Below, piece by piece: positions 1-58,066 of a stretch of 58,066 nucleotides of DNA (position 1 is the stretch's first letter; every line of letters starts with the position of its first letter). The notes under the pieces were generated by a model, which saw only the letters and a list, made by a program, of their open reading frames with translations, made no database searches and had not been told where the DNA came from. Position numbers and translations under genes: made by a program. The DNA is from Nitrospira sp. (GTDB lineage: Bacteria; Nitrospirota; Nitrospiria; Nitrospirales; Nitrospiraceae). The stretch is from assembly GCA_013140455.1 (NCBI GenBank), contig JABFSU010000026.1, positions 1-58,066 of the forward strand. The letters run 5' to 3'.

Positions 1-237
1 GACATGTGCAATCCAGATGCCGCGGTGCGGCTTCTGCCGGTATGTGAAAAAAGCTTGATAATCGGTGGATTGTAGGATTCTAGACCCGCTGATTCTGTAT
101 AAGTGTAGGGGGTAGGCCGCTACACTGCCTCATGGCCTGTGGCGGTTATGCAGAGGGAGAGTCTCTGCCTCCAGCCGGGCGAGTTTTCAACCTCCGTTAG
201 TCTGCTGTATTTGGACGTCCTCAGGGTGGTGGAGGGT

Positions 238-2865
<2,628 letters not shown>

Positions 2866-2870
2866 GTGAA

Positions 2871-4175
2871 TTATTGGAGGCTCAGTTCATCCATGAGGGC
2901 TTTCGCCTCTTGCTTCGGGAGGCCTTTGAGCGCGGCTTTCGCCTTGGTTCGATCCAGAGCCACTCCGAGGCCCTGGCCGTAGATGCGCGCGAGTGCTTTC
3001 TTGGCCGGCGCAAACCCTTCGGCGGCAGTCGTTTCAATACAGACGAGCATTTTCTTGTTGAAGGGCACGAGGTGCTGGTTCCATCCGGCTTCGTACAGCC
3101 TGGCGAGTTCGGCCAGCGCTACGTCGCTTAGCGCATAGCTTTCCTGGAGGAGGGTCGAGACCGCATCGTCGATACGATTGTCTTTGAGCAGTGTCGTTCC
3201 CAATGTGTCCTGGTCGCCTGACCGGCTGTAATCAGGAAACTCCTCCCAGAGCAGGGCGCGGTACGTACGAAATCCTTCGAGTGCGTCGTGTCGTCGCCGG
3301 TCTGTCTGGTCGGCTAAGAGCATCTGGTCGCCGGTTTGTTTCGTCGAGAGGGCCTGCCGCCGAAGTTTGGCCAAGGCATCTGCCGCCGGCTGGTGGCCGA
3401 GTTCAACGGCTTTGGCCCACCAGAAGATAGCCCGGCCAAGATCTTTTGCAACGCCCTGGCCGCTCTTGTATGCATTGCCTGAAAAAAACTGTGCTTGCGG
3501 GATTCCACCGATGGCGGCTTCTTCCATGAATTGCGCCGCTTCCTGATCGCGATTCGTCAGTTTCAGTAATAGCGCAAGACGATAGCGGGCGTCGGGGAAG
3601 TTCGGTTGCAGCTCAATGGATCGCCGATACGAGTGAATCGCCGCTTTGACATTGCCCAGCCCGTACTGGACCCCTCCGAGGGCGTAATGCGCATGGGTCA
3701 ATTCGGGGTCGATGAGAATGGCCTCCATCAATGCGGTGGCGGCCGCGCGCCCGTCCTGTTTCGCCATGAGCACGATACCGACTTGCAGCAGTGCCTGGGC
3801 GTTGTTCGGCTGCAACTTGAGCGCAACGCGGCACTCATCGAGCGCAGCGTCGTGATCGCCGACGCGGTAGAGTCCTTGGGCTAACTTGAGGCGGTCTTCT
3901 GCGTTGGCGGGAAACGTCCTGACCCGTCCACGCAACTCACTCAGCATGAAGACGGCATTGTTGCGCTCTTGTTCTGTCCATTCAGACAGATGATGCTCGT
4001 CCTGTTGCGGAGGTTGAGGGACCGGATTGGGATCCACATTGAGATTGAGATCGGGTGATTCAATGACCGGCGGCGCGGCCGTCGGTTCGTCAGGTGTTTG
4101 GGCGAACGACCTGCCGTGTAGTTCGAAGAGCAGCGGAACAACGAGGATGGTCACGAGCACTACGCGGCGACTCAT
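2871..4175 (-). CDS. Periplasmic TPR/Sel1-repeat protein
   Basis: A 434-residue exported protein. An N-terminal signal peptide appears to end near residue 26 (RSFAQ), followed by a Pro-rich linker. TPR-like helices lie at about 80-215 (repeats with the A-x-Y-x-L-G pattern and LQPNN/LQPNF turns). Two Sel1-like segments follow: AQFFSGNAYKSGQGVAKD near 230 and LARIYGQGLGVALD near the C-terminus. Such repeats are protein-interaction scaffolds; no catalytic motif is visible. Because it lies directly upstream of the CHASE2 regulator on the same strand, it may supply or modulate the periplasmic input to that sensor; this is inference. A good AGGAGG sequence lies about 13 nt before the ATG. Confidence 0.85.
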   Translation of the reverse strand: MSRRVVLVTILVVPLLFELHGRSFAQTPDEPTAAPPVIESPDLNLNVDPNPVPQPPQQDEHHLSEWTEQERNNAVFMLSELRGRVRTFPANAEDRLKLAQGLYRVGDHDAALDECRVALKLQPNNAQALLQVGIVLMAKQDGRAAATALMEAILIDPELTHAHYALGGVQYGLGNVKAAIHSYRRSIELQPNFPDARYRLALLLKLTNRDQEAAQFMEEAAIGGIPQAQFFSGNAYKSGQGVAKDLGRAIFWWAKAVELGHQPAADALAKLRRQALSTKQTGDQMLLADQTDRRRHDALEGFRTYRALLWEEFPDYSRSGDQDTLGTTLLKDNRIDDAVSTLLQESYALSDVALAELARLYEAGWNQHLVPFNKKMLVCIETTAAEGFAPAKKALARIYGQGLGVALDRTKAKAALKGLPKQEAKALMDELSLQ

Positions 4176-4216
4176 CGAAATCTGTGACCCTCCTGAAACA
4201 GGTGCGAGTGAAGGCT

Positions 4217-4225
4217 ATTATAGCA
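4217..4225 (-). promoter_or_regulatory. Extended -10 promoter (TGCTATAAT)
   Basis: Read on the minus strand this is TGC followed by a perfect TATAAT, about 40 nt upstream of the TPR/Sel1 gene start at 4175. No good -35 box is seen at 16-18 nt, as expected for an extended -10 promoter. It would drive the TPR-CHASE2 regulator pair. Confidence 0.5.
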
Positions 4226-4280
4226 TCCGATCAGGCAGGGTAGACTGTTTAGAAATGGCAAAATGCAGCGAGGGAACGGT

Positions 4281-4709
4281 CTAGCGCAATTTGGCCATCG
4301 CCTCTTTGATCTGTTCAATGCCGGCCTGGCGCTCTTGGGGTGGTAGTTGGACCGGCTCATGCTGCACCCGCCAGACCGGTTCCAAGGGGGCCGGGTCGGT
4401 CGCGAGGCGGGGGATGAGATGCCAGTGGATATGGGGGAGTTGGTTGCCCAGCAGCTCGTAGTTGATCTTTCTGGCATCGAAAACCTGCGCCAGTGTCTTG
4501 GCCACCAAGGTGACTTCCTCCATCAGCTGCATCCGCTCCGTGGGGGCTAGCTGGAAGAGTTCGGTGGCGTGGCGCCGGAAGACAACAACGGTCCAGCCCT
4601 TAAAAAATTGGTCGTCGTGCAAGTAGGCCTGAGACAGTCCCAGGTCGGCAATGAAATGGTCGGCGCGCGGCCAGGTCCCCTGGCAGGCTTTGCACGTCGG
4701 GTCGGTCAT
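4281..4709 (-). CDS. HIT family protein (histidine triad hydrolase)
   Basis: A 142-residue HIT-fold protein. The histidine triad is at residues 93, 95 and 97 (LPHIHWHLIPR), with an N-terminal CKAC pair at 6-9. HIT enzymes hydrolyse or transfer nucleoside monophosphates (AMP-lysine, ApnA, sulfate adenylylation). The ATG at 4709 is chosen because it overlaps the stop of the upstream secreted-protein gene as ATGA, which suggests translational coupling; a GTG seven codons further upstream, at 4730, is possible. A second HIT protein is encoded at 35887-36231, so the two are distinct paralogues. The exact substrate cannot be told from sequence. Confidence 0.88.
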   Translation of the reverse strand: MTDPTCKACQGTWPRADHFIADLGLSQAYLHDDQFFKGWTVVVFRRHATELFQLAPTERMQLMEEVTLVAKTLAQVFDARKINYELLGNQLPHIHWHLIPRLATDPAPLEPVWRVQHEPVQLPPQERQAGIEQIKEAMAKLR

Positions 4710-5344
4710 GGTTGATTGGCCTTGCGCCACTCCTCTTCCGTAATGACGCCCTTCTTGAGCAGCAACTGGAGCAGCCTCTCGGTCTGCTTGTCCGTCTGAC
4801 GTTGAGGGGCAGCGGGCTGTGCCTGGGCGGTCGGCTGTTTCGGTTCTGGCGGTGGCCGTTTGTTGCCGTAGACCTTGAAGGCCGGCGTGAAGACGGAGAC
4901 ATAGTCTCTATTGCGAATCCGGACGGCGGCCGCGCGGCTAGTGGTTTGAGGGACTAAATCCGCAGTGCTGCCGGGTGGAATACGGAAGAAGGGTTTTCTC
5001 TCGTCGGTTTCTCCATCCTGTCCGAGGACGTCGAACCGGTTGAGGAAGGATTCATTGGTCAGCGCTTCATGGTCTTCTCCCGCCAGGTTCGTAATTTTAT
5101 CGAGGACGATGAGCAGGGAGTCGGCGACCAGCGGATCGGCGGTCATATTGCGGACGCTGACGTCGTAACGATATTCGCTCGTAAAATTATCGCGCCCGGT
5201 GAGCGTGACAATGACCGTGACCTTTCCAGTCAGGTCGGTGAGTTGGTCGATGGGGGAGGCCGTCGAGTCCGTACTGAAACCGACGGCCCCGGCGCACAGC
5301 ACCGCGCCGACAAGCCATGTGAACAGCGATCCTCTGCATTGCAT
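4706..5344 (-). CDS. Secreted protein with C-terminal SHOCT-like motif
   Basis: A 212-residue exported protein of unknown function. A signal peptide covers about 1-29. The central domain (about 35-150) looks all-beta (alternating hydrophobic residues such as KVTVIVTLTGRDNF) and is followed by a Pro/Gln-rich linker at about 158-185. The last 24 residues (ERLLQLLLKKGVITEEEWRK) resemble the SHOCT motif, a short oligomerisation or interaction helix pair usually at protein ends. It is translationally coupled to the downstream HIT gene by a 4-bp overlap. I do not recognise the beta domain. Confidence 0.75.
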   Translation of the reverse strand: MQCRGSLFTWLVGAVLCAGAVGFSTDSTASPIDQLTDLTGKVTVIVTLTGRDNFTSEYRYDVSVRNMTADPLVADSLLIVLDKITNLAGEDHEALTNESFLNRFDVLGQDGETDERKPFFRIPPGSTADLVPQTTSRAAAVRIRNRDYVSVFTPAFKVYGNKRPPPEPKQPTAQAQPAAPQRQTDKQTERLLQLLLKKGVITEEEWRKANQP

Positions 5345-5454
5345 CGTGCGCCTCAGGATTCAGGGGAATTGACTACGGCAGGACGCTGCGGAGCATAGCA
5401 AGAATTCATGAATTGATCGAGCCCCCAAGTCCGCCGGTGACTCCGTTGGTTGCC

Positions 5455-5484
5455 TTGACACCTCGTTTCGCCGAACGCTATTCT
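5455..5484 (+). promoter_or_regulatory. Sigma-70 promoter (TTGACA-N18-TATTCT)
   Basis: A perfect -35 TTGACA at 5455-5460 and a -10 TATTCT at 5479-5484 are separated by 18 nt. They lie about 40 nt upstream of the ATG at 5525, in the divergent gap between the minus-strand secreted-protein gene and the plus-strand HD-like gene. This would drive the HD-like, yjbQ and htrA-like run. Confidence 0.55.
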
Positions 5485-5524
5485 CGTCGCAGTCGATGGC
5501 AGTCTCCTTCCGATCATACGACGC

Positions 5525-6391
5525 ATGACATCTACGGCTTCTCGCGCCCCGTTGTTGATTCCCAAAGCTCTCGTGGCTCAGCTGCTGCGCCTCTACGACT
5601 ATCCGCATCCGACGGTTCCTCGCCGCATCATCCGCGGGTACGACCGGCCGCATGCCGTTCGCACGGCGCGCATGTGCGCGGCTGTAGCGGTTGCCTTGGG
5701 GCATGACCCTGCGCGCGTGCGCCAGTATCAGATCGCTTGTGTTCTGCACGATTTGGGCCGGGCCGGGCTGGATCGCGTGCTCTTTGGGAAAATCTGGTCC
5801 TGGGCGAAAGCGCATGGCATTCCGACCAGGCCCCGCGAATGGCGGGCACTACATCCGGAGACCTTGTATGGACGCGAGACCGAAGCGTTCCTGCGTCGAT
5901 ACAGGGCTGATCTCGGTGCGGCCGGTATTCCCATGACGGCCTGGGCCAAGGAGCAGGTCGAGATGCGGCTCGGGTATTCCCGGCGGCTGTCCAGACGGCT
6001 GCGAACGGTGCGTGGTGAGATCAAGAAGATGGACATACGTTGGGAGCCGTGGATGCAGCGGGTGATGCTCTATTACTATTATCCGGAGAAGCTGGCCGAT
6101 GCCCCGGTCTGGGTGAAACAATTGGCGGAAGTATTGGTGGCCTGCGAGCAGTTCGAGGCGTACAGCAACCAACAGCGCGGTCGGGATTACTATGTGCGGA
6201 AGAAAGAGACGCTCGCCGATGCGTTTACCTATCTGGAGACGTTGCAGCAAGAAGGCATCTTGAGCCGGACGGTCATGTCGGCGTTGCGAAAGTTGGCCGC
6301 TGCCGGCGAGTTCGACCTGGTGTTGGAGGAAGCACGCGGCTGTCGGCTCTCGCTGGGCGAACGGAAATTCCTGCGACACATGGAGCATTGA
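5525..6391 (+). CDS. HD domain protein, divergent HD-GYP-like
   Basis: A 288-residue soluble protein with an HD-type phosphohydrolase signature: a histidine in RPHAVRTARM (about 42-51) and the metal-binding doublet in VLHDLGRAG (about 73-81). The second half has the helix pattern of HD-GYP proteins (VKQLAEVLVACEQFEAYSN, then RGRDYY and a long helical end), but the diagnostic H-E and G-Y-P residues are replaced (YYYYPEKL). It may therefore bind or hydrolyse a phosphorylated ligand without being a standard cyclic-di-GMP phosphodiesterase. It is followed after 1 bp by yjbQ. Function is inferred from fold only. Confidence 0.7.
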   Translation: MTSTASRAPLLIPKALVAQLLRLYDYPHPTVPRRIIRGYDRPHAVRTARMCAAVAVALGHDPARVRQYQIACVLHDLGRAGLDRVLFGKIWSWAKAHGIPTRPREWRALHPETLYGRETEAFLRRYRADLGAAGIPMTAWAKEQVEMRLGYSRRLSRRLRTVRGEIKKMDIRWEPWMQRVMLYYYYPEKLADAPVWVKQLAEVLVACEQFEAYSNQQRGRDYYVRKKETLADAFTYLETLQQEGILSRTVMSALRKLAAAGEFDLVLEEARGCRLSLGERKFLRHMEH

Positions 6392-6392
6392 C

Positions 6393-6815
6393 ATGGCTGT
6401 GAAGACGATTGCTTCTCGCGTGGACATGCGAGGCGACACGCATATCGAGAATTTGACGAAATCGGTTCAGGCCGCCGTTGCCGATTCCCGTCTGAAGGCC
6501 GGTATCGTCACGGTCTTTGTGAAGCACACGACCGCGTCGATCATGATCATCGAAGACGAGCCGGGCATCCGCGCCGATACGAAAGCGTTCTGGGATCGGG
6601 CGGTGCCGGCCGATCCGGCGTGGCAGCACAATATGCGAAATGCCGGTGAAGACAACGGGCACAGCCATCTCCGCGGGCAGCTGCAAGGGCCGTCCGTCAC
6701 GATTCCGTTTTCCGAAGGGGCGCTGCTGCTCGGCACATGGCAGCAAATCGTCGTCGTCGATTTCGACACCAGATCCCGCACGCGCGAGCTGATCTTTCAA
6801 ATCATCGGTGAGTGA
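6393..6815 (+). CDS. yjbQ: YjbQ/UPF0047 family protein
   Basis: A 140-residue protein matching the YjbQ family over its whole length. Family marks are FVKHTTASIMIIEDEPG (about 42-58), HNMRNAGEDNGHSHLRGQL (about 80-97) and the end GTWQQIVVVDFDTRSRTREL. YjbQ proteins have a trimeric metal-binding fold; E. coli YjbQ has weak thiamine-phosphate synthase activity, but the physiological role is unsettled. The gene begins 1 bp after the HD-like gene and its stop overlaps the next start (GTGA), so the three genes are probably co-transcribed. Confidence 0.93.
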   Translation: MAVKTIASRVDMRGDTHIENLTKSVQAAVADSRLKAGIVTVFVKHTTASIMIIEDEPGIRADTKAFWDRAVPADPAWQHNMRNAGEDNGHSHLRGQLQGPSVTIPFSEGALLLGTWQQIVVVDFDTRSRTRELIFQIIGE

Positions 6816-7951
6816 CGGTGACCATGCGGCGCATCATGCGAAGCCTTGCTTGTGCGACGGCAGGAGCTGGCGTGCTCGTTCTGAGCGCGTGGGCCTTGGC
6901 GGCAGACTGGGGCAAACCGCTCGGCGGGACCTACGATGGCGCGGATGGCAGGCCCAGGCCGGTGACGCCGGCTCCGGCCGAATTAAGCCCGGACGAACGC
7001 GCGACCATGGCGGTATTCGAGCGGGCCACCAAGTCGGTGGTGTTCATCGCCAATACCGCTATTCAACGCGACATCTGGTCCTTCGATACGATGGAAGTCC
7101 CGCAGGGCTCCGGCTCCGGATTTGTCTGGAGCAAGCTGGGTTATATCGTGACGAATTTTCACGTCATCTATGGGGCCGATGCGATCAAAGTCACGCTGGC
7201 TGACCGGAGCGAGCACCAAGCCAAGATCGTCGGAGCCGATCCGGACCATGATCTGGCGGTCTTGCAGATCAAGGCTCCTGAGACTCTCCTGGAGCCGCTG
7301 GCGGTCGGGGCTTCGCATGATTTACGGGTCGGGCAAAAAGTCTTAGCCATCGGCAATCCGTTTGGGCTGGATCATACCTTGACCACGGGGGTCGTGAGTG
7401 CTTTGGGGCGCACCATCAAGTCGATGTCGAACCGGACGATCGAGGGCGTGGTGCAGACCGACGCGGCCATCAACCCCGGCAACTCCGGCGGCCCGCTGCT
7501 CGACAGCAGCGGACGGCTGATCGGCGTGAACACGCAAATTGTCAGCCCCAGCGGCGCCTACGCCGGCATCGGTTTCGCGGTTCCGGTGGACACGGTGAAT
7601 CGCATCGTGCCGGAGCTGATCAAACACGGCAAGCTCATCAGGCCGGGATTGGGCGTGTCGCTGGTGCCCGATTCCATCGCCAAGCGCTGGGGGATCAAAG
7701 GGTTGGTGATTGGAAAAGTATCACGCGGCGGGAGCGCCGATCGCGCCGGGCTGCGGGGCGCCCGCGAGACGCAAGCCGGCCGGATCGAACTCGGCGACAT
7801 CGTGGTGGCGATCGACGGGAAGCCGGTCGAGACCATCGACGGTATGATGGACCTCATGGAAGCGCGCAAGGTCGGCGATCAGGTGACGCTCGACATTATC
7901 CGTGCGAACAAGCGGCAGCAGCTCTCCTTGACCCTCCAGGCGGTCAATTAA
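6812..7951 (+). CDS. Trypsin-like serine protease with PDZ domain (HtrA/Deg family)
   Basis: A 379-residue periplasmic protease. A signal peptide covers about 1-31 (ends ALA-ADW). The catalytic triad is visible: His117 (VTNFHVIYG), Asp147 (DPDHDLAVLQ) and Ser225 (NPGNSGGPL). One PDZ domain occupies about 275-379 (GLGVSLVP, VIGKVSRGGSADRAGLRG, GDIVVAIDGKPVE). One PDZ makes it DegS-like in architecture, but it has a cleavable-looking signal rather than an obvious retained anchor. The family degrades or processes misfolded envelope proteins. The GTG start overlaps the yjbQ stop; an in-frame ATG four codons later is an alternative start. Confidence 0.93.
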   Translation: MTVTMRRIMRSLACATAGAGVLVLSAWALAADWGKPLGGTYDGADGRPRPVTPAPAELSPDERATMAVFERATKSVVFIANTAIQRDIWSFDTMEVPQGSGSGFVWSKLGYIVTNFHVIYGADAIKVTLADRSEHQAKIVGADPDHDLAVLQIKAPETLLEPLAVGASHDLRVGQKVLAIGNPFGLDHTLTTGVVSALGRTIKSMSNRTIEGVVQTDAAINPGNSGGPLLDSSGRLIGVNTQIVSPSGAYAGIGFAVPVDTVNRIVPELIKHGKLIRPGLGVSLVPDSIAKRWGIKGLVIGKVSRGGSADRAGLRGARETQAGRIELGDIVVAIDGKPVETIDGMMDLMEARKVGDQVTLDIIRANKRQQLSLTLQAVN

Positions 7952-8013
7952 CGCTGGTAGCGTCCGGCTTCAACATGTTGTTATGATGACGCCTGACCAA
8001 ACCGGAGACGACC

Positions 8014-9756
8014 ATGAGCGACCATCGTGCAGACGACAAGGGGCCGGGTGGCCCATCAGATACAGGGGCGGGGAAACGAGCGTCTTCGACGACGACAGAC
8101 CCGCTTGAATTGATCGAGCAATGTCTGGCTTCTTTTCCTGAGAACGATCCCCGCCAGCAGATTCTCTATAAGCTCCGGCACTCCGTCATGCTGACGGCGG
8201 CGAGCCAGCAGCAACGGGACGCGGAATTCAAAAAGATCAGTGAGGTGGTGGCAAAGCTGACGGCGCCGGCCAACCGGATCGGCACGTTGCTCGACCTGCC
8301 GGGTGAAGGCCTGGCCAGGATCGTGGTCGGCGGGGCCGAGTATTATGCGAACGTCGATCCGCGTGTGGCTGCCGTCGATTTGAAGATCGGCGCGCAGATT
8401 CTGGTGAACGAAGCCTATGCGGTCATCAAGTCGCTGGGCTATGACCTGAACGGGCCGGTACTCAAGCTGACGGAAGCGCTGCCGGACGGTCGTCTGCGTT
8501 TCGAGCAGGAGATGGGCCGCCAGTCCATGATCCTCCAACGGTCGAGCGATCTTATGGGGGTGGAGCTGAAGGCCGGCGATGAATTGCGGATCGATCCGGG
8601 GCACCGGATTGCGATCGAGAAGCTGGAAGACCGGAAGGCCAAGACCCATGTCCTCGACGAGGTGCCGACGGTGACGTGGGAGCAGATCGGCGGCCAGCAG
8701 GAAGCGATCAGTGCAATCCGCAAAGCAATCGAATATCCCTTGTTGCACGCGGAAACGTTTCAGCAGTTCAAGTTCACGCAACCCAAGGGGTTCCTGCTCT
8801 ACGGTCCGCCAGGCTGCGGAAAAACGTTGATCGGCCAGGCTGCCGCAGCCAGCCTTTCGAAGCTCGTGAGCGAGTCGATGGCGGCCGGTGGAAAAACGGA
8901 AACTCTGCCCGCGATCACCGGCGGCGCATTCCTCCATATCAAAGGGCCTGAGATTTTGAATATGTGGCTCGGGGAGTCGGAGCGGATGGTCCGCGATCTC
9001 TTTGCCAAGGCGAGGGCCCGTCGGCGTGAGGGCGCGCTCCCGTTTATTTTTATCGATGAAGCCGAGTCGATTCTGGGAACCAGACGGGCCTCGCGCTCGT
9101 TCAATATTTCGAGCACGCTCGTTCCGATGTTCTGTTCCGAGATGGACGGGATTGAATCCCTGCGGGATGTCGTGATCATCCTCGCGTCGAATCGGCCTGA
9201 CCTGATCGATCCTGCGGTGCTGCGTCCGGGGCGCATTGATCGCAAGATCAAAGTCAGCCGACCGAATCGCGAGTCGGCCGCCGAGATCCTGAAAGTCTAT
9301 CTTACGGAGGAGCTGCCGCTGGACTCTTCTGTCATCGCCGACCGCGGCGGAGACAAGACGAAGGCCTTTGCTTCGCTGGTGGATGAGGTCATCGATACCA
9401 TCTACAAACGAACGGATGAAAACCGGCTGCTTTCCATCCGCCTCCGGAGCGGCCAAAACAAGGTGCTCTATCGGGGTGATCTCGTGAGCGGAGCGATCCT
9501 TTCGTCCATCGTTCAGCGCGCGAAGGAAAAGGCGATCGATCGCATGATCCAATCCGGCCAGTCGGCAGGGCTCATCGCGAAGGATCTCTCTGATTCCGTA
9601 TTGGAAGAGTTCCGTGAAGGGGAGATGCTGCCGCCGGACGATGCGGCGGAAGAGTGGTTGAAGTTGCTCGATCATCATCCTGAACAGGTCGTCGGGGTGT
9701 CGTCCTTCCGGCGTGGCCGGCAGACGGAAGAGCGATTGATCAATCAGATTATCTAA
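8014..9756 (+). CDS. arc: Proteasome-associated AAA+ ring ATPase (ARC/Mpa type)
   Basis: A 580-residue unfoldase that should recognise UBact-tagged proteins and feed them to the 20S proteasome encoded just downstream. The order is: a short N-terminal helical segment (about 30-83), OB folds (about 85-205), then the AAA+ core with Walker A GPPGCGKT at 264-271, pore-loop region KGPEILNMWLGE near 310-321, Walker B FIFIDEA at 344-350 and an arginine-rich sensor region (LRPGRIDRKI). The protein ends INQII. It lacks the penultimate tyrosine (QYL/HbYX type) that Mpa uses to dock on the proteasome. The stop overlaps the dop start (TAATG). Family assignment is firm; the mode of docking is open. Confidence 0.94.
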   Translation: MSDHRADDKGPGGPSDTGAGKRASSTTTDPLELIEQCLASFPENDPRQQILYKLRHSVMLTAASQQQRDAEFKKISEVVAKLTAPANRIGTLLDLPGEGLARIVVGGAEYYANVDPRVAAVDLKIGAQILVNEAYAVIKSLGYDLNGPVLKLTEALPDGRLRFEQEMGRQSMILQRSSDLMGVELKAGDELRIDPGHRIAIEKLEDRKAKTHVLDEVPTVTWEQIGGQQEAISAIRKAIEYPLLHAETFQQFKFTQPKGFLLYGPPGCGKTLIGQAAAASLSKLVSESMAAGGKTETLPAITGGAFLHIKGPEILNMWLGESERMVRDLFAKARARRREGALPFIFIDEAESILGTRRASRSFNISSTLVPMFCSEMDGIESLRDVVIILASNRPDLIDPAVLRPGRIDRKIKVSRPNRESAAEILKVYLTEELPLDSSVIADRGGDKTKAFASLVDEVIDTIYKRTDENRLLSIRLRSGQNKVLYRGDLVSGAILSSIVQRAKEKAIDRMIQSGQSAGLIAKDLSDSVLEEFREGEMLPPDDAAEEWLKLLDHHPEQVVGVSSFRRGRQTEERLINQII

Positions 9757-11285
9757 TGATGCGTCTCTTTGGGATTGAAACAGAGTACGGCATTACGCGT
9801 GAAGATCTCGATGAGGTAGATCCGGTCGTCGAGTCGATGGAGCTGGTGCGGGCGCATTTGACTGCGTCGTTCGAACGGCGCTGGGACTATGGCGGCGAAG
9901 ATCCGCATGACGATGCCCGGGGGTTCCGGGTGTCCGGGCTCCAGCAGGATAAGGAAGAAGACGATTTTGCCAAGGTCGATGCGCACCGGCCTTTTTCATT
10001 TCATGAGATGAAAAGCGACCTGGTGCTGCCGAACGGCGCCCGCTTCTACAACGACCATACGCACCCGGAATATTCGACTCCGGAATGCCGGACGTTACGC
10101 GATCTGCTCGCGCACGATCGAGCCGGTGAGCGGGTCGTGCAGCGTGCAGCCGAGCGGAGAAATCGAACCCTCGGTGGCCCGCACGTGCAGCTCTATAAGA
10201 ACAATACCGACCTGCATGGCCATAGCTATGGCTGCCACGACAACTATCTCGTCTCGCGCTCGATTCCGTTTCCTCAACTGGTCGCAGGTCTGTTGCCGTT
10301 CTTAGTCAGTCGCCAGGTGATTGCCGGTGCAGGAAAAGTCGGCATCGAGGCGCAGGAGAGCGGATTCGTTCCGGGACAGTATCAGCTCTCCCAACGAGCG
10401 GATTTCATGGAAACGGATCTGAGCGTCGATACGATGCATAACCGGCCCATTCTGAATACCAGGGATGAGCCGCATGCCGATCGGGCGAAGTATCGGCGGC
10501 TGCATCTGATCATCGGCGATGCGAACATGTGCGAGTATGCGACGGCGCTGAAGGTGGGCACGACACAGATCGTCCTCGACCTGATCGATCGCGGAGGCGT
10601 TCCTGCGATTGAACTGGCCGATCCGGTTTCGGCGGTGAAGCAGATTTCGCGAGATCCTGACCTCAAGGCGGTCGTGCGGCAGAAGCAGGGGCCGGCTCTT
10701 TCCGGGGTGGAGATTCAGGAACAGTATTATACGGCGGCCAGACGCATGCTGGCCGGCGCCGATGCTGAAACGGACTGGGTGTTGCACGAATGGGGTGAGA
10801 CCCTGCGTTTGCTCACACAGGATCGCAGTCAATTGGTCGGTAAGCTCGATTGGGTGACGAAGCTGTGGCTGCTGGAGACCTTCGTCCGGGAAGAGCGAAT
10901 CGGCTGGGATAATCCCTGGCTGGCGAGTCTGGATCTCGAATATCACAACGTGAATGCCGATCGTGGGCTGTATCTCGGCCTGGAAGCCGAAGGCAAGGCC
11001 TGGCGCATGACGACGGAGGCCGACATTGAGCTGGCCATGTCTGCCGGCCCTCACGATACCCGCGGCGGGTTGCGCGGATTGTGTGTGCGGCGGTTTCCCG
11101 ATCAGATCAAATCGATGCAGTGGGAACGTATTCAGTTCTTGGGCGGGTTGAAGGGGAAGACCCTGGAGATGGGCGACCTGTTTGATCCGACCGAGGTGAG
11201 GGCCTGTGCCGAGATCTTTGAACGGGCGGCTTCTCCGGCCGATGCGGTTGTCGCCTGGGATATAAGAAAGGAATTACAGTCATGA
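9756..11285 (+). CDS. dop: Dop: depupylase/UBact deconjugase
   Basis: A 509-residue member of the PafA/Dop carboxylate-amine ligase-like family. It is Dop rather than PafA because it carries the extra 'Dop-loop' insertion (about 57-86, after RWDYGGEDPHDDARGF) and sits in the dop position (ATPase-dop-pup-prcBA-pafA). GIETEYG (6-12) begins the ATP/metal site; the conserved acid is Asp100 in FYNDHTHPEYSTPEC. Dop normally deamidates Pup-Gln and also cleaves Pup from substrates. Because the modifier here already ends in Glu, only the deconjugating role is expected. It overlaps ubact by 4 bp (ATGA). Start could be the second Met. Confidence 0.93.
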   Translation: MMRLFGIETEYGITREDLDEVDPVVESMELVRAHLTASFERRWDYGGEDPHDDARGFRVSGLQQDKEEDDFAKVDAHRPFSFHEMKSDLVLPNGARFYNDHTHPEYSTPECRTLRDLLAHDRAGERVVQRAAERRNRTLGGPHVQLYKNNTDLHGHSYGCHDNYLVSRSIPFPQLVAGLLPFLVSRQVIAGAGKVGIEAQESGFVPGQYQLSQRADFMETDLSVDTMHNRPILNTRDEPHADRAKYRRLHLIIGDANMCEYATALKVGTTQIVLDLIDRGGVPAIELADPVSAVKQISRDPDLKAVVRQKQGPALSGVEIQEQYYTAARRMLAGADAETDWVLHEWGETLRLLTQDRSQLVGKLDWVTKLWLLETFVREERIGWDNPWLASLDLEYHNVNADRGLYLGLEAEGKAWRMTTEADIELAMSAGPHDTRGGLRGLCVRRFPDQIKSMQWERIQFLGGLKGKTLEMGDLFDPTEVRACAEIFERAASPADAVVAWDIRKELQS

Positions 11286-11476
11286 TCTACCAGATGATGC
11301 CTGAGCGACGCGAGGGGCCGGTTGATCCGATGCCGAAGGCGCCGAGCCCGTCTGAAGAGGGCGGCGGGCCACGACGCCCCGATACCGGGTCGCCCGACAA
11401 GGACAGTTTGATGAAGCGGATGAAGAAGGTCGATCCGAAGCAGGCCGAGCGGTACCGGCAGCGGACAGGGGAATAA
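11282..11476 (+). CDS. ubact: UBact, Pup-like protein modifier
   Basis: A 64-residue, highly charged and Pro/Gly-rich protein, expected to be disordered. It lies between dop and prcB, exactly where actinobacteria have pup. The C-terminal half (LMKRMKKVDPKQAERYRQ) is the helix-forming ATPase-binding part and the end is RTGE. The R-T/S-G-E/Q ending is the hallmark described for UBact in Nitrospirae and other Gram-negative phyla, in place of the GGE/GGQ of Pup. A terminal Glu means its side chain can be ligated to substrate lysines by PafA without prior deamidation. It is co-translated with dop. Confidence 0.93.
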   Translation: MIYQMMPERREGPVDPMPKAPSPSEEGGGPRRPDTGSPDKDSLMKRMKKVDPKQAERYRQRTGE

Positions 11477-11478
11477 GG

Positions 11479-11571
11479 ATGGCTGCCGAGCCGAGGTTTT
11501 TGCTCGCCGAACGCGCGTCCTCAGAAGGACCTCGTTCGATGCGCGCCGGAACCCCCGGCTACGGCGGCCAT
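11479..11571. repeat. 93-bp imperfect palindrome between ubact and prcB
   Basis: The 5' arm starts ATGGCTGCCG two bases after the ubact stop codon. The 3' arm ends GGCGGCCAT at 11571 and is its near complement along some 43 nt, with several mismatches and short bulges. The apex is GTCCT-caga-AGGAC at 11517-11530. No reading frame of note occupies it, and it fills most of the only sizeable gap in the proteasome cluster. As RNA it would form one long hairpin. It could be a repeat element, an RNA stabiliser that lets UBact be made in excess over the protease, or a partial terminator. Confidence 0.7.
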
Positions 11572-11599
11572 CATAGAAAAGAAGGGGTAAGGTAAGAGG

Positions 11600-12373
11600 A
11601 TGGGGATGCAGGGAGATTTTTTTCAGTTGTTGAAGGAGCAGGGTTATCAATTCGGTCAGCCTGCGGCTGCCGGATCGGGTGTCGATCTGCCGAGCGCGAC
11701 GACGATTCTCGCGTTCAAGTATCGTGATGGCGTCCTCGTTGCCGGTGATCGCCGGGCGACGGCCGGCAATATGGTGATGTACGACCGGACGGACAAGGTC
11801 CTCGAAATCGATCGCCATAGCGTGATGGCCATCGCGGGGGTTCCGGCTACGGCCTATGAAATGGTGCGGATCCTGGAACACTCGTTCAAATACTACCGGC
11901 GGACCCAGCTCCAGGAGCTGAGCTTCGAGGGAAAATTGCGGGCGGTATCGAAGTTGTTGAAGGAAAATGTCGCCGCAGCCCTTGCGGGAACCGGCGCCGT
12001 AGTGCCGGTGTTTGCCGGTTATGACTTCGAGCAGGGCGCGGCCAAGATATTCTTCTACGACATTCTCGGGGCCGAGTTTGAAGGGGTCGAATATGCGGTG
12101 TCAGGTTCCGGGTCGCCGACGATCCGCGGCATTCTGCACTATGTGAATACCTGGGGCGAGCGTCCCCTGGCTGTGATGACGGAAGAAGAGGCGACCGTGC
12201 AAGCATTGCGTCTCTTAACCAGTGCAGCCGAGTTTGATTCGGCGACCGGCGGTGTGAATCGGGAGGCGAGTCTCTATCCGGTCATCAAGTTCATTACGCA
12301 GGAAGGGCTGAGGACCGTCCCGGACTCCACGTTGAAACAATTGTTCGAAACGAAGGTGTCGCGCCATGTATGA
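11600..12373 (+). CDS. prcB: 20S proteasome beta subunit
   Basis: A 257-residue catalytic proteasome subunit. A 33-residue propeptide precedes the nucleophile Thr34 (SATTILAF), which becomes Thr1 after autoprocessing. The residue before it is Ala rather than the usual Gly. Family marks follow: VLVAGDRRATAGNMV (about 45-60) with the lysine in TDKVLEID, and SGSGSPTIRG near 173-182. PrcB forms the two inner heptameric rings of the 20S core. The stop overlaps the prcA start by 8 bp, in keeping with equal synthesis of the two subunits. Start is the GAGGATG-associated ATG at 11600; the Met two codons later is an alternative. Confidence 0.96.
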   Translation: MGMQGDFFQLLKEQGYQFGQPAAAGSGVDLPSATTILAFKYRDGVLVAGDRRATAGNMVMYDRTDKVLEIDRHSVMAIAGVPATAYEMVRILEHSFKYYRRTQLQELSFEGKLRAVSKLLKENVAAALAGTGAVVPVFAGYDFEQGAAKIFFYDILGAEFEGVEYAVSGSGSPTIRGILHYVNTWGERPLAVMTEEEATVQALRLLTSAAEFDSATGGVNREASLYPVIKFITQEGLRTVPDSTLKQLFETKVSRHV

Positions 12374-13190
12374 AGAGCCGTATCGGTGGGTAGAAGCAGT
12401 CGGCAATCGCCGGACCTATCTCGATGAGCAGTTTAGGCAGGGAAGTCCGGTGGTAGCCCTGGGCTACGACGGGGGCATTCTCTTGACGACCGTCAGCAAG
12501 GGGACGTCGAAGCTGTACGAGATTTATGATCGCATCGCTCTGGGAGGTATGGGGCATCCAGCGGATCTGGAAAAGCTCCGATTCAGCCTATTGGAGATGG
12601 CGCATACCGAGGGGTTCAACCGGTCCCCGTCAGACGTGACCGGCTCGCGGTTGGTGAAGTACGGGATTGCTCCGGTCATCAAACAGGCTTTTGAAGAAGT
12701 CTATAAGGCGCCGTTCATCGTCAGGATTGTCCTGGCCGAGTTGGGTCAGAAGCCGGAGAAGGATACGCTGCTCACGATCAACTATGATGGGACGTTCGAA
12801 GAGCTTAAGGAATATGCCGTGCTGGCCGCAACGAAGCAGGCGCAGGCGCGGATGCAGGAGTATCTGAAGGCTCAGAAACCGTCTCCCTGCCCGCTTGAGC
12901 AGGGTTTGCAGTTGGCTCTGCGCACCTGGGCGATCGGATCGCTTGCGCATCAGCAGGATTCTGCAGAGGCGTCGGCTGATGGCGGGCATGAGACCAGTCG
13001 CGAGACGATCGCATCAATTCCCGATCAGACTGCGTTGCTCGCGCATCTCCGTGAGGTGCTGGCGGACAAGACGCTGGAATGCGCGGTCCTGGAGCGGCAG
13101 CAGGTCGGTTCATCCAAATATCGCGCGCTGAAGCCGGCCGAGCTCGCACGGTTGCTTCCCGGCGACTTTCAGACCGTTGTGAATCGCTAA
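12366..13190 (+). CDS. prcA: 20S proteasome alpha subunit
   Basis: A 274-residue alpha-ring subunit, non-catalytic (no exposed Thr after a propeptide). The N-terminus MYEEPYRWVEAV forms the gate region. SPVVALGYDGGILLTTVSKG and the following helices match the proteasome fold. The last 90 residues (from about 185) are an extension rich in Ala/Gln/Glu and less conserved. PrcA heptamers cap the PrcB rings and are the docking surface for the ring ATPase. It overlaps prcB by 8 bp and is followed by pafA after 1 bp. Confidence 0.93.
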   Translation: MYEEPYRWVEAVGNRRTYLDEQFRQGSPVVALGYDGGILLTTVSKGTSKLYEIYDRIALGGMGHPADLEKLRFSLLEMAHTEGFNRSPSDVTGSRLVKYGIAPVIKQAFEEVYKAPFIVRIVLAELGQKPEKDTLLTINYDGTFEELKEYAVLAATKQAQARMQEYLKAQKPSPCPLEQGLQLALRTWAIGSLAHQQDSAEASADGGHETSRETIASIPDQTALLAHLREVLADKTLECAVLERQQVGSSKYRALKPAELARLLPGDFQTVVNR

Positions 13191-13191
13191 C

Positions 13192-14676
13192 ATGCTGAAC
13201 CGAATATTCGGGCTTGAAACGGAGTACGGACTCCTTGTCAACCAGGATCGCCCCGATCACTCACCGACATGGTTTGCCCACCAGATCCGCAATTATCTGT
13301 TCCAGGTTCAGCACCGAGGGGTGCTCGACCTGCACCATCGCGGGCACGATGAGCCTCCGGGGAACGGAGGCTTTCTCACGAATGCCGGACGGATGTATCT
13401 CGACATGGGGCACCTCGAATATGCCTCTCCCGAATGTCAGTCGCTCGTGGATCTCGTCGCGGTCGATCGGGCCGGGGATCAATTGTTACAGGAGGCGATT
13501 GAGGCTTTGGGTTTTGGCGAGACCATTTCGCTCATCAAAAACAACATTGACCATGAGACCGACGCGACGTTTGGATCGCACGAGAACTATCTGGTCACGC
13601 GCCGGTTTCCCTTCAGTCGAAGAGGGTTGAGTCCTCTCGTCACCTTCCTGGTCACCAGACAGATTTTCACCGGTTCCGGCCGTATCGGGGCGGCGAATCC
13701 GCAGGATGCCTGGATTCAGGTGGATCGTCTGATCGTGCCGCGCGGGGCGCTGCGTTCGCACGGTTCCCAGACGATGATTCCCTATCAGATTTCACAGCGG
13801 GCCGATCATATCGTGAATGATTTTTTCGAGTGGGTGCAGCAGAACCGCGCGATCGTGAACACGCGGGACGAACCGCTGGCAGATCCCAATCAATACCGGC
13901 GCATTCATTTGCTCCTCGGCGACTCGAACATGGCCGAGGTCGCCACGGCGCTCAAAATGGGTACGACGGGATTGGTGTTGCAGTTGATCGAAGAGGGGAA
14001 GGCGCCGGCCGGCGTGGAGCTCGATGAGCCGGTCGAAACACTGCAAGAAATCTCACAAGATCAAGAGCGCCAATGGATCGTGCGGTTGCAATCAGGTAAG
14101 ACGATTTCAGCGATCGATATTCAGGAGCAATTTCTCGCGGCGGCGCGGGATGCCTACGCCGGGCAGGATGAGGAGACGGACTGGGTGCTCGATCAGTGGG
14201 AATCAGTCCTGACGGATTTGCGCGGTGACTATGCCAAGCTGGTCGGGCGTGTCGACTGGGCCTCCAAATTGTGGCTGCTCGAATCCTTTCGTGAAGCCGA
14301 ACAGTTGGAATGGCAGGATCCGGCGCTCAAGAGTCTCGACCTCGAATATCATAATTTGCGCGCGGATCGCGGCCTCTATTTTGGGCTGCTCGAAGAGGGG
14401 CGAGTGCCTCGCATGACGACGGACAAGGCGATTGCCCTTGCCATGGAACATCCTCCACGCAATACGCGCGCCTTCGGCCGGGGAGAGCTGATTCGACATT
14501 TATTAGCGGCAGGTCCGGCTGAGGCGCTTGATGATCAGGCTCAGGGCCGGCAGTTCTTTCCGGCCTATGTCATCAATTGGTCGATCATTCAGGTCGACGG
14601 GCGTACACCGTTTCCCATGCCCGATCCCTTCAAAACCTATGTTCAGGATGTTCGCACCTACCTTCAATCTGCTTGA
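13192..14676 (+). CDS. pafA: PafA: UBact/Pup ligase
   Basis: A 494-residue ligase of the PafA/Dop family that joins the C-terminal Glu of the modifier to substrate lysines using ATP. GLETEYG (7-13) starts the nucleotide site; the catalytic-base Asp is Asp71 in MYLDMGHLEYASPEC. It lacks the Dop-loop of its paralogue at 9756-11285, with which it shares FGSHENYLV/YGCHDNYLV, QISQRAD and NTRDEP motifs. It lies last in the order ATPase-dop-ubact-prcB-prcA-pafA and begins 1 bp after prcA. No pafBC regulators or bpa-like factor are seen nearby. Confidence 0.95.
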   Translation: MLNRIFGLETEYGLLVNQDRPDHSPTWFAHQIRNYLFQVQHRGVLDLHHRGHDEPPGNGGFLTNAGRMYLDMGHLEYASPECQSLVDLVAVDRAGDQLLQEAIEALGFGETISLIKNNIDHETDATFGSHENYLVTRRFPFSRRGLSPLVTFLVTRQIFTGSGRIGAANPQDAWIQVDRLIVPRGALRSHGSQTMIPYQISQRADHIVNDFFEWVQQNRAIVNTRDEPLADPNQYRRIHLLLGDSNMAEVATALKMGTTGLVLQLIEEGKAPAGVELDEPVETLQEISQDQERQWIVRLQSGKTISAIDIQEQFLAAARDAYAGQDEETDWVLDQWESVLTDLRGDYAKLVGRVDWASKLWLLESFREAEQLEWQDPALKSLDLEYHNLRADRGLYFGLLEEGRVPRMTTDKAIALAMEHPPRNTRAFGRGELIRHLLAAGPAEALDDQAQGRQFFPAYVINWSIIQVDGRTPFPMPDPFKTYVQDVRTYLQSA

Positions 14677-14797
14677 TTGGTCGCTCTCTCATCCGGCGAC
14701 TGTGTCGCATAACACGTTGATTCTATGAAAACACCGGCGTGGTGGTATGCTTGTCAGGGCTCGGACGATTCTTCCCGATACCGGCAGGAGGTGCACG

Positions 14798-15256
14798 ATG
14801 AAAGCACGGACGTGGATGATGCAATACGGTGTGGCGATGCTACTCTCGTGCGCGTTCGCCCTGATCCTTGGACAAGTTCCGCTCTTTCGCGAGACGGCGG
14901 TGGGGAAATTAGCCGCCTCAGATCTGGTCCAGTTTCTTGGCTACGGTTGCACGATCGCACTCGCCTGGCTCGGCGCTCGTCAGTTGGCGGCCGATCCTCC
15001 CGAGGAATGGAAATGGCTGTCGCCCTATCGGGCCTTGATTCTTCCGGTCACGACGCTGGTCACGGTAATTCTGGCCTACGGCATCCTGTTGCTGGTGGGT
15101 GGGCCGTTTCTGAATAAGTCCGCCAAGGGGATCTATAACTGGATGTTTATCGTGGGGATTGTGGCTGCCATTGCGTGGCTCATTGTTACCTGGGTTAGAA
15201 CCTGTGCTCCGCTCGTCGCTGCGACTGCTCTCCGTCGATTGAAGAAAGCCGCTTAG
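14798..15256 (+). CDS. Small four-helix membrane protein downstream of pafA
   Basis: A 152-residue integral membrane protein of unknown function. Four hydrophobic segments are visible: about 9-27, 45-62, 84-104 and 114-134. The soluble parts are small. The ATG at 14798 is preferred over upstream in-frame starts because a strong GGCAGGAGGT Shine-Dalgarno precedes it by 5-6 nt. It lies 121 bp after pafA on the same strand and could be read through from the proteasome cluster or have its own promoter. I do not recognise the family. Confidence 0.75.
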   Translation: MKARTWMMQYGVAMLLSCAFALILGQVPLFRETAVGKLAASDLVQFLGYGCTIALAWLGARQLAADPPEEWKWLSPYRALILPVTTLVTVILAYGILLLVGGPFLNKSAKGIYNWMFIVGIVAAIAWLIVTWVRTCAPLVAATALRRLKKAA

Positions 15257-15303
15257 CCGATACGTTTCCGGTGACGGCCTCCTGGTCGGGGCCGCCAGGT
15301 TAG

Positions 15304-16287
15304 TTATCGCGTGCGACTCACAAACTCGACGATTCTGTTTTCCGCCCAGTAGGCGTCTTCACCGTTTTGGCTCAAGCTGAAGAACCCGCAATGTCCGCCA
15401 TGGCGAGGCGCCAGCAGGGTGATACTTTGATTTTCGATGAGTTCAGGACTGGTGAATAGAGAATAGGGAATGAATGGATCGTCTTGGGCGGTAATGATTA
15501 ATGTCGGGACTGCGATTTGATGCAGCACATGCCGAGCCCCTGCGCGATCATAGTAGTCTGGGCCATCCCGGTAGCCTCCATCGCGGGCGGTGTAGTAGTC
15601 GTCGAACTGACTGATGGTCTTCATCGAACCCATTGCACGCAGGTCCCACTTCCCTGGAAAGAGCCCGGCCTTCCGTTTCATGCGCGCCTTGAGCCGTGAC
15701 AGGAAGTGCTGGTGATAGATCCAGTTTCGTGGTTGCTCCAAGGCCTCCACGCATTGGGTCGGATCAATATTCGGGCATACAGCGATGACTCCTGCAAGGG
15801 CAGGCACAGTCCCTTCCATTTCACCGGTTGCTTTCAGCACCAGATTGCCACCCATTGAATAGCCCACGAGCCAGATGTGCGTCAGGCGGTCAACCGACGC
15901 CAGTTCTCTGACAATTTCCCGATAATCGCTGCTCAGTCCGCTGTTATAGAGGGTTGGAGTGAGGTGCTCGGTGCCGCCGCAGGTGCGCTGGTTCATCCGC
16001 ACGACATTGAATCCACATCGGTAGGCTTTAGCCGCGACCCCACGCATGTAATGCGAGTCCGCGCAGCCCTCCAGCCCGTGAACAAGAATAAGCGTGGGGG
16101 ACTCAGAGGGGCGTGGCTGCCAGTGGCAGATTCCGAGGAGTTGCGTTCCCGGTTCAGTGGTAAAAAGACGTTCGTGCTGAGGAATTTGTCTCAGGGAGAG
16201 ATCTCTTGGCCAGTACCGTGGCGCAAGGGTCATGAGATGCGCGTTCCTGAGTATGGCTGGCGGAACAAAGTGGTGTGTGCGGTTCAT
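15304..16287 (-). CDS. YheT-family alpha/beta hydrolase
   Basis: A 327-residue alpha/beta hydrolase of the YheT (AB-hydrolase 4) group. It begins with the family-typical region FVPPAILRNAHLMTLAPRYW. The oxyanion segment is LVHGLEGCADSHY (about 68-80), the nucleophile Ser144 sits in VGYSMGGNLV, the acid is in TAQDDPFIP near 267 and the base is the His in RHGGHCGF near 297. Bacterial members are putative esterases without a settled substrate. It is transcribed toward the small membrane protein and divergently from the aldolase-like gene. Confidence 0.9.
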   Translation of the reverse strand: MNRTHHFVPPAILRNAHLMTLAPRYWPRDLSLRQIPQHERLFTTEPGTQLLGICHWQPRPSESPTLILVHGLEGCADSHYMRGVAAKAYRCGFNVVRMNQRTCGGTEHLTPTLYNSGLSSDYREIVRELASVDRLTHIWLVGYSMGGNLVLKATGEMEGTVPALAGVIAVCPNIDPTQCVEALEQPRNWIYHQHFLSRLKARMKRKAGLFPGKWDLRAMGSMKTISQFDDYYTARDGGYRDGPDYYDRAGARHVLHQIAVPTLIITAQDDPFIPYSLFTSPELIENQSITLLAPRHGGHCGFFSLSQNGEDAYWAENRIVEFVSRTR

Positions 16288-16420
16288 CTAGCCATATCAT
16301 AAACAATATCCGGCCTGGATCGTATACCGAAAGTTCAACAGATGTGACTCACTTGCAGCCCTCAAGCGGGGACGCTCATTGACCGATAACGGGACCTGGG
16401 AGTTTGTGCAAGGAGGCAGC

Positions 16421-17068
16421 ATGTTGACAGCAATCGGCGACGTGATGCGGCGGGTGTATGAACGTGGGTGGATTACGACCAGAGACGGCAATATCAGTAT
16501 GCGGAAACGGGAAGGGAAGTATCTGTACATCACGCCCTCCGGATGGCGGAAGACGATCGTTCATCCGGAGCATGTGGTTCGACTGGAGATTGTGGGCGAT
16601 CCGGTGACGAAGCAACTGATTCCCAAAGTTCGAGATGGACAGCAACCGTCCGGCGAACTCTGGATGCATTGGAATCTGCAACGGGACTCCAAGAAGACGC
16701 GGACGGTGGTCCACGTTCATGCGACCCACATTGTTGCGGCGATCTATGCAGGAGTGGACTTACAGGCTATGAGCGCTGAGTTTCCAGAGATCTCACGTTA
16801 TACCAGGGTCGGTCGGACCGTTTCAGCCTTACCGGCGCTTTCTCGCGATCTGGCTGATGCCACGGCTGAATGTTTTGGGCTGCAGAAGGACGGGACGCTC
16901 GAATTCGACATTGTTGGGCAGGCGAACCACGGAGTCTGCGCGGTGGCCGCGGACCCATGGGCCGCCTATGAGCATATCGAGCGATTGGATCATATTTGCG
17001 AGATCGTTCTGAAAAGCGGTGTCGCCGCACGCGCGTTCAATCAACGGGTATCGAGTCTGGCGGCATAA
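16421..17068 (+). CDS. Class II aldolase/adducin family protein
   Basis: A 215-residue class II aldolase-fold enzyme. The zinc ligands are visible: His98 and His100 in VHVHATHIVAA and a further His in GQANHGVCAVA near 165-170. The catalytic acid is Glu79 in PSGELWMHW. TRDGNISMR (about 20-28) matches the phosphate-binding loop. Relatives are fuculose-phosphate and ribulose-phosphate aldolases/epimerases and methylthioribulose dehydratase; the substrate here is not determined. The ATG at 16421, after AAGGAGG, is chosen over an in-frame TTG at 16379. It ends 22 bp before a strong hairpin terminator. Confidence 0.9.
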   Translation: MLTAIGDVMRRVYERGWITTRDGNISMRKREGKYLYITPSGWRKTIVHPEHVVRLEIVGDPVTKQLIPKVRDGQQPSGELWMHWNLQRDSKKTRTVVHVHATHIVAAIYAGVDLQAMSAEFPEISRYTRVGRTVSALPALSRDLADATAECFGLQKDGTLEFDIVGQANHGVCAVAADPWAAYEHIERLDHICEIVLKSGVAARAFNQRVSSLAA

Positions 17069-17090
17069 TCGAACGACAGCTGAAACGAAA

Positions 17091-17123
17091 AGAGGGCTGA
17101 CGGCATTTTCCCGTCAGCCCTCT
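17091..17123. terminator. Bidirectional hairpin terminator
   Basis: A perfect 13-bp stem (AGAGGGCTGACGG and its complement) encloses a 7-nt loop at 17104-17110. On the minus strand it is followed by TTTTCGTTTC and on the plus strand by TTCTATA. It separates the convergent aldolase-like gene and tRNA-Asn. Confidence 0.85.
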
Positions 17124-17131
17124 TTCTATAT

Positions 17132-17207
17132 TGGCTCCCCGGGCAGGACTCGAACCTGCGACCAGCCGGTTAACAGCCGGCTGCTCTACCAACTGAGCTA
17201 CCGGGGA
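17132..17207 (-). tRNA. tRNA-Asn (GTT)
   Basis: A 76-nt cloverleaf with encoded CCA. The acceptor is TCCCCGG/CCGGGGA with discriminator G. The D arm is AGCTCAGTTGGTAGAGC and the T arm is GCAGGTTCGAGTCCTGC. The anticodon arm CCGGC-TGTTAAC has the loop CTGTTAA, giving anticodon GTT for asparagine. It is followed at once by the terminator at 17091-17123. Confidence 0.97.
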
Positions 17208-17234
17208 ACGTAGAGTGCAATAGAGGCGGGACCC

Positions 17235-17243
17235 ATTCTAGCA
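17235..17243 (-). promoter_or_regulatory. Possible extended -10 for tRNA-Asn
   Basis: On the minus strand this reads TGCTAGAAT, an extended -10 element, ending 27 nt before the mature 5' end of tRNA-Asn. No convincing -35 box is visible. Confidence 0.35.
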
Positions 17244-17270
17244 AAACTTCTTGCGGAGAGGGAGTCTTTT

Positions 17271-17540
17271 TTAGACGTCAAAGTCCTCAGTTTCATCTTC
17301 GTCGGAAGAGGCATCCGTATTGCCGTCGGCTAACGCGGCATAGTGTTTCGCCCAGGTCAGATAGAGATTCCCGCTATCCCGCATCGTATCGGCCGCTTTC
17401 ACGAGCTTATCGACGAGTTCAGGATCTTTCCCTGAGGCTTGGATTTGCGCCGCGCGTCGCTCGATCGCCTTGGGGTATTGCGTGATCAGGCCTGAGATCT
17501 CTGCGAGGAGCTCATTGATGACGTTGTCTTCAGTGTCCAT
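17271..17540 (-). CDS. Small acidic helical protein downstream of the oxidoreductase operon
   Basis: An 89-residue protein of unknown function, almost wholly alpha-helical by appearance, with an acidic tail (TDASSDEDETEDFDV). The ATG at 17540 is preferred over an in-frame TTG at 17561 because GAGGG lies 5-6 nt before it. The gene is on the same strand as the 2-oxoacid oxidoreductase genes but is separated from them by a hairpin with a T-run (17561-17592), so it may be expressed at a reduced level from that operon. No cysteines or catalytic motif are present. Confidence 0.7.
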   Translation of the reverse strand: MDTEDNVINELLAEISGLITQYPKAIERRAAQIQASGKDPELVDKLVKAADTMRDSGNLYLTWAKHYAALADGNTDASSDEDETEDFDV

Positions 17541-17560
17541 GGGTCCCTCTTCTCTCAACA

Positions 17561-17592
17561 AAAAACCCCATAGCGCGGACGCTATGGGGTTT
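17561..17592 (-). terminator. Rho-independent terminator of the oxidoreductase operon
   Basis: On the minus strand a 12-bp stem (AAACCCCATAGC and its complement) with a 6-nt loop is followed by a run of T residues and TTG. It lies 23 bp after the stop of the ferredoxin-like gene and before the small acidic protein, so it either ends the operon or attenuates read-through. Confidence 0.8.
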
Positions 17593-17615
17593 CCCGTTAT
17601 TCACATCGTAATGGA

Positions 17616-17894
17616 TTAGCCTTGGTAGGCTTGTCCCAGAGCTGCTGACTCGCCTTTTTTCGCCATCAGCTGACCGGTGGCGCTCACGGCCTGCATCTCA
17701 ATCGCATTGTGTTTTGCGGCGTCGCACACGACTACGCACAGTTCGCACCCCTTGCAGCGATCAATATTGACCTCGGCGACCATCTTGCTGGAGTTCAGGT
17801 CCAGACAGTTGGCTTCCGGGCAATACATGATACAGAGGCGGCAGCCCTTCTTGGCAGTGCATTTCTCATCGATGACTTGCGCTACGTTATACAT
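17616..17894 (-). CDS. 2-oxoacid:ferredoxin oxidoreductase, ferredoxin-like 4Fe-4S subunit
   Basis: A 92-residue protein with two [4Fe-4S] cluster motifs: C-x5-C-x2-C-x3-C-P at about 12-26 (KCTAKKGCRLCIMYCP) and C-x2-C-x2-C-x3-C at about 47-58 (CKGCELCVVVC). It corresponds to the delta/electron-transfer subunit of pyruvate or 2-oxoglutarate:ferredoxin oxidoreductases and would carry electrons between the TPP site of the beta subunit and external ferredoxin. It is the last gene before the operon terminator. The C-terminal 30 residues are an uncharged extension of no known role. Confidence 0.93.
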   Translation of the reverse strand: MYNVAQVIDEKCTAKKGCRLCIMYCPEANCLDLNSSKMVAEVNIDRCKGCELCVVVCDAAKHNAIEMQAVSATGQLMAKKGESAALGQAYQG

Positions 17895-17912
17895 GCGACG
17901 TAGTTCCTTCTC

Positions 17913-18626
17913 TTACGCGGCTACGGCAGGATTGCCGACTCGTAACTCGATCTTGTTCTTATCCGCCCATTCGCTGGCGATCTCATATGCGGCCTTCACA
18001 GTCGCCAGATTCTTGGCGAGCAGCATTTCTTTCTTGGCGAACTTCTTCTTGATCGCTTCATCCAGCGATGCCGTACCGCCGGAGGCGACGAATTTCTTTC
18101 CAAACCGCTCCTGAAGCGCACCATCCAAGGCTTCCATCGAGACGCACTTGGTAATGCCCGCCACAGATCCGATCATGGCCATGTTCGTGGACAGCTCGGT
18201 CCCCGCGACTTCGATGGCGAGCTCGGTCCCAGCGATATAAAACAGGGCGACGTTCAAATCTTTGAGCCGCTGAATGTCTTCCTCTGACAGAAGGGGCTGC
18301 GCGGAGTTAATAACCACGACGCCGCCTTCCTTCACGCCGGAATAAAACGGCATCGTGTAGCTTTTTCCCATCGTGATGACCTGGGGATGGAATACCTGGA
18401 TTACGTCAGGGAATACCAATTCTCCGCGGTCATAGATCCGTTCAATTCCGATACGACAATAGCTCTCTGCAGGAGCCATCCGCTTCTCGGCCCCGAAGAA
18501 TGGGTTGGAGATCGAAAACTTTCCGTCCCGGTTGGCGGCCATGGCCAAGACATGGGCTGCGGTGACCGCGCCTTGTCCGCCTAAACCCGACATCCGGATA
18601 TTGAGTCTCTTCTTAATCATGGACAA
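17913..18626 (-). CDS. 2-oxoacid:ferredoxin oxidoreductase gamma subunit
   Basis: A 237-residue gamma subunit. The N-terminal motif MSGLGGQGAVTAAHVLA (about 12-28) is the family signature, followed by FFGAEKRMAPAESYCRI. Gamma subunits hold the alpha-beta core together and contribute to CoA binding. The C-terminal third (from about 170) is helical and lysine-rich. The gene follows the beta subunit after 12 bp and precedes the ferredoxin-like subunit after 18 bp, in the order expected for one enzyme. Confidence 0.93.
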   Translation of the reverse strand: MSMIKKRLNIRMSGLGGQGAVTAAHVLAMAANRDGKFSISNPFFGAEKRMAPAESYCRIGIERIYDRGELVFPDVIQVFHPQVITMGKSYTMPFYSGVKEGGVVVINSAQPLLSEEDIQRLKDLNVALFYIAGTELAIEVAGTELSTNMAMIGSVAGITKCVSMEALDGALQERFGKKFVASGGTASLDEAIKKKFAKKEMLLAKNLATVKAAYEIASEWADKNKIELRVGNPAVAA

Positions 18627-18638
18627 CCTCCGGTTTCG

Positions 18639-19541
18639 TTAGGCTTGCCCGGCCAATTGCTTGGCGGCCGCTTTCCGTTCTTTATCCTTCGCCGCTAGTT
18701 CGGCCAGCAATTGCTTGGCCGGCTCGCTGACGTATTCCTTGTAAGCGAACCGCTCGGTCGGCTTTTCGGAGTCACGCATTTCCTGGAGGCCTTCCATGCT
18801 GTTCTTTCCGATTTCCAGAATGCAGGGCGTATAGAGCTGGAGATAGGTCGGACCGATTTCGCGAGCGATATGCACGGCGTTCCGGATGACTTTCTCGACC
18901 AGGGATGGCTTGCTGACGGTGCAATTCACCACGTAGTGACAGCCGGATTCGCGGGCAATCTCGGGCAACCGGACCTTGTCGAACAGCTTGCCGACCGGAG
19001 CCATCTTGGCGACGAAGCCCTTCTGCATCAGTCCGCTCTCCTGGCCGCCGGTGTTGGCGTAGAGTTCATTGTCGAAGCAGATGGTAGTAAACTTTTCCTG
19101 GCGGAACCAGGCTTGAAGGGTCATATCGAGGCCGATGTCAACGGTTGCACCGTCGCCGGCGAGGACCACGACATCCTTTGTCCGGCCTGGAAAGCGGACG
19201 CTCAGGGCGCGCTTCAACCCGGACGCGATGGCGTTCTGGTTGCCGAAGAGAGAGTGAATGTTGTGGACGGCCACCATCGGAAACACCAAGCTGGTGCAGC
19301 CGGTTGAACCGACCATTACAGTGTCTTCCGGATTGGGGAGTGAGGCCAGGATATAGCGGAACGCCATAGACTCCGGGCAGCCGGCGCAGAGTGAGTGCTG
19401 TTCGATGAGTTCTTTGCTGTTACCGATATCTTTCCAGCCACGATCTTCCTTGCCGTAAGTCGCGCTCTTCACCAGATCCTGGTAATCCGACGGCATGATG
19501 TCATAGAGGGCTTCTGAAATTTGAATACGTTCTTTGCTCAT
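18639..19541 (-). CDS. 2-oxoacid:ferredoxin oxidoreductase beta (TPP-binding) subunit
   Basis: A 300-residue beta subunit that binds thiamine diphosphate. The TPP/Mg motif begins at LAGDGATVDIGLDMTLQ (about 127-143) and ends in the YANTGGQESG segment (about 160-170). Cluster-ligand cysteines lie in SLCAGCPESM (about 50-59) and further Cys occur at GSTGCTSLV. In the enzyme it cleaves pyruvate or 2-oxoglutarate, or, run in reverse, carboxylates acetyl-CoA or succinyl-CoA in the reductive TCA cycle. GAGGAGG lies upstream of its ATG. Confidence 0.94.
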   Translation of the reverse strand: MSKERIQISEALYDIMPSDYQDLVKSATYGKEDRGWKDIGNSKELIEQHSLCAGCPESMAFRYILASLPNPEDTVMVGSTGCTSLVFPMVAVHNIHSLFGNQNAIASGLKRALSVRFPGRTKDVVVLAGDGATVDIGLDMTLQAWFRQEKFTTICFDNELYANTGGQESGLMQKGFVAKMAPVGKLFDKVRLPEIARESGCHYVVNCTVSKPSLVEKVIRNAVHIAREIGPTYLQLYTPCILEIGKNSMEGLQEMRDSEKPTERFAYKEYVSEPAKQLLAELAAKDKERKAAAKQLAGQA

Positions 19542-19600
19542 ATATGCCTCCTCAAGGCGTCTCGTTCGAAATTAGGTAGCGTGCCCGTTCGTTAAGTTGC

Positions 19601-20812
19601 TCAGCTTCCGCGACCAGCCAGGGAGACGGTCTTCATCCCGAGGACTGTCTTGATTTCCTGAACGATGATTTCCGGCGGCATCGTCATGCCTCCGCACACA
19701 CGCGGACCGGAATGGACCCGATGGTGATTGGGGATCGTCGCTTTGATTTCTTTCGCAAGCCATCCGGTGACGTTAAACTCCGGCACGAAAATATGCTTCG
19801 CGTTTTTCGTGGCTTCCCGAATCTCTTCTTCCGGCCAGGGGCGTAAAGACTTTACTTTCACCAGTCCGCAGCGGATCCCTTCATCCTCTAACAGTCGGAT
19901 GGCTTCGCGTCCCTGTGAGACGGCTGTCCCGGAGGCCACGATCATGATGTCTGCATCGGTATTCTCGGTATCGACCAATCCGTTGATCCACTTGATGGTA
20001 TGTTTTCTTGAGCGTTCAACTGCGGCCCAGATTTCCTGCTGCCAGCTGGCATGAGTCGCGTAGCTGATGTAATTACTCTTCATGACGAAGGGGTCGCGCA
20101 TCATCCGGACCGGTGGGCATTCCATGTCCATGCAGGGAACCGGTGAGCGATACGGGTCGTAGGGCGGCAAGCACATGTCAGCCGGTGTGAGATTCACAAC
20201 GTCTTTCGTGTGCGTGACAAAGAATCCGTCGCAGCAGAGCGCGAGGGGCAAGTGCACGTCCGGCTCTTCCGATACCATGTAGCCCTTGAGGATCCAATCA
20301 AAGAAGTCTTGGGCAGTTTCGGCATGCCAGACGAGCATGCCGGTATTCAAGAGATACGCGATTTCGAGTGTGTCCGGTTGAATGGAGAGCGGCGAGTTGA
20401 TGCCGCGGCACGTGACGATCATCTGAATCGGCAACCGTGCACCGGACCACATGGGGAAGTTTTCCATGGCGCGCATCGTGCCGGGGCCCGCGGTCGTCGT
20501 AAAGACTCGAGCGCCACCGAATGCGGCGCCAGCACATTGGGACATGACGGCAAATTCGCTTTCGCCGCGGAAGTAGTCACCGATATAGCCTTCAGCGAAC
20601 AATTCGCCGATCAACGCCGCTGCTTCGCTCTGCGGGGTGATCGGATAGGCAATCATGACGTCGCAACTGGCGCGACGCAGCGCTTCCTTGATGACCTCGC
20701 TGCCTGTATAGAACGACGGGGTACGAGGGGCGTCGTTCATCATTGTCCAGGTATCGGTAAAGGTCTGTCCTTTTTTATTCTTTGTCCCGATGAGGGATTT
20801 ATTTTCTGCCAT
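19601..20812 (-). CDS. 2-oxoacid:ferredoxin oxidoreductase alpha subunit
   Basis: A 403-residue alpha subunit, the transketolase-like partner that binds the 2-oxoacid. The signature MIAYPITPQSEAA (about 53-65), GESEFAVMSQCAGAAFGGAR and TTTAGPGTMRAMEN are all present. Domain II begins near 290 with ADIMIVASGTAVSQGREA. The first 30 residues form a charged extension before the conserved fold. AAAGGAGG precedes the ATG. Whether the enzyme prefers pyruvate or 2-oxoglutarate cannot be decided by eye; Nitrospira are known to carry both as separate five-gene sets. Confidence 0.93.
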   Translation of the reverse strand: MAENKSLIGTKNKKGQTFTDTWTMMNDAPRTPSFYTGSEVIKEALRRASCDVMIAYPITPQSEAAALIGELFAEGYIGDYFRGESEFAVMSQCAGAAFGGARVFTTTAGPGTMRAMENFPMWSGARLPIQMIVTCRGINSPLSIQPDTLEIAYLLNTGMLVWHAETAQDFFDWILKGYMVSEEPDVHLPLALCCDGFFVTHTKDVVNLTPADMCLPPYDPYRSPVPCMDMECPPVRMMRDPFVMKSNYISYATHASWQQEIWAAVERSRKHTIKWINGLVDTENTDADIMIVASGTAVSQGREAIRLLEDEGIRCGLVKVKSLRPWPEEEIREATKNAKHIFVPEFNVTGWLAKEIKATIPNHHRVHSGPRVCGGMTMPPEIIVQEIKTVLGMKTVSLAGRGS

Positions 20813-20853
20813 GGACCTAGCCTCCTTTCACTGCACAGGGAGTTTCAAGCGGT

Positions 20854-21489
20854 TTAGTTTGACGCCCCGCTCTTGGCTGACGTCAGCCGTGGTTGGACTG
20901 TCCCTTTCAACTTTCTCACCCAATCTGCCAGGGTCATGATCTTTTCGACGGATGCATCACGGAATGAGAGCATCGCGTCTTCATGGCCGGCCTGAGCACA
21001 CATTGCAATTGTGTAGCAGGAGGTCCCGCCCCGAATAATCTTGAGCGACAGGTTCGCCTGGTGGCAGTGCACACCGATGAACATGCAGCAATCAATCTTG
21101 TTGTGCCAGATTGTCAGATTCGGATGGTTGGGATTGATTTCAACTTCAGGATTGATCTTGGGGTACTTGGGGCGATAGTCAGGCATGGGAATCAGCATGG
21201 GCTTTTGGCCTGGCTGCACACATTCCTTCAGGGTGTTGTACAAGTGGCGGATTGCCGTGGCCTTCTTGGCAGCCTTTTCATTCCATGCCCAGAGCACCAA
21301 GGGGCCGGGGAAGAGAGTTGGCACTTTGGCCATCAAGAATTGCTTGGCAGCTTCTTCATAGGCCTTTTCTTCGGAGACAATGACGCCGTTGATGTGGGCT
21401 TCGCCCGGGTTCGGTAACCGAATGCCCATACTGGCGGCAGCGGGGGGCAGAAAGTGTTCTGGTCCTGGAAGCACGCGGTATTGACTCAT
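20854..21489 (-). CDS. 2-oxoacid:ferredoxin oxidoreductase, additional (fifth) subunit
   Basis: A 211-residue protein encoded first in the operon. It matches in size (about 23 kDa) and position the extra subunit of the five-subunit oxidoreductases described in Hydrogenobacter and Nitrospira. It has no ferredoxin motif, but a Cys/His-rich stretch at about 125-165 (DCCMFIGVHCHQANLS, SCYTIAMCAQAGHED) could bind metal or mark a redox site. The C-terminal 20 residues are basic. Its role is unknown: proposed uses are stabilising the complex under oxygen or contacting the electron donor. It lies 41 bp upstream of the alpha gene. Confidence 0.85.
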   Translation of the reverse strand: MSQYRVLPGPEHFLPPAAASMGIRLPNPGEAHINGVIVSEEKAYEEAAKQFLMAKVPTLFPGPLVLWAWNEKAAKKATAIRHLYNTLKECVQPGQKPMLIPMPDYRPKYPKINPEVEINPNHPNLTIWHNKIDCCMFIGVHCHQANLSLKIIRGGTSCYTIAMCAQAGHEDAMLSFRDASVEKIMTLADWVRKLKGTVQPRLTSAKSGASN

Positions 21490-21599
21490 TACGCCTTACT
21501 CTCCGGGCAAAAGGGTGAAGGTCCTCAGCAACGACTCAGTTCTGACTCTTGAATCCTGTCGACACTCTAAGCTTTTCTCCACACCTTCTGCAACCTCGC

Positions 21600-21657
21600 A
21601 AAAGGCCCACCTTCCTGAGCTTTTGGGCTATAAAAGCAGGTTTAGATTAGGCCTTTA
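21600..21657 (-). promoter_or_regulatory. Structured 5' leader of the oxidoreductase operon
   Basis: In the transcribed minus strand, AAAGGCC and GGCCTTT (21650-21656 and 21601-21607) enclose an inner hairpin GCTTTT-N7-AAAAGC (21619-21637) extended by CCT/AGG. A competing GCCC/GGGC pairing within the same stretch is possible. It lies about 50 nt after the predicted transcription start and 111 nt before the first gene. It matches no riboswitch class I know. Confidence 0.5.
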
Positions 21658-21711
21658 GGGACTGCCAACTGTGTACTCGGAACGTGTGATTCTGACTCCA
21701 AATTGGCGGAC

Positions 21712-21741
21712 ATTATAGGGGGCCGACTTTTTCCTTGTCAA
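21712..21741 (-). promoter_or_regulatory. Perfect-consensus sigma-70 promoter of the oxidoreductase operon
   Basis: On the minus strand, TTGACA (21736-21741) and TATAAT (21712-21717) are both exact and separated by 18 nt. Transcription would start near 21705, about 215 nt before the first gene. This stretch, 21490-21822, holds no gene; besides the promoter it contains the structured leader. A perfect promoter fits the very high expression needed for a central carbon-fixation enzyme. Confidence 0.8.
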
Positions 21742-21822
21742 ACACGATATGGCCGATTCTGATCTGAATCGCCCCTCGTCAAAATGTATTAGTTGCCCGT
21801 GTTCTCGTGTTCTATTGATGCG

Positions 21823-23097
21823 TCAGGGGAGCTGTTCACAGGCGGCTGGAGCGCCGAGAATACAGGCCTGCTCAAAGTCCTCTTTGGCGAGCCGACCGTG
21901 GTGTTGTTCCTGGTAGAGTTTGCCTCGCATCAAAAGAGCCTGGACGTGGGTAGAGTCTATGTCGATAACGACACTCAAATCATCAATAGCTTGCGCAGAC
22001 TGATTCAGCTTTTGATGGAGCTCCCCTCGGAGGAGATAGGCTTCTTTTTGAGAATGGGCCCAGCTCTCAGAGACTGATGAGTTGAGAATCCGATTGAGGG
22101 TCGTCATCGCAGGCCCCCATTGTTTAGTAGATATCAGTTTGCGGGCCTGGGCGGTCGTAACGCGAATGAGCCGCTGGCGGGCGATATCAAAAAACGGATC
22201 GATTTCCAAGGCCTGCGTGTAAGCATTTTCGGCCACTTCGGGCTGATTCAGCCACGTACTGACATCCCCTTGTCCGAGGAGTGCCCATGGATTTCTTGCG
22301 TCCAAAATGAGGGCACGGTCAAAATCCATTCGGGCGTAGTCGATGTACTCAGAGTATTCGCTTGGGCGAGACTTGTTGGAATAGGCCAGAGAAACCCTCT
22401 TTAGATAGGTCTGCCCCCTGACAATCAACGGATCTACGAACTGAGGATCCAGCGCTGCGGCTTGTGACGTCAGGTCGATTTTCTGACGAAGGTTGTGTGA
22501 ATGGAGGGCAGTCTCCAGGAGGTGGCGTGCCTGTTCTTGTGGCCCCGTGCGCCCTGGCGGCTCGATTGCAAGTGTGCGCACACCTGATGGCGGCGTAAGT
22601 GTCTCGCGGAGCTGTGCCTTGAGCTCGGCGTTTTCCTTTTGTAATTGTCTGAAATGTGCGGCTAATTGTTCTTCGGATCGCCATCGACGAACAGCCTCTT
22701 GGAGATGATCCAAATTCACCACGGCTCGAATGCGAATGGTGAAAACCGGTCGATCGTGCTCAAAGCTGCGCCGAGATTCCAGCACGTCCGTCCTGGTAAT
22801 GGCCGCAGCGAGCGTTCGAATCTCTAGGGCGCTGACGTGTGTACTCTTTCCGTTACGAACCGATTCGTAATCGTGGAAAGTTGATTCGAGATAGATCCCG
22901 GCCTCCTCAACAGCTTTGCGCTGGGCGCGTTGCAGGACCTTGTCTTCCGCTATAGCCAACGTGTCGCCGTCAGCCATGACATATTGACCTTCGGCCACAA
23001 CCGTGGTTTCGGTTGCGGTGGCATCAGTGGCAACGAGAAAGAGGATGGATAGCGACAGGGTGATACGTGTGAGCGGCAGCAAAGTCGCGCGGTTCAT
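21823..23097 (-). CDS. Exported TPR protein with N-terminal LPP20/FlgT-like domain
   Basis: A 424-residue exported protein. A signal peptide covers about 1-29 (ends TATA-TE). The next domain, about 30-125 (GQYVMADGDTLAIAEDKVL, QRKAVEEAGIYLES, then VFTIRIRAVV), resembles the N-terminal domain shared by LPP20-type and FlgT-like periplasmic proteins. A short coiled coil (about 140-165) leads to TPR repeats at about 185-415, several with the ALEIDPFF or VVIDIDSTH turns. It probably serves as an envelope scaffold. No Shine-Dalgarno precedes the ATG; see the promoter at 23104-23132. Confidence 0.82.
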   Translation of the reverse strand: MNRATLLPLTRITLSLSILFLVATDATATETTVVAEGQYVMADGDTLAIAEDKVLQRAQRKAVEEAGIYLESTFHDYESVRNGKSTHVSALEIRTLAAAITRTDVLESRRSFEHDRPVFTIRIRAVVNLDHLQEAVRRWRSEEQLAAHFRQLQKENAELKAQLRETLTPPSGVRTLAIEPPGRTGPQEQARHLLETALHSHNLRQKIDLTSQAAALDPQFVDPLIVRGQTYLKRVSLAYSNKSRPSEYSEYIDYARMDFDRALILDARNPWALLGQGDVSTWLNQPEVAENAYTQALEIDPFFDIARQRLIRVTTAQARKLISTKQWGPAMTTLNRILNSSVSESWAHSQKEAYLLRGELHQKLNQSAQAIDDLSVVIDIDSTHVQALLMRGKLYQEQHHGRLAKEDFEQACILGAPAACEQLP

Positions 23098-23103
23098 AGT
23101 GCA

Positions 23104-23132
23104 ACTATACCGCGCGACATCTGGCCGGACAA
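23104..23132 (-). promoter_or_regulatory. Promoter predicting a leaderless mRNA
   Basis: On the minus strand, TTGTCC (23127-23132) and TATAGT (23104-23109) are separated by 17 nt. The -10 box ends only 6 nt before the ATG at 23097, so transcription would begin at or next to the start codon. Confidence 0.5.
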
Positions 23133-23221
23133 TGCACCCAAGGTATGGGCTGCCACTTGGAGCTTAGTGGGAGGCAAGAAAGAATGGTTGTGAAATATTG
23201 AGAAGTACGGAAGTGCTGAAC

Positions 23222-23494
23222 TTATTTGGGTAATACTTGCATGAACGGGTGAATTTCAAGCCGCTCAAAGACGCCATTCACCATATAGGGATCCTGGTTG
23301 GCGAATTGCTCGGCCTCAGCCTGTGACTCGAATTCCAGTACCATCAAGCTGCCGGATTTGTCGGTGAGCGGACCGGCAAGAATGACGCGGCCTTGTTGAG
23401 TCAATGGCTCGAGATTGGCGAGATGGGCCGGGCGGTGAATTTTCCGTTTCGCTTCTCCTTCAGGGCCGTCGTACCCAAGAATCACAAATTTCAT
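23222..23494 (-). CDS. YciI family protein
   Basis: A 90-residue YciI-like protein (ferredoxin-like dimeric alpha+beta barrel). The family pattern is visible: a first strand MKFVILGYDGPEG, the conserved His in RPAHLANLEPL, GRVILAGPLTDKSGSLMVLEF, and the Asp-Pro-Tyr segment FANQDPYMVNGVFERLEI, which holds the proposed acid residue. YciI proteins have weak hydrolase-like or stress-linked roles with no fixed reaction. The ATG at 23494 is chosen over an upstream in-frame start because GAGGA lies at a suitable distance. It is followed on the plus side by the DUF2203 gene, same strand. Confidence 0.88.
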   Translation of the reverse strand: MKFVILGYDGPEGEAKRKIHRPAHLANLEPLTQQGRVILAGPLTDKSGSLMVLEFESQAEAEQFANQDPYMVNGVFERLEIHPFMQVLPK

Positions 23495-23553
23495 CGTAGA
23501 TCGTTCCTCGCAAATAGTCTGGTTCGCCAATTTTTGTATGATATGAATGGGGC

Positions 23554-23967
23554 TTAGGCAGAGCCTTCAAGAGGGCACCGGTCTTTGTATCCATGTGTTA
23601 CTTCATGCCACCAACGGACTTCGGTTTCTCCAAGCTTCCAGCAGAGATACACGATTCGCCCGTCACGGGCGTGGGGAAAGTCGCACAGGCCGAGATCGAT
23701 ATCTTTCACGTGGACGCCCAATTCATGGATGGCATGAAGATTGGAACTAATCGTTTGCAGGCTGATCACATATTGGGTTCCCACAGGAGTTCCGCCCCCA
23801 TAGAGCGCTTGTTCTGAGGCCTTTCGGACCTCGTCGCGAGTCTGGACGAGGACGGACTTGAATTGTTTGACGGTCTCCAAGTGAGTCTGGAGCTGCGGAA
23901 TGAGTTGATTCGCTTCGAAAAGCGTAAACACCCGTCCCGGACCGTCCTCATCTCGATCTTCAGCCAT
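23554..23967 (-). CDS. DUF2203 family protein
   Basis: A 137-residue protein matching DUF2203. It begins the conserved part with RVFTLFEANQLIPQLQTHLE (about 12-31), has a helical middle and ends with the family signature DLGLCDFPHARDGR, VYLCWKLGE and WWHEVTHGYKDR. The invariant Cys, Asp-Phe-Pro, Trp and His residues suggest a binding or catalytic pocket, but no function is known for the family. It is divergent from rho across a 497-bp gap. Confidence 0.88.
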   Translation of the reverse strand: MAEDRDEDGPGRVFTLFEANQLIPQLQTHLETVKQFKSVLVQTRDEVRKASEQALYGGGTPVGTQYVISLQTISSNLHAIHELGVHVKDIDLGLCDFPHARDGRIVYLCWKLGETEVRWWHEVTHGYKDRCPLEGSA

Positions 23968-24071
23968 AGATATAGATACTCCCTAGGGCTGTGTATCACA
24001 GCCAATTTCCCGGTTCAATGGGAGGGTGTGATTAGTGGAGGATAACGGGGGCAAAAAAATGTTTTGTTCTG

Positions 24072-24100
24072 TTGACAACGGATGGGGGCATGCGTATCAT
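24072..24100 (+). promoter_or_regulatory. Sigma-70 promoter of rho (TTGACA-N17-TATCAT)
   Basis: A perfect -35 (24072-24077), 17-nt spacer and -10 TATCAT (24095-24100) lie about 365 nt upstream of the rho start. The gap 23968-24464 holds no other gene that I can support; apart from this promoter it is the rho leader. Confidence 0.7.
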
Positions 24101-24106
24101 CCGCTC

Positions 24107-24464
24107 TAGCATTCACATTTGATGCGAATCGCTCTCCACGTAATTTCAACCTCCGGAACCTTTCTCGAATCGAAACCACACGAAGTTAGTCAGTATCGAA
24201 GTAGAAGGCGAACGCCAATAACATCCATTGATTGCATCCAATCTCTCAGGCGTTTCGGAGACCACGGTCTGAATCTTCAACACAAAAAACTTGCGTAGCC
24301 AGGGCACTGTACGAATCATCCTCTCCAATACTTACGATATCGCTGATTCAAACATAAACACACATCTGTTCCGCGCATGGTCAATCAATCTGGTAAGTCG
24401 TTTCTCATGACAACAGAGCCAATGGCTCGATAGGAGTGTTATGCAAGCTGCTAAGGGAGAGGTC
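24107..24464 (+). promoter_or_regulatory. Long C-rich 5' leader of rho
   Basis: About 358 nt of untranslated RNA is expected before rho. By hand count over 24121-24420 there are about 83 C to 54 G, the reverse of the G-excess in neighbouring plus-strand genes. Long C-rich, G-poor, weakly structured leaders are what Rho itself loads on, and rho genes in other bacteria are known to be controlled by Rho-dependent attenuation in the leader. Autoregulation here is inference. Confidence 0.55.
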
Positions 24465-25712
24465 ATGTATTTGGCGGAGTTGAAACAGAAGTCTATCGCC
24501 GACCTGAATGAGGTGGCGCGTGACCTGAAGATCGAAGGCTCCGCCAACCTGCGGAAGCAGGAGCTCATCTTCGCCATTCTGCAAGGTCAGACTGAAAAGA
24601 ACGGCGTGGTCTACGGCGAAGGTGTGCTGGAAACCCTTCCGGATGGGTTTGGCTTTTTGCGCGCCCCCGACTCCAACTACCTCCCGGGCCCCGACGACAT
24701 CTATATTTCCCCTTCACAGATTCGCCGGTTCAACCTCCGTACCGGTGACACGGTCTCCGGACAGATCAGACCCCCGAAGGAGAGCGAGCGGTACTTTGCG
24801 CTCCTCAAAGTCGAGAAGGTCAATTACGAAGATCCAGAAGTGTCTCGCGACAAGATCCTCTTTGATAACCTGACCCCGCTCTATCCCGAAGAGCGGCTCA
24901 ATCTGGAATTTGACCGCGAAGAGTACTGCACGCGCGTCATGGACTTAACGACACCGATAGGGAAGGGGCAGCGCGGATTGATTGTGGCCGCTCCTCGCAC
25001 CGGTAAGACGATGTTGCTTCAGGCCCTCGCGCGGGCCATTCTCAAGAATCATAAGGAAGTGACTCTGATCGTTCTATTGATCGACGAGCGCCCGGAAGAA
25101 GTCACCGACTGGCAACGGCAGGTCAAGGCGGAAGTCATCAGTTCGACGTTCGATGAGCCGGCGCAGCGCCATGCTCAAGTTGCCGAAATGGTGCTGGAGA
25201 AGGCCAAGCGATTAGTCGAGCACAAGAAGGATGTGGTAATTCTCCTGGACAGCATTACGCGTCTGGCGCGTGCCTACAATACCATCGCACCGCCCAGCGG
25301 CAAGGTGCTCTCCGGCGGTCTCGATTCAAATGCGCTGCAGCGGCCGAAACGGTTCTTCGGCGCCGCGCGCAATATCGAGCATGGCGGAAGCTTGACGATC
25401 ATGGCCTCCGCGCTTGTCGATACCGGCAGCCGTATGGACGACGTGATCTTCGAAGAGTTCAAAGGAACCGGCAACATGGAAGTCCATCTGGATCGTCGCC
25501 TTGCCGACAAACGCCTCTTCCCGGCGATTGATATCAGCAAGTCTGGAACCAGAAAAGAAGAGTTGCTGGTGGATAAGGATCGGCTCAACAAGATGTGGAT
25601 CTTGCGCAAGGTGCTGAGTCCGTTGGGAACGATGGAAGCGATGGAGTTCCTTATGGACAAGATCGGCGGAACCAAAACCAATCAGGAATTCTTGCAATCC
25701 ATGAATCGGTAA
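24465..25712 (+). CDS. rho: Transcription termination factor Rho
   Basis: A 415-residue hexameric RNA helicase that ends transcription. The N-terminal helical part ([20 protein letters not shown]) and the cold-shock-like RNA-binding domain ([14 protein letters not shown], about 53-66) are present. The ATPase has Walker A APRTGKT at 176-182, Walker [17 protein letters not shown], the Q-loop region [19 protein letters not shown] and the R-loop [11 protein letters not shown]. The ATG at 24465, after GGGAGAGG, matches the usual Rho start better than the ATG at 24441. It heads a cluster rho-rpmE-prfA-prmC-murA also found together in other bacteria. Confidence 0.97.
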
Positions 25713-25754
25713 GAGACGCTTGTTTCTACCCCTGTGGTTCGGATAGAGTGTACC

Positions 25755-25777
25755 GTTCCTGGCGTGGGGCCAGGAAC
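25755..25777 (+). promoter_or_regulatory. Hairpin in the rho-rpmE gap
   Basis: A perfect 9-bp stem GTTCCTGGC/GCCAGGAAC with a 5-nt loop lies 33 nt before the L31 start. No T-run follows, so it is unlikely to be an intrinsic terminator. L31 leaders with autoregulatory structure are known in several phyla, so this could be a ribosomal-protein leader element. Confidence 0.4.
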
Positions 25778-25809
25778 CTGAGCGAATGTTTGGCAAGGAG
25801 TCGTAGGTC

Positions 25810-26016
25810 ATGCAAAAGGGTATTCATCCAATGTATCGGGAAGCCACGGTCCATTGCGCCTGTGGCAACTCATTCAAGACGCGCACGACCATCGGGGAAA
25901 TCAGCGTCGATATTTGCGGTGCCTGTCATCCGTTCTTTACCGGCACACAGAAAATTATCGACACCGAAGGACGGGTCGAACGGTTTAAGAAGAAGTACGC
26001 GAAGAAGGACAAGTAG
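25810..26016 (+). CDS. rpmE: 50S ribosomal protein L31 (zinc type)
   Basis: A 68-residue L31 of the zinc-containing (C+) type. The four ligands are in HCACGNSF (about 16-23) and [10 protein letters not shown] (about 35-44). [16 protein letters not shown] is the usual N-terminus and the basic tail (KKKYAKKDK) binds 5S/23S rRNA. L31 bridges the ribosomal subunits. A strong hairpin terminator follows 19 nt after the stop. Confidence 0.97.
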
Positions 26017-26035
26017 CCACTCTACGTGTCATAGA

Positions 26036-26077
26036 AGAGACCCTGCTTCGCCTTGGAGCAGGGTCTCTTTGTTTTTT
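26036..26077 (+). terminator. Rho-independent terminator after rpmE
   Basis: A 12-bp stem AGAGACCCTGCT/AGCAGGGTCTCT with a 9-nt loop is followed by TTGTTTTTT. It separates rho-rpmE from prfA. Confidence 0.9.
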
Positions 26078-26117
26078 GGCCTTTGTGAGGGCCGTATTGG
26101 GTGATCGCGCCTGAGGA

Positions 26118-27206
26118 ATGAGAATGATGGAAGCCGCCTTGCTCAAAAAATGGGAGTCTGTGGCATCGCGATTTCAAGAGTTGACCGATCAACTCATGGA
26201 CCCCTCTGTCGTCAGCCAGCCGAGTCAGCTGCACAAGTTGAGTAAGGAGCGGATGGATCTTGAACCGGCGGCCCAGATGTTTGAGACCTACCGAGGCAAC
26301 GTCCGACAGCTTGAAGAGGCGGCGCAGATTCTTGCTGATCCCTCAGCCGGTAGTGACATGCATAAGATGGCGACAGACGAAACGAATGAGTTGCAGCGGC
26401 AGCAAGCGACAATGGAAGAGCAGGCCAAAGAGTTCTTGATTCCGAAAGATCCACGGGACGAGAAGAGTCTGCTGTTGGAAATCCGGGCCGGGACCGGTGG
26501 AGATGAGGCCGCCTTATTCGCCGGAGAACTCTTCCGCCTCTACAGCAAGTATGCAGAGCGGAAAGGGTTCAAGGTTGATACGGTCGAGGCCACGGAAACC
26601 GGCATAGGCGGATATAAGAACATCACGGCATTGATCGAGGGCAAGGGGGCCTACAGCCATTTCAAGTACGAAGCCGGCGTGCATCGTGTACAGCGCGTGC
26701 CGGTGACGGAAGCAGCCGGTCGGATCCATACGTCCACCGTTACGGTGGCGGTCATGCCGGAAGTCGACGAAATCGACGTCAAGATCGATCCGGGAGATCT
26801 TCGAATCGATACTTTCTGCTCCTCTGGCGCCGGCGGGCAGAGCGTCAATACGACCAAGTCTGCGGTGCGCATTACCCATATCCCCACCGGGGTTGTAGTG
26901 AGTTGCCAAGACGAACGGTCGCAGCTCAAGAACCGCACGAAAGCCATGCGGACCTTGCGTGCGAGAATCGTGGAAGCGGAGCGCGAGAAGCACGACGCGG
27001 AGATCGCGCAGAATAGAAAATCTCAGGTCGGAACCGGCGAGCGGAGCGAGAAGATTCGTACCTACAACTTTCCGCAGAATCGTGTCACTGACCATCGGGT
27101 CGGTATGACGTTGCACAAGCTCGAATTGGTGATGGAAGGCGATCTGGATGAATTCGTCCAGGCGTTGAAAGCACAGCAGCAGCAGATCGACACAGCCAAC
27201 GTGTAG
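26118..27206 (+). CDS. prfA: Peptide chain release factor 1
   Basis: A 362-residue class I release factor. The peptidyl-tRNA hydrolysis motif GGQ is at 239-241 (SSGAGGQSVNTT) and the stop-codon reading P-x-T motif is PVT at 195-197 (RVPVTEAAGRIHTS), the RF1 type, which reads UAA and UAG. The N-terminal helical domain covers about 1-105. GAGGA precedes the first of three possible starts (ATG at 26118, 26124 and 26127). PrmC, encoded 6 bp downstream, methylates the GGQ glutamine, so the two genes form a functional pair. Confidence 0.96.
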   Translation: MRMMEAALLKKWESVASRFQELTDQLMDPSVVSQPSQLHKLSKERMDLEPAAQMFETYRGNVRQLEEAAQILADPSAGSDMHKMATDETNELQRQQATMEEQAKEFLIPKDPRDEKSLLLEIRAGTGGDEAALFAGELFRLYSKYAERKGFKVDTVEATETGIGGYKNITALIEGKGAYSHFKYEAGVHRVQRVPVTEAAGRIHTSTVTVAVMPEVDEIDVKIDPGDLRIDTFCSSGAGGQSVNTTKSAVRITHIPTGVVVSCQDERSQLKNRTKAMRTLRARIVEAEREKHDAEIAQNRKSQVGTGERSEKIRTYNFPQNRVTDHRVGMTLHKLELVMEGDLDEFVQALKAQQQQIDTANV

Positions 27207-27212
27207 GGGATA

Positions 27213-28103
27213 ATGGCGGCCCTTGTCATGCCAGAGCTGAAGACGGTGGGTGCTCTCGTTGCGTGGGCCCGGCAGTCCTTGGTCCAAGCCGGGGTGAGCA
27301 ATGGAGTGCAGGAGGCGATGTGGCTCTTGGAGCACGCGCTTGAGGTACGAAGCCATCAGCTGGTGAGCCTGATGGACCGGTTGGTATCTCCCGATGTCTG
27401 GGGCCGCGTTGAGATCCTGGTCGCGCGGCGAGTAGCCCGCGAACCGCTTCAATATCTGCTTGGCACACAAGAGTTTTGCGGCCTCGAATTTTCTGTCAGC
27501 CCCGCCGTATTGATTCCCCGCCCTGAAACGGAATTGCTGATTCATCAGGTCATCGGCCGCGTACAATCTCTTTCCGAAGCCACCATTGTCGATGTGGGAA
27601 CGGGCTCCGGCTGCGTGGCCGTCACATTGGCCGCTCGTCTGAATGGGCAGCGCATCTTCGCGATCGACCGCTCGTCTGAGGCGCTCGCGGTGGCGATGAC
27701 CAATGCAGCGAGGCATGCGGTCAGCGGCCGTATTGAATGGCTTGAAGGCGATTTACTGGCGCCGTTGCGAGGACGGTTGCCTGAGGGGGCGGTGGATCTG
27801 GTTGTGTCGAATCCTCCGTACATCTCTGAGTCGGATTGGGCCGGCCTGGAGCCGGAGGTGCGGGTATTTGAGCCGCGCATGGCACTGGTCGGGGGAGAGC
27901 AGGGAACCGAGTTTCACGAGCGGTTGCTGCGTGAGTCCCGGGAATTTCTCGCTCTAGGCGGACTGCTTGTGATGGAAATTGGTGCAGGCCAAGCCCCGCT
28001 CGTCCGGCAGTTGGCAGAACAGATTGGCGGGTATACAGCGCTTCGTATCATCGAAGATGCGGCAGGGATTGAGCGGGTGGTCATAGCTCAGCGGGTGGAA
28101 TAG
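27213..28103 (+). CDS. prmC: Release factor glutamine methyltransferase
   Basis: A 296-residue SAM-dependent methyltransferase (HemK/PrmC). An N-terminal helical domain (about 1-85) binds the release factor. The SAM site is DVGTGSGCVAVTLA (127-140), followed by the acidic residue in FAIDRS, and the catalytic NPPYIS at 200-205. It modifies the GGQ glutamine of the release factor encoded 6 bp upstream. It is followed 14 bp later by murA. Confidence 0.96.
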   Translation: MAALVMPELKTVGALVAWARQSLVQAGVSNGVQEAMWLLEHALEVRSHQLVSLMDRLVSPDVWGRVEILVARRVAREPLQYLLGTQEFCGLEFSVSPAVLIPRPETELLIHQVIGRVQSLSEATIVDVGTGSGCVAVTLAARLNGQRIFAIDRSSEALAVAMTNAARHAVSGRIEWLEGDLLAPLRGRLPEGAVDLVVSNPPYISESDWAGLEPEVRVFEPRMALVGGEQGTEFHERLLRESREFLALGGLLVMEIGAGQAPLVRQLAEQIGGYTALRIIEDAAGIERVVIAQRVE

Positions 28104-28117
28104 GAAGCAAGACGTCG

Positions 28118-29392
28118 ATGGATGAGATTGTCATTACTGGTGGAAATCGGTTGCGTGGAGAAGTCCGGATCAGCGGGGCGAAGAACTCCGCCCTTCCCAT
28201 TCTTGCCTCGACCATCTTAGGTGGCGGCGAATGCGTCATTACGAACGTCCCCCGTGTGGTCGATGTCCTGACGATGGGGAAACTCCTCGGCATTCTGGGG
28301 GCTCAGGTCTCCCATGAGGCCAACCGCGCCGTCATTAAAGCTGATGTGATTCATTCCACGGAGGCGCCGTACGACTTGGTGAAAACCATGCGTGCCTCAG
28401 TGCTGGTGTTGGGGCCGCTGCTCGCCCGTTGGGGGGAAGCGAAGGTCTCGTTGCCGGGTGGTTGTGCGATCGGTTCGCGACCGGTAAATCTTCATTTGGC
28501 CGGGTTGGCAAAATTAGGAGCTGACATTTCGATCGAGCATGGGTATATCACCGCGAGGGCCAAGCGGCTGAAGGGTGCGCGGATCTACTGCGACACTACG
28601 ACGGTGACCGGGACGGAAAATCTGATGATGGCCGCCTCCCTTGCCGAGGGGACGAGCGTCATCGAAAATGCGGCGAAAGAGCCTGAAATCGTAGATCTCG
28701 CTGAGTTTTTGATCAAACGCGGTGCCCGTATTGCCGGGGCCGGGACGGACGTGCTCACGATTGAAGGGGTGCGGGAACTGCACGGGGCCGATCATGAGGT
28801 GATCCCCGATCGAATCGAAGCCGGTACGCACCTTGTGGCGGGGGCGATTACGGATGGAGATATCACGGTTACCCATTGCCGTCCGGTGCATCTTGAAGCG
28901 GTCCTGATGAAGTTGCGGGAAGCGGGTGCGGATATTCAGGTTGAGGCCCAGACGGTGCGGATCAAACGGAATGGCCGGCTGAAGGGGACGGATATCCGGA
29001 CCTTACCGTTCCCGGGGTTTCCGACGGATATGCAGGCGCAGATGGTCGCGCTGATGGCGATTACGGAAGGCACGAGCGTCGTGACAGAGACGGTCTTTGA
29101 AAGCCGCTTTATGCATGTAGAAGAGTTGCGGCGGATGGGCGCGGATATTCGAGTCGAAGGTAATCGCTTGATTGTCACAGGACGCCCCACGCTGACAGGG
29201 GCGCCGGTCATGGCCTCGGACCTTCGCGCCAGCGCAGGGCTCATTCTGGCCGGTTTGGCCGCCGAGGGTGAAACCGAAGTACAGCGGGTGTATCACCTCG
29301 ATCGAGGCTATGAACGTATTGAGGAAAAACTGCGGGCTGTCGGGGCGAACATCGAGCGCCGGAAGGCGGGCCTCACCACAGGAGTCCGTTAA
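28118..29392 (+). CDS. murA: UDP-N-acetylglucosamine 1-carboxyvinyltransferase
   Basis: A 424-residue MurA, which transfers enolpyruvate to UDP-GlcNAc as the first committed step of peptidoglycan synthesis. The active-site Cys116 is in [14 protein letters not shown], so the enzyme should be fosfomycin-sensitive in principle. [12 protein letters not shown] (19-30) forms the N-terminal substrate loop and [18 protein letters not shown] lies in the second domain. It closes the prfA-prmC-murA run; a 124-bp repeat begins at the base after its stop codon. Confidence 0.97.
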
Positions 29393-29516
29393 CAGGATGC
29401 TGAAAACGTCTGCCAGCGGCGTTCTCGCTTCGCTTAGAGGCTCAACGTACGGCGCAGAGTACGATTCGCCTCTTCGCTCGCTGCGGCCTTGCTGGGCGGC
29501 CATTTTGAGCATCCTG
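29393..29516. repeat. 124-bp palindromic repeat, copy 1
   Basis: Terminal inverted repeats CAGGATGCTGAAAA and TTTTGAGCATCCTG (one mismatch) bound a 124-bp element. A central CGTAC...GTACG palindrome and the block CTGCGGCCTTGC are shared with the second copy at 48490-48613, which has the same length. It starts directly after the murA stop. No ORF or transposase is inside, so it is a MITE/REP-like element. Confidence 0.8.
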
Positions 29517-29605
29517 TGTGTCCGTTCGGCGTGGTTTCAGTCATTGGAGTCCGCCATGTCTATAGCACTCAAGAAGAGTTGTTCCGCAGCCTGTTAGAGG
29601 AATTT

Positions 29606-30310
29606 ATGCTGACGATTGCGCTCTCAAAGGGGAAGTTGATCGAGCCGACGCTGGAACTGTTCCGTCTGGCGGGCTATGAAAGTGCTGCGCTGGTGGGGGA
29701 AAGCCGGCGGTTGATTTTCCCTTGTCCTGAGATCGACACCACCTTCCTGGTTGTGCGTCCGAGTGATGTCCCGACCTATGTGGAATATGGCGGCGCGGAC
29801 GCCGGGATCGTCGGAAAAGACGTGTTGATGGAGCAGGACAGTGACGTCTATGAGCCGTTGGATTTACTGTTTGGAGCGTGTAGAATCTCGGTCGCTGCGC
29901 TCCGGGCCGAGGTCGCGTGCGACCGGCTTTCATCCAAGGTGCGCGTCGCGACGAAATATCCCAGGATCACCGAGCGCTTTTTCAACCAGCGCGGGGTCCC
30001 GGTCGAAATCATCAAGCTGTACGGCTCAATTGAGTTAGCGCCGGTTGTGGGACTGGCAGACCGGATCGTCGATCTCGTCGAGACCGGAAGTACGCTCAAG
30101 GCGCACGATCTGGTCGAAGTGGATCTGATTGCCCAGTCGACCGCACGTTTCATTGCGAACCGGGCAAGTCTCAAGCTCAAACATGCACCACTGATGGATA
30201 TGATTCGCCGGCTGCGGAAGGCCGTGGCGGCTTCTCAGAAAGCAGCATCGATGCCCCGTGGTAAAGCAGGATCGAAACGAGCCTCCACCTCAGCGAAGGA
30301 TCGCGCATGA
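29606..30310 (+). CDS. hisG: ATP phosphoribosyltransferase, short form
   Basis: A 234-residue HisG, first enzyme of histidine synthesis (ATP + PRPP). MLTIALSKGKLIEPTLELF, YGGADAGIVGKDVLME, RVATKYPRIT and the PRPP loop DLVETGSTLKAHDL are present. It lacks the C-terminal histidine-binding regulatory domain of long HisG, so it should act with a HisZ partner, not encoded in this window. Instead it has a Ser/Lys-rich tail of about 28 residues. The ATG at 29606 follows GAGG; an apparent upstream extension runs into the repeat and is not believed. It overlaps hisD by 4 bp. Confidence 0.95.
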   Translation: MLTIALSKGKLIEPTLELFRLAGYESAALVGESRRLIFPCPEIDTTFLVVRPSDVPTYVEYGGADAGIVGKDVLMEQDSDVYEPLDLLFGACRISVAALRAEVACDRLSSKVRVATKYPRITERFFNQRGVPVEIIKLYGSIELAPVVGLADRIVDLVETGSTLKAHDLVEVDLIAQSTARFIANRASLKLKHAPLMDMIRRLRKAVAASQKAASMPRGKAGSKRASTSAKDRA

Positions 30311-31590
30311 AAATTCTCACGCAGGCTGATCGATCGTTTGCCGCGACCGTGAAGAAGGTCGCCTTGCGCGGGGCGGTCCAGAGCAGTGCGGTTGAAAAAA
30401 CCGTCAGGACGATTCTCCAAGCAGTCCAACGCGGCGGCGATCGCGCGGTCTTGCGCTATACGAAACAGTTTGATCGTGTGGCGCTCAAGGCCGAGGCGCT
30501 CAGAGTATCTCCCGAAGAAATCAAAGAGGCCTATCACCATATCCGGAAAGACGAAGGTGATGCCCTGCGGTTCGCCGCGCAACGGGTCACCGCGTTTCAC
30601 GAGCGCCAGCGTACGAAGACCTGGATGTATCAGGATGATACCGCCACGTTGGGGCAGGTAGTCACGCCGGTGGATGCGGTGGGCGTTTATGTGCCGGGTG
30701 GCAAAGCGGTCTATCCGTCGTCGGTGCTGATGTGCGCCATTCCCGCTAAAGTTGCCGGCGTCGAGCGAATTGTGATGGTTACGCCGCCGCAGAAGGGCCC
30801 TATTAATCCCTATTTGCTGGTGGCGGCGGATATTGCCGGGGTGACGGAGATCTATCGCGTCGGCGGCGTGCAGGCGGTTGCGGCCCTTGCCTATGGCACC
30901 AAGACCATCGCGAAGGTCGACAAAATTGTCGGGCCGGGAAATATCTACGTGGCGACGGCGAAGCGCCTGCTCTATGGAACAGTCGGCATCGACATGATCG
31001 CCGGGCCGAGCGAATTGCTGGTGGTCGCCGATGACGATGCGACGCCCGCTCATGTCGCCGCGGATCTGCTTTGCGAAGCCGAGCATGACGAAGATGCGCA
31101 GGTCTTTCTGGTGACGACTTCCGAGCGGCTCGCCAAAGATGTGTCGAAATTGATCGAGAGTCAGTTGAAAGGGCTGCAACGGGAGAAGATCGCCTCGAAG
31201 TCGATTGCGCGGCACGCGGTGGCCTTTGTGGTCACGACTATGGATGAGGCCATTGAGGTGGCGAACGAGATTGCTGCTGAGCACTTGACGCTCTCGGTGG
31301 ACAATCCCTTCGACTATCTGGAGAAAGTCCGCCATGCGGGGGCGTTATTCTTGGGCCGGCATACACCGCCGTCTGTAGCGGATTACATTGCCGGGCCGAA
31401 TCACGTGTTGCCGACCGGCGGGTCTGCGCGGTTTTTCTCGGCCTTATCCGTCCATGACTATGTGAAGACCAGCAATATCGTCCATTACACGAAAGAGGAG
31501 CTGAGGAAGGTGAAAGATCATCTGGTGCGTCTCGCGCATATCGAAGGATTCGATGCGCATGCCAAGTCGGCTGAAAGCAGGTTCTCATGA
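30307..31590 (+). CDS. hisD: Histidinol dehydrogenase
   Basis: A 427-residue zinc enzyme that oxidises histidinol to histidine in two NAD-dependent steps. The signature [17 protein letters not shown] (about 213-229), [15 protein letters not shown], and the catalytic E-H pair region AAEHLTLSV are visible, as is the C-terminal [13 protein letters not shown]. It overlaps both hisG and hisB by 4 bp (ATGA), so the three are translated together. Confidence 0.97.
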
Positions 31591-32195
31591 AGAAGCGCGG
31601 ATCGGCAGCGCGGCAGGCCTCGATTCACCGCGCAACGAAAGAAACCGATATTTCCGTCGAGTGGACGATCGACGGCAGCGGGCAGGGGAAAATCGAAACG
31701 GGTATCCGGTTCTTCGATCACATGCTGGAACTGCTGGCAAAGCACGGCTTCTTCGACCTGACGGTCAAAGCCAAGGGCGACATCGATATCGATGAGCATC
31801 ACACGGTGGAGGACGTCGGGATCGTCATGGGCAAGGCGTTGCACCAAGCGCTGGGCGAGAAGGCGGGGATCAAGCGGTTCGGGTTTGCCTCGGCGCCGCT
31901 TGACGAAACGCTTGCGCAAATCACGGTGGATCTCAGCGGCAGGCCATATCTTGTCTACAACGTGGCCTTGCCGGATCGGAAGATCAAGGCGTTTGACTTG
32001 GGTTTGTTCGAGGACTTTTTCCAGGCTTTCGTGACGCATGGCGGATTGAATCTGCACGTGAATCTCATGTACGGCCGCAACCCGCATCACATCATGGAAG
32101 CCATTTTCAAAGGGTTGGCCAAAGCCCTTGATCAGGCCACCATGCCGGAAGAACGGCTCGCGGGGAAAGTCCTTTCGACAAAGGGAATGCTGTAA
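31587..32195 (+). CDS. hisB: Imidazoleglycerol-phosphate dehydratase
   Basis: A 202-residue monofunctional HisB (no phosphatase domain). The metal-binding signatures are [16 protein letters not shown] and [13 protein letters not shown] in the first half, and [15 protein letters not shown] with [10 protein letters not shown] in the second. It converts imidazole glycerol phosphate to imidazole acetol phosphate. It follows hisD with an ATGA overlap and is the last gene before a probable terminator at 32229-32260. Confidence 0.97.
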
Positions 32196-32228
32196 GCCAA
32201 CGAGCATAAGTCGACCAATAGGCAGATG

Positions 32229-32265
32229 AAGGGGGCAGGCTGTGTAGAGCGTGTCCCCTTTTTAT
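32229..32265 (+). terminator. Probable terminator between hisB and hisH
   Basis: AAGGGGGCA pairs with TGTCCCCTT over 9 bp (one G-U pair) around a 14-nt loop, followed by TTTATTT. It divides the histidine genes into hisGDB and hisH onward. Confidence 0.5.
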
Positions 32266-32338
32266 TTCCAGAGACGGGAGTGGCAGGATCAGCCCGGTTG
32301 CGGTATTGTTACAACTTTCCGGGAGCTGCCAGAATTTC

Positions 32339-32947
32339 ATGATCGCGATCATCGACTACGGCATGGGCAATTTGCGCAGTGTCCACAAGGCGTTTGAGGC
32401 CGTCGGCCATCAGGCGGTGGTGACGCGCGATGCGGGCGTGATCAAGAGCGCCAGCCATGTCGTGTTGCCTGGCGTCGGGGCATTCGGCGACTGCATGGCA
32501 AACCTCGATCAGTATGGGCTGGTCGAGTCCGTTCGCGTGGCGATTCAATCGGGTAAACCGTTCCTGGGAATTTGTCTCGGGCTTCAATTGCTGTTCACAG
32601 AAAGTGAAGAGTTCGGCATGCACAAGGGCTTGGACATTATTCCCGGCAAGGTGCGGAGGTTTGCCGCTGATCCCACATTGAAAGTTCCCCATATGGGATG
32701 GAATCAAGTGAGCGTGCAGCGTGCCTGCCCGGTATTTGCCGGAATCCCGAACGGTTCTAATTGGTATTTCGTGCATTCTTATTTCGTCGATCCGGTCGAG
32801 AAGCAGATTGCGTCGACAACGACGACCTATGGGATTCCTTTTGTCTCGAGCATTTGGAAGGACAACGTTGTGGCTTGCCAATTTCACCCTGAGAAGAGCC
32901 AGACAGTTGGCCTGCAACTGATTAAGAATTTCGGGGCCTGGACGTGA
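32339..32947 (+). CDS. hisH: Imidazole glycerol phosphate synthase, glutamine amidotransferase subunit
   Basis: A 202-residue class I glutaminase that feeds ammonia to HisF. The nucleophile Cys is in GKPFLGICLGLQLLF (about 75-89) and the His-x-Glu pair is in CQFHPEKSQ near the C-terminus. MIAIIDYGMGNLRSVHKA is the standard N-terminus, which fixes the ATG at 32339 rather than a start 11 codons upstream. It overlaps the lipoprotein gene by 4 bp. Confidence 0.96.
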   Translation: MIAIIDYGMGNLRSVHKAFEAVGHQAVVTRDAGVIKSASHVVLPGVGAFGDCMANLDQYGLVESVRVAIQSGKPFLGICLGLQLLFTESEEFGMHKGLDIIPGKVRRFAADPTLKVPHMGWNQVSVQRACPVFAGIPNGSNWYFVHSYFVDPVEKQIASTTTTYGIPFVSSIWKDNVVACQFHPEKSQTVGLQLIKNFGAWT

Positions 32948-33690
32948 GCGCCGCGACGTTACATGTTTGGAGGATAGGCTTGGTGTGCCTGGCCGGAGCT
33001 GTCTTGGCCGGGGCGGGGTGTAGCGGGTCGAAGGTGATGACGAAGGCGTCGAATGAGCTGCCGCGCTATCAGGTGAAGACCATGGCCTTCGTCCCGTTCA
33101 CGACGATCGCCACGCCGCAGGTCCGTGATCAGGGAGATCAGTTCATGTCGGCGCCGCAAAGCGTCCGCCGGTCGGATATTTCGGTCGGGGTGCCGTCGAA
33201 TGTGGAGCCTCCGCCTCGGCAGACTGTTGTTGTACCGGCTGCTGCGGCAGAGAAGGTGACGCAGCTCTTCTGGACCCGGTTACGGAATCGCGCTGGTGTT
33301 ACGGTATCGTCGCCGGGCGATACGGGGAAAGCCGCGGCCTCCCTTGGCGAAGATCCGCTGAAGACCACGCCTGACATGACGGCGGCGGCCGTGGCCAAGA
33401 AACTAAAACAGGATGCCGCTCTGATCGGGCAGGTGTTGGTCTATCAGGAGCGAGTGGGCAGCCGGCTCGGGGCGAACCCTCCAGCCTCTGTCGGGTTTGA
33501 GGTCAAAGTGGTGGCAGCGGATGGGCAGGTGTTGTGGGTCGGTAACTACTATGAGCGCCAACGGCCGATGACCGAAGATATTATGGGGTTCATTCATCGC
33601 TGGGCGTTCGTCACAGCGGATGAGCTGGCGGAGTACGGCGTGGATGAAGTGTTGAAAGAATTTCCATTCGGAGCAGGGGGAGAGAAGTAA
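32944..33690 (+). CDS. Putative lipoprotein embedded in the histidine operon
   Basis: A 248-residue predicted lipoprotein: signal peptide with lipobox LAGAGC and acylated Cys26. The mature part has a beta/alpha pattern (YQVKTMAFVPFTTIA; ALIGQVLVYQERVGSR; VGFEVKVVAADGQVLWVGNYYE) like small outer-membrane-associated lipoproteins of the DUF799/GNA1162 or curli CsgG-like kind, but I cannot assign a family. The GTG start overlaps hisH (GTGA) and hisA begins 1 bp after its stop, so it is translated within the operon. A link to histidine synthesis is not evident. Confidence 0.8.
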   Translation: MSAATLHVWRIGLVCLAGAVLAGAGCSGSKVMTKASNELPRYQVKTMAFVPFTTIATPQVRDQGDQFMSAPQSVRRSDISVGVPSNVEPPPRQTVVVPAAAAEKVTQLFWTRLRNRAGVTVSSPGDTGKAAASLGEDPLKTTPDMTAAAVAKKLKQDAALIGQVLVYQERVGSRLGANPPASVGFEVKVVAADGQVLWVGNYYERQRPMTEDIMGFIHRWAFVTADELAEYGVDEVLKEFPFGAGGEK

Positions 33691-33691
33691 C

Positions 33692-34420
33692 GTGCTTGTG
33701 ATTCCAGCCATTGATTTGAAAGACGGTCGTTGTGTGCGGTTGCGCCAGGGCGATATGGCCGCGGAGACGGTGTACTCGGAGGATGTCCCGGCGGTGGCCC
33801 GGAAATGGCAGCAGGGCGGGGCCAGCCTCATTCATGTCGTTGATTTGAACGGCGCGGTCGATGGGGAGCCAAGGAATCTTCCGCAGATCGAAGCGGTGAT
33901 GAAGACGGTGAGTGTGAAAGTACAGGTCGGCGGAGGGATTCGGACGATTGAGACGGTGCGGCGTTACTTGAATGCGGGTGTCTCGCGTGTGGTGCTCGGG
34001 ACCGCGGCGCTCACGGATCGCGCGTTTCTTGAACAGGCCTGCCGGGAATTTCCCCGGCGCATTCTGCTCGGACTCGACGCGCGTGACGGCAAGGTGGCGG
34101 TGAAGGGGTGGACGGCCGTATCGGATACGAAGGCGATCGATCTGCTCAAAGACCTTGCCGGACTTGCGATCAGTGCGGTGATCTATACCGACATTTCGCG
34201 CGATGGCATGCTGAGCGGGCCTAATCTTCCGGCATTACAAGAGGTGGTTGAACACTCAGCCTTCCCTGTCATTGCTTCTGGCGGCATCACGCGTGTGGAG
34301 GACCTGCAGGCCGTTCATGCGCTCGGCCCTCGCATTGAAGGCGCGATCGTCGGGAAGGCGCTGTACGACGGGAAATTGGATTATGCAACGGCTGTGGCGG
34401 CGCTGGGCGCACGATGTTGA
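33692..34420 (+). CDS. hisA: ProFAR isomerase (HisA)
   Basis: A 242-residue TIM-barrel isomerase. [19 protein letters not shown] with its catalytic Asp near residue 8, [29 protein letters not shown] and the second catalytic Asp in [14 protein letters not shown] are all present. PriA-type dual function with TrpF cannot be ruled out by eye. It starts with GTG and overlaps hisF by 7 bp. Confidence 0.96.
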
Positions 34421-35196
34421 CGAAACGTATCATTCCTTGCCTCGATGTCAAAGACGGCCGGGTGGTGAAGGGCGTCAGCTTTGTCAATCTTCGTGATGCG
34501 GGCGATCCGGTGGAAGTGGCGGCGGCCTACGATCGCGAAGGGGCGGACGAGCTGTGCTTTCTCGATATCACCGCGTCGCACGAAAATCGAAAGACCATTA
34601 TCGATGTGGTCGAACAAACCGCCGCGCGCGTGTTCATGCCTGTGACTGTCGGCGGCGGGGTTCGGACGCTGGACGATATCCGAGCGTTGCTCAATGCCGG
34701 CGCCGACAAGGTGAGCATCAATACGGCGGCGGTTCAACGGCCGGAATTTGTGCGAGAAGCGGCGCAGAAATTCGGGACCCAGTGTATCGTCGTCGCAATC
34801 GATGCTAAGCGAAGCGCTACGCCTGGTCGATGGGAAGTCTTTACGCATGGCGGGCGAAAACCCACCGGGCTCGATGCGGTGGAGTGGGCGAAGCGGATGG
34901 AAACCTACGGGGCGGGAGAGATCCTGCTCACGAGCATGGATCAAGACGGTCAGCAAAGCGGCTATGATTTAGGTCTGACGGCGGCGGTGTCAGAAACCGT
35001 TTCGATTCCCGTGATCGCCTCAGGCGGAGTGGGGACGCTCGGGCATCTCTATGACGGGTTTACGAAGGGGAAGGCGGACGCGGTGTTGGCTGCGTCGATT
35101 TTTCACTTCCGGACGTATACGATTCCGCAGGCCAAAGAATATTTACGAGAGAAAGGCGTGCCGGTTCGGCTTGATCAAGCCGCGCCGGTTGCGTGA
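34414..35196 (+). CDS. hisF: Imidazole glycerol phosphate synthase, cyclase subunit
   Basis: A 260-residue TIM-barrel cyclase. [17 protein letters not shown] (catalytic Asp near 11), [27 protein letters not shown], the second catalytic Asp in [14 protein letters not shown] and [15 protein letters not shown] are present. Together with HisH it makes imidazole glycerol phosphate and AICAR. It is followed after 4 bp by hisIE. Confidence 0.97.
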
Positions 35197-35200
35197 CATC

Positions 35201-35872
35201 ATGGGACAAGGCGACGCCGCACCGGCCTTCAAATTTGATGCGCAGGGGCTGATTCCCGCGGTTGTGCAGGACTGGCTGGACGGAACGGTCCTGATGGTCG
35301 GGTATATGAACCAGGACGCGTTGAATCAAACCGTGGCTACCAAAATAGTTCACTTCTGGAGCCGGTCGCGCCAGAAGCTCTGGGAAAAGGGTGAAACCTC
35401 GGGGAACAAACTCCACGTCAAAACCCTCTTTGTGGATTGCGATCGCGATACGATTCTTGTGAAGGCGCAACCGGTCGGGCCGACGTGTCACACGGGCGAG
35501 CGGGCCTGTTTCTTCACGTCTCTAGATGAGTCTGGTGCAATAGTCACCGAAAAAACTAACGAAGCTGCAGGCGGTATTCTTGAGGCGGTGCTGCGAACGA
35601 TCGAAACGCGTCGTGCCAATCCCCAGCCGGGGTCCTACACGACGAAGCTCTTCGAAGGAGGCCACGATAAGATCCTCAAGAAAGTGGCGGAGGAAGCCGG
35701 CGAAGTGCTGCTGGCGTCCAAGGGTGGGAAGAAAGAGGAAATCGTTTACGAGATTGCCGATCTGTTTTTTCATACGCTCATGGTCTTGGGTTACCATGAC
35801 ATTCCTCTGTCCGTGATCTATCAAGAATTGGCGAAGCGTTTTGGGAAGTCCGGTCTCAGGACGGAACAATAA
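35201..35872 (+). CDS. hisIE: Bifunctional PRA-CH hydrolase / PRA-PP pyrophosphatase
   Basis: A 223-residue fusion. The HisI part (about 1-120) has LMVGYMNQDALNQT, HFWSRSRQKLWEKGETSGN, the metal ligands in VDCDRDT and the Cys-His motif PTCHTGERACFF. The HisE part (about 125-215) has the MazG-like EEAGEVLLASK and EIADLFFHTLMV. The ATG at 35201 is used; an upstream in-frame extension lies within hisF and is not believed. A HIT gene follows 14 bp later. Confidence 0.95.
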   Translation: MGQGDAAPAFKFDAQGLIPAVVQDWLDGTVLMVGYMNQDALNQTVATKIVHFWSRSRQKLWEKGETSGNKLHVKTLFVDCDRDTILVKAQPVGPTCHTGERACFFTSLDESGAIVTEKTNEAAGGILEAVLRTIETRRANPQPGSYTTKLFEGGHDKILKKVAEEAGEVLLASKGGKKEEIVYEIADLFFHTLMVLGYHDIPLSVIYQELAKRFGKSGLRTEQ

Positions 35873-35886
35873 GCAGGGAGGGCACG

Positions 35887-36231
35887 GTGAGTACCTGCAT
35901 TTTTTGCCGTATCGTCGATGGCAGCATTCCCGCAAAAGTGGTGTATCAGGACGAGCATACATTGGCGTTCGATGATGTCAGCCCTCAGGCGCCTGTCCAT
36001 ACGCTGGTGATTCCAAAACGGCATGTCGCAGCGATTCAGGATCTCGGCGAGTCCGATCAAGCGTTACTTGGCCGATTGCTCCTGACTTGTCGAAAGGTCG
36101 CTACGGACAAGGGGCTGGCCGAGCCGGGTTATCGTATTGTGGCCAATACCGGTCGGGATGGGGGCCAGTCCGTGTTTCACCTGCATTTCCACGTGCTTGG
36201 CGGTCGTCACCTCGGCTGGCCTCCGGGCTAG
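35887..36231 (+). CDS. HIT family protein (HINT-like)
   Basis: A 114-residue HINT-type histidine triad protein. The zinc-ligand Cys pair CIFC (4-7) is in STCIFCRIVDGSIPAKV, and the triad is His98, His100 and His102 (VFHLHFHVLGGRH). HINT proteins hydrolyse nucleoside phosphoramidates. The GTG start follows AGGGAGGGC. This protein is shorter and closer to standard HINT than the HIT protein at 4281-4709. Proximity to hisIE may be incidental, though this neighbour pair recurs in bacteria. Confidence 0.94.
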   Translation: MSTCIFCRIVDGSIPAKVVYQDEHTLAFDDVSPQAPVHTLVIPKRHVAAIQDLGESDQALLGRLLLTCRKVATDKGLAEPGYRIVANTGRDGGQSVFHLHFHVLGGRHLGWPPG

Positions 36232-36247
36232 CCGGGCTCCCTTATAA

Positions 36248-36275
36248 TTGACAGGGTTTCAAGCGGTCTGATACC
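36248..36275 (+). promoter_or_regulatory. Promoter-like boxes upstream of dnaG
   Basis: A perfect TTGACA at 36248-36253 is followed after 16 nt by GATACC (36270-36275), a weak -10. A perfect TATAAT overlaps the -35 at 36243-36248 but has no good -35 itself. One of these may drive dnaG-rpoD. Confidence 0.3.
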
Positions 36276-36354
36276 CTGACCAGTCAAATTTTCCGATCAT
36301 TTACAGGCTAGCTCGTCGGTCGACCTTGACGGGTGCAAAGGAGCCAGGACTCTC

Positions 36355-38178
36355 GTGGGCCGAGGCCTGATTTCTGACGACATCATCAACCAGATTCGTG
36401 ACCGGATCGATATCGCGGATATCGTCGGCCATCATGTCTCGCTCACCAGAGCCGGGCAGAATCTGAAGGGATTGTGTCCGTTCCATCAGGAAAAGAGTCC
36501 GTCGTTTACGGTGAGCCCGTCACGGCAGATTTTTCATTGTTTCGGCTGTGGGGCCGGCGGCAATGTGTTTGCTTTTTTGACGCGGATTACGGGAGCCAGT
36601 TTCCCGGAAGTGGTGCGCGATCTGGGCCGAAAGGTCGGGATCGAAGTTCAGGAGTCGGCCGGATTCAATCCGCAGGCCGCTCAGTTCGGGCGTATTGAGC
36701 AAGTGAACCAGGCGGCGTCTTCGTGGTTTCACAAGAATCTACTGGATGTAAAAGCTGGGGAGCCCGCACGGGCCTATCTTGCGGAGCGGGGCATTGAGCC
36801 GGTCACGATGACGCGATTTGCCATCGGTGTGGCATTAGGGGAATGGGAAGGGTTGATCAAGGCATTGACGCATCAAGGGTTTACGTTCGGCGATTTGGCG
36901 GCGGCCGGGTTGACCATTGCGCGGGAGCAGGCGGGGAAAGGGGCCACGGGTTTCTATGATCGATTCCGAGCCCGCGTCATGTTTCCGATTGTCGACTTGC
37001 GCAAGCGCGTGGTGGGATTCGGCGGACGGACGCTTGGAGACGGCACACCCAAGTATTTGAATTCCCCCGATACGCCGTTATTCAAAAAGGGGCAGACGCT
37101 GTTTGCCTTCGATCAGGCGCGCGAGGCGATCGCTCGAACGAAGACCGTGATCGTGGTGGAAGGCTATTTCGATGCGATTGCCTTGCATCAGGCCGGGATC
37201 ACGCACACCGTGGCGACGCTGGGCACGGCGCTGACGGCGGAGCATATTCAAGCCCTCCGGCGGTTTGCGACGAATGTCGTGTTGTTGTTCGATCCGGATG
37301 CCGCCGGTGTGCGGGCGGCGTTGCGCGGGTTGGATTTGTTTGTGAACAGCGGTCTCGGGGTCAAGGTGGTCACGCTGCCGGACGGCGACGATCCCGACAC
37401 GTATGTTCGGAAGGCCGGAGCAGAGGCATTTGCGCGGCTCGAGGCAGCGGCTCCGAGCCTATTAGACTATGCGTTGGAACATAGCGTGAAAGAGGCCGAA
37501 GCCGGGTCGCTCGAAGGCCGGATCAGAAGCGTGGACGAAATCTTGAAGATTCTCCAGAAAAGCGAACACCCCATCGAGCGAGAAGAGCGGCTGCGAGTGG
37601 TTGCGGAGCGGTTGGGGATCAATCAGCAGCGTTTGATTGAACGGTATCCGGCGTTGATAGCTGAGCAGCGGAAACCCGCCGGTTCACCGACCCCGTCACC
37701 GAAACCCGTACCGGCTTTCAAAGGTGTTCCCGAGGAGCGGGATCTCGTGTTTTTGCTGTTGCAGGGGAAATTGTCTCCGGCGGATATCCGCCGGTTGAAG
37801 CCGGAACTTTTTTCAATCCCGGCCTGTCAAAAGCTCGTGGCTTGTGCGTTGGCGCATCTGGGGACGGATGGGCGTGTCGAAGTGCGAGCGTTCCTCGATG
37901 CGGCGATGGAGGATCCCGAGTGTGGGCCGTTGGCCACCGAGTTCTCTTTGCGGGACGATCATTTCGACGATCTCTCGGAGCACATCAAGGGCTGCCTTGA
38001 TCAACTGGATCGGAAACGCTCAGAGGCGACCATGCGCGAACTCATCTCACGCCTCAAAGGGGCTGAGCGCGAAGGGCGTTGGGAGGACGTACAGTCCATC
38101 AATCTGGAAGTGAATGAATTGCAAATGCGGAAAGCCGGCACGCCAGTCGCCGGCACAGTCTCATTGGTGAAGGAGTAG
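36355..38178 (+). CDS. dnaG: DNA primase
   Basis: A 607-residue primase that makes RNA primers at the replication fork. The CHC2 zinc site is Cys41, His44, Cys62, Cys65 ([21 protein letters not shown]). The Toprim core has [15 protein letters not shown] near 262-276 and [15 protein letters not shown] near 308-322. The C-terminal helicase-binding region is present but divergent. The start is GTG. rpoD begins 2 bp after the stop, the dnaG-rpoD order of the macromolecular synthesis operon. Confidence 0.97.
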
Positions 38179-38180
38179 TT

Positions 38181-40010
38181 ATGGCGAAGCAAGAGTTGCT
38201 CGGCGAGGTGAAAAAACTCATTACGATGGGGAAGGAAAAAGGCTTCCTAACCTACGATGAGCTGAATAACACCCTGCCGGCGGAGGTGGTCTCCTCCGAC
38301 CAGTTCGGCAGCATCATGACGATGTTCGGCGAATTGGACATTGAGATTGTGGATGCGCCGGACGGCGAGCGGACGCAAAAACGCACCGAGCGCGGCGAAG
38401 CCGCCGACGATGCGGAGGAAGCGGAGACCGAGACCGAGGCGGAAGCGGAGGAAGAAAACGAAAAGCCGATCGATCTGACGCCCGGCGCCTTAAGCCGCAC
38501 GGACGACCCCGTTCGCCTGTATCTGAAGGAGATGGGCAGTGTGGCCCTGCTGAGTCGCGAAGGGGAAATCGAGATCGCGAAGCGGATCGAAGAAGGGAAG
38601 AAGGAAGTGGCGTCGGTGATCTACGGCTTGCCGATGACCATCGAGTTTGTGCTGGCCCTGCGCGATCAGCTCAAGGACGGAAAGATCGATGTGCGCGAGA
38701 TTGTGCCGGTGAAGGAAACCGAAGAGGAGCTCGAAGAGGAGCAGCAGCCGATCGAGCGGGATTATGAAGAACTGCGCGTGAAGACGCTGGAGGCCTTGAA
38801 CACGGTCCGGAAAGTCTCGTTATCGCTGAAGGCTCTCGTCGAGAAGGAGAAATCCATCGGTAGTGATCCGGCGAAGCAGAAGCAATACAAGAAGCAGTTC
38901 GATCTGGCCCGCCAGCAGGTCGTCGACAAAATTGAATCCGTGAATCTGCACGGGGTGTTGAAAGATCGCATGGTGCAGCGGGTACGCGATTTGGCCGTGC
39001 AGTTCCGTATGGCCGAGCGGGAAGTCGCCAGCTGTCAGCGACGCATTGGAATCGGCGGCGAGGCCGGCGCCGAGCAGCTCAGGAAAATGTGCCGGACGAG
39101 GCCTGATTTTCTGGCCGTCAGACGAAAGGCCGGAGTGTCCGAGGAGACCCTGTCGGACATCAAAAAAATCTATCAGGCGGCGAAGGCGCGGATCAAGCAG
39201 CTGGAAACGGAAGAGGCCTTGGTGCCAGCAGAGGAAATTAAAGATGCCGTGAAGCATCTGGATGTCGCCGAGGACAAGGTCAAGCGTGGGAAAGCGGAGC
39301 TGGTAGAGGCCAATCTGCGTCTCGTGGTGAGCATTGCCAAGAAGTATACGAACCGAGGATTGCAATTCCTGGATCTCATCCAGGAAGGGAATATCGGGCT
39401 GATGAAAGCGGTGGATAAGTTTGAGTATCAGCGCGGGTACAAGTTCAGCACCTATGCCACCTGGTGGATCCGGCAGGCCATCACACGGGCCATTGCGGAT
39501 CAAGCGCGTACGATCCGTATTCCGGTGCATATGATCGAAACGATCAATAAGCTGATCCGGACCTCGCGGCATCTTGTTCAGAAGCTGGGGCGAGAGCCGT
39601 TACCGGAGGAAATCGCCGAGCGGATGGATCTACCGCTCGATAAGGTCAGGAAGATTCTCAAGATCGCGCGCGAGCCGATTTCTCTGGAGACGCCGATCGG
39701 GGAAGAAGAAGACAGCCATTTGGGTGATTTCATCGAAGATAAGAAGGCGGTCTCCCCGTTGGAAGCCGCGATTCGATATGATTTGCAGCGCCAGATCAAC
39801 AGTGCGCTGGAAACATTGACTCCGCGAGAAGAAAAAGTCTTGCGGAAGCGGTTCGGGATCGGCGAAGCCACCGATCATACCCTGGAAGAAGTCGGGCAGG
39901 ACTTTGAAGTGACTCGTGAGCGCATCCGGCAAATCGAGGCCAAAGCGCTGCGCAAGTTGCGGCATCCGAGCCGGAGCAAGAAACTGCGAAGCTTTGTCGA
40001 AAGCGTGTAA
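38181..40010 (+). CDS. rpoD: Principal sigma factor RpoD (sigma-70)
   Basis: A 609-residue housekeeping sigma factor. Region 1.1 is at about 1-75 ([20 protein letters not shown]) and is followed by an acidic stretch. Region 1.2 is [22 protein letters not shown] near 110-131. A non-conserved region spans about 150-370. Regions 2.1-2.4 run from [20 protein letters not shown] to [14 protein letters not shown]; region 3 follows; region 4 has [23 protein letters not shown] near the C-terminus. Its promoter specificity explains the TTGACA/TATAAT boxes listed elsewhere in this window. Confidence 0.98.
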
Positions 40011-40015
40011 AGCAA

Positions 40016-40055
40016 GGCCGTCCATGGGTCATTTGACTCCATGGGAGGCGCGGCC
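40016..40055 (+). terminator. Hairpin after rpoD
   Basis: GGCCG-TCCATGG pairs with CCATGG-N6-CGGCC around an 11-nt loop, beginning 5 nt after the rpoD stop. No T-run follows, so it may be a Rho-assisted or processing structure before the tRNA gene. Confidence 0.35.
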
Positions 40056-40116
40056 TAGAATCATCCGACCTGTGTCGGGTGAGCGGATAGTGTGTGAATC
40101 GCCGATTCGCCCGATC

Positions 40117-40193
40117 GGGCCCATAGCTCAGGTGGTTAGAGCGGCTGACTCATAATCAGCTGGTCCTAGGTTCAAGTCCTAGTGGGCCCACCA
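40117..40193 (+). tRNA. tRNA with CAT anticodon, probably Ile2 (lysidine-modified)
   Basis: A 77-nt cloverleaf with encoded CCA: acceptor GGGCCCA/TGGGCCC, discriminator A, D arm AGCTCAGGTGGTTAGAGC, anticodon arm CTGA-CTCATAA-TCAG and T arm CCTAGGTTCAAGTCCTAG. The anticodon CAT is that of Met or of Ile2. The acceptor and D arm resemble tRNA-Ile rather than elongator or initiator Met, so Ile2 (C34 changed to lysidine by TilS, reading AUA) is the more likely identity. Elongator Met cannot be excluded by eye. Confidence 0.9.
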
Positions 40194-40255
40194 CATCTGA
40201 TGTGGCCCATTGCGCCCCGAGTCGTGCCACTACGAATGTCGTGTGAAGGAGTCCG

Positions 40256-41032
40256 TTGAGCCAGAAACTTTCTCCCCTGCTCGCCCTGCAAAAACTGGAT
40301 CTCCGCATTCTGGAGATTACTGAACAGCGTCGGAAAATTCCTGAGCGGTTGAATGTCGCAGAAGCGCCGCTTCGCGAGGATACGCAGTTGCTGACCGACG
40401 CGAAGACGGGGGTTGACGCGCTGGTGAAAGAGCGGCGGACGCACGAAAAAGATCTTGAAGTGCACGAAGCGCAGACCGAGAAAATGAAGTCGCACGCGTC
40501 CGGCTTGAAGACCAACAAAGAATATCAAGCGCACCTGTTCGAAATTGAATTGGCGAACAAAAAGCGTGGGGAGTTTGAAGAAAAGATCTTGGTCTCAATG
40601 GACAAGATCGACCAGCTGCAAGGGACGATCAAAGAACTGCAGGAAAAGGTGAATGCGGCACAGGCCGTGTTTGCTAAGGAAAAGCACGCGCTTGATGCGA
40701 CGGATAAGGAACTCGCGACGGAGCTGGCGCAGCTGGAGGCTCAGCAGCGTGAGGCGGCGAAACAGATCGAACCAAACTTGCTCGCGCGCTACGCGCACAT
40801 CAAACAGTCCCGGAAGGATGGAGCGATTGCTCCTGTGCGGGAAGGGATGTGCGCCGGATGCCGGCTCCAGATCCCCCCGCAGTTGATCGCGCAAGTGAGA
40901 CGATCTGACGATCTCCATGTGTGCCCCTACTGCCGCCGAATGCTCTATTGGGAAGGTGAGATTCCAACTGAATCCGCTTCGGCGCTGAGTGTGGCCAGGA
41001 AGAACGATCTGGAGGTCGGCGAGTCGGTTTAG
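40256..41032 (+). CDS. Coiled-coil protein with C-terminal C4 zinc ribbon
   Basis: A 258-residue protein of the zf-RING_7/DUF164 kind. The first 180 residues are a long heptad-rich hairpin coiled coil, interrupted by the conserved SGLKTNKEYQAHLFEIE turn. The zinc ribbon at about 200-235 has MCAGC and CPYCRR. Members are widespread and poorly characterised; some are proposed nucleic-acid or ribosome-associated factors. The TTG start at 40256 is supported by AAGGAG 5 nt upstream. It overlaps the convergent RNase HIII gene by 4 bp. Confidence 0.88.
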   Translation: MSQKLSPLLALQKLDLRILEITEQRRKIPERLNVAEAPLREDTQLLTDAKTGVDALVKERRTHEKDLEVHEAQTEKMKSHASGLKTNKEYQAHLFEIELANKKRGEFEEKILVSMDKIDQLQGTIKELQEKVNAAQAVFAKEKHALDATDKELATELAQLEAQQREAAKQIEPNLLARYAHIKQSRKDGAIAPVREGMCAGCRLQIPPQLIAQVRRSDDLHVCPYCRRMLYWEGEIPTESASALSVARKNDLEVGESV

Positions 41033-41685
41033 GCGAGTCCTGCCAGTACGGCTTGGGTGGTCTTGAAGTGTAGCTTCGCGACGTGTCCCAGCCGTTCCTG
41101 CCCGTGTTTTTTCATCACCATTCGAGCGGCCAGTTCCACGGCGGCTGAAGCTCCCTTCGGAAGCGTCGTTCCTACCTCTTCGGATAGTCGTTTAAGCCGA
41201 ATCAAAAACTCTGCGCGCGCCAGGATCGAAGCAGCCGCCACGGCCATGTCGGACTCGGCTTTTGGCCGCTGTTCCAGTGCGATCGTGCGGCCCTTGGCTT
41301 GGAGCGCGTTTAGAATCAGCCGCTTGTCTCCAAATTGATCGGCAATTGCGCGGCCGCACGACACCTTGTCGAGCAGGTTTTCCAGGGCGCGGGCATGACC
41401 CCAGGCCAGCAAGCGATTCAAATTCTTAATCTTCGCGTACAGTTCATTGTATTTCTGCGGGCCGATGGCGACGATGCTGTGCGGGCAGATGCTTCGTATG
41501 TCCGGCGCCATCTCAAGGATCCGACCGTCCGAGATCTTCTTGCTGTCGCGCACTCGCATTAGCGTGAGCTCGCTTTGCGTCACGGCGTCTACGAAGACGG
41601 CGGCAATGACGAGCGGGCCGAAGTAGTCGCCTTTTCCTGATTCATCGATGCCGATCCGTTCGATCGAGGTATGGGTAGCTGCCAC
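41029..41685 (-). CDS. rnhC: Ribonuclease HIII-like, lacking the N-terminal domain
   Basis: A 218-residue type 2 RNase H. The catalytic residues are Asp14 and Glu15 in GIDESGKGDYFGPLV, an Asp in RVRDSKKIS and another in KAESDMAVAAASILAR. The Asp-Glu-Ser-Gly-Lys-Gly start is that of RNase HIII rather than HII. Standard RNase HIII is about 300 residues with an N-terminal TBP-like substrate-binding domain; here the protein begins directly at the catalytic domain. It would cut RNA in RNA-DNA hybrids. It converges on the zinc-ribbon gene. Confidence 0.85.
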   Translation of the reverse strand: MAATHTSIERIGIDESGKGDYFGPLVIAAVFVDAVTQSELTLMRVRDSKKISDGRILEMAPDIRSICPHSIVAIGPQKYNELYAKIKNLNRLLAWGHARALENLLDKVSCGRAIADQFGDKRLILNALQAKGRTIALEQRPKAESDMAVAAASILARAEFLIRLKRLSEEVGTTLPKGASAAVELAARMVMKKHGQERLGHVAKLHFKTTQAVLAGLA

Positions 41686-41797
41686 TACGTGCTCCCGGTA
41701 GAAATTTTATCGAGGGCACGGTAATCTAACGAATCGAAGCGGGGGCGGTCAATTCACTCGCTGGCCCAATTGACGAGTGATGCGTGAGGGAGAGTCT

Positions 41798-42661
41798 ATG
41801 ATAGCCAGGATACGGAATATGCGACTGGTCGCGATCGGAGTCTTGCTCGGTACGGTGTTGGGGATCGGCGGGTGTGAAACCAATCCCTACACGGGTCGCT
41901 CGCAGTTGCTCATGACATCGGTCGAGCAGGAAAATCAGATGGGTGCGCAAGCCTACAGCCAGGTGAAGAGTGACCCGAAGATGCGGCCGTCGCAGGATCC
42001 GCGCGAGGTTGAACCGGTGAAGCGCGTGGCCGCGCGGATTATTGAAGCGGCCAAACGGTCGAAGTACGGCGAGATGGCCCAGCAGTTTCAGTGGGAAGTG
42101 ACCGTGATTAAAGACGATAAGACGCTGAACGCGTTTGCGCTGCCGGGTGGGAAAATTGCGGTCTATACGGGAATCTTTTCGGTGGCCAAAACGGAGGCCG
42201 GACTCGCGGCAGTTATGGGCCATGAAGTCGTTCATGCCTTGGCTCGTCACGGGGCGGAGCGAATGAGTCAGGGGCAATTGACGAACGCCGCCCTGCAGGT
42301 GGCGGGAGCCGCAGCCGGCGCCAGCGGTGGCGGCGGGTTGATGTCGCAAGCGGCGATGGCGGCGTTGGGTGTCGGCGCACAGGTCGGTGTCCTGTTGCCA
42401 TTCAGTCGGAAGCATGAGTCGGAGGCCGACTATATCGGGATTCTCTTGGCGGCGGATGCAGGGTATGATCCGCGCGAGTCGGTAGGTTTGTGGGAGCGGA
42501 TGGCGCAGGTGTCCGGAGGCGGTGGTCCTGCCGAATTTATGTCTACACATCCGGGGCACGAGACGCGTATTGAACAGTTGAAGCAATGGATGCCTGAAGC
42601 CATGGCCATTTACCAGACACGACAGCCGGTTCCCGCAATGGCCTTACCGTCGGTACCGTAG
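41798..42661 (+). CDS. M48 family metalloprotease, lipoprotein
   Basis: A 287-residue zinc protease anchored as a lipoprotein: lipobox GIGGC with Cys26. The zinc site is H142-E143-x-x-H146 (GHEVVHALARHG) with the third ligand in KHESEADYIG near 210. A Gly/Ala-rich loop (about 175-190) separates them. It resembles the periplasmic LoiP/YggG and BepA-like group, which act in outer-membrane protein quality control. The ATG at 41798, after GAGGGAGAG, is preferred to an upstream in-frame start at 41777. Confidence 0.93.
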   Translation: MIARIRNMRLVAIGVLLGTVLGIGGCETNPYTGRSQLLMTSVEQENQMGAQAYSQVKSDPKMRPSQDPREVEPVKRVAARIIEAAKRSKYGEMAQQFQWEVTVIKDDKTLNAFALPGGKIAVYTGIFSVAKTEAGLAAVMGHEVVHALARHGAERMSQGQLTNAALQVAGAAAGASGGGGLMSQAAMAALGVGAQVGVLLPFSRKHESEADYIGILLAADAGYDPRESVGLWERMAQVSGGGGPAEFMSTHPGHETRIEQLKQWMPEAMAIYQTRQPVPAMALPSVP

Positions 42662-42688
42662 CGCGTCGTTTCTGTTGTGACCGTGCTC

Positions 42689-42717
42689 TTGAAAGCCGGG
42701 GCGCCCAGTCCTATAGT
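42689..42717 (+). promoter_or_regulatory. Promoter of rnpB (TTGAAA-N17-TATAGT)
   Basis: TTGAAA at 42689-42694 and TATAGT at 42712-42717 are spaced by 17 nt. Transcription would begin near 42724, exactly where the 5' strand of the RNase P P1 helix begins. Confidence 0.75.
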
Positions 42718-42723
42718 ACAAGG

Positions 42724-43158
42724 GCGCGAGAGAGGAGACTGGGTGATCGCTCGGCACCTTTGGGTGCCGGGAGGAAAGTCCGGACTCCATGGGCGGGGCG
42801 CTGGGTAACTCCCAGGCGGAGCAATCCGACACCTGCACCACAGAAAACAAACCGCCGATGGCCAAGGCGACGGGATCCTATCTAGTCGCTACGGATCAGG
42901 TAAGGGTGAAACGGCGGGGTAAGAGCCCACCGCAGGGATGGTGACATCGCTGGCACGGTAAGCGTCGCCCGGTGCAAGGCCAAATAGGAAGACACGTGTG
43001 GCGCTCGCAAGGGCGCGGCACAACGACTGGCCCGGTCGGGGTCTTCGGGTAGGTCGCTTGAGGTTCGGGGTAACTCGAATCCCAGAGAAATGATCACCCA
43101 GGCATGAACTCCGGTTCATGCGGGACAGAATCCGGCTTATAGGTTTCCTCGCTCGCGC
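42724..43158 (+). ncRNA. rnpB: RNase P RNA (class A)
   Basis: The catalytic RNA of RNase P, which matures tRNA 5' ends. The conserved GAGGAAAGTCCGGACTCC is at about 42771-42788, ACAGAAAACAAACCGCC in the P4-side segment, GGGTGAAACGGCGGGGTAAGAGCCCACCG, and ACAGAATCCGGCTTATAGG at about 43124-43142. The ends pair as an extended P1: GCGCGAG-a-GAGGAGAC at 42724-42739 with GTTTCCTC-g-CTCGCGC at 43143-43158, directly followed by TTTTTT. Boundaries follow that pairing and the upstream promoter. About 435 nt. Confidence 0.96.
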
Positions 43159-43230
43159 TTTTTTCGTTTTTGGCGGTGCTTCAATTTTTCTACTCGGTCT
43201 TGCTGATGAGGGGGATGGCCTTGGCGGCTC

Positions 43231-43259
43231 TTGACCCTCATCTGGCGTGGTGTTAGGAT
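43231..43259 (+). promoter_or_regulatory. Probable promoter of the ilv operon (TTGACC-N17-TAGGAT)
   Basis: TTGACC at 43231-43236 and TAGGAT at 43254-43259 are 17 nt apart. This leaves a leader of about 124 nt before ilvB, in which I see no T-box or attenuator peptide. Confidence 0.5.
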
Positions 43260-43389
43260 CTCGCATTCTTTCCTATTGATATTGCACAAATTTCTGTGTG
43301 GATTGGCCAGAGGTTCTAGGATGGCCATTTCGTGAAGGGCTGCACGTTTTTGAAAACAGTACTCCGGGCATCCGGGGGAGGGAAACGAT

Positions 43390-45165
43390 ATGAAGCTCAA
43401 CGGGTCTGAGATATTAATCGAGTGTCTCAAGCGGGAGGGGGTCAAAACGATCTTCGCGCTTCCCGGAGGCGTCGTCCTCAAGATTTTCGACATGCTGTAT
43501 CAGCAGAAAGATCTCCAAGTCATCCTGACGCGGCATGAACAGGGTGCCGGCCACATGGCCGAGGGTTATGCCAAGGCGACGGGGAAAGCGGGCGTGTGCC
43601 TGGTGACGTCAGGCCCCGGTATGACCAATGTCATTACCGCGTTGGCTGACGCTTATATGGACTCCGTTCCGTTGGTCTGTTTCAGCGGCCAGGTGCCCAC
43701 AAGCTTGATCGGCAATGATGCGTTTCAGGAGGCCGACAACATCGGGCTCAGCCGACCTTGCACGAAGTACAACTTCCTCGTGAAGGATGTCAACGATCTT
43801 GCGATGACCATCAAAGAGGCGTTTTACATCGCGACGACAGGCCGGCCCGGTCCCGTCCTTGTGGATATCCCCAAAGACGTGTCGATGGCCACAACGGAAT
43901 TCGTCTATCCCAACTCCGTCTCGATTCGTGGGTATAACCCCACATACGACGGCAATAAGTGGCAGATCAAGCAGGCGGCCGAAGCCATCATGAAGGCCAA
44001 GAAGCCGATCCTCTACGTCGGTGGTGGCGTGGTGTTTTCAGGTGCTTCGGCAGAATTGATCGAGCTGGCGGAACTGACACAGATCCCGGTCGATATGACG
44101 CTCATGGGGCTTGGCGCATTTCCGGGAGAACACCAGTTGTCCTTGGGCATGCTGGGTATGCACGGCACCTACCAGGCCAATATGGCGATGCACTATTCCG
44201 ATCTCGTGATCGCGATCGGAGCGCGTTTTGATGACCGAGTCACGGGGAAGGTGTCTGAGTTCTGCCCCCACGCCAAGGTTATTCATGTCGATATCGATCC
44301 GACGTCGATCAGGAAGAACATCCACGTCGATATTCCGATCGTCGGTGACTGCAAGACCGTCCTGCGCGAGTTGAATCAGATTCTCCGCGCATCGGTCAAC
44401 GGGGAACAGAAGGAATTACGGAAGCCCTGGTGGAAGCAAATTCGGGAGTGGGAAGCCGCTCACCCGTTGTCGTATCAGCAGGATGTGGATGGACCGATCA
44501 AGCCTCAGTATGTGGTGAAGCGCCTGTATGAACTCACCAAGGACCGTGATCCGATTGTCGCAACCGATGTGGGCCAGCATCAGATGTGGGCTGCGCAATA
44601 TTTTAAGCTGGCCAAGCCGAATCGCTGGTTGACGTCCGGTGGATTGGGGACCATGGGCTTTGGTTTTCCCGCGGCGATGGGCGCGCAGGCGGCGTTTCCG
44701 GGGCGGTTGGTGCTGTGTATTGCGGGGGACGGCAGCATTCAGATGAATATGCAGGAGATGGCTACTGCGGTGGTGAGCAAGCTTCCTGTGAAGATCATCA
44801 TCCTGAACAACCGGTTCCATGGCATGGTCCGGCAATGGCAGGATTTATTCTATCAGGGCCGCTATGCCTCCAGCGATCTCGAGAATACCCCTGACTTTGT
44901 GAAGTTGGCTGAAGCCTATGGAGCGGTAGGGTTGCGCGCGAACAAGGTTGGCGATCTTGATGCGGTGCTCAAGGAAGCTATCGCGGTGAATGGGCCTGTG
45001 GTAGTTGATGTGCCGACCTATCGTTTTGAAAACGTGTATCCGATGATTCCGGCCGGAGGCTGCAACCACGAAATGATTCTGGAAGATCCGCCGGAATTGA
45101 AAGATAAGCAGGCGGGTGCGAAAAAAGTGACGCCGGACGGAAATGATACCGTCCTGACCGCGTAA
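43390..45165 (+). CDS. ilvB: Acetolactate synthase, large (catalytic) subunit
   Basis: A 591-residue TPP- and FAD-dependent enzyme that makes acetolactate from pyruvate for Val, Leu and Ile synthesis. The catalytic Glu50 is in LTRHEQGAGHMAEGYA and the TPP motif runs from GDGSIQMNMQEMATA to IILNN near 444-475. RFDDRVTGKVSEF lies in the FAD domain. It is the biosynthetic type, since a regulatory subunit gene follows 11 bp later. GGAGGG precedes the ATG. Confidence 0.97.
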   Translation: MKLNGSEILIECLKREGVKTIFALPGGVVLKIFDMLYQQKDLQVILTRHEQGAGHMAEGYAKATGKAGVCLVTSGPGMTNVITALADAYMDSVPLVCFSGQVPTSLIGNDAFQEADNIGLSRPCTKYNFLVKDVNDLAMTIKEAFYIATTGRPGPVLVDIPKDVSMATTEFVYPNSVSIRGYNPTYDGNKWQIKQAAEAIMKAKKPILYVGGGVVFSGASAELIELAELTQIPVDMTLMGLGAFPGEHQLSLGMLGMHGTYQANMAMHYSDLVIAIGARFDDRVTGKVSEFCPHAKVIHVDIDPTSIRKNIHVDIPIVGDCKTVLRELNQILRASVNGEQKELRKPWWKQIREWEAAHPLSYQQDVDGPIKPQYVVKRLYELTKDRDPIVATDVGQHQMWAAQYFKLAKPNRWLTSGGLGTMGFGFPAAMGAQAAFPGRLVLCIAGDGSIQMNMQEMATAVVSKLPVKIIILNNRFHGMVRQWQDLFYQGRYASSDLENTPDFVKLAEAYGAVGLRANKVGDLDAVLKEAIAVNGPVVVDVPTYRFENVYPMIPAGGCNHEMILEDPPELKDKQAGAKKVTPDGNDTVLTA

Positions 45166-45176
45166 GGTATTCGAAT

Positions 45177-46765
<1,589 letters not shown>

Positions 46766-46779
46766 AGGGGGCTATCCCT

Positions 46780-47430
46780 GTGGCTGATCGTGCCGTCGGT
46801 GTCCCGTTTGCCAAAGAAGGATTCCCCTTCATTGGAGCGGCAGCGGGCGTTACACTATTTACTGGATGGTTGGGGTGGACGCCGGTTGCCGTGGTGGCGG
46901 TTGGTCTGACACTTTTCGTGTCGTGGTTTTTCCGCAACCCCGCGCGGGTGATTCCGGAAGGCCCTGGGCTGATCGTGGCGCCCGGCGATGGGAAAGTCAT
47001 CGCCATCGAAGAAGAGTTTGAGCCGCGGTATCTCAAAGAGCGCAGTCTTCGCGTGACGATCTTTCTGAACGTGTTTGATGTCCATATCAACCGGATTCCC
47101 TGCGAAGGGGTCATTGAAGATGTCCAGTACCAGCCGGGGCTCTTTTTGGTCGCTAGCAAGCCGGAGGCGACGATAAAGAATGAACAGAACGCGCTGATGA
47201 TCAAAGCGGCCAGCGGTGCAAAGGTATTGTGTGTGCAGGTGGCAGGGCTTATTGCTCGGCGCATTGTCTGCTGGGTGTCCCCCAAAGAACGGGCAAAGCT
47301 GGGGGAGCGGTTTGGTTTGATCCGATTTGGTTCACGGATGGACACATTTCTTCCTATCGGTACGAAGCTGAGAGTGGCCGTGGGAGATCGAGTGAAAGGC
47401 GGATCAACCATCTTGGGAGACCTACGATGA
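46780..47430 (+). CDS. psd: Phosphatidylserine decarboxylase (short, archaeal-type)
   Basis: A 216-residue decarboxylase that turns phosphatidylserine into phosphatidylethanolamine. Two hydrophobic segments (about 17-31 and 35-50) anchor it. FFRNPARVIPEGPGLIVAPGDG and VFDVHINRIPCEG are family motifs. Self-cleavage at Gly184-Ser185 (IRFGSRMDTFLP) would make the pyruvoyl group. The start is GTG after AGAGGGGG. It overlaps pssA by 4 bp, coupling the two steps of PE synthesis. Confidence 0.95.
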   Translation: MADRAVGVPFAKEGFPFIGAAAGVTLFTGWLGWTPVAVVAVGLTLFVSWFFRNPARVIPEGPGLIVAPGDGKVIAIEEEFEPRYLKERSLRVTIFLNVFDVHINRIPCEGVIEDVQYQPGLFLVASKPEATIKNEQNALMIKAASGAKVLCVQVAGLIARRIVCWVSPKERAKLGERFGLIRFGSRMDTFLPIGTKLRVAVGDRVKGGSTILGDLR

Positions 47431-48230
47431 AGGGACACGGCTTGCGACAATCGTTGGGGAAGGAAGCCCGGAAGCGTCAGGCGATGCATCTCATTCCCAA
47501 TCTCTTCACGACAGGGAATCTATTTTGCGGCGTCTATGCCATCCTGTCCGTCTTCAATGCCAATTATATGGCCGCAGCGATTGCGATTCTGGTCGCGATG
47601 ATTTTCGATGTGTTGGACGGAAAGTCCGCCCGTCTGACGAATAGCACGAGTCATTTTGGATTGGAGTATGACTCCCTGTCCGATGTGGTTTCCTTCGGTG
47701 TCGCCCCGGGCCTCCTGATTTACTCCTGGGCGTTGAGCGGACAAGGCATGTTCGGTGTTGCCGTGATGTTTGCGTATGTTGCGATGGGAGCCGTGCGGCT
47801 CGCGCGTTTTAATTCAACGGTCGCGCTGGCTGACAGCAAGTATTTTACCGGGTTGGCGATTCCCGCGGCTGCCGGGGTGGTCGCGTCGCTGGTCATTCTC
47901 GACCATCATATTGTACGGATGGGGGCGGAAGTGAAGCCGGTCTTAGTGCTGGTCATCACGCTCGCCCTGTCGTTCCTCATGGTCAGTACCGTCAAGTATC
48001 GTAGCTTCAAGGACATGAAGTTCAGAGGGCGCCAGCAGATTACCTATCTGGTGTGGGGTATTCTTGCGCTCATGATGATCGCGGCCTGGCCTGAAGTGAT
48101 GTTGTTTGTGGTATTTTCAGGCTATGCATTGATGGGCCCGACCGAGCGATTGTTCTGGTTGATGGCGAAAGCGGTTGGGAAGAAACCTCTTCCCAAGTCA
48201 GATCAGCCTGTGATAGAACCCAAATTGTAA
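47427..48230 (+). CDS. pssA: CDP-diacylglycerol-serine O-phosphatidyltransferase
   Basis: A 267-residue integral membrane enzyme that makes phosphatidylserine from CDP-diacylglycerol and serine. The CDP-alcohol transferase motif is DVLDGKSARLTNSTSHFG followed by EYDSLSD, giving D-G-x2-A-R-x8-G-x3-D-x3-D at about 53-76. About seven hydrophobic segments follow MHLIPNLFTTGNLFCG. The ATG at 47427 overlaps the psd stop (ATGA); a much longer in-frame version starting inside psd is not believed. The leucine T-box begins right after its stop. Confidence 0.95.
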   Translation: MKGHGLRQSLGKEARKRQAMHLIPNLFTTGNLFCGVYAILSVFNANYMAAAIAILVAMIFDVLDGKSARLTNSTSHFGLEYDSLSDVVSFGVAPGLLIYSWALSGQGMFGVAVMFAYVAMGAVRLARFNSTVALADSKYFTGLAIPAAAGVVASLVILDHHIVRMGAEVKPVLVLVITLALSFLMVSTVKYRSFKDMKFRGRQQITYLVWGILALMMIAAWPEVMLFVVFSGYALMGPTERLFWLMAKAVGKKPLPKSDQPVIEPKL

Positions 48231-48232
48231 GG

Positions 48233-48489
48233 CGACGACGAGGAGTAGTACGCGAGCCGCACAGATTTGAGAGAGCCGGCGGGTGGTGCAAGCCGGTCTG
48301 TGTGTCGCCGAACTCGCCTCTGAGCCGAATCCGTGAACATCGAGTAATGGATTCCGCTTCGCCCTCGTAAGGGGCCAATGAAGGGTGATGGATGACCACA
48401 TGTCATTCGTTGCCGAACCAGGGTGGTACCACGAAGCGCATGAAGCCTTCGTCCCTGACCGTAATGGGGGGCGAAGGCTTTTTCTATTT
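48233..48489 (+). promoter_or_regulatory. T-box riboswitch, leucine type (specifier CTC)
   Basis: A transcription-attenuating tRNA sensor upstream of leuA. The distal Stem I motif GAGAGAGCCGGCGGGTGG...GCAAGCCGG is at 48269-48296. The specifier loop is GAA-CTC-GCCTCTGAGC, with the Leu codon CTC at 48313-48315. A Stem III hairpin GAATCC...GGATTC follows at about 48327-48354. The T-box sequence AGGGTGGTACCACG is at 48421-48434 and the terminator at 48445-48489. Uncharged tRNA-Leu(GAG) would stabilise the antiterminator and turn leuA on. The stretch 48231-48635 otherwise holds only the 124-bp repeat. No clear promoter was found; transcription may enter from pssA. Confidence 0.9.
48445..48489 (+). 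terminator. Regulated terminator of the leucine T-box
   Basis: AGCCTTCGTCCC (48445-48456) pairs with GGGGCGAAGGCT (48469-48480) over 12 bp with one G-U pair, loop of 12 nt, then TTTCTATTT. It competes with the antiterminator that contains the T-box sequence at 48421-48434. Confidence 0.85.
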
Positions 48490-48613
48490 GAGGCTGCTGA
48501 AAAAGCTCCCCTGCAGCGTTCTCGGTCGTTTGACCCCTTCGACGTACTGCGGGAGTACGCCTCAGGGATCGTCCTCCCTGCGGCCTTGCAGGGAAGACTT
48601 TTTAAGCAGCCTC
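48490..48613. repeat. 124-bp palindromic repeat, copy 2
   Basis: Terminal inverted repeats GAGGCTGCTGAAAAAG and CTTTTTAAGCAGCCTC (one mismatch) bound a 124-bp element of the same length as copy 1 at 29393-29516. It shares GCGTTCTCG, the central CGTAC...GTACG and CTGCGGCCTTGC. It lies between the T-box terminator and leuA, so it forms part of the leuA leader. Confidence 0.8.
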
Positions 48614-48635
48614 ATTAGACGGGAGAGGTGATCGT

Positions 48636-50183
48636 ATGGAACGGATGATTCGTATTTTCGATACGACGTTGCGCGACGGTGAGCAGTCGCCCGGCGCCAG
48701 CATGAATGTGGAAGAGAAAGTCATGGTGGCGAAGCAGCTGGCGAGACTCGGCGTCGACATTATAGAAGCCGGTTTTGCCTACAGTTCGCCCGGTGATTTT
48801 GAGGCGGTTCGCCGGATTGCGTTGGAGGTCGAGGGCCCGACGGTCTGCAGTCTCGCGCGGGCTCGTCCGGAGGACATCGATCGGGCCTGGGAGGCGCTCA
48901 AGGGGGCGCCGAAGGCCAGGATTCATACGTTCCTTTCAACCTCAGACATCCACTTGAAGCATCAGTTCAGGATGACGCGGGAGGAGGCCAAGAAGCGCGC
49001 GGTCGAGATGGTGCAGCGCGCGCGGAGCTATATGCCCGATGTGGAATTCTCGCTGATGGATGCGAGTCGTTCGGACCAAGGCTATGTCTATGAGGTCATC
49101 GAAGCGGTGATTGCCGCTGGGGCTGGAACGATCAATATTCCCGATACGGTCGGCTATGCTGTGCCGCAAGAGTTCGGCGCGTTGATCAAAGGGATTTTCG
49201 ACAAAGTGCCCAATGCCAAGCAGGCCGTAATCTCGGTTCACTGTCACAATGATCTGGGTGTTGCCGTGGCGAACAGTTTGGCGGCGATCGTCAACGGGGC
49301 GGGTCAGGTGGAGTGTACGATTAACGGGATCGGTGAACGGGCCGGCAACACGTCACTGGAAGAAATCGTCATGGGCCTCAGGACCCGGAAGGACTTTTAT
49401 CACGCCGATACAGGTATCCGGACGGAGGAGATCGCCAAGACGAGCCGCTTGGTCAGCAAGATTACCGGGATGGTCGTGCAGCCGAATAAAGCGATCGTCG
49501 GCGCGAATGCGTTTGCGCACACATCCGGGATTCATCAGGACGGGTTGTTGAAGGATAAGACCACGTACGAAATCATGCGGCCGGAATCGATCGGATTGAT
49601 CGAGAGCAAGATGGTCATGGGCAAGTTGTCCGGGCGTCACGCATTCCGGCAGCGATTGGAAGATTTGGGGTACAAGCTCAGCGAGGAAGAGCTCAACCAC
49701 GCCTTCGAGCGTTTCAAGAAGCTGGCCGATCAGAAGAAGGAAATTTTCGAAGAAGATCTGGAAGTGATCGTGTCGGAAGAGTTGGCCAAGATGACCGAGC
49801 GGATTGTGTTGAAATCGTTCCATGTCGAAAGCGGCACGAATCTCGTGCCGACGGCGACGGTGGAATTGAGTATTAATGGTCAGGTGATGAAGGAATCAGG
49901 CACCGGCGACGGGCCGGTCGATGCGGTTTATCGGACGATCGCCGCCATTACGAAAACGAAGAGTAAGCTGTTGATGTTCGGCGTCAACGCCATTACGGGC
50001 GGGACAGACGCGCAGGGAGAAGTCTCCGTGCGCGTGGAGGAAGATGGCCGCACGGTCTCTGGTCATGGGGCGGATACAGATATCATCATGGCCGCGGCCC
50101 GGGCGTACCTCAATGCGCTGAATCGACTCGCGTATATGGCCTCGAAGCAGGCGGAGGGAGAGCAGAAAGTCCGCTTGATTTGA
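48636..50183 (+). CDS. leuA: 2-isopropylmalate synthase
   Basis: A 515-residue enzyme for the first committed step to leucine (2-oxoisovalerate + acetyl-CoA). RIFDTTLRDGEQSPGASM holds the catalytic Arg and metal Asp; the metal-binding HxH is in VISVHCHNDLGVAVANS; NGIGERAGNTSLEE follows. The C-terminal leucine-binding regulatory domain starts near 395 and ends with a conserved GHGADTDIIMAAARAYLNALNRL, so feedback by leucine is expected. It is also controlled by the T-box just upstream. GGGAGAGGTG precedes the ATG. Confidence 0.97.
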   Translation: MERMIRIFDTTLRDGEQSPGASMNVEEKVMVAKQLARLGVDIIEAGFAYSSPGDFEAVRRIALEVEGPTVCSLARARPEDIDRAWEALKGAPKARIHTFLSTSDIHLKHQFRMTREEAKKRAVEMVQRARSYMPDVEFSLMDASRSDQGYVYEVIEAVIAAGAGTINIPDTVGYAVPQEFGALIKGIFDKVPNAKQAVISVHCHNDLGVAVANSLAAIVNGAGQVECTINGIGERAGNTSLEEIVMGLRTRKDFYHADTGIRTEEIAKTSRLVSKITGMVVQPNKAIVGANAFAHTSGIHQDGLLKDKTTYEIMRPESIGLIESKMVMGKLSGRHAFRQRLEDLGYKLSEEELNHAFERFKKLADQKKEIFEEDLEVIVSEELAKMTERIVLKSFHVESGTNLVPTATVELSINGQVMKESGTGDGPVDAVYRTIAAITKTKSKLLMFGVNAITGGTDAQGEVSVRVEEDGRTVSGHGADTDIIMAAARAYLNALNRLAYMASKQAEGEQKVRLI

Positions 50184-50268
50184 CCGTTCCCGCCACGCTA
50201 GAGTGACGGCCCCTGGTGTCCGCAAGTGATGGTTGAACAAGGTGCGGACAAGTTGGGGGCTGTCTCCC

Positions 50269-50631
50269 ATGCTCAAGCGCACTCTCTTGGAATGCCCTGA
50301 ATTTCTTGCCGGAGACCACACGGTTCTTCGTGAACTGCTGCATCCGGCCAAACAGCCGGTGCAGCTGGGCTACAGTCTTGCGCATGGCCGATTGGCTCCC
50401 GGCCGCCGGTCCAAGTGGCACAAGCTGGTTTCGTCGGAGGTGTACTACTTTATCGCCGGGCAGGGACGGTTCAGTATCGGGAGTGAGACTCAGCTCGTCG
50501 AAGGGGGATCCGTCGTGTACGTCCCGCCCGGAGGGAATCAGTCGCTCGAAAACATCGGTATGACGGACATTGAATTTTTGTGTCTGGTTGATCCGGCCTG
50601 GCGGAGTGAAGATGAGCAGGTTGCGGAGTAG
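50269..50631 (+). CDS. Cupin-domain protein
   Basis: A 120-residue single cupin. Motif 1 is GRRSKWHKLVSSEVYYFIAGQGRF (with one His and a Glu as metal ligands) and motif 2 is GGSVVYVPPGGNQSLENIG, where Asn-Gln replaces the usual final His. It resembles sugar-isomerase-like or small binding cupins. It sits between leuA and leuB on the same strand, with no known part in leucine synthesis. The ATG at 50269 is used; a TTG 12 codons earlier is possible. Confidence 0.82.
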   Translation: MLKRTLLECPEFLAGDHTVLRELLHPAKQPVQLGYSLAHGRLAPGRRSKWHKLVSSEVYYFIAGQGRFSIGSETQLVEGGSVVYVPPGGNQSLENIGMTDIEFLCLVDPAWRSEDEQVAE

Positions 50632-50667
50632 AGAGTCCAGTCTGTTCGCAGGAAGGAGTGGCGTGAC

Positions 50668-51741
50668 GTGAAAGCGAAGATTGCAGTTTTGGCGGGTGAT
50701 GGAGTCGGGCGCGAGATCGTTCCCGAAGCGGTCAGGGTGTTACAGGCCATTGGGGAAAAGTATCAGCACACATTTGAATTCGTCTCGGCCGACATCGGCG
50801 GGCAGGCGATCGACAAAGTGGGCGTGCCTCTGCCGCAAGAGACATTGGCCTTGGCCAAGCAAAGCGACGCGGTCTTGCTGGGCGCCGTCGGTGGCCCTAA
50901 ATGGGAAGGGTTAGAGTATAGCCTCCGTCCTGAGCGGGCACTGCTCGGTATCCGTGAAGCATTGGGCCTCTATGCCAATTTACGTCCGGCCAAGGTCTAT
51001 CCCAACCTGGTAGATGCCTCGACGTTGAAGCGCGAGGTGATCGAAGGGATCGATATTCTCGTCGTGCGAGAGCTGACCGGCGGAATCTATTTCGGGAAAC
51101 CGAAGGGGATTGAAAAGCTGCCGAACGGCGAAGAACGCGGAGTGAACACCGAAGTCTACACGACCGAAGAGATTCGCCGGATCGGCAAGGTGGCGTTCGA
51201 AGCGGCGCGCAAGCGGCGGAAGAAAGTCACGTCGGTCGATAAGGCGAATGTGCTGGAGTCGTCCGAATTGTGGCGCCGGGTGATGATCGAGGTTCAGAAG
51301 AGTTATCCGGACGTCGAGTTGCACCACATCTACGTCGACAATGCTGCGATGCAACTGGTCCGTAACCCGCGTCAGTTCGATGTCATGGTGTGCAACAATA
51401 TTTTCGGCGATATTCTCAGCGACGAAGCGGCCATGCTGACCGGATCGATCGGCATGTTGCCGTCGGCCAGTATCGGCGCCAAGGTCGGATTGTTTGAGCC
51501 GATTCATGGCAGCGCTCCGGATATCGCCGGAAAGAACATTGCGAATCCCATCGCGACGATCGCCTCTGCGGGCATGATGTTGTCCTATGCGTTCAAGCTC
51601 GAGAAAGAGGCTGAGGCGATCGAGCAGGCGATCGTGAAAACCCTCGATATGGGGTACCGCACCAAGGATATTCAGAGCCCGGGCACCAGAGTCGTCGGCA
51701 CGACCGAGATGGGCGATGCCATTCTACGCAACTTGAACTGA
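50668..51741 (+). CDS. leuB: 3-isopropylmalate dehydrogenase
   Basis: A 357-residue NAD-dependent decarboxylating dehydrogenase. [29 protein letters not shown], the substrate-binding [21 protein letters not shown], and the metal-site [25 protein letters not shown] are present, with the NAD motif [18 protein letters not shown]. The start is GTG after GAAGGAG. leuC and leuD are not in the window. Confidence 0.97.
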
Positions 51742-51755
51742 GACGGAATTCTCGC

Positions 51756-52958
51756 ATGGCGACCCTCTTTACATCCGGGACTCTTGCGACGCTGGTTGGG
51801 ACGGGCGACCCCGGGTTTGCCGGTGACGGCCGTCTGGCGGTGCAGGCGAATCTGAATGAGCCGAAGGGCCTGGCGATCGACGGCCAGGGGAATCTCTTTG
51901 TTGCAGACTCTGAAAACCATGTCGTGAGGCGAGTGGATCGCGTCACTGGACTGATTTCTACTGTGGTCGGCTGTGCGCCTGAAGCAGTCGCGTCGACACT
52001 TCCCTTGAGTGGTGGCGATGTTGTTTCTGAAGAAGAAATTGATCCCTTTGCCGAGACGAGCCACAAGACGACAGAGCAGTTTACTCAACAGACGGATCTG
52101 AGCGGGACGGTGCGCTATCTCGTTGGGGCAGCGGTGCCGAAACGATATGGCGGAGATGGCGGGCCTGCCACCGAGGCGTTGCTCAATTTCCCCACCGCGG
52201 TTGCAGTCGATGCGCAGGGCCATCTCTATATTGCCGATACGATGAATCATCGGGTTCGCCGGGTGGATGCTCAGACCGGGGTTATCACGACGATTGCCGG
52301 CACCGGGCAGGCACGGTTTTCCGGCGACGGCGGGCCGGCTGACCATGCGGCCCTGAACGAACCGGCCGCCTTGGCGGTTGACGCGCAGGGACAGCTGTAT
52401 ATTGCCGATCAGAGTAATAACCGTGTGCGGGCCGTCGACCTGAAGACTGGGATGATCCGCACGGTCGCGGGAATGGGATCGGCGGCCTATGATGGAGACG
52501 GTAGGCCGGCGGCGGAATCGAGCCTTGCCGGGCCCAGCGGGTTAGCGGTCGCAGCGGGGACGCTCTATATTGCCGATACGTTCAATAGTCGCATCCGATC
52601 TGTCGATCTTGTAACCGGTATGATTGCGACGGCGGTCGGTGACGGAGGAAGTTACCGCTATCAGTCGCCCGATGATCCGCCGTCTTCAAGCATTTCACGA
52701 CCGACAGGGATTGCGCTGGATCGAGAAGGTAATCTGTTCCTGACGGATTCGGATAGCCACCTGATTCGCCGATGGGACCGCACGACGGGTCTCTTGACGC
52801 GCATGGCCGGTACCGGGTCTGCCTCATCCGTCGGTGACGGTGGGACGGCGTTGGAGGCGGGACTCTGTTATCCCTTCGGCATTGTCGCAGATGGCGAGCG
52901 GACGCTCTTGATCGCCGACACCTTTAATCACCGCATTCGTGCCCTTTCGTTGGAATAG
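51756..52958 (+). CDS. NHL-repeat beta-propeller protein
   Basis: A 400-residue protein made of about six NHL repeats, each with a pattern such as LYIADTMNHRVRRVD or LFVADSENHVVRRVD followed by TIAGTG and FSGDGGPA. A non-repeat insert lies at about 78-125. No signal peptide or membrane segment is seen, which is unusual, since many proteins of this kind are exported. NHL propellers bind proteins or ligands; no catalytic site is evident. It lies between leuB and asd, so it is probably co-transcribed with them. Confidence 0.85.
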   Translation: MATLFTSGTLATLVGTGDPGFAGDGRLAVQANLNEPKGLAIDGQGNLFVADSENHVVRRVDRVTGLISTVVGCAPEAVASTLPLSGGDVVSEEEIDPFAETSHKTTEQFTQQTDLSGTVRYLVGAAVPKRYGGDGGPATEALLNFPTAVAVDAQGHLYIADTMNHRVRRVDAQTGVITTIAGTGQARFSGDGGPADHAALNEPAALAVDAQGQLYIADQSNNRVRAVDLKTGMIRTVAGMGSAAYDGDGRPAAESSLAGPSGLAVAAGTLYIADTFNSRIRSVDLVTGMIATAVGDGGSYRYQSPDDPPSSSISRPTGIALDREGNLFLTDSDSHLIRRWDRTTGLLTRMAGTGSASSVGDGGTALEAGLCYPFGIVADGERTLLIADTFNHRIRALSLE

Positions 52959-52968
52959 GATCCTGCAC

Positions 52969-53991
52969 ATGCTTAAGAAAAAGTCAGCCTACACTGTGGC
53001 CATTCTCGGGGCGACCGGCGCCGTCGGCAAAGAAAGTCTGGAAATTCTCGAAGAACGGAATTTTCCGCTGGCCGGACTTCGGCTGTTTGCGTCGAAGCGC
53101 TCTGCCGGTGAAGTGATGACCTGTCAGGGCAAGGAGTGGACGGTTGAAGAATTGACCGAGTCTTCTTCCTTTGCCGGCGTCGATTTTGCGTTCATCTCCG
53201 CGACGGATGCGATCAGTAAGGAGTATGGCCCTCGGTTGGGTGCGGCCGGGGTTGTGGTGATCGACGACAGCGGCGTGTTTCGGATGGATCCGCAGGTGCC
53301 GCTGGTGGTGCCGGAAGTGAATGCCGCGGCGTTGCGTTCGTTGCCCCGGGGGATCGTGTCCATACCCAATTGCACAACGACCCCATTGGTGATGGCGCTC
53401 AAGCCGCTCCACGATGCGGTAGGGGTGAAGCGAGTGGTGGTGACGACATTTCAATCGGTTTCAGGGACCGGCGCCGCAGCGATGGACGAATTGCTGGACC
53501 AGACGAGGGCGCTGATGGCCTTTCGAGATGTGAAGGCGGAAGTCTATCCCTACCAGATTGCCTTCAATCTGTTGCCGCATATCGGATCATTTTCCGAGGG
53601 CGGCGAATGCTCTGAAGAGATCAAGATTGTCAGAGAAACGAGAAAGATTCTGGATGCGCCGAAGATGCGGGTGACGTCCACCACCGTGCGGGTGCCGGTG
53701 TTGCGCTGCCATTCCGAGTCCATCAATGTGGAGCTGGAGAAGTCGTTGACTCCCAATGAAGCTCGCGCGGCGTTGGCGGCGATGCCGGGGGTGCTGGTCT
53801 ACGATGACCCGTTGAAGAAGCTCTATCCCATGCCGCTGGATGCCACGGGGAAAGACGAAGTCTACGTCGGCCGCATCCGTGAAGATGCCTCGGTGACGAA
53901 CGGACTCAATCTGTGGGTCGTGTCTGACAATCTTCGAAAGGGCGCCGCTTTGAATGCCGTTCAAATTGCCGAGTGCCTGGTGCGGGGCTGA
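52969..53991 (+). CDS. asd: Aspartate-semialdehyde dehydrogenase
   Basis: A 340-residue NADP enzyme that reduces aspartyl phosphate, the branch point to Lys, Met, Thr and diaminopimelate. The Rossmann motif is VAILGATGAVGKESL (10-24), the catalytic Cys135 is in SIPNCTTTPLVMAL and the catalytic His region is RVPVLRCHSESINVE. The ATG at 52969 lies after AGGA; an in-frame start 10 codons upstream overlaps the NHL gene and is less likely. Its stop overlaps the next start (TGATG). Confidence 0.96.
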   Translation: MLKKKSAYTVAILGATGAVGKESLEILEERNFPLAGLRLFASKRSAGEVMTCQGKEWTVEELTESSSFAGVDFAFISATDAISKEYGPRLGAAGVVVIDDSGVFRMDPQVPLVVPEVNAAALRSLPRGIVSIPNCTTTPLVMALKPLHDAVGVKRVVVTTFQSVSGTGAAAMDELLDQTRALMAFRDVKAEVYPYQIAFNLLPHIGSFSEGGECSEEIKIVRETRKILDAPKMRVTSTTVRVPVLRCHSESINVELEKSLTPNEARAALAAMPGVLVYDDPLKKLYPMPLDATGKDEVYVGRIREDASVTNGLNLWVVSDNLRKGAALNAVQIAECLVRG

Positions 53992-54245
53992 TGGGCGAAT
54001 GGGGCGCCTTCGGGAAGCTCTTGATTGCAGCCGGGTGCGGATTGGTCGTGGTGGGGCTGCTGTTCGTCCTGAGCGACCGGATTCCTGGGTTGAGTGGATG
54101 GTTTGGGTGGGTCGGGAAACTGCCGGGCGACATTTCAATTAAGCGCGATCATTTCTCCTTTTATGTTCCCCTTGGGACTAGTCTGGTGCTCAGTATCGGA
54201 CTAAGTCTGCTATTCTATCTTCTATCATGGCTGTTCAGACGCTAG
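53991..54245 (+). CDS. DUF2905 small membrane protein
   Basis: An 84-residue membrane protein of the DUF2905 family. Two hydrophobic segments (about 9-29 and 57-80) flank the conserved WFGWVGKLPGDISIKRD loop with its PGDI motif. It has no known function. Start is the ATG overlapping the asd stop. Its end overlaps the next gene by 19 bp. Confidence 0.88.
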   Translation: MGEWGAFGKLLIAAGCGLVVVGLLFVLSDRIPGLSGWFGWVGKLPGDISIKRDHFSFYVPLGTSLVLSIGLSLLFYLLSWLFRR

Positions 54246-55453
54246 GACATCTTCGACGGCTGGCAGGCCTCTGGGCCGTGTTCGGGGTTATCTTTGCCCT
54301 CAGCGCGCCGGTTCAGGCGGCTGAGTCCATTCGCGTCTTAATGGCGTCCGATGTCCATCGACTCGATGTGCGCGCCGAGAGTGTGGTGTGGCTTACCGAT
54401 GGGCAAAATCGGTCGCATTCATACAATACTGCTCTGCGTATCGAGCTGCGCGGGGCGGCGCTTTTAGTCAACGGGACACGAGTGGTGGGAGAGCAGTTTA
54501 CGCTGCGTGCGGGCGAGCATGATTTAAGGCTCTGGTTGCCACGTGTATCCAGCGGGAGCCATGGAGCCGCGCTGCAGCCTGCCGATGAGCGGGGTGCTCT
54601 CCATGTGAGCGGACTGGTGCATGTAGTTCGGCGTGGGAAAGGCCTGCTCGTGATCAATCAGGTGGATCTTGAGGAGTATGTCAAAGGGGTGGTGCCGGCT
54701 GAGGTGAATTCAACCTGGCATGTTGAAATGCTTAAGGTGCAGGCCGTCGCGGCTAGAACCTATGCGCTCTATCAGCATATGCTGAGTGCGTCGCGTGACT
54801 ATGATGTGGCGGCGAGTATTCAAGATCAGGTCTATCGAGGGCGGCAGGGAGTGGACGCGCGTGTGCAGGAAGCGGTGGAATCGACCCGTGGTCTGGTGGT
54901 GACCCATGATGGTGCGCCGATCTACGCTGCGTTTTCCTCGACTGCGGCCGGCATTACCGAGGATGCGATGGTGGTCTGGTCGAAGGATTTACCGTATCTG
55001 AAGGGCGTGGAGTGTCCGTTCGATGTGGAGTCCCCGTATTACCAGTGGAAGGCTTCTTTCAGAGTGACGACGCTGGAGCGCAATCTCAGGCATCAGGGCT
55101 TTTCTGTAGGGACGATCGCCACGATGACGCCGGTGGGCTTCAGTCGTGCCGGGCGTGTTTCCAAGTTACGCATTCTGCATTCCAAGGGCGAACTCATTCT
55201 GCGCGGTGAGGATCTCCGGAAGGCGGTCGGCTACACGGTTGTGCCGAGTACGCAGTTCACGATCGAGTCTATGGGCCAGGACATTGTTTTGGCCGGATAC
55301 GGTGCCGGTCATGCCGTGGGGCTCTGTCAGTGGGGAGCGAAGGAGCTGGCCGAGTTAGGCTATTCCTTCTCCTCAATCCTACGGTATTATTATCCCGGTA
55401 CTGAGTTGCAGAATGTGGCATTGACGAAAATGCCCCCGGTTCCGACTTCTTAG
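54227..55453 (+). CDS. SpoIID/LytB-domain protein
   Basis: A 408-residue exported protein. A signal peptide covers about 1-31 (ends VQAAES). The SpoIID domain lies at about 115-390: GLLVINQVDLEEYVKGVVPAEV, LKVQAVAARTYALYQ, FSSTAAGITEDA and GYGAGHAVGLCQWGAKELA, which ends with the typical YYYPGTEL. SpoIID in Bacillus is a lytic transglycosylase that acts on stripped glycans; the Glu in PAEV is the likely acid. Non-spore-formers use relatives in cell-wall remodelling. It is followed directly by queA. Confidence 0.92.
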   Translation: MAVQTLGHLRRLAGLWAVFGVIFALSAPVQAAESIRVLMASDVHRLDVRAESVVWLTDGQNRSHSYNTALRIELRGAALLVNGTRVVGEQFTLRAGEHDLRLWLPRVSSGSHGAALQPADERGALHVSGLVHVVRRGKGLLVINQVDLEEYVKGVVPAEVNSTWHVEMLKVQAVAARTYALYQHMLSASRDYDVAASIQDQVYRGRQGVDARVQEAVESTRGLVVTHDGAPIYAAFSSTAAGITEDAMVVWSKDLPYLKGVECPFDVESPYYQWKASFRVTTLERNLRHQGFSVGTIATMTPVGFSRAGRVSKLRILHSKGELILRGEDLRKAVGYTVVPSTQFTIESMGQDIVLAGYGAGHAVGLCQWGAKELAELGYSFSSILRYYYPGTELQNVALTKMPPVPTS

Positions 55454-56473
55454 ATGAATCTCTCTGAATTCGATTTTCCGTTCGACCCCACCCTGATCGC
55501 CTCCGAGCCGGTACTGCCTCGCCATGCAGCGCGCCTGCTGTGCCTTGATCCACGGACAGGGATTCTATCGCATCGACAGGTGGCCGATCTTCCGGAACTG
55601 TTGGCGCCGGGGGATTTGCTGGTGGTGAATGACACGAAGGTGTTGGCCGCTCGTCTGTCTGGACGTAAACAGCCGACGGGTACGGCTGTGGATGTGCTGT
55701 TCGTCAAAGACTGTGGCGATGCGGTTTGGGAGGTCATGCTCAAAGGTCATTTTCGCGTGGGGCAGACGATCCTCTTCGACGGGGATGCCAGCGCGACGGT
55801 GGTTCAACGCGATGAGACCGGTACGAAAATTCGAGTGGCGAGTCCGGTCCCGGTTGTCGATTTCCTGCGAGCCCACGGGCGTATGCCGCTTCCCCCCTAT
55901 ATCAAGCGCTCTGCTCAGCCGGAAGACCAAGTCTGGTATCAAACCTGCTTTGCGGATCGAGAGGGTGCAATCGCGGCTCCGACGGCCGGTCTGCACTTTA
56001 CGCCCGAACTCATGGCTCGGTTGCGGGCTCGCGGAGTTGAGACCACCGCGGTGACGTTACATGTAGGGCTCGGGACTTTTAAGCCGGTGGTCGTCGAGCG
56101 TATTGAGGAACATCAGATGGGTGAGGAATGGTTTGAGGTGAGTGAGCGGACGGTCAGCGCAATTCTCAAAACAAAACATTCCGGAGGACGGGTGGTTGCG
56201 GTGGGAACCACGGTGGTCCGTGCGCTTGAATCAGCTGCGCAGCAGGCAGGGGGACTTCAGGCGGCCGTCGGTGAAAGTCGGCTGTTTATCTCGCCCGGAT
56301 TTCACTTCAACGTGGTCGACGCCCTCATGACGAATTTTCACCTGCCTCGGACCACGCTTCTGATGCTCGTGTCCGCGCTGGCAGGTGTGGGGGCAATGCG
56401 AAATGCCTATGCCGAAGCGGTGAGGCACCGCTACCGCTTTTATAGTTACGGCGATGCGATGCTGATCCTCTGA
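55454..56473 (+). CDS. queA: S-adenosylmethionine:tRNA ribosyltransferase-isomerase
   Basis: A 339-residue QueA, which adds the ribosyl part of SAM to preQ1 in tRNA to form epoxyqueuosine. FDPTLIASEPVLPRHAARLL, LVVNDTKVLAARLSG, APTAGLHFTPELM, and GTFKPV together with the end YSYGDAMLIL are family signatures. It starts with the ATG at the base after the SpoIID-like stop. Other queuosine genes are not in the window. Confidence 0.97.
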   Translation: MNLSEFDFPFDPTLIASEPVLPRHAARLLCLDPRTGILSHRQVADLPELLAPGDLLVVNDTKVLAARLSGRKQPTGTAVDVLFVKDCGDAVWEVMLKGHFRVGQTILFDGDASATVVQRDETGTKIRVASPVPVVDFLRAHGRMPLPPYIKRSAQPEDQVWYQTCFADREGAIAAPTAGLHFTPELMARLRARGVETTAVTLHVGLGTFKPVVVERIEEHQMGEEWFEVSERTVSAILKTKHSGGRVVAVGTTVVRALESAAQQAGGLQAAVGESRLFISPGFHFNVVDALMTNFHLPRTTLLMLVSALAGVGAMRNAYAEAVRHRYRFYSYGDAMLIL

Positions 56474-56516
56474 GCAAGCGGTCTGGAGCGAGCGGCCTGT
56501 CTATGCGCGTTCAGTG

Positions 56517-57215
56517 TTACAGCAGTTCCCGATGAACTTTGACGGGGATTTTGCCTTTGAGCGACTCCTGAAACGCCATCAGCGCGCGCTGTTGCTTTTG
56601 GAAGAGCATATCTTCCAGTACGCGATCCTTTGCCGCGGTGGCTTTCGTGGGATCAGCGTCCGGTTGCCTGGTCATCAGTGCCTGTCCTTCAGAGATCTCC
56701 GACGGCGTGAGGGCAACCGCATCCCGGACAAACATTCTCGCTTTATTGCCGAGGATTTCCTTGGCCTGTGCCTCTTCAAAGACTTTCGGGGTGAGATGAT
56801 TTGCGGCCAGGAGTCGTTGATAGAGCTCCGGATCGAACGCCCCGTTTTTTTGAAACTCAGGAACTCGCACGATCATTTCGCGTAGGTCTCCGTCGGATAC
56901 GGTGATGCCCAGATCTTTTGCGGCCATCAGCCAGAGGCGGTTGTCGACGAGTTGTTCGATCACGAATTGCTTGATCGTTTCGTCCTTGAATTCCCCCGGC
57001 ACTTTTTCTTTGTAGAAGCGGTACATGTTTTCGTAGGCGCGCCGAAACTCATCGCGCGTGACGGACAAATCGCCGACGGTGGCAACGGTGTTTCCCGGCT
57101 GGTCCCCGAATCCCCACCAGCCCATGGTAATCACAAAGGCAATGGCCAGGATGCCCATGATTGATTTTAAGAGCCAGGGATGGTTGTGCGATGCGTCGCG
57201 CATTACCTTGATCAT
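56517..57215 (-). CDS. Membrane-anchored SurA N-terminal-like chaperone without PPIase domain
   Basis: A 232-residue protein with one N-terminal membrane anchor (about 14-34) and a SurA/PpiD-like N-terminal domain: VATVGDLSVTRDEFRRAYENM, then helices including VIEQLVDNRLWLMAAKDLGITVSDGDLREMI and FDPELYQRLLAANHLTP. It ends about where PpiD proteins begin their first parvulin domain, so it has no proline isomerase site. It is probably a periplasmic chaperone for exported proteins. It is convergent with queA. Confidence 0.85.
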   Translation of the reverse strand: MIKVMRDASHNHPWLLKSIMGILAIAFVITMGWWGFGDQPGNTVATVGDLSVTRDEFRRAYENMYRFYKEKVPGEFKDETIKQFVIEQLVDNRLWLMAAKDLGITVSDGDLREMIVRVPEFQKNGAFDPELYQRLLAANHLTPKVFEEAQAKEILGNKARMFVRDAVALTPSEISEGQALMTRQPDADPTKATAAKDRVLEDMLFQKQQRALMAFQESLKGKIPVKVHRELL

Positions 57216-57447
57216 GCAAATCCTCTCAGTCGCAAAATGGTTCGCGGATTGTACTTGGCGCTGGGGCTGAAGGCAAGATCATGAGCGGCCATTGACCGTG
57301 AATGGTCTGGTGAAGAGCGATGGGTTCGTGAGGGGGCATCGATGGACGCATCAGTCTCCAGATTCGACCACGTATTATCCCTATTGGTGCCTGCCATGGT
57401 CGTTTCGAAGAGAAATTGTGCACGTATGAGGAAAGAATGCTGTTTGT

Positions 57448-57476
57448 TTGTGCAAGTTGTTTGATTTTGTTATACT
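57448..57476 (+). promoter_or_regulatory. Promoter of the RDD gene (TTGTGC-N17-TATACT)
   Basis: TATACT at 57471-57476 is preceded by TGT (extended -10) and lies 17 nt from TTGTGC at 57448-57453. It is about 25 nt upstream of the TTG start at 57502. Confidence 0.55.
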
Positions 57477-57501
57477 TTGCCATTAATTAGAAGGAGATTC
57501 C

Positions 57502-57960
57502 TTGATAGGGGTAGGGCCAGTTGCGAAGCTCATTGAAGGAGCAGTCTATCCCAAAGCGTACGTGCTCAATCGGTTTATTGCGAAGCTCATCGATGTGTTC
57601 ATTGTCGTGGCCGCTGATGAGGTCGCGCCGCCGGTCGGGTTTCTTTCCGGACTGGCCTACATTCTGATTGCGGATGGATTTGCGGGTGGGAGAAGTATCG
57701 GGAAGCGGCTGGTTGGTTTGCAGACCATGCGTCTTGATGTGCGTGAGACGGCCGGATTTCGGGAATCGATTATTCGGAATGTGCCGTTCGGTTTAGCCCA
57801 ACTGCTGTTTGCGGTGCCGTATGTCGGGTGGATCGGGTCTGTGGCAGTGTTGGCATTTGAGAGTGTCTTGATTGTAGGAAATGAGCATGGACGGCGCCTC
57901 GGTGACGAGGTTGCGCGTACTCAGGTACTGGACGCAGGACAGTTAGCGGTACCCGACTAA
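57502..57960 (+). CDS. RDD family membrane protein
   Basis: A 152-residue RDD-type membrane protein. Hydrophobic segments lie at about 23-38, 43-60 and 92-125. The family marks are RFIAKLIDVFIVV (Arg and Asp), GGRSIGKRLVGLQ and the C-terminal RRLGDEVARTQV. RDD proteins are thought to be transporters, with one proposed as a Na+(Li+)/H+ antiporter; the substrate here is unknown. The TTG start is supported by GAAGGAGATT just upstream. Confidence 0.87.
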   Translation: MIGVGPVAKLIEGAVYPKAYVLNRFIAKLIDVFIVVAADEVAPPVGFLSGLAYILIADGFAGGRSIGKRLVGLQTMRLDVRETAGFRESIIRNVPFGLAQLLFAVPYVGWIGSVAVLAFESVLIVGNEHGRRLGDEVARTQVLDAGQLAVPD

Positions 57961-58021
57961 ATTTATGAATAGCGAGGGACTCGCGTAGCGTGTAGCGAGT
58001 TCATGACGAAGGGAGAGTGCC

Positions 58022-58066
58022 GTGGGGTTCACGGGAGATGTGTTCGGATGGTTTTCCAACGATCTT
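58022..58066 (+). CDS. mreB: MreB rod-shape protein, N-terminus only (cut by window end)
   Basis: Fifteen codons from a GTG at 58022 give MGFTGDVFGWFSNDL. The FGWFSNDL part matches the MreB start, where F-S-N-D-L-A-I-D-L-G-T-A-N-T is typical. GGGAGAG precedes the GTG. The rest lies beyond the window, so the call rests on a short match. Confidence 0.65.
   Translation, partial: MGFTGDVFGWFSNDL

Follow-up and report, generated by a model that had tools for sequence, protein, structure and literature searches.

A UBact-type proteasome operon of Nitrospira, its Pup-type companion system and a predicted tyrosine-free ATPase-core interface

The UBact conjugation-proteasome system, reportedly described by Lehmann et al. 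in 2017, comprises a UBact modifier together with PafA, Dop, an ATPase, PrcA, and PrcB. The window, a stretch of 58,066 bases that forms contig C32 of a Nitrospira genome, carries a cluster with the same components, and this cluster belongs to that known kind. It also resembles the actinobacterial Pup-proteasome in gene set, gene order, folds, and catalytic residues, yet differs from it in the tag family, the ATPase tail and hairpin, and the alpha-ring surface. A further parallel comes from Leptospirillum ferrooxidans, for which an excerpt of a 2012 review (PMC3511204) describes two whole systems of identical context and very different sequence, the second tag lacking GGE. That excerpt concerns one species and names both tags Pup, whereas here both tags occur in 123 of 395 genomes of the phylum, accompanied by docking differences.

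The window operon and its conservation

A preliminary description proposed a complete UBact-type cluster in the window, with junctions of 1-8 bp save for one gap and with pupylation gene order around a UBact modifier, and each of these points holds. Six ORFs lie on one strand (Table 1), separated in operon order by a 1-bp overlap, a 4-bp overlap, a single 123-bp gap, an 8-bp overlap, and a 1-bp gap. The modifier exceeds the curated cut-offs of the UBact models PF20513 (1.3e-21; 76.5 bits, cut-off 27.8) and NF033388, an NCBIfam equivalog (79.9 bits, cut-off 35). Searched against Pfam to E 10, it matches UBact alone and not Pup (PF05639), and Pup is absent from the cluster.

The other five proteins fall into the expected families. 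The ring ATPase matches AAA and two proteasomal-ATPase OB domains in Pfam, Dop and PafA match Pup_ligase (1.1e-164 and 1.8e-131), and PrcB and PrcA match Proteasome (3.8e-27 and 2.5e-07). All five also match actinobacterial NCBIfam equivalog models, but below the cut-offs (for the ATPase, 443 bits against pup_AAA, with an equivalog cut-off of 504.75), and are thus diverged relatives. The AlphaFold2 model of the ATPase has a pLDDT of 78, with helix 46-83 as a predicted coil of 38 residues and the tail, 567-580, below 50. The PrcA model reaches 89.6, and its best Foldseek matches are M. tuberculosis PrcA. Alignment of PrcB with mature actinobacterial chains puts Thr34 opposite their residue 1.

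Table 1. Features of the window operon and of the second cluster in the same genome
Feature	Location	Strand	Details	Basis
Ring ATPase (Mpa/ARC family, UBact type)	8014..9756	+	580 aa	Pfam, NCBIfam, AF2 model
Ring ATPase layout	8014..9756	+	short coil, two OB domains, AAA, beta-grasp, aliphatic tail	
Beta-hairpin RLRSGQN	9439..9459	+	residues 476-482, at the place of Mpa 499-505	alignment
ATPase C-terminal NQII	9742..9753	+	replaces the GQYL/GHYL docking motif	alignments
Dop homologue	9756..11285	+	509 aa, with Dop-loop	Pfam, NCBIfam, Dop-loop motif
UBact modifier	11282..11476	+	64 aa, C-terminus YRQRTGE	PF20513, NF033388 above cut-offs
Long hairpin in UBact-PrcB gap	11478..11572	+	possible mRNA processing/stability element	RNA fold
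PrcB, proteasome beta subunit	11600..12373	+	257 aa; predicted catalytic Thr34 at 11699-11701	Pfam, NCBIfam, alignment
PrcA, proteasome alpha subunit	12366..13190	+	274 aa	Pfam, NCBIfam, alignments, AF2, Foldseek
PrcA acidic Asp20-Glu21	12423-12428	+		
PrcA pocket Lys49	12510-12512	+		
PrcA Tyr51	12516-12518	+		
PafA homologue (predicted UBact ligase)	13192..14676	+	494 aa, without Dop-loop	Pfam, NCBIfam, alignment
Second cluster, Mpa-Dop-PrcB-PrcA-PafA	contig C109 30048-36376	-		
Pup gene	C109:79491-79679			78.7 bits, cut-off 27

The system in the window is a common one: UBact is found in 66 of the 79 genus genomes, and in 44 of the 49 with completeness of at least 90% and contamination of at most 5%. 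Among 145 loci examined, 119 are UBact-type, with the order ATPase-Dop-UBact-PrcB-PrcA-PafA complete in 101. The other UBact-type loci are mostly broken by contig ends or miscalled by the simple ORF picker. Some genomes occur in two locus sets, and the 98 UBact-side ATPases represent 86 distinct sequences and the 119 rows of UBact-side alpha subunit (PrcA1) 107. A candidate second UBact in genome G206, whose motif sits within a 126-aa ORF and scores 26.1 bits, below the cut-off, was taken as chance, and that locus (L134) was excluded from the survey.

Catalytic positions are strongly conserved across these loci. All 116 PrcB sequences retain T1, T2, D17, and K33. The catalytic Asp, equivalent to Asp64 of C. 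glutamicum PafA, is kept in all 118 UBact-side PafA (PafA1) and all 108 UBact-side Dop (Dop1) proteins. A simple motif finds the Dop-loop, which an excerpt of PMC7947786 places in Dop and not in PafA, in 97 of 108 Dop1 and in none of 118 PafA1. Among 112 UBact ORFs the C-terminal residue is Glu in 88, including the window protein (TGE), and Gln in 24.

A second, Pup-type system in the genome and across the phylum

As a picture of the whole cell, the complete UBact system of the preliminary description is only part of what this genome (3,789,341 bases in 143 contigs, 95.5% complete) encodes. Contig C109 carries a second cluster of ATPase, Dop, and core genes with no tag gene inside it. Pup, ending in YVQKGGE, is located 43 kb away, which rules out a tagless second system. 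With Pup above its cut-off and an ATPase tail, TGHYL, that has the penultimate tyrosine, the C109 cluster and Pup form a complete Pup-type system. The two clusters share 38% identity in the ATPase, 40% in Dop, 36% in PrcB, 28% in PrcA, and 35% in PafA. Given this complete system on another contig, UBact is here an addition to Pup and not a replacement.

The search for further proteasome activators that had been suggested gave no bpa match, yet it uncovered the whole second ATPase and core. The absence of bpa and pafBC, noted earlier for the neighbourhood, extends to the genome, in which neither PF10759 nor PF13280 (WYL) has a match. For bpa this is tentative, given the completeness of the genome and the fact that none of 14 control genomes exceeded the PF10759 cut-off.

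The duplication is typical of the genus. A PrcB search of the 79 genus genomes gave two or more matches in 62, one in 15, and none in 2, the second PrcB being mostly 35-39% identical to that of the window. These counts contradict the rule of a single alpha and a single beta subunit for Nitrospirales, as it is worded in an excerpt of a 2026 review (PMC13022661). Both tags are present in 63 of the 79 genomes. The Pup-type clusters collected number 25, 24 of them with a full-length ATPase. Pup lies inside the cluster in 0 of 15 from the genus and between Dop and PrcB in 9 of 10 from outside it, the Leptospirillum family included. In the single-contig Nitrospira genome G003, UBact maps to 761 kb, the second PrcB to 3354 kb, and Pup to 3405 kb.

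An evenly drawn sample of 395 Nitrospirota genomes extends this pairing to the phylum. UBact occurs in 133 and Pup in 183; both are present in 123, UBact only in 10, Pup only in 60, and neither in 202 (Fisher p 3e-43, uncorrected for relatedness). The 123 genomes with both tags, set against the 10 with UBact only, indicate that UBact in Nitrospirota mostly comes on top of Pup. Searches of the open-licence PMC literature returned no statement of Pup-UBact co-occurrence across Nitrospira.

Counts of PafA/Dop homologues follow the tags. Of the genomes with both tags, 117 have four homologues, 4 have three, and 2 have two. Of the Pup-only genomes, 45 have two, 9 have three, 4 have one, and 2 have four. 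The UBact-only genomes divide into 6 with two and 4 with four, the latter probably being cases where Pup escaped detection. The Leptospirillum-like UBact-only genomes G096, G139, and G146 have two homologues and no Pup. G096, of the Leptospirillum family, is a single contig of 2,559,538 bases. Three other genomes (G044, G127, and G403) have PafA/Dop without any tag. Both the Leptospirillum family (family code f22) and the Nitrospira side carry both systems, and the pair may therefore predate their split.

A tree of 63 Dop/PafA proteins, built with IQ-TREE, recovers Dop1, Dop2, PafA1, and PafA2 each as a single clade with starred support and places the Pup-side enzymes with three actinobacterial rows (96/93). 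Dop1 and PafA1 are joined (96/93), which would suggest a separate origin of the UBact ligase from its own Dop. Such an origin is not claimed: the AU test does not reject a single PafA clade (p 0.111), the PafA1 branch is long, and the tree contains no more than three rows from actinobacteria.

The ATPase-core interface

According to an excerpt of PMC8755798, Mpa docks on the 20S core through a C-terminal GQYL with a penultimate Tyr, and its beta-hairpin ANGDK (501-505) contacts charged residues of the alpha N-terminal helices. For Bpa, which has the same motif, an excerpt of PMC6466877 places the carboxylate on a conserved lysine and stacks the Tyr on a conserved arginine. The UBact-side ATPases depart from both elements. 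Their penultimate residue is Ile or Val in 98 of 98 and Tyr in none (tails NQII 53, RAIE 11, SQII 5, GQII 5, and others), whereas it is Tyr in all 24 Pup-side ATPases of Nitrospirota (GHYL 23, GHYF 1). The Ile/Val tail spans at least five family codes and is constrained rather than decayed. Additionally, the net charge of the hairpin at 499-505 is +2 to +4 in all 98 UBact-side ATPases and 0 in all 24 Pup-side ones.

The alpha ring differs in the opposite sense. In M. tuberculosis numbering, positions 18-28 are net negative in 115 of 119 PrcA1 and carry +2 or +3 in all 25 Pup-side subunits (PrcA2). Where PrcA2 has basic residues, PrcA1 mostly has acidic ones at 21 and 22 and a small one at 28. 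The N-terminal helix of PrcA1 is not acidic throughout, because Arg is kept at both 16 and 17 in 118 of 119; in addition, 32 of 119 have a basic residue at position 26. Lys52, which we take to be the pocket lysine, is kept in all 119 PrcA1. Ser54, two residues further along the same strand and presumably facing the pocket, is replaced by Tyr or Phe in all 119.

These alignments suggest that the ATPase and the alpha ring changed together, in a co-adapted way that left the carboxylate anchor in place, although the tail and charge swaps amount to one fixed difference between two clades and not to independent covariation. In the open-licence PMC literature, no description of UBact ATPases without the tyrosine motif was found. 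Other proteasome partners without a penultimate tyrosine exist, namely Cpa and PA28 (PMC6017811), but unlike the window ATPase these are not tag receptors of the Mpa/ARC family.

A different reading is that the window ATPase no longer docks, acting as an unfoldase on UBact-tagged proteins while some other activator, or the Mpa of the Pup cluster, feeds the core. The ATPase indeed lacks the tyrosine tail and the ANGDK hairpin, the two known docking elements of Mpa. Moreover, the excerpt of PMC3511204 reports that ARC of actinobacteria without proteasome genes, the same ATPase family, also has no docking motif, so a missing motif could mean no docking. Those organisms have no core genes, whereas the window core is encoded in the ATPase's own operon and keeps its active sites intact. 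The tail is also held to Ile/Val across families, the pocket lysine is invariant although the surrounding surface changed, and G096, G139, and G146 have no Pup-type Mpa that could feed the core, judging by their PafA/Dop count and absent Pup. A loss of docking is accordingly regarded as unlikely.

Proposed parallel pathways and the UBact-PrcB gap

Docking of the UBact-side ATPase on its own core fits a broader proposal. All parts of both pathways are encoded and conserved, and these sequences make it probable that complete UBact and complete Pup pathways operate in parallel with matched and probably insulated ATPase-core pairs. By family, PafA1 is predicted to join the C-terminal Glu of UBact to protein lysines, and Dop1 to remove UBact and to deamidate the Gln form. 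The ring ATPase would then bind the UBact tag, unfold the protein, and feed it into the PrcA1/PrcB1 barrel. Its tail, with the penultimate Ile/Val, would dock on its own core, the carboxylate reaching the conserved pocket lysine, while the basic hairpin would face the acidic alpha-ring surface. The Pup-side ATPase, with GHYL and opposite charges, would dock differently, and this difference would separate the two pathways at the ATPase-core step.

A stronger version is that most Nitrospira run two complete, mutually insulated pathways through two orthogonal docking codes: a tyrosine tail, neutral hairpin, and basic alpha ring against an aliphatic tail, basic hairpin, and acidic alpha ring. This generalization is about as likely as not. 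If true, the UBact family would define a way for proteasomal ATPases of the Mpa/ARC type to dock without a tyrosine. Two natural proteasome pathways in each cell would make ATPase-core recognition and the choice of tag by the enzymes directly testable, and the tail and charge swaps point to residues for an exchange experiment. Their coexistence also raises the question of why nitrifying bacteria retain both. Follow-up is best directed at the occurrence of UBact with Pup across the phylum and at the interface that lacks the tyrosine and has swapped charges.

The two systems might instead share parts, through mixed alpha and beta rings or through ligases and ATPases that take both tags. They have the same folds and gene order, and by eye UBact and Pup share the ending Y-x-Q-[KR]-x-G-[EQ]. 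The alpha subunits, however, are only 28% identical and the beta subunits 36%, the surface charge is opposite, and the tags are not detectably homologous: a profile comparison gave a probability of 0.4%, and homology of UBact with Pup is not claimed. Sharing is thus quite improbable. Still less credible is that UBact marks proteins for a non-degradative purpose, its linkage to core genes being only inherited; operons throughout the class and in the Leptospirillum family retain the core genes, whose catalytic residues are intact. An assembly or binning artefact behind the Pup pairing, conceivable for a genome in 143 contigs with the two clusters on separate ones, is refuted by five genomes (G001, G003, G039, G063, and G064) in which UBact, the second PrcB, and Pup share one contig, and both tags recur in 123 of 395 genomes.

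The one wide junction of the operon contains a strong predicted RNA structure. The region 11470-11605 folds at -61.6 kcal/mol, and none of 200 shuffles was as good. The gap was also considered as a small gene, but the ORF of about 38 codons from 11479, picked by eye, has no start in L042, the closest relative. As a high-copy repeat it was rejected too, with one further match in its own genome at E < 0.01 (78% over 46 bp). A promoter scan found sites no commoner than chance (2 vs 2.1). The comparison across species was limited to loci in which UBact and PrcB each occur exactly once; of 111 gaps, 31 shorter than 50 bases were dropped along with identical ones and those above 300 bases, leaving 68. 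The hairpin is not kept in L042 (z +0.58). The hairpin may serve to set how much tag is made relative to core. Among the 68 distinct gaps, 33 have z < -2 against 3 of 68 control stretches; the strong folds span several unrelated sequence groups, and the other 35 gaps lack one.

Dop and PafA of the two proteasome clusters

The genome that the window belongs to (G000) carries a second, Pup-type proteasome cluster and a separate Pup gene, both on contig C109 (see the table). By eye, this Pup gene is flanked by a recJ-like gene on one side and an H+-pyrophosphatase-like gene on the other. In the Dop/PafA tree, Dop and PafA of the UBact side fall together, while those of the Pup side and of actinobacteria stand apart. 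Two origins of the ligase would fit this grouping; a single PafA clade was not rejected.

Features of the UBact-type cluster

The alpha subunit is longer on the UBact side (274 aa) than on the Pup side (228 aa); for the UBact-side chain, modeling predicts a disordered stretch around residues 201-220. Upstream, 62 bp separate the end of an HtrA/DegP-type serine protease gene from the ring ATPase gene. The UBact-PrcB gap folds into one long hairpin, which is absent from the closest relative; some other species have gaps that form hairpins too, but these are unrelated.

Unusual genomes and other window features

Locus L040 (G024:C35:115000-132000), from a genome listed with 6% contamination, contains a UBact cluster partly copied in tandem. 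Its two UBact genes lie 2.5 kb apart, and between them is a fragment that matches PafA at its start and Dop at its end. Neither tag, Pup or UBact, was found in three genomes (G044, G403 and G127; two of them at least 90% complete) that do have PafA/Dop homologues. Elsewhere in the window, leuA closely follows a T-box leader, suggesting leucine genes under T-box control in a Gram-negative.

Coordinates of features in the window and on contig C109
Feature	Position	Details
HtrA/DegP-type serine protease gene	window 6812-7951	strand of the ring ATPase
UBact-PrcB gap	window 11477-11599	
UBact-side alpha subunit	window 12366-13190	
RNase P RNA, bacterial class A	window 42731-43155	281 bits
T-box leader	window 48226-48459	96.2 bits (cut-off 93)
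leuA (2-isopropylmalate synthase)	window 48636-50183	
leuB	window 50668-51741	
Mpa-Dop-PrcB-PrcA-PafA	G000:C109:30048-36376 (L060:6049-12377)	minus strand; second proteasome cluster
Pup gene	C109:79491-79679 (L081)	43 kb from second proteasome cluster
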